NCBI GenBank assembly: GCA_938017795.1
Contig: CALIJZ010000018.1
Coordinates: 1 to 54,150 of the forward strand
DNA length: 54,150 bases
Reading direction: 5' to 3'
Source of the DNA: an uncultured Bacteriovoracaceae bacterium
GTDB taxonomy: Bacteria > Bdellovibrionota > Bacteriovoracia > Bacteriovoracales > Bacteriovoracaceae
Shown here: one piece after another, positions 1 to 54,150 of the stretch
Layout of the letters: each line of letters begins with the position of its first letter
How positions within the stretch are numbered: position 1 is the first letter of the stretch
Made by a program: the position numbers and the translations under genes
Notes under the pieces: model-generated
What the model was told of the DNA's origin: nothing
What the model saw: the letters and a program-made list of their open reading frames with translations, nothing else
Databases searched by the model: none

Positions 1-31
1 TTGAAATCTATCAATCTTCAAGGAAGATCTC

Positions 32-1324
32 ATGATTAAGATGCTGGAGACCTATGCTATTATCGGTGCCGGTCCTTCAGGACTAGCGATGGCAAGAAAT
101 TTTCAAAAACATAATATTTCCTATATTGGATTTGAATCTCATTCATCTGTCGGGGGGCTTTGGGATATTGAAAATAAACACTCAAGCGTTTATAAGTCAG
201 CTCACTTAATATCTTCAAAGAAAAAAACTGAATTTACAGAATTCCCTATGAAAGATGAGGTTGCTGATTATCCATCTCATGTTGAACTATGCTCGTATTT
301 TAATGATTTTGCTGATCACTTTAAATTAAAGGAAAAGTTTAATTTCAACTGCCTAGTTACTAAAGTGGAAAAGAATGATGACGATACGTGGGTTATCCAA
401 ACTGATAAAGAGCAATATCATCTAGCTGGAGTTGTCATTGCAAATGGGAATTTATCTGAACCTAATATTCCAACTTTTAAAGGAAGCTTTAGTGGAGAAA
501 TTATTCACTCTAAAGAGTACAAAGATCCTGAGATATTTAAAGATAAAAGAGTTTTAGTTATTGGTGCTGGTAATAGTGGATGTGACATCGTAGTAGATGC
601 AGTTCATTACTCAAAGTTTGTAGATATTTCTGTAAGGCGAGGATATCACTTTGTTCCTAAGTATATTCTGGGTAAACCCGCTGATACTATTGGAGGTATG
701 ATTAAGCTTCCTTTTAAAATCAAACGATTCGTTGATAGTAAAATTCTTTCTTTGTTTACAGGTAATCCTGAAAACTTTGGATTTCCAAAAGCTGATCATA
801 AGCTTTATGAATCTCATCCGATTGTAAACTCCTTAATTCTACATTATATCGGTCACGGAGATATCAGAGTGAAAAAAGGGATCGATTACTTTGAAGATAA
901 TTTTGTTCACTTTAAAGATGATACCAAAGTTGAATACGATTTAATCTTACTAGCCACAGGTTTTAAACTTCATTATCCATTTATTGATAAGAAGTATCTA
1001 AATTTACATGGTTATACTCCAAAACTCTTTATGAATATTTTTCCACCTACTCAAAACTTATTTTTCATCGGTTTATTAGAAGCGTTAGGAATTGGATGGC
1101 AAGGAAGATATGAACAAGGAGCACTTATTGCAAGAGCGATAAATGCTAAAAATAATCAACTCGATGTGTATAATAAATTTTTAGAAACTCAAAAAAATGA
1201 TCTCGATTTAACTGGTGGAATTGATTATTTAAAAATTGATCGAATGGCCTATTATGTTAACAAAGATGTTTATATGAAAAAATTAGAAGAATTTAAGGAA
1301 TCCTTATTTATTGAAAATAAATAG
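32..1324 (+). CDS. Flavin-containing monooxygenase (FMO-like NAD(P)/FAD oxidoreductase)
   Basis: The 430-residue protein has the class B flavoprotein monooxygenase layout. An FAD-binding GAGPSG sits at residues 12-17. The FMO fingerprint (FSGEIIHSKEY, F-x-G-x3-H-x3-Y) lies near residue 155. A second Rossmann motif for NADPH (GAGNSG) is near residue 178, and LLATGF is near residue 307. Family members use NADPH and O2 to oxygenate soft nucleophiles (N or S) or perform Baeyer-Villiger reactions in the cytoplasm. The substrate cannot be read from sequence. The start is supported by AAGGAAG at 20-26, five bases before ATG. The gene is complete and ends 2 bp from the convergent lipoprotein gene. 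Confidence 0.88.
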   Translation: MIKMLETYAIIGAGPSGLAMARNFQKHNISYIGFESHSSVGGLWDIENKHSSVYKSAHLISSKKKTEFTEFPMKDEVADYPSHVELCSYFNDFADHFKLKEKFNFNCLVTKVEKNDDDTWVIQTDKEQYHLAGVVIANGNLSEPNIPTFKGSFSGEIIHSKEYKDPEIFKDKRVLVIGAGNSGCDIVVDAVHYSKFVDISVRRGYHFVPKYILGKPADTIGGMIKLPFKIKRFVDSKILSLFTGNPENFGFPKADHKLYESHPIVNSLILHYIGHGDIRVKKGIDYFEDNFVHFKDDTKVEYDLILLATGFKLHYPFIDKKYLNLHGYTPKLFMNIFPPTQNLFFIGLLEALGIGWQGRYEQGALIARAINAKNNQLDVYNKFLETQKNDLDLTGGIDYLKIDRMAYYVNKDVYMKKLEEFKESLFIENK

Positions 1325-1326
1325 AG

Positions 1327-1707
1327 TTAATCATTTATAGAAAAATTATAAGGCTGCCTGGCCGTTATTGGCTTTAGTGTTGAAATAGGTGGAAATTTAA
1401 TCCCTAAAAGTCTTCTCTTCAGACAGCTAGCTAGTTCCTCTCCCAGCTCAGTACTAACTGATACATCTGAGACCTTTCCATCAATATTAATCTTAAAGTC
1501 CATCACTGCAATACCACTTTTTGAACTATCTCTTTTCAACACATGTGAATAGCAATTTCTCATCTTGTTTTCATTAAGATGGCTTCCCAGGATAGATCTT
1601 ATTATCTTGGTATCATGCTCTTTATCACCATTTAAAGGAGGGTATGACTCAATAGATGCACAGCTAATAAAAACTAATAAAAAGAGAATTAAAGATGATT
1701 TATTCAT
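1327..1707 (-). CDS. Lipoprotein with AgmX/PglI-type C-terminal domain
   Basis: This 126-residue protein starts with a lipoprotein signal: a hydrophobic stretch, then FISC with the lipidated Cys at residue 16. After a short linker, about residues 35-125 (conserved Cys, then a V-x-D-F-x-I-x-x-D-G-K-V segment, Cys and I-x-F-P-P) resemble the AgmX/PglI C-terminal domain common in myxobacteria and relatives, which is TonB-C-like. It is probably a periplasmic-face envelope lipoprotein; its function is unknown. I see no ribosome binding site before the ATG. It converges on the FMO gene with a 2-bp gap. Confidence 0.7.
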   Translation of the reverse strand: MNKSSLILFLLVFISCASIESYPPLNGDKEHDTKIIRSILGSHLNENKMRNCYSHVLKRDSSKSGIAVMDFKINIDGKVSDVSVSTELGEELASCLKRRLLGIKFPPISTLKPITARQPYNFSIND

Positions 1708-1836
1708 TGCTGATTATTACCACTTCTTATAACAAATTACTGGAAGACCTGAAAAATTTACATAAATCTAAGTATCCTAAACTAGCTTATTATTTATAAT
1801 CTTCTAGATAAATTGTACTCGATAAAATCAATCAGC

Positions 1837-1856
1837 TTTTGGAGGCCCTTCCAAAA
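1837..1856 (+). other. 7-bp hairpin upstream of the secreted-protein gene
   Basis: TTTTGGA and TCCAAAA form a perfect 7-bp inverted repeat around the 6-nt loop GGCCCT. It lies about 60 nt upstream of the likely start at 1916. Neither strand has a U-run placed as expected for an intrinsic terminator, so it is better read as a possible 5'-UTR structure or protein-binding site. Confidence 0.35.
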
Positions 1857-1915
1857 AATTCATTAGTTATATGCCTAATATAAATCCAATCGCAAGATTA
1901 GGTTATAATAGAACT

Positions 1916-3358
1916 ATGATTAAATTATCTCTGAGTCTCATTGTATTATTATCATGGAATTCATTTTCATTTGATTGCACTAAGTATTTTAAAACCAAAT
2001 TCCTAGCAAACAAGATAATAACAAAAAGTCTTCAAGAAATAAAACTTCAACAAATTCCAATTGATCAAATTGAACAATTTCTTATCAATAAATCAACAGA
2101 GGTTGGGATTAACTTACTAGAGATAAAGTTAGGACAGGAATGGATTTTAACAAAATTAGTAAAGCAGCAACCCTCCTATAAAGATTCTAAATGGTATATT
2201 GAATTACATTTTAAATACTCTTTTCTTACAAAAAGGACTGGAAAGACCATCCCAAGAGAGAAGTTAGTTGAAAAACTGTTAAAAGAGTTTGATCAAATCT
2301 TTGAGCCTAAAATACAAGCTCATCATATTAATAATAGCAGTTTACCACAAGAACTTGAAGATCTCCTTACTGTCCTTTCTAATCAATACCGTTTAAGAAG
2401 AGAAGTTCTAGGCCTCAAGACTGCCCATTCCTTTATGGGGGTTGGAACAAATAGTATCTATGATCTAGATTCTTATAAACATTATACTGCCGATACAAAG
2501 TTGCAGTCCTATTTTTTTGATAAAATCATTCCTCACTACAAAGGAGACAATTGGCGAGAAATCTTAGATTATGAACAATTTCTTAGGTCTCAAAACATGC
2601 AGTTCAAATCCATGATTGAAAACACGAGTGTAGACATTGTTAATAGTAGTAATGAAAATTCATTATGGTTAGCAGGTGAATTAAATAATATAAAAAGTTC
2701 TCCCTCCTTAGATCAATATATTCAAGAAAATATTATTAAAACTAATGGCTTTTCATTTTTTGGAAAATTAAGATTAATAACTTCTCAAAAGAAGATCTTA
2801 GATAAATATCGATTTTCAAAAAATATTATTTCAAATATTTTTGATAAATGGAAAAAAGACATTGCCTCCTATTGGAATGATCAGTCTCTAACAAAAGAAT
2901 TAGGAAGTTTAAACTTAAAAGATAATGAACTTGAAAATATCAAGGCAAATGCAAAAAATGTAATTACCGCTCAAGAGTATATAAACACAACTAGTCTAGA
3001 AAACATTTCAGAAAAAAATGTTACACTCGGAATATCCACTGACTATGGTCAATATGAACTTTTTAATTCTTTGAGAAATAGCATATCCTGGCAAGATGCT
3101 TATGATAGATATTATCTTAATCCTCAATTATTCGGCGAGAGTACTGTGTTTATGAGACTGTTGATGAATGATCCCAAAATTAAGCAAGTATACTTTTTTA
3201 TTCCTCCTGACTTTGGAAATAAATTTGGTAAATATACTAAACTAGAATGGGACTATCTTCAAAGAAAAGCAAAACATCTTAAAAAAGTTATTTTTGTGGT
3301 TGGTGCTCATAATCCAACAAAAGCACTCCCAAAAATCGATGCAACACCTAAGTTTTAA
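1916..3358 (+). CDS. Secreted protein of unknown function
   Basis: I do not recognise this family. Beginning at 1916 gives a 480-residue protein with a clear signal peptide (positive MIK, hydrophobic core, likely cleavage near residue 19). An in-frame ATG at 1871 would add 15 residues before the signal peptide and is less likely. The mature protein is Lys/Asn-rich and mostly hydrophilic with no second membrane segment. Its C-terminal third (about residues 380-480) looks more globular, with IPPDFG and VIFVVGAHNP segments. It overlaps the convergent cytochrome gene by 4 nt at the stop codons. Confidence 0.65.
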   Translation: MIKLSLSLIVLLSWNSFSFDCTKYFKTKFLANKIITKSLQEIKLQQIPIDQIEQFLINKSTEVGINLLEIKLGQEWILTKLVKQQPSYKDSKWYIELHFKYSFLTKRTGKTIPREKLVEKLLKEFDQIFEPKIQAHHINNSSLPQELEDLLTVLSNQYRLRREVLGLKTAHSFMGVGTNSIYDLDSYKHYTADTKLQSYFFDKIIPHYKGDNWREILDYEQFLRSQNMQFKSMIENTSVDIVNSSNENSLWLAGELNNIKSSPSLDQYIQENIIKTNGFSFFGKLRLITSQKKILDKYRFSKNIISNIFDKWKKDIASYWNDQSLTKELGSLNLKDNELENIKANAKNVITAQEYINTTSLENISEKNVTLGISTDYGQYELFNSLRNSISWQDAYDRYYLNPQLFGESTVFMRLLMNDPKIKQVYFFIPPDFGNKFGKYTKLEWDYLQRKAKHLKKVIFVVGAHNPTKALPKIDATPKF

Positions 3359-4785
3359 AGAGTTTTCAAGTATTCAATTAATTCATACTTTTGTTCATTA
3401 GAAAGTGCAGGAAAGTTCTCATGTCCTACATTGCTATGCCCAACTTTACGAGTATCAAACAGACCTCTCTTTTTATAAGAAATATCTTCCTTTAATACTT
3501 CTGCCTTATTTCGATAAGAATCTTTTACAACAAGACCAACTTTAGTTTCATCAAACATATATCTCTCTCCAGCATCCTTTAAAGAAAACACAACTGGCCT
3601 TTGATTAGGTCTTGATAAAATATCAAAAAGCGTTGGAACAGATCCATTATGTAAATATGGAAATCTCGACCATATACCTTCAAGCCTAGGAGCAAAGTAT
3701 CCTTTTTCTCGTTTAATGGCCTTCATTACATAATTTAAAGGATTGTTCGCTACCAATTCATAGAACTCTGGAGTATTTCCCACAAGGCGATCTTGATCAG
3801 TTTTAACAATTTTTAATGGAATGAACTTTGGTTTTTTATAAATGGGTAATTTATTTGCATCTAACTGATAATCCCCATGACAACGTAAGCAATGATTTTC
3901 AAAAAGTTTTCTTCCTTTGAGTGATTTCTTATTATCTATTTCAAATGGATATTTAGGAGGCAATAAGTCACCCATGATATTTTCAGCATGATGGATCTTA
4001 TTTAAATATTTTTCAGTTTGTACTACTTTATAATCTTGACCTGCAGCTAGCTCAACAGCAATTCCCCACCCAGGCTCTTGTCCATCTCCCCCACCATCAG
4101 CAAATTGTCCGACCTTTCTTTTTTCTCCATAACCCCAAAGATGTGGAACTTTTACCGCACCTCTTGGCATATTATATGGAATTGCCAATCCATTAACATT
4201 ATAAAACCAAGCTCTAATCATTGAGATAGGAACCATTCCTTGTGTTAGATTAGATATTTTCTCATTAGCTAATAATGAAAAAAACTTACTAGTTTCTTTA
4301 TGCATTCTTTTCTTAGTTTTACTTCTAAAGAATTTATTCAAAAATGATCTCTTATTAAGCGGAGTCATTATATTCATAAGGTCTTCTCCGATTCGACCTA
4401 CATCAACATTTTTATTCCCAACGCCAATGATGTATTCTCCAGCGACCTTAGAAGAGTGACAAAACACACAGCCTAAAACCTTAACTTTGACACCGTCATA
4501 AGTAGCATCAAAGATACCTATTAAATTTCCTTTATCATCGAGGTTGACTCCATATCTGTGCTTAAGAACACTTCCTTTATGTGCATCACGTCTAAATTGC
4601 TGTAAATAACTAAAGGGTTCAAAGACACTAGTTAACGGACTTGGAACATACATCCCACGACCTTCAGCAAAGAAATTTAACTCTGATATGACTTTTTGAG
4701 CAGTTTTATCTTTATCAATCCTATCATCAAGTGCTTGAGAGAAAACTAAAAGAGAAGTAAAAAATGAGATAAATAACAATTTCAT
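3355..4785 (-). CDS. Secreted di-haem c-type cytochrome (CCP/RoxA-like)
   Basis: The 476-residue protein has a signal peptide (about residues 1-18) and two haem c attachment motifs, CVFCH near residue 106 and CLRCH near residue 300. The segment PYLHNGSVPTLFDIL near residue 378 is typical of di-haem oxidases and peroxidases of the CCP/RoxA type. It should act in the periplasm or outside the cell, oxidising a substrate or using peroxide or oxygen. At 476 residues it is longer than classical CcpA (about 330) and shorter than RoxA rubber oxygenase (about 680), so the substrate is open. It is the last gene of a five-gene operon; its ATG overlaps the preceding gene by 4 nt. Confidence 0.8.
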   Translation of the reverse strand: MKLLFISFFTSLLVFSQALDDRIDKDKTAQKVISELNFFAEGRGMYVPSPLTSVFEPFSYLQQFRRDAHKGSVLKHRYGVNLDDKGNLIGIFDATYDGVKVKVLGCVFCHSSKVAGEYIIGVGNKNVDVGRIGEDLMNIMTPLNKRSFLNKFFRSKTKKRMHKETSKFFSLLANEKISNLTQGMVPISMIRAWFYNVNGLAIPYNMPRGAVKVPHLWGYGEKRKVGQFADGGGDGQEPGWGIAVELAAGQDYKVVQTEKYLNKIHHAENIMGDLLPPKYPFEIDNKKSLKGRKLFENHCLRCHGDYQLDANKLPIYKKPKFIPLKIVKTDQDRLVGNTPEFYELVANNPLNYVMKAIKREKGYFAPRLEGIWSRFPYLHNGSVPTLFDILSRPNQRPVVFSLKDAGERYMFDETKVGLVVKDSYRNKAEVLKEDISYKKRGLFDTRKVGHSNVGHENFPALSNEQKYELIEYLKTL

Positions 4786-6539
4786 TTTATCTCTCCAAAG
4801 TATTCATAATAATTCATTAGAGCATCTAATTCTTTGACTTGAGATAGTATAGGGAAATTTAAAGCCCCTCCATCTAGAGAGGAATAGAAAAACAAGCTCT
4901 CATCAAGAGGATTAGTTTTTTGAGCTTTGAATTTCATAAGAAACTTTATTGATTTTGTTAATTTCTTATTAAAGTTGCGACGAATATAATGTGACTTCAA
5001 TATATTTGATAGTACTGCTCCAGTTAAACTTCTTGATTTTATTCCTTGAAAAGAAAAGCTTCCATCAATATTCATCTTATCCATAATAGTTTTAGCTAAT
5101 CTTTTTTCTTGCTGATCTTCTGTACTAAGAACAAGGAAACTTTCAGCAATTAGGCTAGATTCAAACCAGAAAGAAGAAATCTTATTATGTTTTTCAAAGT
5201 TTTCATTTAAGTACTTCTTATTTTTTAAATACATATCTTGAAATTGATCATCAATAAAACGTAACTCTTTAAGATAAGACTGATTTCGAGCAGACACTTC
5301 AGATATACTCTTGCTATTTGCGACACTCTTTAGGACTTTATCATTTATCAATATATTTGATAAGAAATCCATCATAGTTCTTGAATTATTCCAACTTGGA
5401 AATCCTCCATTTTTATTCTGAGAAGACTTAAGCCATTTGATAGAATATTCCAACTTTTCTTTTCTTAATAAATCAGCTTTAAATAAAATACTTAAACCAT
5501 TTAATGTATCATCTGTTGTTTCTGCATTTGGTACTTTATCTAAGAAATTAAATAGACCTTTTGAAGTCATTGTCTTTTCTAAATAATTTAGAGATTTATT
5601 TAACAATTGTTTTTTCTTATCGCTAGGAAAAGATTTTTCTTGCAAGGCCTCAGTTAGTGCCATAACTACTCCAACAGAGCTCCCGCCTGGTGAAATCAAT
5701 ATGCCTTTTTCCGTGCTAAGTACAAAAGATCTTACACTAGATACGAATTGTTCTTTATTAAACTTTTCTTTATTTAAGCTTAGCTTTGCTAAATAATAAA
5801 ACATTGTTGAATGAAAAGATGACATAAAGGTAGCACTCTTGTTGTCAAAATTACTCTTTAACCAATCTGAAATATCAGACTGATCATTTCCAGACATTTT
5901 CCTTAACCTTATGCAGGGAGAAAACCTTTTTATCTTTAAAAAGCTTGGAGCTGAGTAACTGGCATCTTTATCTTTTAAATTCAAATATACAAAATAAGGT
6001 AATACCTGTTGAGCAACAAATGGCATCTTGGACACATTATTTTTATAGTATTTTAAAAAAGCTCGACTTATACATCGTGAAGAAGGGTCAAGCTCCAGGC
6101 CCATTAAAAACAAACTGGCAAAAGGAGTCTTGCTTCTTGCTAGTTTTTTATTTTCAAGAAACTTCTTTAGTTTTAAAAATCTTTTCCTTTTTGAGTCTTT
6201 GGTAACAAGAGCAAGCATTAATGATGCATCTAAGCTCGAAGGGGCATTTTTATTCAGGTAAATCCCTCCATCAATATTTTGAAAGCTCCAAATAATTTCC
6301 TCAAATTCTTTCAGTTTCTTGCTTGGATAAACCGATATGCCTTCTTGATCCATAAGGTTTAAAGTGTTTAGCAATATCAAATTATATAGAGGGTTCGATG
6401 GTATAGATCGACTTTTTATAAATCCATCTGGACCACTTCGCTTCTCTAGTGAGTCTAGATGTGTCTCTATAGTACTAGATAAGCTCCCTGCTAAAGAAGT
6501 AAATTGAAATACGATTAATAGAGATAAAAGTTTATTCAC
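4782..6539 (-). CDS. Secreted alpha/alpha-toroid (prenyltransferase/squalene-cyclase-like repeat) protein
   Basis: A 585-residue exported protein (signal peptide about residues 1-20) with repeated QW-type motifs: FQNIDGGIY, WLKSSQNKNGGFPSW, MNIDGSFSF and SSLDGGALNF, plus weaker copies such as GPDGFI and TSKGLFNF. This pattern belongs to the alpha/alpha-barrel fold of terpene cyclases and protein prenyltransferases. I see no DxDD acid motif, so triterpene cyclisation is unlikely. A binding, scaffold or glycan/peptide-active toroid is possible. It is fourth in the operon; its start overlaps the upstream stop by 8 nt and its stop overlaps the cytochrome start by 4 nt, suggesting translational coupling. 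Confidence 0.6.
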   Translation of the reverse strand: MNKLLSLLIVFQFTSLAGSLSSTIETHLDSLEKRSGPDGFIKSRSIPSNPLYNLILLNTLNLMDQEGISVYPSKKLKEFEEIIWSFQNIDGGIYLNKNAPSSLDASLMLALVTKDSKRKRFLKLKKFLENKKLARSKTPFASLFLMGLELDPSSRCISRAFLKYYKNNVSKMPFVAQQVLPYFVYLNLKDKDASYSAPSFLKIKRFSPCIRLRKMSGNDQSDISDWLKSNFDNKSATFMSSFHSTMFYYLAKLSLNKEKFNKEQFVSSVRSFVLSTEKGILISPGGSSVGVVMALTEALQEKSFPSDKKKQLLNKSLNYLEKTMTSKGLFNFLDKVPNAETTDDTLNGLSILFKADLLRKEKLEYSIKWLKSSQNKNGGFPSWNNSRTMMDFLSNILINDKVLKSVANSKSISEVSARNQSYLKELRFIDDQFQDMYLKNKKYLNENFEKHNKISSFWFESSLIAESFLVLSTEDQQEKRLAKTIMDKMNIDGSFSFQGIKSRSLTGAVLSNILKSHYIRRNFNKKLTKSIKFLMKFKAQKTNPLDESLFFYSSLDGGALNFPILSQVKELDALMNYYEYFGEIK

Positions 6540-7860
6540 CGATAATACAACCTGAAAATAGAACCTTTACTTTTTCGTATCTTGACCAATTTCCTGGAAA
6601 AAACTTTGATTTATTAGCATCAAAAGTAATATTTGTTTTCTCTGATTTTAGTCTAGAATCAAACTGATTATTTTCAAAAGGGAAAAAAGTCACATTACAC
6701 TGTTTTAAACTTACTTTTGATTTCAGAGCTATTTCATCACCTTCAATTCTAATTTTAATATCTTTAGTTTCTTTGTAGTAAAGTCTATCTCTAAAGTCCT
6801 CATTTAATGTCAGATAATAATCATGAGATAATTTTTCAGATATAATTTCTTGGTTCTGATATTCTTTATTTAAAATTATTTTTTTAAACTCCCCGCCAAT
6901 TTTTCCTGACTTACGGTTTACCCAATCTTGCTGAGGCTCTGGCTTAAATCCATAAGAAAAGTGGCTCCCTAGCGTTTCAACAAATCCAACTAATCGAGCT
7001 TTAAAACTTCCATAGCAATATCCATAGAGTTTCATTCCCCAAAAATGATACCACGTTCCAAAAATATCCCCTTTACCATTATAAATATTAGAAATAGGCT
7101 TTAGCTTTCTAATTATCAAGAAGTCTTCTCTTGAATCTGCTCTCCAAAATCTAGATAGGACATTTTCAATTGTTAAAATTGCAAGGTAAACATTACCATT
7201 ATTAAAAGATAAAGAAGCATTAAAAATACTGTCTAGTTCTATCGATTTATCTGCTTGCAAAGACATCCAATCTAATAATCTAAACTCTGTACCAGTTTTC
7301 ATATAGCTAGAAGTAACGCCTAAAGATAAGGCAGCTAAAATCTTATTCATTCTCTTGGTAACCTTTAAATCTTTACTATGCTTTTCGAGCATACTAGGAG
7401 ACCATTCGTGACAAACACCAGCAGTGACTTCATGGCTTTTGGAATATCTTGAGACGACCATAGAAAAAGCTTCAGTAATTTTATCGACATCAAAAGGTGA
7501 TTGTCTTCCTTCAATTATTAAATTCTCATTAAGACATTTATAATCAAGTTCATCACACTGCTTGCTTTGAATTGCTAGTTTTTTAAAGTACTTTTCTTCT
7601 ACATCAGAGATGTTTTTTAGATATTCAAATTTTTCTCTATCTTCTATAAGCAGCTCATCAAGTCGACCAGTTAGCATTTTCCATAGTCTCTTAAAGGATC
7701 CATATTCTTTACGTAAAGTCCCAAGAAAAAAATCACCTTCAGCATCGTCATAATTTAGGCCATCTTGTTCATAATTATATGGAGTCGATTCAATTGATTG
7801 TGAATATATATTCAAATTAACCATGCAAAAAATAAATATTAGAATCTTAGACATATTCAT
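6532..7860 (-). CDS. Secreted protein of unknown function (operon gene 3)
   Basis: I do not recognise this 442-residue protein. It has an N-terminal signal peptide (MNMSKILIFIF..., cleavage probably after IYSQS). It carries scattered cysteines and a central WYHFWGMKLYGYC stretch followed by a moderately hydrophobic, glycine-rich segment. A similar WYH[FY] element with a Cys 9-10 residues later occurs in the preceding gene, so the two may be distant paralogues. An alternative start at Met3 is possible. It is separated by 3 nt from the upstream gene and overlaps the toroid gene by 8 nt. Confidence 0.6.
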   Translation of the reverse strand: MNMSKILIFIFCMVNLNIYSQSIESTPYNYEQDGLNYDDAEGDFFLGTLRKEYGSFKRLWKMLTGRLDELLIEDREKFEYLKNISDVEEKYFKKLAIQSKQCDELDYKCLNENLIIEGRQSPFDVDKITEAFSMVVSRYSKSHEVTAGVCHEWSPSMLEKHSKDLKVTKRMNKILAALSLGVTSSYMKTGTEFRLLDWMSLQADKSIELDSIFNASLSFNNGNVYLAILTIENVLSRFWRADSREDFLIIRKLKPISNIYNGKGDIFGTWYHFWGMKLYGYCYGSFKARLVGFVETLGSHFSYGFKPEPQQDWVNRKSGKIGGEFKKIILNKEYQNQEIISEKLSHDYYLTLNEDFRDRLYYKETKDIKIRIEGDEIALKSKVSLKQCNVTFFPFENNQFDSRLKSEKTNITFDANKSKFFPGNWSRYEKVKVLFSGCIIGE

Positions 7861-7863
7861 CCC

Positions 7864-9189
7864 TTAAAAAACTTTTCTTAATAATTTGAGTGAATTCAAA
7901 GTTGGGCTAAGTACAGATGATTTCTTTACAGGAAACTCTGAAGAGCAAACCTTATAGGCCCAGAAACCTGCATCAAGAGCTCCACTTAATGCTCCAATAC
8001 TACCTTGTTGTTTCATCAACCTTCTAATTTCTTTTATATCTTTAAGAAGATTAGATTGTTTTATTTTAGCACCTTTGAGTTTATCAGACTTGTAAGCAAC
8101 TTTTTGAATAAATGATCCAGCAATAGAATTAGCAGATGAAAAACCTTTCTTTAACAAGCTACAAGTTTGATAAGCAGCTGTATAATAATGATACCATCCA
8201 ACCTTATCAGGATTTTTATAATTTGCCCCTTGAGGATACATCCCCAATGGATCAATGCTTTTTAAATCAGTCATGACTTGTCTAATCTTCCAAAAATATA
8301 TTTCTGTCAAAAATGCAGACTGAGGAGAAAGTGCATAGAAATATTGTAAATTAGGAAGATTTCTTGTTAACCCACTTAATAAAAAAATCATATCAAACTT
8401 ACTGACATCATACTTTTCAACATAATCCCAGTATCTAATATCTTTTACTCCATCTTTTAAGTCTTTTGAATAATGAATCAGTGAATCATAAATGATCCTT
8501 AATTTCAGATCAAGGTTTCGCACTTTAAATAGTTTCTCATTAAAGTCTCTGGTAAAACCATTAATTGAAAATTGTGTTCTCGGGTAAGAAGCTTCTACTG
8601 AAAAGAGCTCAAGGTTTGCTTCTAAATAAGAGCTACAAAAACCTTTGACTTTATTTCCTAAGTTTTTACATAGATTAGTTATTATCTTAGTTGATCTTTC
8701 AATTCGATCTTGAACTCTCTTACAACTCTTTCTTTTTTCTTTTAACTCTTCTACTTTAAAGTAATTAATCTTCTCTAAACTCTCTATAGATGAATCAGTG
8801 TAATCATTTATTACTTGGTTATAATATTCATGATCTTCAACAGTGAATTGATCGACAGGGATAGCTGCGAAATGAACCTTCCTCGTTGTTTCACTCATTT
8901 TTGTAACAAAGTTTTCATCATTACAATATAAATTAATTTTTGATAAAACAAGATCACTAAATGCAATTGAGTTGACTAATATTTTCTTTGTTACATTTTT
9001 CCTTGAATCAATTCTATAGAATATTTCTTCAGGATGATCATCTGAATGTAAAATTTCATCTAAATATGTACTTCCCATAAATGGAGATAGAGGTTCTATA
9101 AATAGTTCTGGACTAGCTTCCCAATTAACCTGAGCAGTTAATTGAAGACAATAAAAAAAGGTAATAAATAGTACGATAAGTCGATTCAT
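7864..9189 (-). CDS. Secreted protein of unknown function (operon gene 2)
   Basis: A 441-residue exported protein with no recognised family. The signal peptide is about residues 1-19 (cleavage near LTAQ). A Lys/Glu-rich predicted helical region (about 130-180) contains paired cysteines. A GWYHYYTAAYQTC stretch in the last third is followed by a small-residue-rich region that could contact a membrane or partner. The WYH element is shared with the downstream gene. It overlaps the first operon gene by 4 nt, so co-translation is likely. Confidence 0.6.
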   Translation of the reverse strand: MNRLIVLFITFFYCLQLTAQVNWEASPELFIEPLSPFMGSTYLDEILHSDDHPEEIFYRIDSRKNVTKKILVNSIAFSDLVLSKINLYCNDENFVTKMSETTRKVHFAAIPVDQFTVEDHEYYNQVINDYTDSSIESLEKINYFKVEELKEKRKSCKRVQDRIERSTKIITNLCKNLGNKVKGFCSSYLEANLELFSVEASYPRTQFSINGFTRDFNEKLFKVRNLDLKLRIIYDSLIHYSKDLKDGVKDIRYWDYVEKYDVSKFDMIFLLSGLTRNLPNLQYFYALSPQSAFLTEIYFWKIRQVMTDLKSIDPLGMYPQGANYKNPDKVGWYHYYTAAYQTCSLLKKGFSSANSIAGSFIQKVAYKSDKLKGAKIKQSNLLKDIKEIRRLMKQQGSIGALSGALDAGFWAYKVCSSEFPVKKSSVLSPTLNSLKLLRKVF

Positions 9190-9917
9190 TCTTTTAACCT
9201 AACTTTATTTCCAGTAACTTTTTCAATAACTTTTTCTATAGTCTTCCGACCTCTTTCTTGGGCCTTTGAAGCAATTAATGACTTTGAAGCAAATCCTGGC
9301 TTTTTAGTAAGTCCAATATTATTAATGATCACATCTGTACCATCATCTGCTTGCCTAAGATAAATCTCTTGAACACTGCTCTCAAGAAGACCAACTTCGC
9401 CCGATAAATTCAGACAATTATCGTGCCAAAGAATAATCTTCTCAGTTCTTTGCTCAGGAAAATATTCAGTTTTCAATTTAGAATTACATTCATATTTAAA
9501 TGTCTTAGAAAACATTAAAAACTTGGCCTTAATTTTAACACGCGAAATAAAATCTTTATCGTAACCTTCTATATCACTGTTACTATAATCTCTAATTTCT
9601 TCTATTGGAGATAAGAAATTATTTTCAGTAGGTATAAAAAGATCTTTTATTTCAGATATATATTTATCTTTAAATAATATATGTCTTGTCCCTAAAACAT
9701 AGAATTTTTTTCCACCATCATTTGAATCTCTTAAACTTAATGGTTTAGCAGCCTCAATAACTTGAGCTTTCTTTACATTACTTACATAACTCATGTTTGA
9801 TTTATTTACAGGCAATTGTTCAAGACTATAAAAAAATTCTTTACCATTATTTAGTAATGCCTCAGGGGACTGAGCATACATAAGACTCGTAAAGATAATC
9901 AAAAATAAATAATGCAT
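9186..9917 (-). CDS. Secreted protein of unknown function (first gene of the five-gene operon)
   Basis: The likely start is the ATG at 9917, preceded by GAGAG at good spacing, giving 243 residues with a signal peptide (MHYLFLIIFTSLMYAQ). The frame is open further upstream to 10034, but that extension has no ribosome binding site and buries the signal peptide. The mature protein has no motif I recognise; its C terminus is basic. It heads the operon of secreted proteins, and a 28-nt element shared with the papain-like protease gene lies 84-111 nt upstream of its start. Confidence 0.55.
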   Translation of the reverse strand: MHYLFLIIFTSLMYAQSPEALLNNGKEFFYSLEQLPVNKSNMSYVSNVKKAQVIEAAKPLSLRDSNDGGKKFYVLGTRHILFKDKYISEIKDLFIPTENNFLSPIEEIRDYSNSDIEGYDKDFISRVKIKAKFLMFSKTFKYECNSKLKTEYFPEQRTEKIILWHDNCLNLSGEVGLLESSVQEIYLRQADDGTDVIINNIGLTKKPGFASKSLIASKAQERGRKTIEKVIEKVTGNKVRLKE

Positions 9918-10000
9918 AAAATCTCTCAATGTTGAACAGTTATGTAAAAGTAGCTTTAACAATATCATTGGATTTAACTTGCCCTTAACTTTTGAATAAT

Positions 10001-10028
10001 AATTACAGAAGTGCCCACTTTCTATACA
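10001..10028 (-). promoter_or_regulatory. Shared upstream element, copy 1 (probable promoter/operator)
   Basis: This 28-nt block matches 11857-11884 at 23 of 28 positions with no gap. Both copies lie upstream of minus-strand genes for secreted proteins. Read on the minus strand each contains TCTGTAATT, in which TGTAAT could serve as a -10, preceded by a conserved spacer and GTGTA/TTGTA near -35. The conservation inside the spacer suggests an operator as well as a core promoter. Function is inferred only from conservation and position. Confidence 0.4.
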
Positions 10029-10109
10029 CTTCATTTACATCATGATTTCAGGTACTTAGCCAGGAGATTAGATCCTAAACTTGATCAGTGTTTATGAGTA
10101 TATTTAATG

Positions 10110-10125
10110 ATCAACAGCTGTTGAT
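10110..10125. promoter_or_regulatory. Perfect 16-bp palindrome between divergent genes (candidate operator)
   Basis: ATCAACAGCTGTTGAT is a perfect palindrome in the 287-bp gap between the five-gene secreted operon (leftward) and the DUF302 gene (rightward). Its length and position suit a dimeric transcription factor. I cannot name the regulator. Apart from this site and the shared element at 10001-10028 the gap shows nothing else I can support. Confidence 0.4.
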
Positions 10126-10204
10126 TTTAAACGACTTAAAATCATTCGCGCTAAGCTCTAATATTTGCTAATCTCTAGAAGTTTCATCTTCAAAGGAGAT
10201 TTCA

Positions 10205-10645
10205 ATGAGGTTTTTATTCTTAGTTATATTATCAATATCTATTACTGGTTTCTCAAAGAGTGCTTTAGTTACATTCAAATCAAACAAATCATTTACTGAA
10301 ACGTTAAAATCTGTTGAAACATTCATCGCTGAGAAAGGCCTAAAGCTTTTTCACATAATTGATCATAAAGAAAATGCTCAAAGAGCAGGTTTGAAGATGA
10401 ATAATAATACACTTTTCATTTTTGGTAATCCAAAGGTAGGTACTCCATTAATGAATAGTAACCCTACTTTTGGTATAGACTTACCAGTTAAAGTTCTAGT
10501 TTATTCAAATTCAGCAGGACAAACATATATTAGCTATAATAAACCATCTAAACTTAGCTCTAAACATTCTCTTTCAAAAAAACATCCAAGCATTGCTAAG
10601 ATGAGTAAGGTTTTAGGGTTGTTAAAAATAAGTTTTGATAAATAA
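10205..10645 (+). CDS. Exported DUF302-domain protein
   Basis: A 146-residue protein with an N-terminal signal peptide (cleavage about residue 18) followed by a DUF302 domain. The domain shows the features S-F-x-E-T-L-x-x-V-E, a G-L-K-x-F-x-x-I-D-H segment, F-x-N-P-K-V-G-T-P-L-M, and a D-L-P-x-K-V-L-V motif. DUF302 proteins are small periplasmic or cytoplasmic proteins of unclear role. The start is supported by AAAGGAGA at 10192-10199. The gene is divergent from the secreted operon. Confidence 0.75.
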   Translation: MRFLFLVILSISITGFSKSALVTFKSNKSFTETLKSVETFIAEKGLKLFHIIDHKENAQRAGLKMNNNTLFIFGNPKVGTPLMNSNPTFGIDLPVKVLVYSNSAGQTYISYNKPSKLSSKHSLSKKHPSIAKMSKVLGLLKISFDK

Positions 10646-10671
10646 TTAGCTAGGGAAAATTCTAGAATTCA

Positions 10672-11817
10672 CTATTTTATAAAGAAAATCCCATCAACAG
10701 AATTCAAAACAACTTCCTTAGGAATATATAGGTTTCCATCTTGACAGTGATATCCTTTAAAATATGAAGAACACTCAGTTCCCCATGAGTTCCTAATTTT
10801 ATACTCACATTGCTTTTTAGCTTTATTCCACCTTCTGCCAGCTAAAACGACTGAATGGTTTGAACTTTCGTATTCACTCTTTGGGGAAGACTTCAGCACT
10901 GATGAATCTAAATTGATAGCAGATAGATTATTGCTATCAAGGTTTTTATCCAATGCAATCTCGAGAGCAAATTTCCCACTACTCCATTTAGTCATATATC
11001 CATAGTCAGGAAAAGAAATTTCTTGAAAGTCACAGTATTTATTGAAATGCCATTTATATTCTTCTTTAAAACCATTAACTAAAATTGAAACAATTTCGCT
11101 ATTAGAAAAGTTATTTCTAAGCTTAAATTCATCTCCAGGACCATCTTGGTGTGTATATAAAAATAAAAACTCTGTTTTGATCTCTTCTATAAGACAATCA
11201 AACTCTTTTTTTCCAATCATAAACTTTAAATATCTATAGAAGTTCTTTGCAAGCTCTTCATTGTCAGTGATAGAGATCTCAGAATCTAAAATATCCTTAA
11301 AAAAATCAGTATCGCCATACCTTATATGGCTCACAAAATTCCTTAATATTTCCTTACCAGTGACATACTCATTTTCTTTGCCATCTATTAAAAACTTTTG
11401 ATCAAAAAACTTTATAGCTAATGTATCATTTATTTTAGTGGTCATTTCGAGTGTATTAAAGGACTTTTTTATATTTACACAATACTTCTGGCTTTTTTTA
11501 ATAGCTGATCTCAGAATTTTATATCCACGACCACCAGATAAATTATCAAAAAGAGAGACCTCTTCCTTTGTATATTTATAAGCGAGGAAACTAGGATCAA
11601 CTTCAGAAGAATATCCTTTTTTAGCTAAATAATGATTCATAACATTTGCTGCTGCGTGAGCGTAACAAGTGCCATTTTCCCCTTGATCTGAAGGACATTG
11701 CATAAGATAAGAGTTATTAGTGTCTAGATCGATATTAGTACATTGCTTTTCATTACTTAAAACTAAGAAACTATTCATTACAAGAAAAAAGAAGATAATA
11801 TTTTTCATATATTTCAT
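10672..11817 (-). CDS. Secreted papain-like (C1A) cysteine peptidase
   Basis: With the start at 11817 (GGA-containing site 8 nt upstream) the protein has 381 residues and a signal peptide. Papain catalytic elements are in order: oxyanion Gln45 and nucleophile Cys51 in DQGENGTCYAHA, His near residue 321 in NHSVVL, and Asn near residue 343 in RNSWG. The roughly 270 residues between Cys and His are longer than in papain and form a Lys-rich insertion. No propeptide motif is obvious. It should be an exported protease; in a predatory bacterium prey-protein digestion is plausible but inferred. Alternative ATGs lie at 11826 and 11808. The frame is open to 11874, which overlaps the shared element. Confidence 0.8.
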   Translation of the reverse strand: MKYMKNIIFFFLVMNSFLVLSNEKQCTNIDLDTNNSYLMQCPSDQGENGTCYAHAAANVMNHYLAKKGYSSEVDPSFLAYKYTKEEVSLFDNLSGGRGYKILRSAIKKSQKYCVNIKKSFNTLEMTTKINDTLAIKFFDQKFLIDGKENEYVTGKEILRNFVSHIRYGDTDFFKDILDSEISITDNEELAKNFYRYLKFMIGKKEFDCLIEEIKTEFLFLYTHQDGPGDEFKLRNNFSNSEIVSILVNGFKEEYKWHFNKYCDFQEISFPDYGYMTKWSSGKFALEIALDKNLDSNNLSAINLDSSVLKSSPKSEYESSNHSVVLAGRRWNKAKKQCEYKIRNSWGTECSSYFKGYHCQDGNLYIPKEVVLNSVDGIFFIK

Positions 11818-11856
11818 TGTACTCATTCCATAAAAATCAAGGCTGGATTTGATAAA

Positions 11857-11884
11857 AATTACAGAGATGTCCATTTTCTCTACA
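11857..11884 (-). promoter_or_regulatory. Shared upstream element, copy 2 (probable promoter/operator)
   Basis: This is the second copy of the element at 10001-10028 (23/28 identical), here 40-67 nt upstream of the peptidase start. TGTAAT on the minus strand could be the -10 and TTGTA the -35. The shared element suggests that the peptidase and the five-gene secreted operon are co-regulated. Confidence 0.4.
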
Positions 11885-11919
11885 ACTTATCGTGTTTGAT
11901 GAGACTTCATAAGTTATTA

Positions 11920-13119
11920 TTAATTGAAAAAGTACTTATCCCTCTTTCCCCAATTCATAGGGTTAAGGCGATCTGTAAAACTATTATATCTAAGATCAAG
12001 ATAGGCCTTGAAGTACTTCTTAGATAGATCATAAACAACATTTTTAAAGTTTGGAGTTTTATATTCACCAATACAAACCATCTTCTTTCCAAAACAGTTT
12101 TTCATATCAGTTAACTCTTCAGAGTGATTAACATTATATAGATTCTCAACATTAAACTCCATTACAACTTTTTTATCTCTAGCAGAAAAGCCAAGTCCCT
12201 TCATTGTATTTTTAATTGCTCCATTTATTAGACATTGCCCAGCTTTTTGTCCTGCACTTAAAGCAAGTCCATGAGGATTTAGCTTTGAGAGGTTCTCTAA
12301 GATATCAACCATTCCAGCGATATCACCAAAAGACACTCCTGGAATCCCACATTTAAAATACACTTTCAGTACTGTCTTAAAGACAAACCCTGTATAATCC
12401 CAATAATCACTAGCATTTAAATCTTGTTTCTGTGATCCTAAGAAACCCCATAAATTATAAACATCGCTTCGGGGCTTATAACCATCAAAAATCATTCGAG
12501 TCTTACTATAAAACAGTTGAGCACTGTTTAGAACATTACAAGCTCCACATCTAAAAGTTAAAATCTCCCATGCAAAATCCATAAGACCAACAGAAGATTT
12601 AATCCCAATGTTTTTAAAATACTCACCAAGTTGTGGGTCTATTGCCATTTCATTAAGTGCTGCAGTTAGTCCGTCAATTCTCTTTGACAGCTTAAGGTCA
12701 GGCCAATCAAAATCATGTTCAAATTCAATTTGGGAAAACTTTATATCTGGTCGCTTAAAATCAACTTTTAACTTCTTTCCTAAAGCTGACATAAAGTCAC
12801 GAGAATCATTGAATTCCTGAGATACAAACTTGCTACTTCTTATAACTTTATCATGAGCAGAATCTGTTAATTCACTAAAGAAATTTAATGAATCTCGAGA
12901 ATAATCAACTGTAACGTCTTTAACATTTCTCAATCCATTTCCTGCAGTATTCCAGCCACTTTCAGAAATATCATAAACAGTTTCTTTGAAATTAAGTCCA
13001 GACTTTTTTAGTTGTCCTAATAATTTACTGGTTCTTGTAGTATCTTCACATATTTCTTCTTGTGAATAAGAATTCATCGAATTTACAAATAAAAATATAA
13101 AAACTAAAAAATACTTCAT
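11920..13119 (-). CDS. Secreted protein of unknown function
   Basis: The ATG at 13119 is preceded by AAGGAGAG with 7-nt spacing and gives 399 residues with a signal peptide (MKYFLVFIFLFVNSM). The mature N-terminal 130 residues are charged and probably helical. The central part is richer in Cys and Gly (FRCGACN, YFKCGIPG, GQCLINGA) and may be a compact domain. I do not recognise the family. It follows the peptidase gene region, and several neighbours are also exported, so a secreted-effector or envelope role is likely but unproven. Confidence 0.6.
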   Translation of the reverse strand: MKYFLVFIFLFVNSMNSYSQEEICEDTTRTSKLLGQLKKSGLNFKETVYDISESGWNTAGNGLRNVKDVTVDYSRDSLNFFSELTDSAHDKVIRSSKFVSQEFNDSRDFMSALGKKLKVDFKRPDIKFSQIEFEHDFDWPDLKLSKRIDGLTAALNEMAIDPQLGEYFKNIGIKSSVGLMDFAWEILTFRCGACNVLNSAQLFYSKTRMIFDGYKPRSDVYNLWGFLGSQKQDLNASDYWDYTGFVFKTVLKVYFKCGIPGVSFGDIAGMVDILENLSKLNPHGLALSAGQKAGQCLINGAIKNTMKGLGFSARDKKVVMEFNVENLYNVNHSEELTDMKNCFGKKMVCIGEYKTPNFKNVVYDLSKKYFKAYLDLRYNSFTDRLNPMNWGKRDKYFFN

Positions 13120-13238
13120 TATTAATCTCTCCTTAGAAATCATGAGTATTTTATCATTCAACAAAAACAACAAAGTCAGGACTAGAGAATATACAATAAA
13201 TGATTAACTTTTAGTCAGTTAAAATTGTCCCCCTCCCC

Positions 13239-13685
13239 TTACTCATCTAAATTATAAGAAATATAATCAACTTCTTTGAGCCAATTCATACTTTCATATA
13301 ATTTCTGAGCATTGAAATTATATGAACCTGTTTTTAGAGTTAATCCTTTACAGTTCAAATCAGCCTTACCAAACTTTCCAGCTTGCTTAAGAAGCATCTT
13401 GGCTACTCCTAATCTTCTAAATTTTTCTTTAACAAATAAATCATTTAATATCCATTGTCTTTTCAGACTAATAGATGAGAAACATGGATAGAGTTGGACG
13501 AAACCGGCCATGACTTCATCAGAATTTACTATAAAAATGACGGACTCATTTCGAACTAATCTATCAGATAAAAATTCTCTACACTTCAATTCATTTGAGA
13601 CTTGCTTATAAAATCCACGATATAAATTAAAGCAACCTGTTAATTGATCTAAATCATCACTCGTTGCTCTTTTTATTTCAAGCAT
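13239..13685 (-). CDS. GNAT-family N-acetyltransferase (last gene of hydrazine-type operon)
   Basis: A 148-residue protein with GNAT topology: an N-terminal IKRATSDDLDQL strand-helix, and an acetyl-CoA-binding motif A VKEKFRRLGVAKMLL (R-x-x-G-x-A) near residue 95, followed by NFNAQKLYESMNW. The start at 13685 has AAGGAGAG upstream and overlaps the EamA gene by 8 nt. It is sixth and last in the operon that begins with the cupin-MetRS gene. GNAT enzymes next to reactive small-molecule pathways often tailor the product or acetylate it for self-protection. Which applies here is inference. Confidence 0.75.
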   Translation of the reverse strand: MLEIKRATSDDLDQLTGCFNLYRGFYKQVSNELKCREFLSDRLVRNESVIFIVNSDEVMAGFVQLYPCFSSISLKRQWILNDLFVKEKFRRLGVAKMLLKQAGKFGKADLNCKGLTLKTGSYNFNAQKLYESMNWLKEVDYISYNLDE

Positions 13686-14520
13686 ATTGTCTCTCCTTCT
13701 TAAAATAAACAAACAAGGTATAAAGTCCGATTGTAAGAATTGATAATATATGTTGAGGATTTAAAATGGTATTTAATCCCCATATTTCTATAGGAATAAA
13801 TAATATAATACAAATGAATGTTAGAAGTTCTGTAAAAACCACTGAATGCTTTCTGTATAGCTTTAATGTATACATATAAATCCAAAACATTATAAAACCA
13901 GAAAATGTTGCGATAAAGACATCCACTAATGGAATAACCTTATAGTTACCTTGCTTAAAAAATCCAAGAAATATTCCACCTAACACAAGTGAAATACCAG
14001 GAACAATACAGGTCACGGCAAGATTTTCTGATTTCCCAGACTTACTCAAAAGTATGAAACCGATTGAAATAATGAATGTGCCACCTAAAGCAAATCCATA
14101 ACCAATGAGGTTTTCTGTATCTTCTTTAAAGTATAAAACATGCAATAGAAGTAAAATAAATGCTCCTAATGCATAAAGAGTTAAACCTTTTATTTTCCTA
14201 AGAGAAATCAATGAAAAAAATATCAAAAAAATCACATCAAACTTAAAAAGTACTGCAACTGTTGTTGCAAAAACATATTTGTATGAAGTGATCATTAAAC
14301 CTATGCCAAGTCCAGCAATAAGAATTCGTATCAATTGCAACTTAGTCTTATTAGGGACAAGACTATAGTTATTTTTCTTTGCGAGATAAATTGCCATAAA
14401 AATACAACCTAAGCCTCTAAATACTAAGGTTGCTTCTGTGGGCATCTCAAGCATTGCTAATTTCTTTAAAACTCCCATATTAATGGTATGTAAACTTAAA
14501 TATAGTAGTATCTCCATCAT
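13678..14520 (-). CDS. EamA/DMT-superfamily membrane transporter
   Basis: About 280 residues of highly hydrophobic sequence with roughly ten predicted transmembrane helices and a two-repeat arrangement, as in DMT/EamA exporters of amino acids and metabolites. The ATG at 14520 shares its A with the upstream TGA (TGATG coupling). An upstream GTG at 14526 is an alternative. As the only transporter in the operon it is the natural candidate to export the pathway product, which is inference from context. Helices in the central part (GLGIGLMITSY, GYGFALGGTF) are glycine-rich. Confidence 0.75.
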   Translation of the reverse strand: MMEILLYLSLHTINMGVLKKLAMLEMPTEATLVFRGLGCIFMAIYLAKKNNYSLVPNKTKLQLIRILIAGLGIGLMITSYKYVFATTVAVLFKFDVIFLIFFSLISLRKIKGLTLYALGAFILLLLHVLYFKEDTENLIGYGFALGGTFIISIGFILLSKSGKSENLAVTCIVPGISLVLGGIFLGFFKQGNYKVIPLVDVFIATFSGFIMFWIYMYTLKLYRKHSVVFTELLTFICIILFIPIEIWGLNTILNPQHILSILTIGLYTLFVYFKKERQYA

Positions 14521-15155
14521 CAGCACACCACCGTCACTTCTTCATAAGAAATACAATCAAGATCAACTTCAAAGTTATTCTTGATCATCCCTGCGTACTT
14601 TTGGGTTAAGATTTCTAAAGCTCTTGAGCCGTATTGCTCAAAATCAAGTTTTGAAATAACTACTTTTTCTAAGGATTTATAGTTAGTACTGTGCCAGCCA
14701 AGATCATTGGAAAAGAATTTGTAACCAAGCTTTTCCATGCTTGCTATTCGGAGTGAATTAGCTGTCATCGTTCCTAAGATTGTTTTAATTCCCCAATCTT
14801 TAGCAATTGAAAAAAACATGAGTCGTAATATTGAATTAAACCCTAGTCCTGTATAATTTAAATCAATTGCTGCTTTACTTAAAACAATGACAGGAAATGG
14901 AATTGCTCCAAAGTTCCAAGGACATTCGAGTTTCTGTTCAACCAAATTAATATCACTGATTATCTCTGCTCTCATAGTTGATATCAACCTCTTTTCATTG
15001 AAAATCCCAAGAACAATTGATTGATCATCTGATTTATTCCAAAAAATACCATCATCATGAACCTCAACTCCTTTAGCATCGAAATATGCCTTTTTCCTAA
15101 GTTCATTAACTTGACTTGAATAAGTCTTATCTAATACTCTAATTTGATATTGCAT
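14520..15155 (-). CDS. GNAT-fold N-acyltransferase-like protein (FeeM/autoinducer-synthase-like)
   Basis: A 211-residue protein starting at 15155 (GGAGAA upstream; overlaps the N-hydroxylase gene by 17 nt). Features resemble the GNAT superfamily branch of LuxI and FeeM-type N-acyl amino acid synthases. There is an early R-K-K-A-Y-F segment, then LGIFNEKRLISTMRAE, a long gap, and AAIDLNYTGLGFNSILRLMF followed by GTMTANSLRIASMEKLGYKFF. It probably transfers an acyl group from an acyl donor to an amino or hydrazino group. Donor and acceptor are unknown; acylation of a hydrazino acid made by the upstream enzymes is the simplest hypothesis. Confidence 0.55.
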   Translation of the reverse strand: MQYQIRVLDKTYSSQVNELRKKAYFDAKGVEVHDDGIFWNKSDDQSIVLGIFNEKRLISTMRAEIISDINLVEQKLECPWNFGAIPFPVIVLSKAAIDLNYTGLGFNSILRLMFFSIAKDWGIKTILGTMTANSLRIASMEKLGYKFFSNDLGWHSTNYKSLEKVVISKLDFEQYGSRALEILTQKYAGMIKNNFEVDLDCISYEEVTVVC

Positions 15156-16434
15156 AAATATTCTCCATTTTTTTTTGCAGTAATCCATATAATATTTTAT
15201 CTGCCAAACTTCCTAAACTACTTAAATTTGAAAACCCCGGTCCATTATTAAGTCCTGAAATCATTGGCAAAAATATTTTATAATTAATTTTTTTGATAGC
15301 TAAATCTGAGCCCATTTGAGTCTCGAGATTTCTATCACTTAATTCCCCTAGACTTTCTTGTAACTCATCTTTTAAATCTTCACTTAATTTAGATTTCAAT
15401 AATCCAACTTTCTGAAAACCAGTAGCCCATATGACACGATTGTATGTGAAGGTCTTGTTTTTATCACGCAAGGAAACTATCACTCTATTGTTTATCTCAG
15501 TTGAAAACTCAGCAAATCCTTTCAGAATATTCAAACTAGCACTTTGACTTAATTCGTTCATTGCATCAACTGAATATACACCTAAGTCTGTATGCTTTAT
15601 AAACGATCGCTTTTCTAGTAAGCTTAACTCTTCCCAATGACCATCCTTTGCATTTGTATAAACTTTATTTTCAAAATAACTTTCTCCCCGTGACAAAATT
15701 GTTCCAGACGGAGTCAATATATTTATTTCAATTCCCTTATCTGCATAACGTTGGTTGATATCCAATGCTATTGTTGCTGAGTTTTCTCCACCACCAATAA
15801 TCAGAACTTTTTCATTTTCTTTAAAATTTGTTTTTGATTTCCAATATGAGTTAATATCAAATATTCTCTTTGATCCAAATGGGATTTTTGCAGTGGATTC
15901 ACCTGGACCCGTTAGCATTAATGAACTAGCTTCAATACTAGTTCTTTGATGATTGTTTAAGTATGTAATCTTAAGGCTTTCTCCTTTGTTTGAAATTTCA
16001 TCAAGCTCTCCTTGGTGGATTTTTACAGCTTCAGAAACAAGTGAGAAACCATACTTTAAATAATTCGCCCATTCAGAATGAGTTGGATTTGGTTTACCTC
16101 TGTCTATCCATTGCGCGTAACGTCCACTACTTACAAGATAAGTATCCCAGGAAAATCTTCTCATCTCTTGGTTAAGTAAATGATCTCTTTCATCACCAAA
16201 AAATTGAGATTGATAAGGAAACCCGATATCTTTCTGTGGTGATGTTCCTAATCTTAACCGACCATTAGTAAATCCGTTTTTCCCTGTCCAATTTGCAGCA
16301 ATTTCTCTTCTTTCAATAATATGAAAAATAGGTATTTCAAATTTAAAGAATTTATTTAAAACAAAAGCTTTTGCCACAACAGCAAGTGCTTTTGGCCCTG
16401 CTCCAATAATTACAAAGTTAGATTGTGATTGCAT
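15139..16434 (-). CDS. MbtG-like amino acid N-hydroxylase (lysine/ornithine N-monooxygenase family)
   Basis: A 431-residue flavoprotein with GAGPKA (residues 11-16) for FAD, a GGGENSA NADPH site in the middle, and WATGF near the C-terminal third. The block GRLRLGTSPQKDIGFPYQS and the N-terminal GAGPKALAVVAKA closely resemble mycobacterial MbtG rather than IucD/PvdA. Family members hydroxylate the side-chain amine of lysine or ornithine using NADPH and O2. No NRPS or NIS siderophore genes are adjacent. Instead it sits with a cupin-MetRS protein and a DAO-type oxidase, as in hydrazine-forming pathways (Spb38, Tri26), so N6-hydroxylysine is the likely product. It overlaps both neighbours (17 nt each) and has GGAGAA before ATG. 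Confidence 0.82.
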   Translation of the reverse strand: MQSQSNFVIIGAGPKALAVVAKAFVLNKFFKFEIPIFHIIERREIAANWTGKNGFTNGRLRLGTSPQKDIGFPYQSQFFGDERDHLLNQEMRRFSWDTYLVSSGRYAQWIDRGKPNPTHSEWANYLKYGFSLVSEAVKIHQGELDEISNKGESLKITYLNNHQRTSIEASSLMLTGPGESTAKIPFGSKRIFDINSYWKSKTNFKENEKVLIIGGGENSATIALDINQRYADKGIEINILTPSGTILSRGESYFENKVYTNAKDGHWEELSLLEKRSFIKHTDLGVYSVDAMNELSQSASLNILKGFAEFSTEINNRVIVSLRDKNKTFTYNRVIWATGFQKVGLLKSKLSEDLKDELQESLGELSDRNLETQMGSDLAIKKINYKIFLPMISGLNNGPGFSNLSSLGSLADKILYGLLQKKMENIYAISN

Positions 16435-17461
16435 ATTCTTCTCCTGTTTTTCTTGATTCCATAAAGGCTTCAGTTACTAGTTTATCTGCAAGATAAGGAG
16501 AAAATTTAAATGCTCCACCTCCCCAACCAGCTAATACATATAAATCTTGTCTTCCACATACTTCTCCTGAAAATCCTTTATTATCTTTTAAATATATATC
16601 TTGAACCGGCAAACTCTCTTCTGAGATTTTATGAGTAAATGAAAACCTGCTTCTTGAGTAATTTTCTACATTTTTTCTTGGGTTTCTACTTCCAGATTTA
16701 ACACCAACTTTGAATAAACCCTCTATTCCTTGAAAGCTCTGAGTTCCGTAAAATATATTATTATAATCAAAGAAATTAGGAATCTTGAACTGGCTTTGTG
16801 ATTCTACTTTAAAAGTCGTAATTGCTTTGCTATCAACTATGCCTTTTATACATATTTCGGGTAATAAGTCTTGAACACCTAAACCTGTTGTTACAAATAC
16901 TTTTGCAGTAAAAAATACTCCTCCTTGAGTGTACACACGATATTTCCCACTAGCATCCAATGCTATATCCTGAACAGTTGTATTTTCTAAAACTTTGTCA
17001 TTCTCATTTTTAAAATGCTTGAAAATTTTAAATATATACTCTTTCACACAAATACTAGCACCACTTTCTTCATATATTCCTGCTTCATTTTCCTTAAAAT
17101 TCATTCCCTTAAATTTTTCTTTGAGCTCACGACTTCCTAAAACACTAAAATGATTTCTATCAACTTGAGAAACAATTCTTTGTGGAATAATACTAAGAGA
17201 GCCTACTTTTTTTATGTTAAGTCCTATTTCATTTTGAAGTAAAAAAAATTCTTGTTGGCTAAACTTTGCTGCAGTCTGATCTCTTTTTCTTTGATGAAAC
17301 ACTCTTGTCATTCCACCACTATAGGAACTTACTCCTCCTGCAATCTTCCCTTTTTCTAAAACTAAAATGTTTCTAACTCCTTTTTTCTTTAATGATCTGA
17401 AGACACTTGCTCCGAAACATCCTCCACCTATAATGATTGCTTCAAATTGCCTATTGTTCAT
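16418..17461 (-). CDS. DAO-family FAD-dependent oxidoreductase (Spb39/Tri27-like)
   Basis: A 347-residue D-amino-acid-oxidase/glycine-oxidase type flavoprotein: N-terminal IIIGGGCFGAS dinucleotide site (residues about 9-19), GGVSSYSGGMTR near residue 42, and a C-terminal GWGGGAFKFSP typical of the family. These enzymes oxidise C-N bonds next to carboxylates or secondary amines. In s56-p1 and triacsin biosynthesis a DAO-type enzyme cleaves the lysine-glycine hydrazine to release hydrazinoacetate. The same gene trio is present here, so that role is proposed. GAGGT precedes the ATG. It overlaps the cupin-MetRS gene by 11 nt and the hydroxylase by 17 nt. Confidence 0.8.
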   Translation of the reverse strand: MNNRQFEAIIIGGGCFGASVFRSLKKKGVRNILVLEKGKIAGGVSSYSGGMTRVFHQRKRDQTAAKFSQQEFFLLQNEIGLNIKKVGSLSIIPQRIVSQVDRNHFSVLGSRELKEKFKGMNFKENEAGIYEESGASICVKEYIFKIFKHFKNENDKVLENTTVQDIALDASGKYRVYTQGGVFFTAKVFVTTGLGVQDLLPEICIKGIVDSKAITTFKVESQSQFKIPNFFDYNNIFYGTQSFQGIEGLFKVGVKSGSRNPRKNVENYSRSRFSFTHKISEESLPVQDIYLKDNKGFSGEVCGRQDLYVLAGWGGGAFKFSPYLADKLVTEAFMESRKTGEEYAITI

Positions 17462-19178
17462 TTTCTACCTCTCTTAAATCCAAGCTCCAAGTGTTAGTAA
17501 AATCATTTTTATTAATTAGTCCTGGCATCATAGGAAATAAAACCATTTTTATAAGTGGAACAAAGTTAGCAACTTGTTCTACTTTCGCTCCATTGTCATT
17601 AAAATAATCCAGGAAATCATTAATGAGATCTAGACTCTGCTGAGCATATTGATTTAAAGAAAACTCCTTACCAAGACTATTTTCAATTCTGATAATATGA
17701 TTAACCGTTTTTTGATAAAAACGCTGAAAGTCTTTTGATCTTAAATCAACTCTTTCAATTTTTCTCTCACCAATAGATTGTATTGTTTCTAATTTATAAC
17801 GAATATCTTTATAGAATTTATTAAAATCATCTAAATCAAAATTACCAATACTCCTCTCGGATCGAGTTAAGGCCAGATAGAATCTCAAATAATTCAACTT
17901 TTTTTTATCGAAATCACTAACCCATAATGCATGTCCTCTAGAAGTTGAAAATTTCTCTTCCTGTAGGTAATAAAAGTCATTTATAATAACTTTGCTCGGT
18001 AATTTATCATCCTCTTTGAGTGCAAAGAAAATTGCAGGTATTAATATTAAATAATAAAAAGCATTATCAATCCCAAAGCAATAAACAAGCTCATCAGTAT
18101 CTTTATTAAACTTTTCTCTTTGTAATAAGATACCAAAAGCCATCTCACACCATACATGTATATTATCTACTCCGATATTGCCCGGAGTACTAAGAAGAAA
18201 TGGCTCTAAATTCTCTCTCCATATTTGAACTCTTTTATACACCTCACCATTTAAGTTTAAACCGTCATGATACTCTTTTAGCTCATCTCTAAATTCTTGT
18301 AGATTTAATACTGAAGTTGTAAATTTTTTAACATTCATATCAGTGAAGTTTTTTGCTGGTCCTACATAACCACAAACCTCGCAGCATTGCCCTATTGTTT
18401 TACTTTCACATTGTGGACACTCACCTTCTAGGTAAGCTTCAAACTTATAATGATTATCAAAGGGTAATTGTGTAACAACTTGACTAACTTCTTTAGAATT
18501 AATTAATAATTCAAATTTTCCTTTCACATATTTTTGATAAGTAATATCTCTTGAGGGATAGGTGAAATCATCTAGTTCAATAGCAGCTTGATCTAAGTCA
18601 TTCTTAATTAAAGTTCTAAAATCCTCTATTAAGGTTTTGAAAGGTTTTTCTAAACTTTGTGCCAATCTATAAGTATAACTTTGATGATCATCTGTTCCTG
18701 TATAGTGAGCTACATTTTCACCGCGTAACAGTTTATATCTTTTCAAAATATCAGCTGAAAGATAGGGGCCTGATAAATGTCCTAAATGAAGACGACCATT
18801 AGGAGTTGGAGGAGCTGATAGAATTAAAGTGTTTAACTTATTATTTTCTTCATTAACTCGTGAATAAACCGAGAAAAACTCTAGAACCTCGACTCCATCA
18901 TTTATAATTATATGTTCTTCAAATGGATGAATAATCAGTTGATCATTCTCCTTTAGAGAAATCTCTATTCCATCAATTATTGCTATCGCTTTTCCAGTTT
19001 TGATGAGAAAAATTTCTGTCTCATAATGTGTATGTAATAGTGTTGAGCCACCAACTTGAACTCTACAATAGCTTGGATAAAACGACGCACCATGAGAATT
19101 AAGTGGATCTGATTCACCAAAGCAGTCTATCCCGTAATTATTTTTCAAATCTTGCTCTTTATATTTTAGTAATTTCAA
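17451..19178 (-). CDS. Cupin-MetRS fusion, putative hydrazine synthetase (Spb40/Tri28-like)
   Basis: A 575-residue two-domain protein. Residues 1-105 form a cupin: the metal motif G43-x5-H49-x-H51-x3-E55-x6-G62 fits exactly, with H89 and N93 in motif 2. Residues about 115-575 resemble class I methionyl-tRNA synthetase: HLGH at 131-134, GTDDH at 161-165, a zinc-knuckle-like set (C254, C257, C265/C266, C269) and KFSTS at 409-413. It is not the housekeeping MetRS, given the fused cupin and the operon. The architecture matches synthetases that activate an amino acid and join it to N-hydroxylysine through an N-N bond. Start is TTG with GGAGGT six nt upstream. First gene of a six-gene overlapping operon, divergent from lysR. 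Confidence 0.85.
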   Translation of the reverse strand: MKLLKYKEQDLKNNYGIDCFGESDPLNSHGASFYPSYCRVQVGGSTLLHTHYETEIFLIKTGKAIAIIDGIEISLKENDQLIIHPFEEHIIINDGVEVLEFFSVYSRVNEENNKLNTLILSAPPTPNGRLHLGHLSGPYLSADILKRYKLLRGENVAHYTGTDDHQSYTYRLAQSLEKPFKTLIEDFRTLIKNDLDQAAIELDDFTYPSRDITYQKYVKGKFELLINSKEVSQVVTQLPFDNHYKFEAYLEGECPQCESKTIGQCCEVCGYVGPAKNFTDMNVKKFTTSVLNLQEFRDELKEYHDGLNLNGEVYKRVQIWRENLEPFLLSTPGNIGVDNIHVWCEMAFGILLQREKFNKDTDELVYCFGIDNAFYYLILIPAIFFALKEDDKLPSKVIINDFYYLQEEKFSTSRGHALWVSDFDKKKLNYLRFYLALTRSERSIGNFDLDDFNKFYKDIRYKLETIQSIGERKIERVDLRSKDFQRFYQKTVNHIIRIENSLGKEFSLNQYAQQSLDLINDFLDYFNDNGAKVEQVANFVPLIKMVLFPMMPGLINKNDFTNTWSLDLREVENEQ

Positions 19179-19213
19179 GTTCTTACCTCCATTAGTTCAA
19201 ATGATTCAACCAA

Positions 19214-19242
19214 TTTATGGATAACTTACTTCTTGAGCTCAA
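19214..19242 (-). promoter_or_regulatory. Predicted promoter of the hydrazine-type operon
   Basis: On the minus strand TTGAGC (19242-19237) is followed after 17 bp by CATAAA (19219-19214). The -35 is contributed by the palindrome that also serves the divergent lysR promoter. The -10 is a weak match to consensus, as expected for an activator-dependent promoter. The leader to the TTG start (19178) is about 30 nt and includes GGAGGT. Confidence 0.45.
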
Positions 19243-19243
19243 G
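19232..19243. promoter_or_regulatory. Palindromic candidate LysR operator
   Basis: CTTGAGCTCAAG is a perfect 12-bp palindrome lying between the two divergent -10 boxes and overlapping both predicted -35 hexamers. It sits in the 115-bp gap between lysR and the cupin-MetRS gene. A dimeric or tetrameric LysR protein bound here could repress its own gene and control the operon. Confidence 0.5.
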
Positions 19244-19261
19244 TGCGTAAAATGATATAAA
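19233..19261 (+). promoter_or_regulatory. Predicted promoter of the lysR gene
   Basis: TTGAGC (19233-19238), a 17-bp spacer and TATAAA (19256-19261), with an extended TGA just before the -10. The predicted transcript start near 19268 leaves a leader of about 26 nt containing AAGAGA before the ATG at 19294. The palindrome 19232-19243 overlaps the -35. Confidence 0.55.
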
Positions 19262-19293
19262 ATCAGTAAAATTGATGAAAAAAAGAGAACGAT

Positions 19294-20190
19294 ATGAAGA
19301 TTGATCAACTCAATTACTTTTTAGAAACAGCAAAACATGAACATATTGGAAAGGCATCAAAGATTTTAGGAATTTCTCCAAGTGCTATTAGCCATAGTAT
19401 TTCTTCACTAGAAGTAGAAATTGGTCGATCACTTTTTGAAAAAAAAGGAAAAAATATCTTTCTAACTTCTCATGGTAAATATTTTGCTGAAAACATTGGA
19501 GAAATATTAGGAAAATTAAATACTTTAAAAGATGAAGTCACTGCAGATAATATTGATCATCAAGGTCATTACAAAATCGTAGCAACGCATGTTCTATCTG
19601 ATCTTTTAGTTACGCCACACTTGAGTAAAATTTTATCAAAATATCCGAAAGTAAGTGCTGAGGTGTATTCGCTGAGATCTGCTAATGTAATCAAAGAACT
19701 TATCAATGGTCATAACGACCTTGGGTTTTGTTTTTGTCCACAGGATAATATTAAAATTGAATCAGAGGTTTTACTTCGTGGGAAAATGCATCTCTTTGTA
19801 AAGAAAGGTCACCCACTACTTAAAATGTCTAGAAAAGAACAATTAAAGAACCTTAAAGAATATTCTTTCACTCTACCAAAGTCTTTCCAAGGAATTGAAA
19901 ATTGTGAAAAGCATCCGGCTTTAGCTGAGTTTGATATTCAAAGTTCTCCTCAACTTCTGCATGATAATGTATCTGTTTGCATTCAAGCTTTAAAAAATAG
20001 CGAAATGTTTTCTTTATTCCCTGATTATTATCAAAATTTTTACCCTGAGGAGATTGTTCCTATTCTTGAAAAGGAATGTGGTCCTACTTATAATATTTCT
20101 GCAATATGGCCATCAAATCGCATTCTTACAAAATTTTTGAAGCAATTAATTCAAGATATCAAAAAGCATTTATCGAGAAAAGTTCATTGA
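19294..20190 (+). CDS. LysR-family transcriptional regulator, divergent from the hydrazine-type operon
   Basis: A 298-residue protein with the LysR winged helix at residues 1-60 (YFLETAKHEHIGKASKILGI, then SPSAISHSISSLEVEIG, then LFEKKGKNIFLTSHG). A periplasmic-binding-protein-like effector domain (about 90-295) follows. LysR proteins usually sense a small molecule related to the pathway they control and are often transcribed divergently from their target, as here. The likely target is the six-gene operon starting at 19178. The effector is unknown; a pathway intermediate is a reasonable guess. Confidence 0.88.
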   Translation: MKIDQLNYFLETAKHEHIGKASKILGISPSAISHSISSLEVEIGRSLFEKKGKNIFLTSHGKYFAENIGEILGKLNTLKDEVTADNIDHQGHYKIVATHVLSDLLVTPHLSKILSKYPKVSAEVYSLRSANVIKELINGHNDLGFCFCPQDNIKIESEVLLRGKMHLFVKKGHPLLKMSRKEQLKNLKEYSFTLPKSFQGIENCEKHPALAEFDIQSSPQLLHDNVSVCIQALKNSEMFSLFPDYYQNFYPEEIVPILEKECGPTYNISAIWPSNRILTKFLKQLIQDIKKHLSRKVH

Positions 20191-20240
20191 GACAATCTAC
20201 TTATTTTACTCGACCCTACTATAAATTGCATAATTCAAAT

Positions 20241-21506
20241 TCAAAAAACAAACAATTCATTCCAGCTCGTCGTATATCTAGCTGACTTAAACTCCCTATT
20301 CATCCTCCAGGCCTTATCATCAATTCCACAGGCCAATGACTTAATCGTTCCATCACCTTCTCTATAGTTAATTAAATCTAGAGTGTTCATAAGCTTTTCT
20401 TCTATCGCTGAATCTCCTCGCTCTAGTAGATCGATTTGATAAGTTTGTTGATCCATAAAACTTGATACTCTTACTCCTGCCTTTTTATACTCATAGCCTT
20501 CTTGGTAATGCTTATCAATGAGTTCATGAGCAATTTCTATTAAATACAGAGTATTAGAAGTTGGATTAACAAGTAACTTCTCTCCTAACATATAATATTG
20601 AGCAATATTCTTAAAAGAATTAGTACGAGCAAAAACAGATAACTTCAAGCATTTAGAATCTTGCTGCCTCAACTTGGCAGCAGCATTTGTTACATAATTA
20701 GCGATAGCAGTTTTAAGATGAGTCTTACTAAAGACTGAGTCTCCGAAAGTTCTAGAACACATAATTTCTTTTTTCTTCACAAAAGGCTCATTGAAAACAA
20801 AACATTGTATGCCTTCAAGTTCAAGTTTCATCCGAAGTCCCAAGATTGAAAAATTCTTTCTAATTAATGAATCATTTTTATATTCTTTTAAGTCGATTCC
20901 TCTCTTAATTCCTAGAGCTCGCATCTTTTGCGCATTTTTGATCCCAACTCCCCATAGATCTTCAATAGGAGTTCTCCTTAAAGCTTCATTAATATATATT
21001 TCATTATCCAGCACAACTACCCCTTGTGCTTTTTTTGATTTCTTGGCAAGTCGATTGGCAACCTTTGCTAAAACTTTAGTAGGTGCAATTCCAACACTCA
21101 CAGGTATTCCAATATGCTTGAGAATAATTTCTTTAATTTTCCGACCGAAAGATTCTGGATCTTTTATTCCAGATAAATTAATGAAAGCTTCATCAACTGA
21201 ATAAACCTCAACTTCAGGACAATACTTCTTTAAAGTCGCCATGACTCTATCTGAAATATTTGTATAGAGTGAAAAGTTAGTAGAAAAAACACTCACTTTT
21301 TTATCAGTACAAAGTTTTTTTATTTTAAAGTATGGCTCCCCCATTTTAATACCAAGAGCTTTGGCTTCATTAGTTCTAGCAATAGCACATCCATCATTAT
21401 TAGAAAGAACGACAACAGGCCTATCTTTTAAATCAGGACGAAATATTCTCTCACATGAACAATAAAAAGAATTACAATCAACAAGACCGATTAAGTTTTC
21501 AAACAA
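20241..21506 (-). CDS. umuC: DNA polymerase V catalytic subunit UmuC (Y-family)
   Basis: The 421-residue protein begins with the Y-family palm signature GLVDCNSFYCSCERIF, then SNNDGCAIARTNEAK in the finger region and the catalytic SVDEAF near residue 100. It has the length of UmuC (422 in E. coli). It performs error-prone translesion synthesis after DNA damage, activated by processed UmuD and RecA. Its start overlaps umuD by 8 nt, so the pair is co-transcribed and translationally coupled. Confidence 0.95.
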   Translation of the reverse strand: MFENLIGLVDCNSFYCSCERIFRPDLKDRPVVVLSNNDGCAIARTNEAKALGIKMGEPYFKIKKLCTDKKVSVFSTNFSLYTNISDRVMATLKKYCPEVEVYSVDEAFINLSGIKDPESFGRKIKEIILKHIGIPVSVGIAPTKVLAKVANRLAKKSKKAQGVVVLDNEIYINEALRRTPIEDLWGVGIKNAQKMRALGIKRGIDLKEYKNDSLIRKNFSILGLRMKLELEGIQCFVFNEPFVKKKEIMCSRTFGDSVFSKTHLKTAIANYVTNAAAKLRQQDSKCLKLSVFARTNSFKNIAQYYMLGEKLLVNPTSNTLYLIEIAHELIDKHYQEGYEYKKAGVRVSSFMDQQTYQIDLLERGDSAIEEKLMNTLDLINYREGDGTIKSLACGIDDKAWRMNREFKSARYTTSWNELFVF

Positions 21507-21924
21507 AATCTCTGACCAATCCTATGATAACACCAAAGACTTCTAGCTCATCATCTTCAGTGACAATGATATCAATATATTTAGAATTAAATGAATGCAG
21601 TATTTTCTTGTTAGACTTTATATGTATTTGCTTACAAAGAGGATTACCGTTAAAAAATACCGCCAGAATAGATTGATCTAGAACTGGCAAGGATCGATCT
21701 ACGACTAAAATATCATCGTTTTTAATATCTGGAAGCATAGAATCACCGCTGGCCCTTACAAAGAAAGTAGACTCTTTATTACTCATGAACTTTTCATCTA
21801 GCGATAAATAACTATCAACATAGTCATCACTGATACCAAAGAGACCACAAGCAAGTTCTCCGGAATACAAAGGTAGCCAGTTCTTTTTAATCTCACTTCT
21901 AGTAGGTTTAGGTATGATTTCCAT
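21499..21924 (-). CDS. umuD: UmuD-type self-cleaving S24 peptidase
   Basis: A 141-residue protein matching UmuD in length and layout. The self-cleavage site is Cys26-Gly27 (ELACGLFG), the nucleophile is Ser62 in GDSM, and the general base is Lys98 in NPLCKQI. The C-terminal DELEVFGVIIGLV resembles UmuD's. There is no HTH, which separates it from LexA. RecA-stimulated cleavage would yield UmuD', the partner of UmuC. No ribosome binding site precedes the ATG, and the predicted -10 lies 9 nt upstream, so the mRNA may be nearly leaderless. A palindrome in the promoter suggests SOS-type repression. Confidence 0.93.
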   Translation of the reverse strand: MEIIPKPTRSEIKKNWLPLYSGELACGLFGISDDYVDSYLSLDEKFMSNKESTFFVRASGDSMLPDIKNDDILVVDRSLPVLDQSILAVFFNGNPLCKQIHIKSNKKILHSFNSKYIDIIVTEDDELEVFGVIIGLVRDFV

Positions 21925-21933
21925 AGACTTGAC

Positions 21934-21961
21934 AGTATACGGAAAGTTTACGTAAACTCAA
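21934..21961 (-). promoter_or_regulatory. umuDC promoter with internal palindromic operator
   Basis: On the minus strand TTGAGT (21961-21956), a 16-bp spacer and TATACT (21939-21934). The spacer and part of the -35 contain AGTTTACGTAAACT (21945-21958), a perfect 14-bp palindrome well placed for a LexA-type repressor. The half-sites TTAC/GTAA recall the Bdellovibrio LexA box (TTAC-N3-GTAA as I remember it) but without the 3-nt spacing, so the cognate repressor is uncertain. Confidence 0.6.
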
Positions 21962-22071
21962 GGAGCGGAAATAATTTCTTAAATTAAAAGCTCTCTTACT
22001 TGATAAGTTATAGCTTTTCTTTAGATTTCTTATAAAAATAATTTCAAGAAACAGAACAAAAAAGGACTCCA

Positions 22072-22779
22072 ATGATCGAACTCTATGTCTTTCAAAAACC
22101 AAACAACCCATTACTATTAAACCTCAGCTCATTTTGTGCAAAATCAGAAGCATTTCTAAAGTTCGCAAAGATAGAGCATAAAATAGTTGAGTATAGTGGA
22201 GACCCAGGGAAATTTTCAAAGTCAAAGCTGCCTATCATAAAAGATAATGAGCAAACTATAGAAGACTCAAGTTTTATAGAAGAATACCTAATTGAAAAAT
22301 ATAAACTAAATTTGAATGATCATCTCTCAGAGTCTGATAAAGCAATTGGGTTTTCATTTTCAAAGCTAATGGAAGAATATCTCTATTGGTCAATTTTATC
22401 TGAAAGATGGTTTGTGGATGAAAATTGGTTTAAATTGAGAGAATTATTTTTTGGAACAGCTCCCAAGTTAATTCGTCCATTGATTTCCAACATGGTGAAG
22501 AAGAATATTAAAAAGTCAGCTCGTGGCCATGGGATGGGTAGACATTCACAAGAGGAAATACATAAATTAGGAAAGAAATGTATTAAGTCAGTATCTGATT
22601 TTCTCGCTAATAAGAAATTTCTATTAGGTGAGCAAATTTCAACTTACGATATTTCATGTTATGCAGTAATATCAAATGTCTTACATTGTGAATTAAATCC
22701 TAAGTTACAAAGATATGCTCAAGAAAATCATTCAAACTTGAATCAATATATTACAAGAGTCTCTAAAACATGGATGTAA
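22072..22779 (+). CDS. Glutathione S-transferase-like protein (Fax/metaxin type)
   Basis: A 235-residue protein with a thioredoxin-like N-terminal domain (IELYVFQKPNN, then SSFCAKSEAFLKFAKI, then a LPIIKDNEQTIEDSSFIEEYL region equivalent to the GST G-site) and an all-helical C-terminal domain ending with GEQISTYDISCYA. The spacing and the S-K-L-P-I motif resemble the failed-axon-connections/metaxin branch of the GST superfamily. Cytosolic; the substrate is unknown. AAAAGGA lies upstream of the ATG. The gene is divergent from umuDC and convergent with the dehydrogenase. Confidence 0.75.
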   Translation: MIELYVFQKPNNPLLLNLSSFCAKSEAFLKFAKIEHKIVEYSGDPGKFSKSKLPIIKDNEQTIEDSSFIEEYLIEKYKLNLNDHLSESDKAIGFSFSKLMEEYLYWSILSERWFVDENWFKLRELFFGTAPKLIRPLISNMVKKNIKKSARGHGMGRHSQEEIHKLGKKCIKSVSDFLANKKFLLGEQISTYDISCYAVISNVLHCELNPKLQRYAQENHSNLNQYITRVSKTWM

Positions 22780-22807
22780 ATTAAAAGTGTGCTCTTGTCT
22801 GTGAATT

Positions 22808-23797
22808 TTACATTTTTATTAAAACAGACCCAACCTTCTGAGCACTTTCAACATATTGGGAAGCTTCCATAATCTCTTCAAAAGAGTAGGTCCTATCAAT
22901 ATGAGGAGTATAAAGACCATTTTTAAGAAGCTCAGCAAACTCAATCATTAGTTCTCCATCTATTTTGGGAATATCAAAGACAACTTTCTGCCTTCCATAA
23001 AACTTACTTCTTAGAATATAAAAAATATTTTCGTAAAACGGACCAAGTTCACTTGAATAATAGAGTCCATCAGGTTTTAAGACTTTTTTTACTTTAGAAA
23101 ATCTAGACTTTCCAACAGCATCTATGACAACATGAAACTTACGATCCAAGTTAGTAAAGTCTACTTTGGTATAATCTATAACTTCTTGGGCCCCCCAACT
23201 TTTAACTAAATCAAAATGTTCAGCTCGAGCAGTTGCAGTAATAACTGCTCCTAGGTTTTTAGATAATTGTACAGCTGCTGAACCTATTGCTCCAGTGGCA
23301 CCATTGATTAAGATGGAAGTTCCTTTGCCAACCTTCAAGGATCGCAACCCATTTGATGCGTATGAGGCACCTTCACCTAAAGCTACACATTGTTCGTATG
23401 AAAAACCATTTGGAATAAGAGCAATTGGTCTATCCTGGCTTTTTGTGAAATATTCTGCATGAGTTTGATAATGATCACCATCAAACCCAAAAACCTTGTC
23501 ACCTACTTTAAATTTTGTAACATCGGGGCCAATCTCTTCAACAATTCCAGCAAACTCGCAGCCAGTGATGGCACACTTTGGCTTAAATAAACCAAAAATA
23601 ATTCTCGCAAACCAATAGGTTGCTCTTCGCATTTCTGTATCAGATCGATTAACGGTAGTTGCTTTAACTTTCACTAAGATCTCATCATTTTTAACAACAG
23701 GTTTAGGAACTAATTGAATACTTTGTGTCGAAGCAGGCCCATACGTTGGAGCTATAAAAGCACGCATTTTATTATTAACTTTCAATCCAACTCCCAT
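22808..23797 (-). CDS. Zinc-independent medium-chain dehydrogenase (quinone-oxidoreductase-like)
   Basis: A 329-residue MDR-superfamily protein. It has a GroES-like domain (TTVNRSDTEMRRA, ITGCEFAGIVEEIG, FKVGDKVFGF), a Rossmann segment INGATGAIGSAAVQL that binds NADPH, and a C-terminal YSFEEIMEASQYVESAQKVGSVLI. Catalytic and structural zinc cysteines are absent, so it fits the quinone oxidoreductase/enoyl reductase branch. The start is uncertain. The ATG at 23797 overlaps the carotenoid oxygenase gene by 23 nt; an internal TTG at 23785 preceded by GGAG or an ATG at 23767 could be the true start. Confidence 0.85.
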   Translation of the reverse strand: MGVGLKVNNKMRAFIAPTYGPASTQSIQLVPKPVVKNDEILVKVKATTVNRSDTEMRRATYWFARIIFGLFKPKCAITGCEFAGIVEEIGPDVTKFKVGDKVFGFDGDHYQTHAEYFTKSQDRPIALIPNGFSYEQCVALGEGASYASNGLRSLKVGKGTSILINGATGAIGSAAVQLSKNLGAVITATARAEHFDLVKSWGAQEVIDYTKVDFTNLDRKFHVVIDAVGKSRFSKVKKVLKPDGLYYSSELGPFYENIFYILRSKFYGRQKVVFDIPKIDGELMIEFAELLKNGLYTPHIDRTYSFEEIMEASQYVESAQKVGSVLIKM

Positions 23798-25190
23798 GAA
23801 ACGTTATTGGGATAGTTTGATCTAAATCAATCCTTGCAACAAAATCTAAATTCATAGAGTTCAATATAATATAAAAACTTTTATTTATATTACTATCAAA
23901 TACTAATGAAATAAGATATCCCTCATCTTCTTTACCTTGTTTTGTAAGTATTGGAACTGGCTCAGAGCTAATCTGACCTTTTGCAAATAGATATTTCATA
24001 ATCTCATTTTTATCACTAATTTTTATAATACTTGTTCTCAATATCCCATCGATATACTCTTCGCCTTGCATCCAGATAAAGGAGTATTTACTTCCTCCAA
24101 GGTGTTTAGAAATTCTTGGAAAATCACAAAATCCACTTCCACGCGAGCAAGTTTTAAAACTTTCATTATTAATATTTATTCTAGCTCGAAATAGTTGACC
24201 ATGTTCTAAACTATCTCTTTTACCCCAATTTAATTCAGTTCCATCTTTAAGGTTCTTAAAAACACTAAAATCATCGTGATGAATATAATCGACAACTATT
24301 TCATCTCCATCTTCAAATGCACCTGCAAAGTGAGTTGCAAGAAATGCATTGGTTTTAAACCTCTTTATTTTTTCAGGTTCATTAATTGGTACAACTATAA
24401 TTTCTGTTCCTCTCGCTTCGTCCCAATTCACCCAGTCAATGAAGTCTCCCCATGCCAACATCATTTTCACAATATTAAAAACTGCTGGAGCAATAAAGAA
24501 AATCAAAAAATTTTCTGTCACTATAAAGTCATGAATCATTACAGGCTTTTCTAACTCTGTAGATCCGAGATGGTGTATGTCATCATTATCTGGAAGACCA
24601 TAAAAATGAAGTTTGGTTACTTTTCCGTATTCTATACCAAAATTATATAATGACTTACGAGCGCAGTTATAATGTGGATGGGCCGAAAAAGTTCCTTTAA
24701 TAACTCCTTTAAAATCAGTAACAGTTTCCTTAGATAAGCTATTCTTGTTGATTTTAGTTGGTAAAGCACCTTCCATTAATGCATACAAATCATCTCTCCA
24801 GGGAACGACATGAGTATTAGCAGTATTTTTTCCTTTCCCTTTGAGACCATTTAAAAAACGAGACAACCACGGGGCCTTAGAGCCATATAAATTTCGCCCT
24901 AATTTTAACTCCTCTTCTAATTCAGAACTTTTAATAATTTTTGAAGCTGTATAAGCTTGAGAGTTTTCAAGTTTTAAAGCACTAAGAGCACCATCACCTT
25001 CAAAGATATGATTATATCGCTTCCCAAATTGCTCAAAAATACCGATTCCATTTCTAACAAGTATCCCATTTAAACAACTAGGAATCTCTCCGCTAACTTT
25101 TACTTGCTCAAAGTCTTGCTCTCTTTCAAGATTACTGAAAAATTTGATTGGAGAAGGAGGTAATTGGGAATTACTTGAACTTGATTTCAT
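23775..25190 (-). CDS. Carotenoid oxygenase (RPE65/apocarotenoid cleavage family)
   Basis: A 471-residue member of the iron(II) carotenoid cleavage dioxygenase family. The four His ligand contexts are recognisable in order: FSAHPHYN near residue 178, MIHDFIVTENF near 228, THFAGAFEDGDEIVVD near 295, and TFHGSW at the extreme C terminus. The N-terminal LVRNGIG...FEGDGALSAL is also typical. These enzymes split carotenoids or related alkenes with O2. The product (retinal or another apocarotenal) is not predictable. No ribosome binding site is visible. TATAAT sits 8 nt before the ATG, with no good -35. Confidence 0.88.
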   Translation of the reverse strand: MKSSSSNSQLPPSPIKFFSNLEREQDFEQVKVSGEIPSCLNGILVRNGIGIFEQFGKRYNHIFEGDGALSALKLENSQAYTASKIIKSSELEEELKLGRNLYGSKAPWLSRFLNGLKGKGKNTANTHVVPWRDDLYALMEGALPTKINKNSLSKETVTDFKGVIKGTFSAHPHYNCARKSLYNFGIEYGKVTKLHFYGLPDNDDIHHLGSTELEKPVMIHDFIVTENFLIFFIAPAVFNIVKMMLAWGDFIDWVNWDEARGTEIIVVPINEPEKIKRFKTNAFLATHFAGAFEDGDEIVVDYIHHDDFSVFKNLKDGTELNWGKRDSLEHGQLFRARININNESFKTCSRGSGFCDFPRISKHLGGSKYSFIWMQGEEYIDGILRTSIIKISDKNEIMKYLFAKGQISSEPVPILTKQGKEDEGYLISLVFDSNINKSFYIILNSMNLDFVARIDLDQTIPITFHGSWIES

Positions 25191-25339
25191 TAATAAATAT
25201 TATAATCAAGAATACTTATAAAACTAGATCTATTCCAATCCTTCTGAAAAGCTATAAATATTTTAAGTTGAATGAATTAGTTTTCAAAATATAAAAATGT
25301 TGCAACCAGTATAATCGATAGCAGATAATATTGACTTAA

Positions 25340-25969
25340 TTAAATATCTAATTCTTCCAATTCAAACATTACTTCATTTCTTCTCAGCATAGGAAGTGTA
25401 TAAGGTGGATTATAACCAGCATAAACATAGGTTGTGCTAACTGAATAGTTATTTTTGCCTTTAAGCCATTTTAATAATTCGATAGATTTCTTATCATTTC
25501 TAGCCGAGCTAAACCTCCCCGAAAACTTAATCGCTGCAACAATACGCTCAGGAACATTTATAATTTTAATTCTCGAATCGATAGGAGTTGGTAGATTCTT
25601 CAAAGTATATTTAGAGGGCATACTAAAAGACATTTTCATTTTATTATCACCAAGATCATCAATCAAAACAGGAGAAGTCATTTTAATCTTCTCACTTCTT
25701 TGAGCTAAAACAGGTGAAGTCATTTTAATTTTTTCTTTACTAGTGTTGTTTCCAAAAATATATCCTGCAAGAATTTTAAATGCACTTCCTCGAGAGTCTT
25801 CAATTGTACCGTTTATCTCGACCTCAGCTTTTATATAAGACTCATAAAGCCTAATTTCATTTTTTCCATCTTGAGCAATAACCTTATATTTTAAAGTTTC
25901 CGTATTAACCTCACCTAGAATAGAACATGAGAGAAAAAGTAGTATTAATGGAGAAAATCGAAACAACAT
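25340..25969 (-). CDS. SOUL-family haem-binding protein, probable lipoprotein
   Basis: A 209-residue protein with a short hydrophobic leader and a lipobox-like LFLSC (Cys15), followed by a SOUL domain. This includes YKVIAQDGKNEIRLYE, AFKILAGYIFGNNTSKEKIKMTSPV, a second K-I-K-M-T-S-P-V copy, and C-terminal YVYAGYNPPYTLPMLRRNEV. SOUL/HBP proteins bind haem or tetrapyrroles. Membrane anchoring places it in the envelope. AAAGG precedes the ATG. It lies about 150 nt downstream of the carotenoid oxygenase start region, on the same strand. Confidence 0.85.
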   Translation of the reverse strand: MLFRFSPLILLFLSCSILGEVNTETLKYKVIAQDGKNEIRLYESYIKAEVEINGTIEDSRGSAFKILAGYIFGNNTSKEKIKMTSPVLAQRSEKIKMTSPVLIDDLGDNKMKMSFSMPSKYTLKNLPTPIDSRIKIINVPERIVAAIKFSGRFSSARNDKKSIELLKWLKGKNNYSVSTTYVYAGYNPPYTLPMLRRNEVMFELEELDI

Positions 25970-26077
25970 ATCAAACCTTTTATTTTAAACCTTAAGCTCT
26001 ATGTTAATTGGAAAATATATCAATTCAACACTTGTTCAACTATTGTTCAAGACAGATTTTGAACATTGTAGAAGTAA

Positions 26078-26416
26078 TTACATATTACCTTGTAGTACCA
26101 ATAAGCTTAAAATCATCAATGTTAGAGATGGCAGCATTTGCTGAAAAGAATTCTTAACCTTTAGATGAGTAAAAAATGCTGCAAGCATTAAAATAGCAAT
26201 CCCTGAACAACCCACAATTATAAATGCCCTTTGATCTTGAAGAATCATTATAGCAAAACTAATCTTCAAAACCCCTACAAAGTCTCTAAGCCAATCAGGG
26301 TATTGAAAGTGCTTAAACTCAGCCACAATATTAGAATATCTAATAAACCACACGAAAAAGATTGCCCCACTAATAAAATATTTAAAAATATCTACAGATT
26401 GAGTTATAGATTCCAT
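26078..26416 (-). CDS. DoxX-like small membrane protein (paralogue 1)
   Basis: A 112-residue protein with four predicted transmembrane helices and the DoxX-like pattern: an F-K-H-F-x-x-P-D-W-L motif after helix 1 and a helix 3 L-M-L-A-A-F-F-T-H-L-K segment. AGGAGAA lies before the ATG. It is homologous to the divergently transcribed gene at 26475. DoxX-like proteins are integral inner-membrane proteins of poorly defined, often redox-linked role. Confidence 0.7.
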   Translation of the reverse strand: MESITQSVDIFKYFISGAIFFVWFIRYSNIVAEFKHFQYPDWLRDFVGVLKISFAIMILQDQRAFIIVGCSGIAILMLAAFFTHLKVKNSFQQMLPSLTLMILSLLVLQGNM

Positions 26417-26474
26417 TTATTCTCCTATTTATAATTCTTGAAAGCTCAACCATGTAAAGTTAGCATAACCAAGG

Positions 26475-26828
26475 ATGAATTACCATAACGCTATATACGC
26501 ACTTTCAATTTTATCGGGCCTTGCTTTCATTGGCTATGGCTTAACATGTCTATGTACAAATCATATGGTAAAGGAATTTGAAAGGTATGGACTACTGAAA
26601 TTTAGAAAACTAGTAGGACTTTTAGAATTACTAGGCGGGCTTGGTATAATCGTGGGCCTAGAATATAGTTCAATTAAATTTATCTCCTCTTTAGGTTTAA
26701 CTCTCTTAATGTTTCTAGGGGTATTAGTAAGATTGAAAATAAAAGATAGTATCTTTCTTATACTGCCAGCATTTATTTTAATGATTATAAATTTAAGTAT
26801 TTTCTTGCATGAACTTTATCGATATTAA
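26475..26828 (+). CDS. DoxX-like small membrane protein (paralogue 2)
   Basis: A 117-residue, four-helix membrane protein aligning end to end with the protein encoded by 26078-26416 (VKEFERYGLLKFRKLVGLLELLGG versus VAEFKHFQYPDWLRDFVGVL in the equivalent region). The ATG abuts AAGG, too close for a normal Shine-Dalgarno site. A possible promoter TTGAAA (26438-26443)-17-TAGCAT (26461-26466) ends 8 nt before the ATG. Its 3' end overlaps the convergent photolyase-like gene by 44 nt. Confidence 0.7.
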   Translation: MNYHNAIYALSILSGLAFIGYGLTCLCTNHMVKEFERYGLLKFRKLVGLLELLGGLGIIVGLEYSSIKFISSLGLTLLMFLGVLVRLKIKDSIFLILPAFILMIINLSIFLHELYRY

Positions 26829-27897
26829 GAATTAAAGACTCTAAGATCTTTTCCACTTCTATCTCTTTTTGCTTCCAATAAGAAATATACTTTTGATCTG
26901 GATCATAAGATTTCATTTGCTTCTGCGTATTAAAATACCTCTTGCCCCTTGGATCATGTCCTACTCCAGCAAGATATTGCCAATTCCCCCAGTTTATAAA
27001 AACATCATAATCAACAAGATGATTCTGAAAAAGGTAAGCTCCTAAGCGCCAATCAATCTCTAGATCATTAATCCAAAAGCTTGCAAAAATTTGCCTCATC
27101 CTATTTGACTGGTAACCAGTGATGATTAACTCTTTGAAAGCTGAGTAAATAGCTTCGTTAGATTTTATCTTCTCGACAACACTAGTGACATTAAAAGAAA
27201 TGGGTTTTGAGAAATTATCATCTTTATATAAACCATCCTTAGAGAAAATCTTACGACCAAATTGTAATCCACTATGATAAAAAAACTCTCTCCAAAGAAG
27301 TTCAAACTTTATCCAATAAGTCGATTTATTGCTTCCATTATGTTTTTCATATTCATCAACACAATTATAAAGTTCCTTAACTCCTAATCTTCCAGAAGCT
27401 AAATATTTAGACATTCCAGTTGAAAACCCCTCTCCTATTAAAGCGTTTCTTGTCTCAAAATATTTACTTGCTTTAGAATCACTAAAATATTCGGAGATTT
27501 TTTCCTTCACTTCTTGATCTGAAAATTGCCAAACATCTGTAAAACTTGAGGGCAATGTGGGTTCTACTTTTTTTCTAAAATTAGTAAATGATTCATTGTC
27601 TTTAAGTAAATAATTATCAATCAATATATTTTGGTTTAAGATTTTTGCATTTATCTGTTTAGAGAAACTAAGTTCATCAAAAGCACTAGAAGTACTAATG
27701 AAATCAAACTGATAATCTCCAAGATCTTTTAGATAAATAGCACCTGGTAAGGTTTTTTTAATTTCTTTAAAACATGACTGATGAAAAAGAAGTTGCAGCT
27801 TAGAATGAGTTTGTGGGAAGTAAAAAACATTTTTAATATTCTTGGCCAAGCAAAATCTGACAGCCTCATTAATATTATTAATGATCAGCAAATTCAT
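26785..27897 (-). CDS. DASH-type cryptochrome/photolyase homologue with diverged N-terminal domain
   Basis: The 370-residue protein has a well conserved FAD-binding half. TGYQSNRMRQIFASFWINDL, then IDWRLGAYLF, VDYDVFINWGNWQYLAGVG and a terminal NTQKQMKSYDPDQKYI correspond to the C-terminal core of DASH cryptochromes. The N-terminal alpha/beta antenna domain is short (about 120 residues) and lacks the usual R-D-L-R motif, against about 480-500 residues in typical members. It may bind FAD and repair or sense light without a canonical antenna cofactor. Start and upstream stop overlap (TAATG), coupling it to the CPXCG gene. Confidence 0.82.
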   Translation of the reverse strand: MNLLIINNINEAVRFCLAKNIKNVFYFPQTHSKLQLLFHQSCFKEIKKTLPGAIYLKDLGDYQFDFISTSSAFDELSFSKQINAKILNQNILIDNYLLKDNESFTNFRKKVEPTLPSSFTDVWQFSDQEVKEKISEYFSDSKASKYFETRNALIGEGFSTGMSKYLASGRLGVKELYNCVDEYEKHNGSNKSTYWIKFELLWREFFYHSGLQFGRKIFSKDGLYKDDNFSKPISFNVTSVVEKIKSNEAIYSAFKELIITGYQSNRMRQIFASFWINDLEIDWRLGAYLFQNHLVDYDVFINWGNWQYLAGVGHDPRGKRYFNTQKQMKSYDPDQKYISYWKQKEIEVEKILESLILNIDKVHARKYLNL

Positions 27898-28109
27898 TAA
27901 TATGCCTTTTTAACTTCTTCAATAATAACTTGTTGGTTATCAATGCTGTATCTTACTTCAATGGCCCTACAGCAAACTTCACAGTCTTCTATATAAAGCT
28001 GCTTCCCATAAAGAGTCTCAAAAACCATTGAAATTTTTTCAAAACAAAAAGGGCACTGGAAAAAAGTCTCATTTTCATTAAACATCTCTTTATCTAATCG
28101 GACTTTCAA
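27897..28109 (-). CDS. CPXCG-motif cysteine-rich small protein
   Basis: A 70-residue protein with CPFC near residue 19 and CEVCC near residue 44, typical of the Cys-rich CPXCG family, presumably a small zinc ribbon. The role is unknown. It is co-transcribed with the DASH-type gene (1-nt overlap of stop and start) and divergent from a second photolyase gene at 28218. Confidence 0.8.
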   Translation of the reverse strand: MKVRLDKEMFNENETFFQCPFCFEKISMVFETLYGKQLYIEDCEVCCRAIEVRYSIDNQQVIIEEVKKAY

Positions 28110-28181
28110 AATATATTCAAGTCATTCGTGCTTTAGAGCTTATTGAATCTTCAATATAAATAGACAAGGCTTAGATTTACT

Positions 28182-28210
28182 TTGATAAGCTAACAAAGCA
28201 TTAATATAAT
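28182..28210 (+). promoter_or_regulatory. Strong predicted photolyase promoter, near-leaderless transcript
   Basis: TTGATA (28182-28187), a 17-bp spacer and a perfect TATAAT (28205-28210). The -10 ends 7 nt before the TTG start at 28218, so transcription would begin at about 28217 with essentially no leader, and no ribosome binding site is present. Confidence 0.6.
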
Positions 28211-28217
28211 AAATTTA

Positions 28218-29666
28218 TTGAAAAAAAAGATAAATATTGTTTGGTTAAAAAGAGATCTTCGAATCACTGATCATAAACCCCTAGCTCAGGCCATGAAGGC
28301 AAAAGTTGATTTCTTAGTCATTTATATTCTAGAGCCACTCATTTATAAACACCCAACCTTTGATCAAAGACATTGGCACTTTATTTCACAATCACTTAAT
28401 GATTTAAAAAATAGTCTAAAAATTAGTCTCTTTCACGCTCAAGCCGGCGAGGTCTTCAATTTCTTATCTGATACCTATGATATTCAAAAAGTATTTTCTC
28501 ACCAAGAAACAGGTCTAGAGTTTACCTTCAAACGAGATATTGGTGTAAAAAAAATCCTTAGAAGTAAAAATATAATATGGAAAGAATATAATGCTAACGG
28601 AGTCTTTCGGGGCTTGAGAAATAGAAACCATTGGGAAACAAAGTGGCAATCTTATATGAATGCTCCTGAAATAAATGTTGAGATAAAAAAAGAAAAGAAC
28701 GAACTACTTTGTGAACATCCCTTTAAACTTCCAGCTCGTTTATTAGAACCACCTGCTCAAGATTCACTTTTTCAAATAGGTGGTCAATCTCAAGCTTATG
28801 CTCAACTAAATAATTTCCTTGATACAAAAATAAATCACTATTTTTATCATATCTCTTCATCTCAAAAAAGTAGATATTACTGCTCTCGCTTATCAGCTTA
28901 TATTGCTTACGGGTGTATTTCAGTTCGTACTATTTATAAAAGATGTCTTGAAGTTAAGTCTAGCATTGATTGTAACAAACGCTCAGTCAATCAATTTCTA
29001 AATCGACTAAGGTGGCAAGCCCACTTTATTCAAAAACTAGAAATGCAAACTGATATGGAATATAAAAACTTAAACTCCTCTTATGATGGAATAAGAGAGA
29101 AGAAATCTAAAAAGTATTTTTCCGCTTGGAAGAAAGGACAGACTGGCTACCCTCTCATTGATGCTGCCATGAGATGCGTCGATCAAACTGGATATTTAAA
29201 TTTTAGATTAAGAGCAACTGTTGTTTCCTTTTTAACCCATACTCTATGGCAACCTTGGGAAGATGGAGCTCAACATTTAGCTCGAATGTTTTTAGATTTT
29301 GAACCTGGGATACATTACCCTCAATTCCAGATGCAGGCCGGCACCACTGGAGTAAATACAATTCGTATCTACAATCCTGTTAAACAGTCTTTAGAAAAAG
29401 ATCCTGAAGGAGAATTTATCAAAAGATGGGTTCCAGAATTAAAAGATCTTCCTATAAAGTATATCCATAAACCATGGGAGATTACTCCTTTAGAAGAAGT
29501 GATGTTTAATTTTAAATATGGAGAAGATTATTGCACTAAAATAATTGATCACGAAGAAGGATCTCGACAGGCGCGAGAGAAGCTCTGGAAGATAAAAAAC
29601 TCTCATCACTCTAGACTCAATGGACAAGCTGTTTTGAGAAAACATGTAAACAAAAGAAAAAACTAA
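28218..29666 (+). CDS. DNA photolyase/cryptochrome family protein
   Basis: A 482-residue protein with both photolyase domains. The N-terminal antenna fold begins [15 protein letters not shown]. The FAD-binding helical core includes [22 protein letters not shown], the [23 protein letters not shown] catalytic-helix region and [20 protein letters not shown]. The [11 protein letters not shown] segment follows. It should repair UV-induced pyrimidine dimers using blue light, or sense light. The C terminus is rich in basic residues. The start is TTG: no ATG exists near the family N terminus and a strong promoter ends just upstream. The gene is divergent from the CPXCG/DASH-like pair and upstream of menI. 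Confidence 0.9.
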
Positions 29667-29727
29667 TAAAGCTTTGATTTTTTTAAGAAGTATTATAAAC
29701 CTATTTATGAAATAAAAGGAAAAAGTT

Positions 29728-30168
29728 ATGAATTCTCCCATTTGGTTTAAAAAAGATATTTCTATAAATGATTTGTCACATCTATTTAGCGAAAGAATGC
29801 TAGCTCATCTAAAAATAAAAATTGAATCTATTTCTTCGAATTCATTAATATTATCTATGCCAGTCACTGAAGAGATCACTCAACCACTGGGTCTACTGCA
29901 CGGCGGAGCAAGTTGTGTTCTCGCTGAAAGTGTTGGAAGTATTGCCAGTAATATGGTGGTTGATTATAATACTAGCTTTGCCCTAGGCCTAGAATTAAAT
30001 GCCACTCATTTAAGTCCAGCAAAAGTTGGAGAGATCCTATTAGCAACATGCACTCCAATTAAGTTAGGAAAAACAATTCATTCATGGGATATCAGTATCT
30101 ATGCTAAAGGAAGAGATAGTATTATTTCAAAAGCTAGATTAACAACTATGATTAAAAAAAAATCATAA
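29728..30168 (+). CDS. menI: 1,4-dihydroxy-2-naphthoyl-CoA hydrolase (hotdog thioesterase)
   Basis: A 146-residue hotdog-fold thioesterase very like E. coli MenI/YdiI: QPLGLLHGGASCVLAESVGS contains the His-Gly-Gly and catalytic Glu region, and the LELNATHLSPA segment follows. It hydrolyses DHNA-CoA to DHNA before prenylation by MenA. Its location next to menE and the rest of the menaquinone genes supports this over a generic PaaI role. AAAGGA precedes the ATG. It overlaps the convergent menE stop by 6 nt. Confidence 0.85.
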   Translation: MNSPIWFKKDISINDLSHLFSERMLAHLKIKIESISSNSLILSMPVTEEITQPLGLLHGGASCVLAESVGSIASNMVVDYNTSFALGLELNATHLSPAKVGEILLATCTPIKLGKTIHSWDISIYAKGRDSIISKARLTTMIKKKS

Positions 30169-31209
30169 ACGTCTTAACTTACCAGAATCAGTTTTAGAAA
30201 TTTTTTCTACAATTTTAACTTTTGAAATATTAAACCCAAGTACTTTGTTAATTTCTTCTAAATTTACTTCTACAAGACTTACAAGTTCTAGAATATATCC
30301 TGATCGTTCATCTTCAATGGCCTTTAAATAGTAAGAATATTCAGTTAAGCCTATATTCATGAGTGATATTTTTCTTTCTAATTCAAGTAGATTTACAAAT
30401 TTTGAATTTATTTTAACAAATGAGTCTACTCGTCCCTTTATTGATATTAATGTTGGTTCGTTCTCCTGAGCAATATCAGAAGTTTTAAAATAGCCTTTAT
30501 TATCACAAAATTCTTTATATTCTAAGAATTTTACATCTTTGGAACCAACAATCATTTTGTGCGAGAAATGAAAGTCCGATTTAATTTTCAGTCTATCTTG
30601 TTTATCAATCTTATAATCAATAAATGGCAGAATCTTAAAACCAACTTCATCTCGAGTTGATCTTGAAGTTGCTACTTGAGAACATAGTTCAGTGAGTCCA
30701 TATGTTTCAAAAAGAGGCCATCCTAAATCTATAAATTTTAATTTTAGCTCCCTCGATAGTCGAGCTCCTCCAACAAAGCAATATTCAAGTTTTGGATTTG
30801 GCTTTTGCTCACTCTTACATAGATCAAAGACTTGAGTGGGAACCAGGGAAAGATGTGTAATTTGGTTTTCCTTAAGATCAGTAGCAAGATTTTTCAAGTT
30901 CCACTTTTTTTGAATAAACTGAGATCCCGAAACTTGAGCTCTAAAAAATGCAGATAATGAGCCCATATAAAAATCTGGTAATACACATAAGATTTTTGAC
31001 TTCTTAGTTATATTGAAATTCTTACAAATCTCTAAAGCATGACCTCTCATGCTTTTTTGAGGTATAAAATAAATAATATCTTCAGCCTGATTACTCGTAC
31101 CGGAGCTTGCCATCACTAACAAATCGTTTAGGTTATATTTTTCAATATATTCTTGAATATACTTTGGAGTATTCTCATTTAAATCAGGACGAAGCTTTAT
31201 TAAATTCAC
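30163..31209 (-). CDS. menE: o-Succinylbenzoate-CoA ligase (short MenE)
   Basis: An AMP-forming acyl-CoA ligase with SSGTSNQAE (P-loop-like A3), FETYGLTELCSQ (A5) and a terminal KTDSGKL carrying the catalytic Lys (A10). It activates o-succinylbenzoate in menaquinone synthesis. The likely start is GTG at 31209, overlapping the menC TGA as GTGA with AAGG upstream, giving 348 residues. A TTG at 31227 is possible. It is about 100 residues shorter than E. coli MenE because the N-terminal segment before A3 is reduced. Last gene of the menFDHACE operon. Confidence 0.85.
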   Translation of the reverse strand: MNLIKLRPDLNENTPKYIQEYIEKYNLNDLLVMASSGTSNQAEDIIYFIPQKSMRGHALEICKNFNITKKSKILCVLPDFYMGSLSAFFRAQVSGSQFIQKKWNLKNLATDLKENQITHLSLVPTQVFDLCKSEQKPNPKLEYCFVGGARLSRELKLKFIDLGWPLFETYGLTELCSQVATSRSTRDEVGFKILPFIDYKIDKQDRLKIKSDFHFSHKMIVGSKDVKFLEYKEFCDNKGYFKTSDIAQENEPTLISIKGRVDSFVKINSKFVNLLELERKISLMNIGLTEYSYYLKAIEDERSGYILELVSLVEVNLEEINKVLGFNISKVKIVEKISKTDSGKLRRL

Positions 31210-32063
31210 AAGCTCACCTTCTCCCAATCTTTCAAACTATACAAGTGGTCATAGATCTCTTTGATCACAGGTGTATTTATCTCTACAAGCTCACCAGTCT
31301 TGGTAAATAATTTTTTTCTATTAAATGAGCTAGTGCTCGCAACTCCATGAGTCTTTGTAAGATCACCAATTCGTATTAGTTCACAAAAACTTTGCCAATC
31401 AGACAAGGCCCCATTCATATTATGAGAAAAGATACATTTCTTATAATATTGAGAGTTAACCGATTGAATGATAGGCTTTAACACAAGTCTCTCACCTGCA
31501 TTTAGAATAACTTGTTCATTATTAAAAATCTGATCAAGAGCTATAGGAACCTTCAAATTAAGCAATTTCTTATAATCGCTTTCATTCCAAGCAATAGGAT
31601 CTTCAATATATTCAACTTTATGATGATCTAGACTAATCCTTGCCCAGAAAGTTAAGAAATCATCAATACTATATTTATAATTAGCATCTAAACGTATTCT
31701 TGAAAAAGTCTCACCTATTTCTTGGACTAAGTTTATATCTTGTTCAATTTTCCCACTGAGCTTTAACTTTAAAACGTCGCTTGAAAACTTAATCAGTTCT
31801 TTATGATAAAAGGTATGGTTTTTAAGTCTATGGCCTGTAGTTTCTTTATATTTTTGGAAAATAAATGCGTCCTTCCAGGCAATACCAATCATTTCTGATT
31901 TTAATGCTTTCAGATCATCTCTTACCAAACTCAAACTCCTTTGACCTAGATGCTCCCAAGGAGAATATGAACAAAAACCAATATGATCGTTGAAATCAAT
32001 TTTTACTAAAACTTCATCTCTAGAATTAAAAATTTTCTTATTTTCTAAAATCCAAATTTTCAT
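31206..32063 (-). CDS. menC: o-Succinylbenzoate synthase
   Basis: A 285-residue enolase-superfamily enzyme. Metal ligands are recognisable as D in IRLDAN, E in YIEDP and D in IALDQ, and the catalytic Lys in LVLKP. It dehydrates SHCHC to o-succinylbenzoate. The start at 32063 overlaps the menA stop as ATGA; the upstream in-frame extension to 32111 lies inside menA and is unlikely. It overlaps menE by 4 nt. Confidence 0.88.
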   Translation of the reverse strand: MKIWILENKKIFNSRDEVLVKIDFNDHIGFCSYSPWEHLGQRSLSLVRDDLKALKSEMIGIAWKDAFIFQKYKETTGHRLKNHTFYHKELIKFSSDVLKLKLSGKIEQDINLVQEIGETFSRIRLDANYKYSIDDFLTFWARISLDHHKVEYIEDPIAWNESDYKKLLNLKVPIALDQIFNNEQVILNAGERLVLKPIIQSVNSQYYKKCIFSHNMNGALSDWQSFCELIRIGDLTKTHGVASTSSFNRKKLFTKTGELVEINTPVIKEIYDHLYSLKDWEKVSL

Positions 32064-32887
32064 AATACCATCATCAAAGTAAAGAATAGAAAGTAAGAAG
32101 CAATAGAGCATTTAAAAAGTATTTTCGTTTTTAAATCAGAAAAATATAAGTTCAGCCATACAAGTAGAGCTAGATGAAATATTGAATAGATGATCAAAGC
32201 AACCCAGGAATAAGTTAGAAAATAATAATTAACTCCCATTAGAAAAATATTACTACTCATTAAAAGTAGATAAAAATTCTGTCCCATCAAGACGGCCAAG
32301 GTGTTCTTACCATTTTCTTTATCTGTATTTATATCTCGTAGATTATTACACATGATAAGAAAGACTGAATGCAATCCACAAGACAAACTTAAGTGTATCG
32401 CTGAGGTGGTAATCTCACCAAAGATTGCATAAAAACTTCCCAAGACTATAACAAGCCCAAAAAAGATAAATGAAAAGATTTCTCCCATGTAATTATAAGC
32501 AAGAGGGATTGGTCCTCCAGTATAGCCATAAGTTAAATAAATACTCACAATCCCAATTGGTAAGTAGGCCCAATGTAATTCCATAAAGCTACAACCTAAA
32601 AGAAAAGTTGTTAACAAAAGTACAAATATGACTAATTTCATTTTGAATCGATTTGCAGGATTAGCTGCAACACCTCTATCTGTTCTATGCCCATCTACTC
32701 CTTTAGAAAAATCAATAAGATCATTAAAAATATTTGTTGAGACTTGAAGGAAAATTCCAATCAGAAGTGAATAGATTAAAAACTTGGTATTGCCTACAAG
32801 AGCTTCTCTCCCAACAATCCAAGCCAATAAGACTGGAAAAACTGAGGCCGGTAATGTGTGAAGTCTAAAAGACTTAATGACTTCCAT
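32060..32887 (-). CDS. menA: 1,4-dihydroxy-2-naphthoate polyprenyltransferase
   Basis: A 275-residue UbiA-family integral membrane protein with about eight transmembrane helices and two Asp-rich motifs, NDLIDFSKGVDGHRTDRG and NNLRDINTDKENGKNTLA. These bind Mg-polyprenyl diphosphate. It attaches the isoprenoid tail to DHNA, giving demethylmenaquinone. It overlaps menH upstream by 14 nt and menC downstream by 4 nt. Confidence 0.93.
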   Translation of the reverse strand: MEVIKSFRLHTLPASVFPVLLAWIVGREALVGNTKFLIYSLLIGIFLQVSTNIFNDLIDFSKGVDGHRTDRGVAANPANRFKMKLVIFVLLLTTFLLGCSFMELHWAYLPIGIVSIYLTYGYTGGPIPLAYNYMGEIFSFIFFGLVIVLGSFYAIFGEITTSAIHLSLSCGLHSVFLIMCNNLRDINTDKENGKNTLAVLMGQNFYLLLMSSNIFLMGVNYYFLTYSWVALIIYSIFHLALLVWLNLYFSDLKTKILFKCSIASYFLFFTLMMVL

Positions 32888-33500
32888 TTAAAATCTCTCT
32901 AATCAAGGCCTCATTATTTAAGCGATGTCCTCTTGCTTTAATGATGCTAACTTCTTTATTTATACTCTGGTATAACACGTGATACTTTTTATCATACTCT
33001 CCAAGATAAATCTTAATATTTTGATTGCTCTCAATCTCTTCAATATAACAACCTTGCTTTTCTAAGCGATATCGATCAAACAAATATTGATAATCTTTTT
33101 TAGTCCTTTTTAAGACTTCAATTTTAGGATCTTTGTTAAAGAGTTCTAAATCATTCCAATCATTTAAAAAATTATCTTTTAAAATATTAGATGAAATATT
33201 ATCACCAAACTCTGATCGAGTGAGTTTATCTTTTGAAGTTGATAAACCAAAGTGACTTGATAGAATATGGATCTGCTTAAAGTTTGAAAAGAAACGTTGG
33301 AAATGGCTTAAAATAAACCTACCACCCATAGAATAACCAATCACATTTTCAAATTGACTATAGTTAGTCTTTAAGTAATCAAGAGTTTCCTCATCATTCA
33401 TTATCATGGTTTTATAAAGATCTACGCCTTGTAGAAAAGGTATCTCATCTGGCTCACCTAAGAATCCATGAATATAAAGAGTCTTATTGAAAGCTTGCAT
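32874..33500 (-). CDS. menH: MenH-like alpha/beta hydrolase (SHCHC synthase)
   Basis: A 208-residue alpha/beta-hydrolase with LYIHGFLGEPDE (oxyanion region), nucleophile Ser in GYSMGGR, Asp in YLGEYDKKY and His in ARGHRLN. This is the MenH triad order. It eliminates pyruvate from SEPHCHC to give SHCHC. Two starts are possible: ATG at 33500 with GGA nine nt upstream (preferred), or ATG at 33509. Both overlap menD. Confidence 0.82.
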   Translation of the reverse strand: MQAFNKTLYIHGFLGEPDEIPFLQGVDLYKTMIMNDEETLDYLKTNYSQFENVIGYSMGGRFILSHFQRFFSNFKQIHILSSHFGLSTSKDKLTRSEFGDNISSNILKDNFLNDWNDLELFNKDPKIEVLKRTKKDYQYLFDRYRLEKQGCYIEEIESNQNIKIYLGEYDKKYHVLYQSINKEVSIIKARGHRLNNEALIREILNGSH

Positions 33501-34854
33501 TAAATTCATTCCAAAATAATTTCGTCTGCTCGTTCTTTACTATAACTTCATAAACATTTTCTTTTTTCGCAATACTCACTTTATGTTCATTAACTATTTC
33601 TCGACTCTCACTCACTCTTTCAAATATTCTCCCACCGCTATTGTTAATGACGTATATATGAAGATTAGTTGGTAGATGAAAATTCAAAACTGCTTCATCA
33701 TAGAAATATGACAAGTCTCCTAATATAATATTAACTGTTTTTTCTTTATAATAAGTTGCTATTCCAGCGGCCGTGGAGATAAGGCCATCTATTCCATTAG
33801 CTCCTCGATTTGCCATAACTTCCATATACTTTGGTCTATAAAATTTCAAATACCTAACAGGCATACTATTACCGATAAAAACTACTGAGTTTTCTTTATC
33901 AATAGATTTGAGTAATGAATAAGTTAAACTTGCTTCACTCTCTGGATACTTAGCAAGAAGTTGTAAATGATCAATTTTCCCAAATCTTATCGGCTTAACC
34001 TTATCAAAGGGAAAGTTTTCTAAAAACCTCGTAGCATCCTCAACGACCTCTCCATTAACACAGGCCTTAAAACCACGACTATCAAGATGATAAATATTAA
34101 GATCTCGAGAGTCCAAGCTTCTCCAAGTCCTAGAGTTTGAAACTTTTCCAATTCTAATAACGGCGTCAAACTCATCAATGACTCGATCTAATTGGGCCTC
34201 ATGAAATATTTCATTTTTAAAAACATTTCTATAAAGTGGTGATTCAACATCTTGGTAAATATTAAGTTCATACTTCTCTAGCAAGTTCATCAGATGCTCT
34301 TTATTTATCTCATCACTCATTTGATTTAAAATAATTAAAACTTTTCTCAGTTTATAAATTTCAATATTTTCTCTTTTCACGATCGTCATTTTTTCATTTT
34401 CAATTTCAATATTTAGATGAATTGGAAATTCCACCTCATGATCATCAAAGTTTAAGCTCTCCATTGGAGATGATTGAAAATTTCTAGCATACATTGGCAT
34501 AAGCTTTTTTTGATTAATACTTTGAGGAGCTCCAGTTAAGTGAAGATACTCTGGTCTATCAGCTGAAATAAGAATTAATTTTATATGAGAAAAATACGCT
34601 TCAATTAAAGCTGGAAGTATTTGAGCAACCGCAGACCCAGAAGTTGTACATACCACACAAGGTTTATTAGATGCTTTAGCATAACCAAGGGCTTGAAAGC
34701 CCAAAGACTGATCTAAAAAACCATGAATAATTTCAAATTGACTAAATGATTCTAACAGTGATGCATTTCTATAACCGCTTGAGAAGTAGACTCTTTCCAC
34801 GCCGAGAAACTTTAAATACTCAGATAAGTTCAATACCAATAATATCCAACACAC
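33484..34854 (-). CDS. menD: SEPHCHC synthase (thiamine-diphosphate enzyme)
   Basis: A 456-residue ThDP-dependent enzyme. The N-terminal NLSEYLKFLGVERVYFSSGYRNASL corresponds to the MenD substrate region. CTTSGSAVAQILPALIEAYFS and ISADRP are characteristic, and the C-terminal VMANRGANGIDGLISTAAG with GDLSYFYDEAVL carries the diphosphate/Mg site. It joins isochorismate and 2-oxoglutarate. The coding frame runs inside the end of menF (35-nt overlap if ATG at 34854). A TTG at 34833 would place the start nearer the usual MenD N terminus. Confidence 0.92.
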   Translation of the reverse strand: MCWILLVLNLSEYLKFLGVERVYFSSGYRNASLLESFSQFEIIHGFLDQSLGFQALGYAKASNKPCVVCTTSGSAVAQILPALIEAYFSHIKLILISADRPEYLHLTGAPQSINQKKLMPMYARNFQSSPMESLNFDDHEVEFPIHLNIEIENEKMTIVKRENIEIYKLRKVLIILNQMSDEINKEHLMNLLEKYELNIYQDVESPLYRNVFKNEIFHEAQLDRVIDEFDAVIRIGKVSNSRTWRSLDSRDLNIYHLDSRGFKACVNGEVVEDATRFLENFPFDKVKPIRFGKIDHLQLLAKYPESEASLTYSLLKSIDKENSVVFIGNSMPVRYLKFYRPKYMEVMANRGANGIDGLISTAAGIATYYKEKTVNIILGDLSYFYDEAVLNFHLPTNLHIYVINNSGGRIFERVSESREIVNEHKVSIAKKENVYEVIVKNEQTKLFWNEFNASFQ

Positions 34855-35794
34855 TTTTTATTTTTAAATGTGATTCTTCAAGTTCTTTTTCATATTCTGA
34901 ACTGGCTACTACACCACAACCAGCATGAATTTCTAGAATATTTTTATCCCAGAAAACGTTTCTAATCATAACGATTGTTTTATCAATTTTATTTGATTTT
35001 ATTTTATAAAGACCTGCATAATATTTACTCTCAGAAACATTCTCAAAATCAAGTTGATTTTTAATTTGTTTAAAAGAGCTTTGTGGATATCCGCTGATAG
35101 CAGGACTAGGATGAATTTCTAAAAACTTCTTTGAATCTAGTAATAGATGATTATCAATTTCGATTTCTGTTAGTTTATGAGAATAGTCATGAAATTGAAT
35201 CTCATCCTTAGAATTAATTTTATAATCAAAACCAAGATTATCTAATGATTCAGTAATTCCTTTCACTACTAATTGATGTTCTGGCCCTATACTCTCTCTT
35301 TTAAATGTAGCAGCTTTATCAGTTCCTGCAATTGCATAAGTATGAGCTAAGTTATCTTGCTGAGTATAAAGAAGTTCTGGACTAATACCTATGAAGCCAG
35401 ATTCATCACTCCAAGCGCCGTAAGCATAATGAGCAGGACAAGTGGAAGCGTTATAAAGTTTGGATAATTCAGGAATAAAGTTTATTTCTATTTTAAAAGA
35501 ATTATAAGCAACACCCTTTTGAATTTTCCCTATTTGAATATTTCTTTGAATACTCTTAAAGTCAGTTTTGAATCTCTCATCATTATTACTGACAAGTTTG
35601 CCATATTGAGTCTCAAAATGATGATTGTTTGCAGACTGCTCTTTATCAATAGTTTTAATATGATAACTGCTTTGTTCTTGTCTCCAGCGGCTTAGGATCG
35701 AAATTTCAGCATCTGATTGATCATTACCAACCTTATCTCCAAGGAAGACCTTTTTATTATCACTAAATAAAAACTTGTCTAAGTTGTGTATCAT
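34820..35794 (-). CDS. menF: Isochorismate synthase
   Basis: A 324-residue chorismate-utilising enzyme with the conserved C-terminal catalytic blocks: AIAGTDKAATFKRE, HPSPAISGYPQ, ESKYYAGL and EIHAGCGVVASSEYEKELEE. It lacks most of the N-terminal domain present in the 430-residue E. coli protein but keeps the catalytic core. It converts chorismate to isochorismate, the entry to menaquinone. AGGAA precedes the ATG. First gene of the menF-D-H-A-C-E operon, divergent from aroF. Confidence 0.88.
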   Translation of the reverse strand: MIHNLDKFLFSDNKKVFLGDKVGNDQSDAEISILSRWRQEQSSYHIKTIDKEQSANNHHFETQYGKLVSNNDERFKTDFKSIQRNIQIGKIQKGVAYNSFKIEINFIPELSKLYNASTCPAHYAYGAWSDESGFIGISPELLYTQQDNLAHTYAIAGTDKAATFKRESIGPEHQLVVKGITESLDNLGFDYKINSKDEIQFHDYSHKLTEIEIDNHLLLDSKKFLEIHPSPAISGYPQSSFKQIKNQLDFENVSESKYYAGLYKIKSNKIDKTIVMIRNVFWDKNILEIHAGCGVVASSEYEKELEESHLKIKSVLDIIGIELI

Positions 35795-35811
35795 AAATCG
35801 TTCCTAAATTA

Positions 35812-35840
35812 TTGAACAATTTGAGTGTAACACATATATA
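35812..35840 (+). promoter_or_regulatory. Predicted promoter of aroF-ubiE
   Basis: TTGAAC (35812-35817), 17-bp spacer and TATATA (35835-35840, continuing AT). The expected start of transcription near 35847 leaves a short leader containing AAAGG at 35854-35858. Confidence 0.45.
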
Positions 35841-35867
35841 ATATAGTAAAAATAAAGGATGATACTT

Positions 35868-36620
35868 TTGGGACATTTCCTAGACAATACTTTCACAATC
35901 ATTTCGGGGCCATGTAGCTTTGAAGGCCAAGATCAAATTCGAGAGCATTTAGACTGTCTAGAAACATCTAAGTATTTAAGGGCCGGTATATTTAAGCTAA
36001 GAACAAATAAAGATAGCTTCCAAGGCCTGCGAGCTAGAGGCATTGAGCAGATGTCTGCTTTAAAAGTTGATCATAATTTCTGTTTAGTCTCTGAAGTAGT
36101 CTCAATGCAATCTTTAGAGGCTCTAAAAGATGTAGTTGATATCATTCAAGTCGGCACTAGAAATATGTATAACTATGAACTTCTTAAAGAGCTCTCAAAA
36201 CAATCAAAGCCGGTGATTTTAAAAAGAGGTTTGAGTGCAACAATTGATGAATGGGTTCAGGCTGCTCAATATATCAACAGTGATGAAAATCAAGTTATCT
36301 TGTGCGAGAGAGGTATAAGAAGCTTTGAAAGTAAATATCGAAACACACTAGATCTCAATGCAGTTTCTTATTTAAAGCAAAAAACAAATTACAAAGTCTT
36401 AGTTGATCCATCTCACGGTACTGGTAACACTTTTATGATTGAAGATTTATCAAAAGCATCAATGGCCATTGGAGCAGATGGAATCTTAGTTGAGGCCCAT
36501 TTTAATCCGGCTCAAGCTTTATCGGATGCTCATCAAGCTCTTACTTTACCTCAACTAAGAGGATTAATTCAAAACCTAAATAGCTTGGCCCCACATTTTA
36601 ATAAAAAGGTGGTATTTTAA
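35868..36620 (+). CDS. aroF: 3-Deoxy-7-phosphoheptulonate (DAHP) synthase, type I-beta
   Basis: A 250-residue KDO8P/DAHP synthase-fold protein without a regulatory ACT or chorismate mutase domain: ISGPCSFEG, AGIFKLRTNKDSFQGLRARG, IQVGTRNMYN, VILKRGLSATIDEW, and VDPSHGTGN. PSHG and the Cys of GPC are metal/active-site elements of the I-beta class. It makes the first shikimate-pathway intermediate and so feeds chorismate to menF across the divergent promoter. The TTG at 35868 has AAAGG nine nt upstream; the ATG at 35859 directly abuts it and is less likely. It overlaps ubiE by one base (TAATG). Confidence 0.85.
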   Translation: MGHFLDNTFTIISGPCSFEGQDQIREHLDCLETSKYLRAGIFKLRTNKDSFQGLRARGIEQMSALKVDHNFCLVSEVVSMQSLEALKDVVDIIQVGTRNMYNYELLKELSKQSKPVILKRGLSATIDEWVQAAQYINSDENQVILCERGIRSFESKYRNTLDLNAVSYLKQKTNYKVLVDPSHGTGNTFMIEDLSKASMAIGADGILVEAHFNPAQALSDAHQALTLPQLRGLIQNLNSLAPHFNKKVVF

Positions 36621-37285
36621 TGCCTTCTCAAATTTATATTAAAGACTTATTCAATTCTATTTCTACTAAATATGATCTTTTAAACAACCTACTTTCCCTT
36701 GGTCTTCATTGGTCTTGGAAGAAGAAATTTGTTCGAATGATCAAGAATGATAATAATAGAAAAGTCCTAGACGCTGCGACGGGTACAGGTGATATAGCAG
36801 CACTTTTACATCACGAAAATATTAACGTCACAGGGATTGATCTCAGTCCTGGGATGATCGAAGTTGCAAATCAAAGGTTTAAAAATATTACTTTTGAAGT
36901 CGCTGATACACTGAATCTAAAGTTTGACGAGAATTTATTTGATGCCAGCTCTATCGCTTTTGGAATAAGAAATACAGAGTCAGTAGAAGAAGCGCTAACT
37001 GAGCTTGCACGTGTTTCTAAGAAATACGTTTACGTCTTAGAGTTTGGTACTCCTCAAAATAAAGTATTCAAGAACGTATACTTCTTTATGATGAAAAAGT
37101 TTATCCCTACTCTTGGTAAAATCTTTGGAATGAAAAGTAGTTATCAATATCTAATTGATTCTTCCATTAAGTTTCCATCTGATAAAAAATTCATAGAACT
37201 AGCTGATTCATTAAAGATTTTTAAGAAAACATCTTATAAAGCTGTATTTGGTGGTATTTGTTATATTTATAAATTAGAGATTTAA
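36620..37285 (+). CDS. ubiE: Demethylmenaquinone methyltransferase (UbiE/MenG)
   Basis: A 221-residue SAM methyltransferase with the UbiE start (FNSISTKYDLLNNLLSLG), motif I VLDAATGTGDIAAL and NTESVEEALTELARV. It performs the last step of menaquinone synthesis. Start and aroF stop share one base, so the two are coupled. It overlaps the convergent HMG-CoA reductase gene by 12 nt. Confidence 0.93.
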   Translation: MPSQIYIKDLFNSISTKYDLLNNLLSLGLHWSWKKKFVRMIKNDNNRKVLDAATGTGDIAALLHHENINVTGIDLSPGMIEVANQRFKNITFEVADTLNLKFDENLFDASSIAFGIRNTESVEEALTELARVSKKYVYVLEFGTPQNKVFKNVYFFMMKKFIPTLGKIFGMKSSYQYLIDSSIKFPSDKKFIELADSLKIFKKTSYKAVFGGICYIYKLEI

Positions 37286-38515
37286 TTGGCTAATAATTGT
37301 TTGCGCATCAGAATTAGTGACTTTTCTATTCTTAGATAAAAACCCCTCTAATTCACACATTAGTTTTTCTTCATTGCTTCTATCTTTCATATCTGCAGCT
37401 TTTACAATATTTTTAAGATGCAGTTTCATATGCCCTCTTACGATCCCATCGCTTACTAGTGCTTTCAGAGCTGCAAAGTTTTGTAATAATCCAGCAGTTG
37501 TAATGACCTTTTTTAGATCACTTTTTGAGTTAATTCCCATAAGATTTAAGCAAAACTTTACATCGGGATGAATTTTCGTTGCTCCTCCAATAATCCCTAA
37601 CTGAAGCGGAATCTCCATCTCTCCATAAAGCACTGAATCTCGATATTCCCAATTACTCAAAGGACTATACTGCGACCCTCTTGCTGCCCAGGAATGAAGA
37701 TTAGCATTAATCGCCCTCCAATCATTTCCACTTGCCATGACTATCGGATCTATCGCATTTAAAATTCCTTTGTTGTGAGTACTAGCTCTCATAGGATCTT
37801 GATGGGCAAACTTGGAAGCTAGCTCAATTGCTCTTCCAAGCTCTTGGTCTATTTCAAGTTCACAACAAACTTTAATATTTGGCTTAATTAAAGAATTAGA
37901 AACAATATTCATTAAAGGTTTTGGAAAATTCTCAACCTGAGTTAAATACCTTGAAGTAGATTCGCAAAACTGAGTAACAAGGTTAGCTCCCATTGAATCA
38001 CCTGAATTTATTTCTAAATAATATATACTAAAATCTTGAGTACACTTTTTTGTGATATTTATAATTGGATTTTCTCTTTTGAAGTAAGATGGATAGGTTT
38101 GCATTAACATCTTCTTCAATTGATCTTTGTGGTCTAATAAGCACAATTCGTTTAACAGAGAGCTTTGATAGCTAATTTGGCCTTTAATATAGTCATTACC
38201 TTGAGATGAATAGATCCTTCCATTATCTCTAAAGGTCTTAACTGTGGCATTTAAAGCAGCAATAATAGATGTTTCCTCAACAGCTAAAGTAAAATTAAAG
38301 CTTTGATCATCAATCGTGATATCTGGGACTATTCCGACCGGCATTCTAAAGTAAGTCAGAAAATTTTCAATTAATGTATCTCCAATACCATCATTTAAAG
38401 CGCTCTCAGGCATAATTAGTTGTTTTGTATGATCTTTGTTTAGGTATTGTTTTACCCTTGCCCTTCTAGAAAGAGGAGAAAGGAGATATAATTTTGATAA
38501 TAAATCGTTCATCAT
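37274..38515 (-). CDS. Hydroxymethylglutaryl-CoA reductase, class II
   Basis: A 413-residue bacterial HMG-CoA reductase. Conserved catalytic positions are visible: Glu in AVEETSI, GDSMGANLV, Lys in THNKGI, Asp in GNDWRA and a C-terminal HMKLHLK His. The class is shared by anabolic (mevalonate-producing) and degradative enzymes. Next to a polyprenyl synthase and men genes, mevalonate synthesis for isoprenoids is the natural role. The start at 38515 is chosen because TTGTCA-17-TACAAT ends 10 nt upstream and a longer frame (to 38572) would overlap the divergent gene. Confidence 0.9.
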   Translation of the reverse strand: MMNDLLSKLYLLSPLSRRARVKQYLNKDHTKQLIMPESALNDGIGDTLIENFLTYFRMPVGIVPDITIDDQSFNFTLAVEETSIIAALNATVKTFRDNGRIYSSQGNDYIKGQISYQSSLLNELCLLDHKDQLKKMLMQTYPSYFKRENPIINITKKCTQDFSIYYLEINSGDSMGANLVTQFCESTSRYLTQVENFPKPLMNIVSNSLIKPNIKVCCELEIDQELGRAIELASKFAHQDPMRASTHNKGILNAIDPIVMASGNDWRAINANLHSWAARGSQYSPLSNWEYRDSVLYGEMEIPLQLGIIGGATKIHPDVKFCLNLMGINSKSDLKKVITTAGLLQNFAALKALVSDGIVRGHMKLHLKNIVKAADMKDRSNEEKLMCELEGFLSKNRKVTNSDAQTIISQLNL

Positions 38516-38525
38516 TCTATGAACA

Positions 38526-38554
38526 ATTGTAAACCATATTAGGAATGGTGACAA
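38526..38554 (-). promoter_or_regulatory. Predicted HMG-CoA reductase promoter, near-leaderless
   Basis: On the minus strand TTGTCA (38554-38549), 17-bp spacer and TACAAT (38531-38526). The -10 ends 10 nt before the ATG at 38515, so the leader would be only about 4 nt. The -35 lies 2 nt from the divergent polyprenyl synthase start. Confidence 0.5.
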
Positions 38555-38555
38555 C

Positions 38556-39443
38556 GTGGGTAACTTAAACATTGATTTGAACTTGGAAAACTTCTTTCAT
38601 AAAAGCAATGAAGGTATTGCTTTATTAAAAGATGACTCCTCATTTATTTTTCTAAATAAAGGTAAGCAAATTCGGGCCAATATTATTTTTAGTATCGCTA
38701 ATATTTTAGAGCTAAAACAAGAAAGTGCTTACACTTTAGCTCGAGTTATAGAAATGGTTCACAACGCCACACTTAGTCATGATGATATTATCGATCAAGC
38801 TATTTTAAGAAGAGGTGAAACCTCACTAGCTGCCACATATGGAAATTCAAAAACAGTTCTCTTGGGTGATTATATGCTCTCTAAAGCTTTAGTTGAGCTA
38901 GCTGAAGTTGATAATATAATGGTCATAAGCGATCTTGCTATGTGTTTAAAACAACTTGTTGATGGTGAATGGATTCAACTTGAAACTACTAACCCATTTA
39001 GCTTGAGCATTGAGAGATATATAAGACTAGCTGAATTAAAAACAGGCTCCTTATTTAGCTGGGCCTTTAGTTCTCCAGCAGTTGTGGCGAACTTAGATTC
39101 TCAATCCGTTGAGGAATTAAAAACTATTGGAAACCTAATAGGTATTATCTTTCAAATCCAAGATGATTTAATTGATTTCAAAGATGAGTCCGGAAAAGAA
39201 AAACGTATTGATGTAAAAAATAATAATCCTAATATTGTTTTAAGCTGCATGGGATTAAAGAACTCTCATAAACATAAGTTTGTAGAAGAGTTACTTGATC
39301 AATCTCTTAAGGAAAGTAAAGAAATTCTAAATGAAAAAGAGATAGAGCTTGAAAAAAGTATTCATAACTTTTGTACTAGAAATGAAAAGTATAAGAGCTT
39401 TTTCAAACTTGTTTTACAAAAAATCTCAACAAGAACTTACTAA
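38556..39443 (+). CDS. Polyprenyl diphosphate synthase
   Basis: A 295-residue trans-prenyl synthase with FARM DDIID (in HDDIIDQAILRRGE), the lower arm LAELKTGSLF and SARM DDLID (in QIQDDLIDF). The residue five before the first Asp is Ala, as in long-chain enzymes, fitting a menaquinone side-chain synthase; this chain-length reading is inference. Start is GTG with AGGA 11 nt upstream. It is divergent from HMG-CoA reductase and convergent with a regulator gene (4-nt overlap). Confidence 0.9.
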   Translation: MGNLNIDLNLENFFHKSNEGIALLKDDSSFIFLNKGKQIRANIIFSIANILELKQESAYTLARVIEMVHNATLSHDDIIDQAILRRGETSLAATYGNSKTVLLGDYMLSKALVELAEVDNIMVISDLAMCLKQLVDGEWIQLETTNPFSLSIERYIRLAELKTGSLFSWAFSSPAVVANLDSQSVEELKTIGNLIGIIFQIQDDLIDFKDESGKEKRIDVKNNNPNIVLSCMGLKNSHKHKFVEELLDQSLKESKEILNEKEIELEKSIHNFCTRNEKYKSFFKLVLQKISTRTY

Positions 39444-39970
39444 TCTTTAAAAATCTTCCATCTAGACCAAGAAGTTTGCTGAAATTTCAAAAAATTATTT
39501 ATTGTTACCTGTGATAACCGTACCAGTTTTTTCAGTTTGGCTAATCTCGCTTTCTTTATAATTTTAAGATCCAGATCTCCCAAGTCTTTTTCGAGTGTAT
39601 TTAAGCTCTCCAGAACTGAATCTAAGATATTCATTTCTCTATTTTTGATTACTAAAAAGATTGCTTCTAAAATATTGGAATTAGCTTTAAAAAGATCAAC
39701 TCCATGCTTGCCTGAACCAACCCTTTCAATAACATTAAATTCTAATAATTCATTAATTAATTGAGAGGCCAATGCCTTTGAGATATTAAAAATTTCTTTA
39801 ATCTCTTTAGTGGAAAATTCTTGATCTGTGATATAAAGAATAAACCAGATTTGACCCTGAAGATTCTTAAATCCCCAATAATTAATAAACTGCCCTATAG
39901 ACTCAGAAAGTCTTAAGACAAGCTTATTACTTAATATATCATTTTTATTTTTCAAATTTAATAATACCAA
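39440..39970 (-). CDS. GbsR/MarR-like winged-helix transcriptional regulator
   Basis: A 176-residue protein. An N-terminal helix (LSESIGQFINYWGF) and a winged helix (IWFILYITDQEFSTKEIKEI, then FNISKALASQLINELLEFNVIERVG) match the GbsR family. A C-terminal coiled, Lys-rich dimerisation region follows. The start is uncertain: a TTG at 39970 within the menB end (13-nt overlap) or a TTG at 39955, neither with a clear ribosome binding site. It is translationally linked to menB, so it may regulate menaquinone or isoprenoid genes. Confidence 0.7.
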   Translation of the reverse strand: MVLLNLKNKNDILSNKLVLRLSESIGQFINYWGFKNLQGQIWFILYITDQEFSTKEIKEIFNISKALASQLINELLEFNVIERVGSGKHGVDLFKANSNILEAIFLVIKNREMNILDSVLESLNTLEKDLGDLDLKIIKKARLAKLKKLVRLSQVTINNFLKFQQTSWSRWKIFKD

Positions 39971-40827
39971 GGGAATTTACTGAAATCTTTTTCTCTTTTT
40001 TCTAAGAAAGCATCTCTTCCCTCAGTTGCTTCTTTAGTTGAGTAAGCTAAACGAGTCGCTTCTCCAGCAAAGAGTTGCTGACCAATCATTCCATCGTCAG
40101 TCATATTGAAAGCATATTTTAACATCTTAATTGCTGTTGGAGATTTAGAATTAATTTCATCACTTATTTCTAAAGAGTATTGTTCTAAATTTTCATGATC
40201 CACAACAAAATTAACCATACCCATATCAAATGCTTCTTGAGCACTATAAGTTTTCCCACAAAAGAAAATCTCTCTTGCTCTTTTTTGACCTATTTGTTTT
40301 GCTAAATACGCGGAACCAAACCCTCCATCAAAACTAGCAACATCGGGATCTGTTTGCTTAAACTTTGCATGTTCTTTTGAAGCAATTGTAAGATCACATA
40401 CAACATGAAGAGAATGCCCTCCTCCAACGGCCCAACCAGGAACCACTGCAATGACAACCTTGGGAATAAAACGAATAAGTCTTTGAACTTCTAAAATATG
40501 AAGTCGACCTAAACTCTCGCTATCATCATATTGGTAGCCATCCTTACCTCTTACAGACTGATCACCTCCAGAGCAAAATGCCCAACCGCCATCTTTAGTA
40601 CTTGGCCCATTGCCAGTTAATAAAATAGTCCCAACGTCACTAAAACTTCTTGTAAAATTAAGGGCCCTTAAAAGCTCATCAACTGTTTGAGGTCTAAAAG
40701 CATTTCTTAAATTAGGTCGATTTATCGCAATTCTTATCGTTTTAGATTCTTTTGCCTTATGGATCGTTATATCTTCAAAGTTAAATTTATCAATATTATC
40801 CCATAAAGCTTCATTAAATATTTTCAT
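39958..40827 (-). CDS. menB: 1,4-Dihydroxy-2-naphthoyl-CoA synthase
   Basis: A 289-residue crotonase-family enzyme. NRPNLRNAFRP, FCSGGDQSVRG, VPGWAVGGGHSLHVVCDLTIA and DPDVASFDGGFGSAYLA are diagnostic of MenB. It cyclises o-succinylbenzoyl-CoA to DHNA-CoA. The ATG at 40827 fits family N termini; the in-frame ATG at 40869 is longer. There is no ribosome binding site, and TATAGT lies 6 nt upstream, hinting at a leaderless start. It is separated from the main men operon by about 4 kb. Confidence 0.93.
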   Translation of the reverse strand: MKIFNEALWDNIDKFNFEDITIHKAKESKTIRIAINRPNLRNAFRPQTVDELLRALNFTRSFSDVGTILLTGNGPSTKDGGWAFCSGGDQSVRGKDGYQYDDSESLGRLHILEVQRLIRFIPKVVIAVVPGWAVGGGHSLHVVCDLTIASKEHAKFKQTDPDVASFDGGFGSAYLAKQIGQKRAREIFFCGKTYSAQEAFDMGMVNFVVDHENLEQYSLEISDEINSKSPTAIKMLKYAFNMTDDGMIGQQLFAGEATRLAYSTKEATEGRDAFLEKREKDFSKFPWYY

Positions 40828-41021
40828 GTCGTAACTATAAAGGATTTTGCTAAGAGAGAACATAAACATTTATAATACAATCATTTTTTTTTATGCACTC
40901 TTAAAACCTTAAAATAAGCAATGAATTGAGTAGATTTATCAATATTCACTCGTATTCTCGTAGGAGCTCTGCTAACCTCAGAAGTTCACACCCATATTTG
41001 AAAATCACCAGGAGAATTCAA

Positions 41022-42554
41022 TTGAGCATATTGCAACTAAATAGATTAAAAATGAATAAGTCAGAGTTTAAGCTTGAAATTTTATCAGGCCTAACTGTGG
41101 CCCTAGCTCTGGTTCCCGAGGCAGTTGCTTTTGCTTTTGTAGCAGGTGTTGAGCCTCTTGTTGGTTTGTATGCTGCATTTTTAGTTTGTTTAATTACTTC
41201 AGTTTTTGGAGGGAGACCAGGGATGATATCCGGTGCTACTGGAGCTTTAGCTGTTGTGATGGTATCACTTGTAGCAAGCCATGGAGTTCAATACCTCTTT
41301 AGTGCTGTTATCTTAATGGGAATTATTCAAGTTCTTATGGGAGTTTTGAGATTAGGAAAATTTATTAGGATTGTTCCCGAACCTGTTATTTTAGGCTTTG
41401 TAAATGGTCTAGCAATTGTTATTTTTCTTGCTCAATTATCTCAGTTCAAATTCAAAAACTCAGTTGGTGAGCTAGAATGGCTACCTACTAATGCCTTACT
41501 TATAATGTTTGGATTAATTGCTCTAACCATGATTATCATTTATGGGTTACCCAAACTCACTAAAACATTTCCTTCTTCGCTTGCAGCTATCTTAGCTGTT
41601 TCGGCACTGGCCATAGGTCTTGGTATTGATACTAAATCAGTTGGGGATCTTGCATCAATCAAAGGTGGACTTCCGGTATTTAGTATTCCAAGTGTTCCTT
41701 TTAATTTAGAAACATTAAAAATTATTTTTCCTTATTCTTTAATCCTGGCCGGGATAGGCCTAATAGAATCTTTACTAACATTAACTCTGATTGATGAGCT
41801 TACCGATACCAAAGGTCAAGGAAATAAGGAATGTGTTGCTCAAGGTGCGGCTAATATTGTAACTGGATTTTTTGGTGGAATGGGTGGTTGTGCCATGATT
41901 GGTCAAAGTATTATTAATGTTTCAAGTGGAGCAAGAAGAAGACTATCTGGAATTAGTGCTGCAGCATTTTTATTAATTTTTATTCTCTTTGCTTCTAGCT
42001 TAATTGAAATGGTTCCCGTAGCGGCCCTAGTTGGAGTAATGTTCATGGTTTGTATTGGAACGTTTGAATGGACCAGTATTAAATTCATAAGAAATATTCC
42101 ATTTTCGGATGCATTCGTCATTGTTCTTGTTACTGGAATGACTGTCGCTTTTGATTTGGCCATTGCAGTTGTGGCAGGTGTTTTAGCTTCTTCATTAGTA
42201 TTTTCATGGAATAGTGCTAAAAGAATTAGAGCTAGAAAAAGTATTATGGATGATGGAGTTAAACTCTATGAGCTATGGGGTCCATTATTTTTTGCTTCGA
42301 CAGAAGTATTTTTAGAAAAATTTGATCCCAAAAATGATCCTGATAAAATCGTCATTGATTTTCAAGAATGTAGAGTTGTGGATCAAAGTGGTATCGAAGC
42401 ATTAAAAAAATTATCTCACAAATATGAGAAGCAAGGAAAGAGCCTAAGCTTAAGAAATCTTAGTTCAAATTGTAGGCGATTATTAAGAAATGCTTCAAAA
42501 ATGGTTGAGTTTGATATAATTGAAAACACAAATGAGTTAGATCACCAGAGCTAA
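41022..42554 (+). CDS. SulP-family anion transporter with STAS domain (paralogue 1)
   Basis: About 510 residues. The membrane domain (roughly 10-14 helices) opens with LTVALALVPEAVAFAFVAGVEPLVGLYAAF and GRPGMISGATGALAVV, typical SulP motifs. A cytoplasmic STAS domain follows (VIDFQECRVVDQSGIEALK, with the conserved DxSG Ser). It probably moves sulfate, bicarbonate or other anions across the inner membrane. The start TTG at 41022 has AGGAGA six nt upstream; the longer frame to 40926 has no support. It converges on the sterol-desaturase-type gene with a 4-nt overlap. Confidence 0.85.
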   Translation: MSILQLNRLKMNKSEFKLEILSGLTVALALVPEAVAFAFVAGVEPLVGLYAAFLVCLITSVFGGRPGMISGATGALAVVMVSLVASHGVQYLFSAVILMGIIQVLMGVLRLGKFIRIVPEPVILGFVNGLAIVIFLAQLSQFKFKNSVGELEWLPTNALLIMFGLIALTMIIIYGLPKLTKTFPSSLAAILAVSALAIGLGIDTKSVGDLASIKGGLPVFSIPSVPFNLETLKIIFPYSLILAGIGLIESLLTLTLIDELTDTKGQGNKECVAQGAANIVTGFFGGMGGCAMIGQSIINVSSGARRRLSGISAAAFLLIFILFASSLIEMVPVAALVGVMFMVCIGTFEWTSIKFIRNIPFSDAFVIVLVTGMTVAFDLAIAVVAGVLASSLVFSWNSAKRIRARKSIMDDGVKLYELWGPLFFASTEVFLEKFDPKNDPDKIVIDFQECRVVDQSGIEALKKLSHKYEKQGKSLSLRNLSSNCRRLLRNASKMVEFDIIENTNELDHQS

Positions 42555-43321
42555 CTAGAAAAAGGCTGCTTTAGAATTTCAAGAATATTATGCTCTTTTG
42601 AAGTTCTAAATCTCTTATTGCCTATCATTCCAGAAGATGTAAATTTTTTTGAATACGTTTTCAAAGCTCTATCCCAAAATGAAAAATTAAAACCATAATT
42701 CGTATCAGATTCATATTGTTCAACAGAATGATGAATAATATGCATTTGAGGTGTAACTATAAAAATTCTTAAGACTTTCTCAAGTCTTGCTGGAATATAA
42801 ATATTTGAATGATTGAACATGGCCATAAAGTTAAGAATAATTTCAAATATTAAAATCGACTCAAGAGAAAATCCAAAAGCTAGAATCCATATGCATTTAT
42901 AAATTAGAGAAATAATAATTTCAATTGGGTGAAACCTTAAGGCACTCGTTGTATCTAAGTCTATATCTGAATGATGAACCCTATGAAATCGCCATAAGAA
43001 GTGAACCTTATGGAAAATTAAGTGCTGTAGATAGACAGCAAAATCTAATATAAAAATGCTGAGCAATATTTCAATAATAAATGGAATTTCAAAAAAATTA
43101 AAAAGCCCCAAACCTATTGATTTAGTATAAGTAGAAATAGCTCCCATACCTAGAGGAAAAATTAGCTTTGCAGCCAGAGATCCAATAAAAATCATGATAA
43201 AATTATGGGGCCATCTTTGAATTCTAGGTAAATCTCTTTTCCTGTAAGAAATAAAAAATTCTAAAATTGAAAATAAAACCAAGCCAAAAATAAAAATTTG
43301 GACTCTAAGTTCATTTCCCAT
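42551..43321 (-). CDS. Sterol desaturase/fatty acid hydroxylase superfamily protein
   Basis: A 256-residue membrane protein with the three His boxes of ERG3-like di-iron enzymes: HLIFH (HX3H), HRVHH (HX2HH) and HIIHH (HX2HH). At least four transmembrane segments surround them. It inserts OH groups or double bonds into a lipid with O2. The substrate is unknown; in bacteria these act on fatty acids, carotenoids or sterol-like lipids. It lies two bases downstream of the rhodanese gene on the same strand, so the two may form an operon. Confidence 0.85.
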   Translation of the reverse strand: MGNELRVQIFIFGLVLFSILEFFISYRKRDLPRIQRWPHNFIMIFIGSLAAKLIFPLGMGAISTYTKSIGLGLFNFFEIPFIIEILLSIFILDFAVYLQHLIFHKVHFLWRFHRVHHSDIDLDTTSALRFHPIEIIISLIYKCIWILAFGFSLESILIFEIILNFMAMFNHSNIYIPARLEKVLRIFIVTPQMHIIHHSVEQYESDTNYGFNFSFWDRALKTYSKKFTSSGMIGNKRFRTSKEHNILEILKQPFSS

Positions 43322-43323
43322 GC

Positions 43324-43683
43324 TTAATCCTTATTAACAAGCTTTCTTCCTTTTTCCATCCATCCTTTAATACCATCACCAAATTCAAAAACAGTAAGTC
43401 CTGCTTTAAGAAACTTGTTTACAGCTTTAGCTGATCTTCCTCCAGCATGACAATAAATAAGATATTGCTTTGATTGATCTAGATTTTTCACATAACTAGT
43501 AAAATCAGAGTCAAAATAATTTTTAATCTTAGCTTTTTCGATTATACCTGTCGCTTTTATCTCACTATCTTTTCTTAAATCAAGAATCTCAATATTTGCA
43601 TTTTTTGCTAATTCATCAAACTTTTCAAAAGAAATTCTATGCTTAGTATTTGAAAAACTGGTAAAAAGACTAAAGATCGACAT
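43324..43683 (-). CDS. Rhodanese-domain protein
   Basis: A 119-residue single-domain rhodanese with IEILDLRKDSEI and the active-site loop CHAGGRS (Cys78). It transfers sulfane sulfur. The start at 43683 has GGGAG five nt upstream; an in-frame ATG at 43695 is less likely. Cytoplasmic; partner unknown. Confidence 0.88.
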   Translation of the reverse strand: MSIFSLFTSFSNTKHRISFEKFDELAKNANIEILDLRKDSEIKATGIIEKAKIKNYFDSDFTSYVKNLDQSKQYLIYCHAGGRSAKAVNKFLKAGLTVFEFGDGIKGWMEKGRKLVNKD

Positions 43684-43758
43684 CTGCACTCCCATTGTTT
43701 AATCAGTTCTATTCTACATATTTCCAACTAGAAAAATCAACTTGATAAATATTTAAAA

Positions 43759-44478
43759 CTACTTTAAAAACGAACTATGTTGAGAGATGAGAGCAACTAC
43801 TGCTGTTTCCATTCGAAGAATCCTAGATCCACAATGAACAGATCTAAAACCTACTTCTTCAAATTTTTCAACTTCATAATCAGTAAATCCTCCTTCTGGT
43901 CCAATAGCTAGAGTGAGTGGATCTTCAATAGCTTGAGGAAATGAGGGGTAATCTCCTGGGTGAGCAACTAAGGCAGATGAGCCTTTAATTATATCTGGGA
44001 TCTCATCTTCGACAAATGGTTTAAATCTATTTTTTAAGTATAGCTTTGGCATCACTGTATCTTTGCTTTGCTCTAAGCCTTGTATAAAATATTTTTCATA
44101 TTCTTCTTCAATCAAGAGTCTAGATTTCCAAAAACTCTTTTCAACTTTATAAGAGTTAATAAGATAAATTTCTTTCACTCCAAGCATACTTATATTTCTT
44201 AATATTCTTTTAAGCATCTTCGGTCTGGGGAGAGCTAAAACAAGAGTAATAGGAGCAGGCGCCGGTGGTTTTAAGCAAAACTCAGAAATCAAAACAATAG
44301 AATCATTCTTTATTTCTTTGACTATCCCATATCCTATTAAACCATCTAATTGGCCAACGACTACTTTTTGATCAATTGAGACTTTCAAAACATTCTTTAA
44401 ATGTAGAAACTTATGATTGAAAACTTCATATTTATTTGGAGAAATCTCTTCTTTTTTTGTGAGTAAAATTAGATTCAT
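43759..44478 (-). CDS. rsmE: 16S rRNA (uracil(1498)-N(3))-methyltransferase
   Basis: A 239-residue SPOUT methyltransferase: an N-terminal PUA-like domain, LALPRPKMLKRILRNISMLGV, and knot motifs LAIGPEGGFTDYEVEKF and GSRILRMETA. It methylates U1498 in 16S rRNA. The ATG at 44478 overlaps the K+ channel stop by one base (TAATG), so it is coupled to that gene. Confidence 0.93.
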   Translation of the reverse strand: MNLILLTKKEEISPNKYEVFNHKFLHLKNVLKVSIDQKVVVGQLDGLIGYGIVKEIKNDSIVLISEFCLKPPAPAPITLVLALPRPKMLKRILRNISMLGVKEIYLINSYKVEKSFWKSRLLIEEEYEKYFIQGLEQSKDTVMPKLYLKNRFKPFVEDEIPDIIKGSSALVAHPGDYPSFPQAIEDPLTLAIGPEGGFTDYEVEKFEEVGFRSVHCGSRILRMETAVVALISQHSSFLK

Positions 44479-45212
44479 TACTTTCCGCAATGAGGGCAGA
44501 TGTCATTTTTCTTTTTATTCTGATTGGCCATTTCAATAGTTACAATTCCTGTCGGAACTGCAATCACCGCGTAACCTAAAACCATTAAAATTGCAGACAA
44601 AAACTGCCCTAAGTTAGATTTTGGGACAATGTCTCCAAAGCCAACCGTTGTCATTGTTACAATGGCCCAATATATACCTCTCGGGATACTTGTAAAGCCA
44701 TTTTCTCTTCCTTCAATAAGGTACATCATTGTACCAAAAACAATTGATATCGAAATAACTGTTAATAGAAAAACAGTAATTTTAGCTCTACTTTGTTTAA
44801 GAGAATCCAAAATAATTTTCCCAGCATCGCTATATTTAGATAATCCTAAGATTCTAAAAATTCTTATTAATCTTAACGCTCTGATAGCTAATAAGCTCTG
44901 CATACCCGGAAAGAAAAAGGAAATATAACTAGGAATAATAGAAAATAGATCTACTATTCCAAAGAAGCTAAAAATAAACTTGAGAGGCTTTGGGCTTATA
45001 AAAATTCTGATAATATATTCAAGGGTAAAAAAAAGAGTCAGGCCCCACTCAACCGGATATAAGATATAAGAGTACTTGAGATTAAACTCTTCGACACTCT
45101 CTAGCATTATCAAGACAATACTAAAAAGAATTAACCAAATAAGAACTAGATCAAAAGTTCTGCCCCCTCGACTCTCAGTTCCAAAGATTATTTCATGTAT
45201 TTTTGACTTCAC
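44478..45212 (-). CDS. Voltage-gated-type potassium channel with C-terminal CxxC tail
   Basis: A 244-residue six-helix channel: S4-like RALRLIRIFRILGLSKY with spaced arginines, the pore loop with selectivity filter TTVGFGD, and S6 FLSAILMVLGYAVIAVPTG. The short tail ends DICPHCGK, a CxxC that could bind zinc or form a disulphide. Inner membrane. Start is GTG without a clear ribosome binding site. It is coupled to rsmE downstream. Confidence 0.9.
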   Translation of the reverse strand: MKSKIHEIIFGTESRGGRTFDLVLIWLILFSIVLIMLESVEEFNLKYSYILYPVEWGLTLFFTLEYIIRIFISPKPLKFIFSFFGIVDLFSIIPSYISFFFPGMQSLLAIRALRLIRIFRILGLSKYSDAGKIILDSLKQSRAKITVFLLTVISISIVFGTMMYLIEGRENGFTSIPRGIYWAIVTMTTVGFGDIVPKSNLGQFLSAILMVLGYAVIAVPTGIVTIEMANQNKKKNDICPHCGK

Positions 45213-45366
45213 AATATTTAGTCTACTTACATTTTGACTTTTTCACAAACAACAATCAAAAGTGTCAGGTTTCTCTTCGATGAAGATAAAGAATTAAGGT
45301 TAGAAAATCTATAAATAGAATTACAATTGAAATAACCGAAGATTTAGAATCATTCAATCATTTTCA

Positions 45367-46287
45367 TTATCGATTAGGAAACTTTATGATAACTCTTCCA
45401 AATCCATAGACTGCTGAAGTATAGGTTTCTACAGACTCCACATTTGCCCCACCATCTAAAAAACCAACTCCTAAACCAATAGAGAAGTTATTTCTTAGTT
45501 GATAATTATAACTAGCTCTTGCATCTATAGCATAACCTTGAGGTGCCCACGAACCTTCAGCATCAATATCAAAGAAACTTTTATTTCCTGCATAAATTAA
45601 AGCTCCAACATGAAACAAGGGAACAAATCCAAGATCGCTAAACTTTGAGTTTTTACCATTTTCTTGTGAAACCGAAGTAAATGCATCTCTAATCTTGGCA
45701 CTTAATCCAATTCTAAATCTAACACGACCAGTTTGATTAAAGTGATACATATAACTTAATCGATAAGAATTAAACTTATACTCAGTTGTAGTAGGTATAC
45801 CGGCAAGAAATCTCATTCCATCAAATAATATATCTTCTGCAGGAATAAATGAGTCACCAGCATATTGAAGTGGTGCATAAAGCAACCTAATTTGGTGCTT
45901 GTTTTTAATCATTGCACTTAAGTAAAGTCTATAGCTAAGAGCAGTAGTTCTATCTAACTCAATTCTTGTTCCCGTTGAACTTGGAATTTGTGTAAAATTT
46001 GAAAGAATTGATACTGTTCCAGCTTGAACATCTAAGCTCCAAACAATATCAGGAGTCTTGTCACTATCTAGACTAGGCTTTAAGTCCATAGCAATAAATG
46101 GAATTGGCAAATCGTCTTCAACTCTAGCAACTGTCCCATCTAACTTATAGATTTTCGATTTGAAGCTATACTCAGAAACCTCATCTTCTTCAATGATTTT
46201 AAGTTTTATATTTTTTGAATCTTGATCCTTCATCGAACTTTGAGCAAATGAAAGATTTACAAGAAGTAGTGATATTAATAGTTTCAT
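45367..46287 (-). CDS. Exported beta-barrel-like outer-membrane protein of unknown function
   Basis: A 306-residue protein with a signal peptide (cleavage about residue 15) and a long series of alternating hydrophobic/polar strands with aromatic girdle residues (RLYLSAMIKNKHQIRLLYAP, RLSYMYHF, VRFRIGLSAKI, FSIGLGVGF). It ends in FGRVIIKF. This suggests an 8-12-strand outer-membrane barrel with an N-terminal extension of about 80 residues. AAAAGGA precedes the ATG. It is divergent from the PhrB-type photolyase. The 154-nt gap downstream of it (45213-45366) holds nothing I can support. Confidence 0.6.
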   Translation of the reverse strand: MKLLISLLLVNLSFAQSSMKDQDSKNIKLKIIEEDEVSEYSFKSKIYKLDGTVARVEDDLPIPFIAMDLKPSLDSDKTPDIVWSLDVQAGTVSILSNFTQIPSSTGTRIELDRTTALSYRLYLSAMIKNKHQIRLLYAPLQYAGDSFIPAEDILFDGMRFLAGIPTTTEYKFNSYRLSYMYHFNQTGRVRFRIGLSAKIRDAFTSVSQENGKNSKFSDLGFVPLFHVGALIYAGNKSFFDIDAEGSWAPQGYAIDARASYNYQLRNNFSIGLGVGFLDGGANVESVETYTSAVYGFGRVIIKFPNR

Positions 46288-46421
46288 AAATGTCCTTTTT
46301 TCTAGTTTTTAGTACTTTTACTTCGAGATGGCCACAATGGAAATCAAGCTGTTGCTATTTAGTATTTCCAAGATATTAGTGTCGATATACACTCATTAGA
46401 CAAACAATGAAGGACTAAAAT

Positions 46422-47894
46422 TTGAGTGAAGCGTTAATAATTCTTGGAAATCAACTCTTTGATTTAAAAAAAGTAAAAGCTCTGGGAGTTAAGTCTGTAT
46501 TCATGTGTGAAGATAATGGGCTTTGTACTCACTACAAATACCACAAACACAAGATTATTTTATTTTTATCAGCAATGAGATCTTACAGGGATGAACTAAT
46601 ACAAGCTGGATATGATGTAACATATATAACATTAGAAAAAAATAGATCTGGTTTTATTGATGAGTTAAAATCTTTTCTCTCTATAAAAGAAATAAATACT
46701 ATACATTTTTGGGAGATCGAAGATAAATTTTTCGAAAAAATAATTAATTCTATTAAGATTCATAAAAAAGAGCATCTCAGTCCTATGTTTTTAACTTCGA
46801 GAAAAGAATTTAAAGTTTACCTCATGTCTACAAAAAAACCTTTCATGAAAACTTTCTATGAAAATTCTAGAATAAAACATAATGTCTTAATTAATGATGA
46901 AAATCCGGTTGGAGGAAAGTTTAGTTTTGATTCAGAAAACAGAAATAAACTTCCTCGTGATTTCAAGACCCCACCTTCTTTAATGGAATCTCCAACTCAA
47001 CATACAATAGAAGTGTCCACACTTGTTGATACGGTTTTTTCAACTCATCCAGGTTCAATAAATTATTTCTCATGGGCCACCACTAGAGAGAGAGCCTTAG
47101 AACAACTTGATTTTTTCTTAGAATATAAACTCCAAAACTTTGGAACCTACCAAGACAGTATCAGTAACAAAGACCCATTTCTATATCATTCATTAATATC
47201 TCCATATATAAACATGGGACTTTTAACTCCAATTGAGGTTGTTAGGAAAATTGAAAAAAAATATCATTCTCAGAATATTCCTCTTAATTCAATAGAAGGT
47301 TTCATAAGACAAGTCCTAGGATGGAGAGAATTTGTCCGTGGAATTTATCAAAATTACTCTGAAGAACAAGAAAAAAGAAATTTCTTTAATCATTCAAGGT
47401 GTCTTCCAAAGAAATGGGTTGAAGCTAAGACAGGCTTTATTTTCTTAGATGATGCCATAAAGAAAGCCTATAAGTATGGATACAACCATCACATTGAGCG
47501 ACTTATGATTATGGGAAATATGATGGTTTTATTAGAGATTCATCCACAAGATTGCTATAAGTGGTTTATGGAAATGTATATAGATAGCTCTGATTGGGTT
47601 ATGGGCCCTAACGTCTACGGGATGGGTATATTTAGTGATGGTGGAATTTTTGCAACTAAACCCTATATTTGCAGTAGTAATTATTATTTAAAGATGGGCG
47701 ATTATAAGAAAGGCCCTTGGTGTGATGATATGAATGCATTGTATTGGGGATTCATTTATAAACATCAAACATATTTCAAGTCTCAATATCGTTTATCAAT
47801 GATGGTAGCTATGTGGAATAAAAAAAGTAAGACTGATCAAAAAAATCTCTTAAAGAAACGAGAAGAAGTTTTAGAGAAGATACATCAAGCTTAA
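46422..47894 (+). CDS. FeS-BCP/PhrB-type (6-4) photolyase-related protein
   Basis: A 490-residue protein of the deoxyribodipyrimidine photolyase-related family. It begins ALIILGNQLF with the antenna-domain SAMRSYRDEL. The core contains DPFLYHSLISPYINMGLL, EGFIRQVLGWREFVRGIY, RLMIMGNMMVL and WVMGPNVYGMGIFSDGG, followed by the PYICSSNYYLKMGDYKKGPW-C region. Family members carry a 4Fe-4S cluster and repair (6-4) photoproducts. Several cysteines (HSRC, PYIC, GPWC) are in the expected part of the protein. The start TTG at 46422 has AAGGA seven nt upstream. It is convergent with the small membrane gene at 47891. Confidence 0.88.
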   Translation: MSEALIILGNQLFDLKKVKALGVKSVFMCEDNGLCTHYKYHKHKIILFLSAMRSYRDELIQAGYDVTYITLEKNRSGFIDELKSFLSIKEINTIHFWEIEDKFFEKIINSIKIHKKEHLSPMFLTSRKEFKVYLMSTKKPFMKTFYENSRIKHNVLINDENPVGGKFSFDSENRNKLPRDFKTPPSLMESPTQHTIEVSTLVDTVFSTHPGSINYFSWATTRERALEQLDFFLEYKLQNFGTYQDSISNKDPFLYHSLISPYINMGLLTPIEVVRKIEKKYHSQNIPLNSIEGFIRQVLGWREFVRGIYQNYSEEQEKRNFFNHSRCLPKKWVEAKTGFIFLDDAIKKAYKYGYNHHIERLMIMGNMMVLLEIHPQDCYKWFMEMYIDSSDWVMGPNVYGMGIFSDGGIFATKPYICSSNYYLKMGDYKKGPWCDDMNALYWGFIYKHQTYFKSQYRLSMMVAMWNKKSKTDQKNLLKKREEVLEKIHQA

Positions 47895-48277
47895 CTTGTC
47901 TTTTGATGATGATTATAAGCTTCTTTTAACATCATAAAAAATGGTATCCACCAAATAAGATCGTTCATTAATATAGTCCAGCCAAAGCTAATTGGAAAAA
48001 CCCCTCTTGCAACGGCTTGAATAAATCCTATTGGTCCAAAAATCTTTCCTAAAAATCCTACTAAAACTATTGGCCAATGCCTTACATAATCCTTAGAGGC
48101 AATAATATAACCCAATCCATAAACTCCAACGATCATCCCAATACATTGCCAAAACTCTAAGTATTTTGGAAGTTCTATATGAAAAGTTTCAAATATAAAT
48201 TTAGGGAATAGAACATTTATTGCTCCCCAAATTAGATTATAAATTCCAGCAATAAATAAGATTTTTTTTAATGACAT
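47891..48277 (-). CDS. Small four-helix membrane protein
   Basis: A 128-residue protein with four predicted transmembrane helices and conserved-looking residues in WQCIGMIVGVYGLGYIIA and GFLGKIFGPIGFIQA. I do not know the family name with certainty; similar small membrane proteins occur beside photolyase and SDR genes. AGGAAA lies before the ATG. It follows the 48291 gene by 13 nt in the same operon as the SDR. Confidence 0.6.
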   Translation of the reverse strand: MSLKKILFIAGIYNLIWGAINVLFPKFIFETFHIELPKYLEFWQCIGMIVGVYGLGYIIASKDYVRHWPIVLVGFLGKIFGPIGFIQAVARGVFPISFGWTILMNDLIWWIPFFMMLKEAYNHHQKTS

Positions 48278-48290
48278 AGATTTCCTAATT

Positions 48291-48689
48291 TTAATTTATT
48301 ATAACAAGCAAAGACTTTAGGCTCCATAGTATTGTTCGAATCCAATTAGTTGTTACTAATTGATCAATTTTACTTTCATTGTATTCTGACAATTTATTAT
48401 GAATCGGAACACTTACAAATATTGTTGCTCCCCAAATGAGTAAGACTAAAAGAAACTGAACTAACCAGAAACTATCTCTGGTTAACCATGAAAAATAAAC
48501 ACTAAACAAGAGCTCGATACTCATAAGTGGAAAAACAAGCGGGGTAATTTTTTTTGAATGAAAACTGTGAAACTCTTGAAATTTCTTAGGATCAATTTTT
48601 TTAAAACTCGGGTAATGAACTAATTGTATTAACCATATAAGTCCAGTCATTGCGTGTGATGAAAAAATATATAAATTACTAGCTACCAT
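48291..48689 (-). CDS. Small DUF1772-like membrane protein
   Basis: A 132-residue protein with four predicted transmembrane helices, an LIQLVHYPSFKKIDP motif after helix 1 and a short EFHSFH segment. Such proteins are frequent neighbours of SDR and photolyase-related genes; the role is unknown. The ATG at 48689 overlaps the SDR stop by 7 nt; the upstream TTG at 48710 is less likely. Confidence 0.6.
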   Translation of the reverse strand: MVASNLYIFSSHAMTGLIWLIQLVHYPSFKKIDPKKFQEFHSFHSKKITPLVFPLMSIELLFSVYFSWLTRDSFWLVQFLLVLLIWGATIFVSVPIHNKLSEYNESKIDQLVTTNWIRTILWSLKSLLVIIN

Positions 48690-49372
48690 GGAATAATTGC
48701 CCCATCCCAATTATAAAATGATCCAGAGTCCTTAGCTTCCAATGATCCCCACAGATTTAGCAATATATCAGCAGTTTCGTGAGGTTCTTTCACTTTATAT
48801 TTAACATTCTTAATATAGTTCTTAGTTAAATCTGTTTTAGTTGTACCTGGATGTTGAGCAATACAAATAAGTTTGGGATGACTCATTTTGGTTTCTAAAG
48901 AGAAAGTTTTCAGGGACATATTTAAAGCTGATTTAGAGAAACGATATGAATACCAACCTCCAAGTCTATTATCTTCAATGCTTCCCACTTTGGCCGAAAG
49001 TACACAAAACAAAGCTGCTCTTTTCTTTGTTAATTTTTTCTTTAGATACTTCATCGCTAGTAAACTAATATAACAGTTCACTTCCATGACAAACCTAATT
49101 TGATCAAGGTCAATATCATTAACACTCTTTTCTGGGCCTTCATCTTTCCCCAAAACTCCAACAGCATTAATAAAAAAATCTATTTCATCATAGTTTTCAG
49201 CAAAATCTCTCCACCAGCTCTCATCTAGCCATTCACCTTTACTTCTAGCTGGAGTTAAAAGCTCTAGGGAGGGATACTCCCGTGCTAATTGATCAATTAG
49301 TGCTGAAGCAATTCCAGAAGAAGCTCCAATAATAACTCCTCTTTTACATTTAGATATATCAAATTTTTCCAT
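48683..49372 (-). CDS. Short-chain dehydrogenase/reductase
   Basis: A 229-residue classical-type SDR: nucleotide motif GVIIGASSGIASAL, NAVGVLG, and catalytic Tyr-x3-Lys in YSYRFSKSALNM, with Ser in VLSAKVGS. Substrate unknown; close to CsgA-like SDRs seen with photolyase genes. No ribosome binding site. TTGAAA-16-GATAAT ends 9 nt before the ATG, so the mRNA should be nearly leaderless. It heads a three-gene operon. Confidence 0.87.
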   Translation of the reverse strand: MEKFDISKCKRGVIIGASSGIASALIDQLAREYPSLELLTPARSKGEWLDESWWRDFAENYDEIDFFINAVGVLGKDEGPEKSVNDIDLDQIRFVMEVNCYISLLAMKYLKKKLTKKRAALFCVLSAKVGSIEDNRLGGWYSYRFSKSALNMSLKTFSLETKMSHPKLICIAQHPGTTKTDLTKNYIKNVKYKVKEPHETADILLNLWGSLEAKDSGSFYNWDGAIIPW

Positions 49373-49381
49373 TCAGGGAAT

Positions 49382-49409
49382 ATTATCTAAGACCTACAAT
49401 GATTTTCAA
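49382..49409 (-). promoter_or_regulatory. Predicted SDR-operon promoter, near-leaderless
   Basis: On the minus strand TTGAAA (49409-49404), 16-bp spacer, GATAAT (49387-49382). The -10 ends 9 nt before the ATG at 49372, so the leader would be about 3 nt. Confidence 0.5.
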
Positions 49410-49486
49410 AGCTCTTTATTAAATAACTTCTTTATACACTACATAGACAAATTCGAACTTAAGTTATTTCTAGTTTATAATAGCTT

Positions 49487-50893
49487 ATGGTAATAGTGAT
49501 TGCTGGAGCTTCTGGTTTTATCGGAAAGTATCTCATTCAAAGTTTAAAAGGTTCTCCTCATCAAATCATTGCTTTGAGTAGACAAGATAGATCTTCAGAA
49601 AATGAAGAAAATATAACTTGGAAGAAATGCGACCTCTTTTCACGAAGAAATATAAACGAGGTTTTAAAAGGTTGCGACATAGCTTTTTACTTAGTGCACT
49701 CTATGCTTCCAAGTGCAAGATTATCTCAAGGTAATTTCGCTGATTATGATCTAGTCTTAGCTGATAATTTCTCAAGGGCTGCAATTGCTAATAAGTTAAA
49801 ACAAATTATATACCTAGGTGGGATTATACCTCAAGACACTGGCTTAAGTCCTCACTTGTTAAGCAGACTCGAAACAGAAAAAACTCTTAAAACCAGTGGA
49901 GTTGCTCTTACCTCACTACGAGCCGGTATTGTCATTGGACCTAATGGTTCATCGTTTCAGATGATGTATAGATTGGTAAAAAATCTCCCCGTAATGTTAT
50001 GTCCAAGCTGGACTACAACTTTATCCAACCCTATTTATATAGATGATATGATACGAGCAATGAATTTTAGTATAGATAATAAGCAAACCTTAGGTAAATA
50101 TTTCGATCTCGGTGGAGCTACTACTGTTTCTTATATTCAAATGATGAGAAAGCTCGCAAATAAAATGAAGAAAAAACGACTTTTAATTTCACTACCTTTT
50201 ATCCATCCAGTTATTTCTCGGCTTTGGGTCTCAAAAATAACAGGTGCTCCCAAAGCTCTCGTTTACCCATTGGTCTCAAGTTTAAAAACTCACCTTGTTC
50301 CAAACACTTTCAAGAAATTACCCATTAATGATATTCAGTGGAAAAGTTTTTCTGAATCATTAGACCTAACTTTAAAAGACACCTCTGAACTATCAAGGAA
50401 ACCTCGAGCATTCAAAAGATCTAAAAATAGAACTATTAATCAAGTTCGATCAATTCAAAGGCTACAAACCTTATACCGATTTAATGCTCGAGAAACAGCT
50501 GACCTATACTTCGAATGGTTGCCTAATTTTTACAAGCCTTTTATAAAAGTAAAAAAGGAAGGTGCTTTTATTTATTTTCAATCAATCTTTTCTAAATCTC
50601 CTTTACTATTATTAGAACATGCTCCTAAAGTTAGCACTGAAAGTTATCAAGTATTTTTCATAAGGAAATGTTTACTCTCACACGGTCTAGGTTCGGGCAG
50701 ACTTTGCTTTAGGAACTTACTTAACTCTAGATATACAATGGCTGAAATCCATGATTTCATCCCAAGCTTACCATGGTATATCTACAAGTTCACACAAGCT
50801 AAAATGCATCTATTTACGATGGGTAAGTTCAACTCATATCTACTAAAAATTGAAAAAGAGATCGATAAAAAGTATAAGAAAAAAACAGTTTAA
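49487..50893 (+). CDS. NAD-dependent epimerase/dehydratase-family protein with C-terminal extension
   Basis: A 468-residue protein. Residues about 1-230 are an extended-SDR/YbjT-like Rossmann domain (VIVIAGASGFIGKYL, AFYLVHSMLPSARLS, IIYLGGIIPQDTGLSPHL, LRAGIVIGPNGSS). The C-terminal 200 residues resemble the SRPBCC/DUF2867-type extension of YbjT homologues. Quinone- or lipid-related reduction is possible but unproven. TATAAT (49476-49481) lies 5 nt before the ATG with only a weak -35 (TTCGAA), and no ribosome binding site is seen. It is divergent from the SDR operon. Confidence 0.75.
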   Translation: MVIVIAGASGFIGKYLIQSLKGSPHQIIALSRQDRSSENEENITWKKCDLFSRRNINEVLKGCDIAFYLVHSMLPSARLSQGNFADYDLVLADNFSRAAIANKLKQIIYLGGIIPQDTGLSPHLLSRLETEKTLKTSGVALTSLRAGIVIGPNGSSFQMMYRLVKNLPVMLCPSWTTTLSNPIYIDDMIRAMNFSIDNKQTLGKYFDLGGATTVSYIQMMRKLANKMKKKRLLISLPFIHPVISRLWVSKITGAPKALVYPLVSSLKTHLVPNTFKKLPINDIQWKSFSESLDLTLKDTSELSRKPRAFKRSKNRTINQVRSIQRLQTLYRFNARETADLYFEWLPNFYKPFIKVKKEGAFIYFQSIFSKSPLLLLEHAPKVSTESYQVFFIRKCLLSHGLGSGRLCFRNLLNSRYTMAEIHDFIPSLPWYIYKFTQAKMHLFTMGKFNSYLLKIEKEIDKKYKKKTV

Positions 50894-50915
50894 ATTTAAA
50901 TGTATAAGTAAATTA

Positions 50916-51338
50916 ATGAAAGAAAAAAAAATTCCAACCGAAGTAAAAGACAAGATTATGGGTTATCCAAAACCTTATCGAAAGAAAATCCTGACTTTAA
51001 GAAAATATATATTCGAAACAGTTAAAGAGTCTCCAGATATTGGTTTAATAGTTGAGACCTTGAAGTGGAGAGAGCCTAGCTACTTGCCAACAGAAAAAAA
51101 TATTGGAACAACAATTAGATTAGCATGGTTAAAATCAAAGCCTAACCAATACGGAATATACTTTAATTGCCAAACAACCTTAATTAAGAAATTTAAATTT
51201 TTATTTGGCGAGATATTTAGCTACGAAGGAAATAGAGCAATCATCTTTAATTTAGACCAAGAATTACCAAAACCTCAATTGAAAATCTGCATAGAAATGG
51301 CCCTAACCTACCATCTCAAGAAGAAAAAGAAGAAGTAA
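50916..51338 (+). CDS. DUF1801-domain protein
   Basis: A 140-residue protein: IMGYPKPYRKKILTLRKYIF, LKWREPSYL and the AIIFNLDQELPKPQLKICIEMALTYH tail match the DUF1801/YdhG family, whose biochemical role is unclear. The C terminus is a poly-lysine run. The ATG at 50916 is preferred; a longer frame from 50850 would overlap the epimerase-like gene. No clear ribosome binding site. Confidence 0.75.
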   Translation: MKEKKIPTEVKDKIMGYPKPYRKKILTLRKYIFETVKESPDIGLIVETLKWREPSYLPTEKNIGTTIRLAWLKSKPNQYGIYFNCQTTLIKKFKFLFGEIFSYEGNRAIIFNLDQELPKPQLKICIEMALTYHLKKKKKK

Positions 51339-51344
51339 CTTTCC

Positions 51345-52838
51345 TTAATGAAATGATAATTTTCGATAATCCATTTCAACAACTTGGCCTTTAGATTCAG
51401 CCTTTTCTTTGAATTCCTTTAAATGCTCTGAAATAGCAGGGTCGATATAGTCTACTTCTGCTAAGCATATTTCTAAATTAGAAGCATTTTCAAGATCAGC
51501 GCCTTGTAAAGTCTTTGAAAGTACAGGTAAGTCTAAAAATGATAATTTCCCTTTGAACTTAAGAACCTTATTCTCTCCTTGCTGCTCTATTACAGTATCA
51601 AATTTTAAAACATCAAAAACTAGTATTAAAAGTGCAGCTGCAAATCCTGAAATAACACCTACTAATAAATCAACAGATATGATGAGGAGAAAAGCAGTAA
51701 AGAAAATAATCGAGGATTTTCCAAATTTCCTGACATACTCAAAAATCTTTGGAGGATCCAAGAGTCTTAACCCAATAAAGACTAACAGACCTGCTAGAGC
51801 CGAAATAGGAATAAATTCTAAGACATTAAAACCAATAATCATTGGAAGAACGATAAAAAATCCAATCCATGTACCATGAAGCATGTTTGATAAATTTGTT
51901 TTAGCTCCAAACTCTACGTTAGCAGCACTTCTTGCTACCACCCCAACAATAGGAATGGCACCAACTAATCCTGCTAGCAAGTTTCCAATTCCAAGTGCTG
52001 TAATTTGTTTATTATAATTTGATGTTGATTGCGCCATTTTATCAACGGCACTAACACATAAAAGAGTTTCAGTACTTGCAATAAAAGCAAGTCCAAAGGC
52101 ATAAGAGTAAAACCCAAAATCTAAGCTTTGAATACTCGCCATATAGTCAATATCAAAGATAGATGCAAAAGGATTGGCCGGTAAAGTAACCATCTTTAAA
52201 TCCCAACCTAGAAAATAAACTAAAATAGATGCACAAAGAATAGATACTAGAGGTCCTGGTACAACATGAAAAAACTTTGCTTTCCCTCTTTTCCAAAGAG
52301 TAAGGATAGTAAAGACTAATAAAGCAATCATACCCGCTTGATATTGCCTAGCTGAAAAGGTTCCAGAGAAAATATCCCCAATGATTCCCGGTAACCCTAG
52401 TAAGTTATCAATACTCTTTAAATTTTTTGGCAACTCAAAAAGTATATAAATCTGACTAATGATAATTAGAGCTCCAATCCCGGCTAATAATGCTTTAATT
52501 AAAGCTGGAGGAGTGGCCTGAAAATAATGAGCAATTTTAAATTTTCCTGTACAAATCTGAAGCACACCAACCAATATCCCTAATGGAATAAGAGAATTGA
52601 CTCCATATTTTTCGACGACATGTAAAACCATGATGGCCAATCCTGGAGAAGGACCAGCAATTTGCAACTTACAACCTGCAAATAATCCTACAACGATACC
52701 ACCAATCATACCGGTAAAAATACCTTTTATGGGATCAACTCCTGATGCTACTGCAACACCTAAACATAGAGGCATAGCAATTAAAAAAACTAATAATGAT
52801 GAAGTTAAGTCGTCAGATAAGGTCTTTTTATTAAACAT
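51345..52838 (-). CDS. SulP-family anion transporter (paralogue 2, probable bicarbonate carrier)
   Basis: About 497 residues: SulP membrane domain (LLVFLIAMPLCLGVAVASGVDPIKGIF, AGPSPGLAIMV, ASTETLLCVSAVDKMA, IPIVGVVARSAANVEFGAKT) and a short STAS domain (LEICLAEVDYIDPAISEHL) in which the usual phospho-Ser position looks substituted. It is divergent from a beta-carbonic anhydrase, a pairing typical of bicarbonate-uptake SulPs. AGGAG seven nt upstream supports the ATG at 52838 over 52859. Confidence 0.88.
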   Translation of the reverse strand: MFNKKTLSDDLTSSLLVFLIAMPLCLGVAVASGVDPIKGIFTGMIGGIVVGLFAGCKLQIAGPSPGLAIMVLHVVEKYGVNSLIPLGILVGVLQICTGKFKIAHYFQATPPALIKALLAGIGALIIISQIYILFELPKNLKSIDNLLGLPGIIGDIFSGTFSARQYQAGMIALLVFTILTLWKRGKAKFFHVVPGPLVSILCASILVYFLGWDLKMVTLPANPFASIFDIDYMASIQSLDFGFYSYAFGLAFIASTETLLCVSAVDKMAQSTSNYNKQITALGIGNLLAGLVGAIPIVGVVARSAANVEFGAKTNLSNMLHGTWIGFFIVLPMIIGFNVLEFIPISALAGLLVFIGLRLLDPPKIFEYVRKFGKSSIIFFTAFLLIISVDLLVGVISGFAAALLILVFDVLKFDTVIEQQGENKVLKFKGKLSFLDLPVLSKTLQGADLENASNLEICLAEVDYIDPAISEHLKEFKEKAESKGQVVEMDYRKLSFH

Positions 52839-52970
52839 AAAGGTGCTCCTAATTAACAATTAAACCAAAGTATAAGACAGAGCTTACACATTTTCAAGAA
52901 TATGCAATTGATAGCTAGGCAAAATCTTTATTTGAAGACATAATGAATATTAAATTTTTAAGGAGTAAAA

Positions 52971-53543
52971 ATGAACCACAGTGAAATAATTGATAGATTA
53001 AAAGCCGGAAACACAAGATTTGTTTCAGATAGCCTAAATAGAAACCTACAAGACCAGGAAAGAAGGTCTTCTCTAACTAAAGGACAAGCTCCTTTTGCAA
53101 TAGTCCTTAGCTGTGCAGATAGTAGAGTCGTTCCAGAGTTAGCTTTTGATACTGGACTAGGTGAACTATTTGTCATAAGAGTTGCAGGGAATGTCGCTAA
53201 TACTGAAACTATTGCCAGCATTGAATACGCTGTAGCTCATTGTAATTGCTCAATGATAATTGTACTAGGTCATGAAAGTTGCGGAGCCGTAGGAGCTGCA
53301 ATTGCAGGTGGAGATAATGGTCATAATATCAACCAACTACTAGAGCATATTACTCCTGCCGTTAAGAGTTGTGGAGAGGGTGCTAATATTAAAGATATTA
53401 TTAACCAAAATACAAAAAACACAATCGAAAACCTTAATAAGAATTCCAAAATTATTTCTACTTCTCTTAATGAAAGTAAAGTAAAAATAGTAGGAGCCTA
53501 TTATGAGTTAGGAACTGGTAAGGTTCAGTTCCTGGATTCATAA
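52971..53543 (+). CDS. Beta-class carbonic anhydrase
   Basis: A 190-residue beta-CA with zinc ligands Cys48 (SCADSR, with Asp50 and Arg52), His101 and Cys104 (GHESCGAV). It interconverts CO2 and bicarbonate in the cytoplasm. AAGGAG five nt upstream supports the ATG. The 132-bp gap to the divergent SulP gene probably contains both promoters. Together they would form a bicarbonate uptake/hydration pair. Confidence 0.95.
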   Translation: MNHSEIIDRLKAGNTRFVSDSLNRNLQDQERRSSLTKGQAPFAIVLSCADSRVVPELAFDTGLGELFVIRVAGNVANTETIASIEYAVAHCNCSMIIVLGHESCGAVGAAIAGGDNGHNINQLLEHITPAVKSCGEGANIKDIINQNTKNTIENLNKNSKIISTSLNESKVKIVGAYYELGTGKVQFLDS

Positions 53544-53545
53544 CC

Positions 53546-54150
53546 TTAGCTTTGCTCTTGAATTTTTTTATATTTCTGAAATGCATCTCTTTTCGAGATG
53601 CTCTTTTCCCACTTTAAAATATTTTCGTATTTTGAATAATCAAACTTAATTTCATGAGAGATTTCGATAACTGAAAAAACATTTAAATCAGCTAATGAGA
53701 ACTTATCATTAACAAGAAAACTTTTTCCTTCCAAACAAGAGTTTAGAACATCAAAGTAAACAGGTAGTTTTTCTTGCATCTTTTCAACTAAGTCATGATT
53801 TCTTTTCTCTTCAGGAACAAAAACTAATTGTATAAAAATTTGAATAATTGGATGTTGTAATTCTGCTAAGGCCCAAAAACTCCACTGTTGAACAAGTGCT
53901 TTGGACTTTGCATCAGTTCCCAAGAGTTCTGGTAAATGAGATTCAGCAATATATGAATTTATTGCCATTGATTCCCATAGCTTAAAGTCTCCATCTTCTA
54001 AAACTGGAATCTTTCCATTTGGATTCAGCTTTAGAAACTCCGGACCTTTATGTTCTCTTTTTCTAAAATCAATCTTACCAACTTCATAATTAAGACCACA
54101 CTCTTCTAATGTCCAAAAACATCTACCAGCACTGGATTTAGGTGAACCAT
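53546..54150 (-). CDS. Glutathione S-transferase, 5' end cut by window edge
   Basis: The frame is open from the window's right edge to the stop at 53546, about 201 codons. The N-terminal thioredoxin fold is visible in the edge region: a WTLEECGLNYEV segment, then FLKLNPNGKIPVLED and LWESMAINSYIA (the G-site). The all-helical C-terminal domain ends with FSLADLNVFSVIE. The initiation codon lies outside the window. It is convergent with the carbonic anhydrase gene, with a 2-nt gap. Confidence 0.88.
   Translation of the reverse strand, partial: GSPKSSAGRCFWTLEECGLNYEVGKIDFRKREHKGPEFLKLNPNGKIPVLEDGDFKLWESMAINSYIAESHLPELLGTDAKSKALVQQWSFWALAELQHPIIQIFIQLVFVPEEKRNHDLVEKMQEKLPVYFDVLNSCLEGKSFLVNDKFSLADLNVFSVIEISHEIKFDYSKYENILKWEKSISKRDAFQKYKKIQEQS

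What the first reader, a model, noticed from the sequence alone, without database searches (positions are those of the whole stretch)
13239..20190. Candidate hydrazine (N-N bond) biosynthesis operon with acylation, export and LysR control
Seen: six tightly overlapping genes encode a cupin-MetRS fusion, a DAO-type flavoenzyme, an MbtG-like amine N-hydroxylase, a GNAT-fold acyltransferase-like protein, an EamA exporter and a GNAT acetyltransferase, with a divergent LysR regulator. Established: cupin-MetRS fusions (Spb40, Tri28) join N6-hydroxylysine to an amino acid through an N-N bond, with an N-hydroxylase (Spb38, Tri26) and a DAO-type enzyme (Spb39, Tri27) as partners in s56-p1 and triacsin biosynthesis. 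Inferred: this operon makes hydrazinoacetate or a related hydrazino acid, acylates it and exports it. The compact operon, apparently without NRPS or PKS genes and in a non-actinobacterium, looks like an undescribed minimal pathway.
Basis: partly seen in the sequence, partly recalled or inferred. Interest (0 to 1): 0.95.

Follow-up and report, generated by a model that had tools for sequence, protein, structure and literature searches.

The report
Compact operon for acylated hydrazines
A bacterium of the Bdellovibrio phylum carries a six-gene operon whose key enzyme belongs to the known family that joins two amino acids through a nitrogen-nitrogen bond, and the operon would likely cap the resulting hydrazine with an acyl group and export it, a pared-down cousin of pathways known from Streptomyces.

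The parts
17451..19178 (-). HS: cupin/MetRS-like hydrazine synthetase, 575 aa (TTG start)
   Evidence: Cupin_2 and tRNA-synt_1g; H49, H51, E55, H89, K409; PyrN C-terminal domain is best structural match; tree
17569..19178 (-). Within HS: approximate extent of cupin (residues about 31-107) and class-I synthetase core (117-536)
   Evidence: Domain ranges; boundaries approximate
16418..17461 (-). DAO-type FAD oxidase, 347 aa, predicted to cleave the N-N product
   Evidence: PF01266 79 bits; conserved between HS and NMO in 11 other loci; only 25.8 bits to the oxidase of a Streptomyces cassette
15139..16434 (-). NMO: lysine N6-hydroxylase of the 4d7e type, 431 aa
   Evidence: PF13434 50.6 bits; 4d7e L-Lys monooxygenase 250 bits over residues 7-416
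14520..15155 (-). GNAT1: FeeM/AHL-synthase-like acyltransferase, 211 aa (ORF listed from 15188; likely start 15155)
13678..14526 (-). EamA-like (drug/metabolite transporter) exporter, 282 aa
   Evidence: PF00892 19.9 bits, under cut-off; homologue in 11 of 11 syntenic loci; hydrophobic along its length
13239..13712 (-). GNAT2: small GNAT acetyltransferase, 157 aa (an in-frame ATG at 13685 would cut its overlap with EamA to 8 bases)
   Evidence: PF00583 50.9 bits; homologues beside HS in L036, L070, L078, L095
19294..20190 (+). Divergent LysR-type regulator, 298 aa
   Evidence: PF00126 and PF03466; divergent LysR homologue beside HS in 11 of 11 other loci
19179..19293 (.). Intergenic region with a perfect 12-bp palindrome at 19232-19243, possible LysR operator
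   Evidence: palindrome scan; not seen in the 10 relatives scanned

Best explanation
This is an operon for a cupin/MetRS-like hydrazine synthetase with its oxidase and amine-hydroxylase partners, and it most likely makes a small hydrazino acid that an unusual FeeM-like acyltransferase would cap with an acyl group before a predicted EamA-type exporter releases it. Predicted steps: (1) NMO hydroxylates L-lysine to N6-hydroxylysine. (2) The MetRS-like domain of HS adenylates a second amino acid (glycine is the default guess) and passes it to the hydroxylamine oxygen. (3) The zinc cupin rearranges that ester into an N-N bond. (4) DAO oxidatively cleaves the C-N bond on the lysine side, leaving a hydrazino acid such as hydrazinoacetate. 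(5) GNAT1 N-acylates it from acyl-CoA or acyl-ACP. (6) GNAT2 acetylates the product or protects the cell from it. (7) EamA exports it and LysR controls the operon. Shown here: gene content, enzyme families, catalytic residues, predicted folds, conserved gene order. Inferred: every substrate and product, and steps 4 to 7.
Against: No activity was tested. GNAT1's best structural scores are nearly tied with ordinary N-acetyltransferases (15.6 against 16.1), Foldseek ranks RimI first, a profile search of PDB sequences found no FeeM or AHL synthase, and the best Pfam E-value among family members is to a generic GNAT domain, PF13527 at 6.2e-5. DAO and both GNATs are not clearly homologous to those of annotated cassettes by BLASTP, so steps 4-6 are by analogy. 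GNAT1 relatives without HS exist. EamA is below Pfam's cut-off. The methyltransferase of 9 of 11 relatives and the C39 peptidase of 8 of 11 are missing in the window, so its product may differ.
Confidence: 0.6

Rival explanations
1. Same N-N chemistry, other cleavage side: DAO acts as Apy10 does, or does not cleave at all, so the hydrazine stays on the lysine-derived half, and GNAT1 acylates that compound.
For: Apy10, of the same oxidase family as Spb39 and Tri27, cleaves the C-alpha side (PMC11705231); the window's DAO is only distantly like the oxidases of the three annotated cassettes (best 25.8 bits).
Against: Apy9/Apy10 work on hydroxy-diaminobutyrate and alanine, whereas the window's NMO resembles a lysine hydroxylase, and the lysine pathways described in section 15 of the review release an alpha-hydrazino acid.
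Confidence: 0.2
2. The hydrazino acid itself is the weapon or metal binder; GNAT1 and GNAT2 are self-protection acetyltransferases and EamA a detoxifying exporter, so no acylated product is the goal.
For: GNATs and EamA pumps are common self-resistance genes (recalled); GNAT2 homologues lie near HS in four other loci that lack GNAT1; ordinary acetyltransferases score nearly as high as FeeM against GNAT1.
Against: GNAT1 is kept directly after NMO in 11 of 11 other loci, fused to NMO in one, which fits a pathway step better than a resistance gene; in dob a GNAT step is biosynthetic.
Confidence: 0.13
3. A hydroxamate (siderophore-like) pathway: NMO and a GNAT make N6-acyl-N6-hydroxylysine and the MetRS-like protein only joins such units by ester or amide bonds.
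For: N-hydroxylase plus GNAT is the usual hydroxamate pair (recalled).
Against: The complete cupin and HS residue set and PyrN as best structure; no Condensation domain in the genome; a DAO-type oxidase conserved between HS and NMO.
Confidence: 0.04
4. The fusion is a second methionyl-tRNA synthetase with a regulatory cupin.
For: Generic annotation: tRNA-synt_1g Pfam, 'methionyl-tRNA synthetase' names on some relatives.
Against: The genome has a separate MetRS on contig C78 with normal signatures; the fusion lacks the MetRS signatures, sits apart in the tree, and matches PyrN better than any MetRS.
Confidence: 0.01

Closest known systems
PyrN (pyrazomycin) and the cupin/MetRS-like hydrazine synthetases Spb40 and Tri28
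   Same: N-terminal zinc-cupin ligands, MetRS-like domain, activation lysine, domain order; best structural and best named sequence match is the PyrN domain
   Different: About 25% identical to the PyrN domain over 461 structurally aligned residues; separate subclade with P0002-P0005; one cysteine pair of the knuckle region absent in this clade; amino-acid partner unknown. Spb40 and Tri28 sequences were not obtained
Hydrazinoacetate cassettes of the triacsin / azaserine / dob type (annotated examples: S. lavendulae pSA3239, S. meliloti pSmeSM11b, S. hirsutus plasmid)
   Same: NMO, DAO-type oxidase, HS and a GNAT in one cluster (dob)
   Different: Only HS is clearly homologous by BLASTP (201-226 bits); NMO at most 34.7 bits, DAO 25.8, GNATs no significant match. 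Window has no AMP-binding, carrier-protein or C45-peptidase gene in the operon and uses an EamA-like rather than an MFS transporter
Actinopyridazinone (apy) and Pseudomonas orientalis (por) clusters
   Same: N-hydroxylase plus HS, with a DAO-type oxidase in apy; por is non-actinobacterial
   Different: Hydroxylate diaminobutyrate-type substrates rather than lysine; not compared by sequence here
FeeM N-acyl amino acid synthase and LuxI-type synthases (BjaI, RpaI)
   Different: 10-13% identity in those alignments; Pfam FeeM hit of the window protein below cut-off (18.7 against 27 bits); substrate unknown

Membership tests
Cupin/MetRS-like hydrazine synthetases | Cupin zinc ligands H, H, E, H with the essential Glu (PyrN H50, H52, E56, H90) | tested here: met
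   H49, H51, E55, H89; 33 of 33 rows; 118 of 118 cupin-bearing rows of 120
Cupin/MetRS-like hydrazine synthetases | ATP-site motifs of the MetRS-like domain (HxGH; lysine matching PyrN K458) | tested here: met
   H131, H134 and K409 in 120 of 120 rows
Cupin/MetRS-like hydrazine synthetases | Phylogenetic position apart from true MetRS | tested here: met
   73 rows, quick tree with SH-aLRT only; one long-branched MetRS row (L010) misplaced; PyrN, Spb40 and Tri28 not among the rows
Cupin/MetRS-like hydrazine synthetases | Fold closer to a proven family member than to MetRS | tested here: met
Cupin/MetRS-like hydrazine synthetases | ATP-dependent N-N bond formation | not testable with these tools
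   Needs an enzyme assay
Methionyl-tRNA synthetase | Signatures ALPYxNG, SDEHG, YVWFDAP, IGKDN as in the genome's own MetRS | tested here: not met
   Replaced in HS; present in the C78 protein
Triacsin/azaserine/dob hydrazinoacetate cassette | NMO, HS and DAO-type oxidase together | tested here: met
   NMO of another subfamily
Triacsin/azaserine/dob hydrazinoacetate cassette | AMP-binding enzyme, carrier protein and C45 peptidase in the cluster | tested here: not met
   None among the operon genes; nearest AMP-binding hit lies at 30607-31029, over 10 kb away; carrier protein and C45 peptidase judged from the operon's gene content only
FeeM / AHL-synthase acyltransferases | Pfam FeeM (PF21926) over its cut-off | tested here: not met
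   18.7 of 27 bits for the window protein; 9 of 10 family members hit at E up to 1, best 2.8e-4
FeeM / AHL-synthase acyltransferases | Fold and length of the acyl-synthase branch of GNATs | tested here: inconclusive
   FeeM first by Z, AHL synthases longest alignments, but other GNATs within 1 Z and RimI first in Foldseek
EamA transporters | PF00892 over cut-off | tested here: not met
   19.9 of 28.2 bits; two homologues in other loci also without a Pfam hit at 0.001; works-like claim rests on hydrophobicity and partial profile match

The most novel reading that the evidence does not exclude
A new class of exported small molecules, N-acyl hydrazino acids, made without NRPS or PKS by joining hydrazine-synthetase chemistry to a FeeM/LuxI-like acyltransferase. 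The LysR / acyltransferase / exporter part is a reusable module whose head-group enzymes are swapped (hydrazine synthetase trio in the window, a haem-oxygenase-like iron enzyme in a congener), so Bdellovibrionota and others may use acylated hydrazines and related head groups as signals or weapons.
Probability: 0.35. Interest if true: 0.8.

Novelty: new variant of a known kind. Interest (0 to 1): 0.62.

Why it matters
Known hydrazine-synthetase products (triacsins, azaserine, pyrazomycin, actinopyridazinones) come mostly from large actinobacterial clusters. A six-gene version that ends in one acyltransferase and one exporter would be a short, easily rebuilt route to acylated hydrazines, and would give a function to an acyltransferase family of at least 113 proteins, 112 of them without a Pfam label and the named ones called 'hypothetical protein'. 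It also points to N-N chemistry in Bdellovibrionota, for which the listings and passages I saw hold no report.

Tried and rejected
True MetRS for the 575-aa protein: rejected on signatures, tree and structure. G040 (L004, 96 bits) as a further HS in the phylum: set aside because the match starts at residue 117 and the row sits between MetRS and HS in the tree. A conserved operator: the window's 12-bp palindrome was not found in the 10 other LysR-HS intergenic stretches scanned, whose boundaries were approximate. Sequence link of GNAT1 to FeeM or LuxI chains in the PDB: none; best profile hit E 0.071 to an unrelated Argonaute-associated chain. GNATs of the three annotated cassettes as homologues of GNAT1 or GNAT2: best E 0.85. 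Reading the amino-acid partner from the pocket: the paper that defines the eight specificity residues (Matsuda 2024, ChemBioChem e202300838) was not among the library's search results and I did not read it, so no prediction was made. Host below phylum: not determined. The phylum rests on G209 contig C48 and G213 contig C5 having the lengths of NCGL01000102.1 (Bdellovibrio sp. 28-41-41) and JAEUWH010000110.1 (Bdellovibrionaceae) with equal match scores. Papers: PMC8664883 parts 1-4 of 7 read; PMC11705231 outline, section 15 in full and found passages; PMC13061610 section 8 and one found passage; PMC13274452, PMC11213898 and PMC12971057 found passages only; all others seen as search listings. 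No report of this operon type was found in searches, which cover open-licence PMC papers only; 2 of the 4 papers listed were not opened.
Full report
WHAT IS THERE. Six run on the minus strand; with the fourth protein started at 15155 the overlaps are 35, 7, 17, 17 and 11 bases, and LysR is divergent across 115 bases. Start 15155 is preferred because homologues begin there and GGAGA precedes it. G+C of the genes is 0.30-0.33, like the window (0.319). The window has no tRNA and no Rfam match at gathering scores. It is contig C18 of a 2.86-Mb genome, 94.8% complete. The phylum is Bdellovibrionota: two 'same phylum' genomes hold contigs equal in length and match scores to records named Bdellovibrio sp. 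28-41-41 and Bdellovibrionaceae bacterium.

PARTNERS. NMO matches one solved structure at E 0.001: 4d7e L-Lys monooxygenase, 250 bits. The N-hydroxylase of an annotated Streptomyces cassette matches 12 distinct solved amine N-hydroxylases, KtzI and MbtG among them, and not 4d7e, so the two routes use different N-hydroxylase subfamilies (direct BLASTP at most 34.7 bits, 20% identity). nbtG with pyrN made the N-N product in E. coli (PMC8664883), so such a pairing works. The DAO-type oxidase is only distantly like those of the three reference cassettes (best 25.8 bits, E 0.02). In s56-p1 biosynthesis this kind of enzyme releases hydrazinoacetate, but Apy10 cleaves the other side (PMC11705231), so the cleavage side stays open.

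CONSERVED OPERON. Besides the window, 11 loci carry HS-DAO-NMO-GNAT1 in this order with a divergent LysR next to HS: nine Bdellovibrionota genomes (G193, G209-G214, G238 split over two contigs, G296) and two named records, a deltaproteobacterium (L032) and a gammaproteobacterium (L033). In two (L032, L097) NMO is split over two overlapping ORFs, and in G212 NMO and GNAT1 are one protein. An EamA homologue is present in 11 of 11 (cut by the contig end in L102 and L105), beyond LysR in nine and downstream of GNAT1 in two (L100, L102), as in the window. Nine of 11 add a protein family, one member of which is a Pfam methyltransferase, downstream of GNAT1; eight have a C39-peptidase-like protein, fused to EamA in three. 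The window has neither in the operon. Of 13 genomes with an HS-type hit (368 searched), 10 including the window have GNAT1; G292, G294 and G040 do not. Of 11 genomes with a strong GNAT1 hit (220 bits or more), 10 have HS; the eleventh, G267, keeps EamA, a C39-like protein, the methyltransferase-like protein and a GNAT1 whose front is replaced by a foreign, transposase-looking stretch, with no LysR, HS, DAO or NMO hit in the 16 kb read: a remnant. Exact contig lengths join 28 of 113 GNAT1 proteins to one of 120 listed HS proteins (26 of 57 on contigs of 12 kb or more); lengths jittered by 3% gave 0.26 on average and 3 at most.

A SWAPPED HEAD GROUP. Weaker GNAT1 relatives occur without HS in 10 genomes (68-150 bits); five of these were read. 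In G001 (same genus as the window) and G208 the order is LysR, divergent, then a haem-oxygenase-like iron enzyme (PF14518, over cut-off in both), a GNAT1 relative (31% and 34% identical to the window's) and a hydrophobic protein that does not match the window's EamA by BLASTP. G183 and G196 have a neighbouring ATP-pyrophosphatase-like protein (Pfam hits weak, mostly under cut-off), and in G231 I saw no comparable partner. This suggests, without proving, that the acyltransferase branch serves different small head groups. None of the 36 other same-genus or same-family genomes shows a match across cupin and MetRS-like domain, so the hydrazine version is patchy and probably moves between lineages (inference).

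COMPARISON WITH THE KNOWN. The annotated cassettes on three plasmids and the dob pathway (PMC13061610 section 8) share the NMO, DAO, HS and GNAT logic; in dob a GNAT succinylates hydrazinoacetate before adenylation and carrier loading. The window stops after the acylation stage: no Condensation domain in the genome, three ketosynthase hits on other contigs, six AMP-binding hits of which one lies in the window but over 10 kb away. HS enzymes outside actinobacteria are already tabulated, so novelty lies in the operon type and its acyltransferase.

VERDICT. A real, conserved, apparently undescribed variant of a known kind of pathway. HS family membership: near certain. A hydrazino acid as intermediate: likely. 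An N-acyl hydrazino acid as exported product: plausible, about even odds. Amino-acid partner, cleavage side, acyl chain and biological role: open.

Noticed in passing
L123 5882-8674 (G001, same genus as the window) and L124 297-3387 (G208): LysR divergent from a haem-oxygenase-like iron enzyme (PF14518), a GNAT1 relative and a hydrophobic protein: possibly the same acyl/export module with another head-group enzyme.
   Followed up: partly
L122 5582-9219 (G267): Remnant cluster: EamA, C39-like protein, methyltransferase-like protein and a GNAT1 fused to a transposase-looking front part; LysR, HS, DAO and NMO not found in the stretch read.
   Followed up: partly
L097, L098, L099 (EamA ORFs of 444-467 aa): EamA-like exporter fused to a C39-peptidase-like domain, which stands alone in five other loci of this cluster.
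   Followed up: partly
L100 10411-12330 (G212): NMO and GNAT1 fused into one 639-aa protein, a hint that hydroxylation and acylation belong to one pathway.
   Followed up: partly
L032 7935-9430 and L097 5182-6559: NMO split over two overlapping ORFs in both loci; frame break or sequencing error not decided.
   Followed up: partly
L036, L070, L078, L095: Homologues of GNAT2 (32-43% identical) near HS and DAO in four loci from Gammaproteobacteria and Bacteroidota that lack GNAT1.
   Followed up: partly
L125 6829-8374 (G183) and L126 7454-8987 (G196): Distant GNAT1 relatives beside ATP-pyrophosphatase-like proteins with weak QueC / tRNA_Me_trans / Asn_synthase hits; unexplained pairing.
   Followed up: partly
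G000:C21:51234-51689: The same genome has a 493-aa frame with a FeeM domain over the Pfam cut-off (59.4 bits), separate from GNAT1.
   Followed up: no
window 20241-21924: UmuC-like polymerase and S24-peptidase (UmuD-like) pair directly beyond LysR.
   Followed up: no
window 23775-25190 and 25340-25969: RPE65-type carotenoid oxygenase (328 bits) and a SOUL haem-binding protein.
   Followed up: no
window 19232-19243: Perfect 12-bp palindrome between HS and LysR, not seen in relatives.
   Followed up: partly
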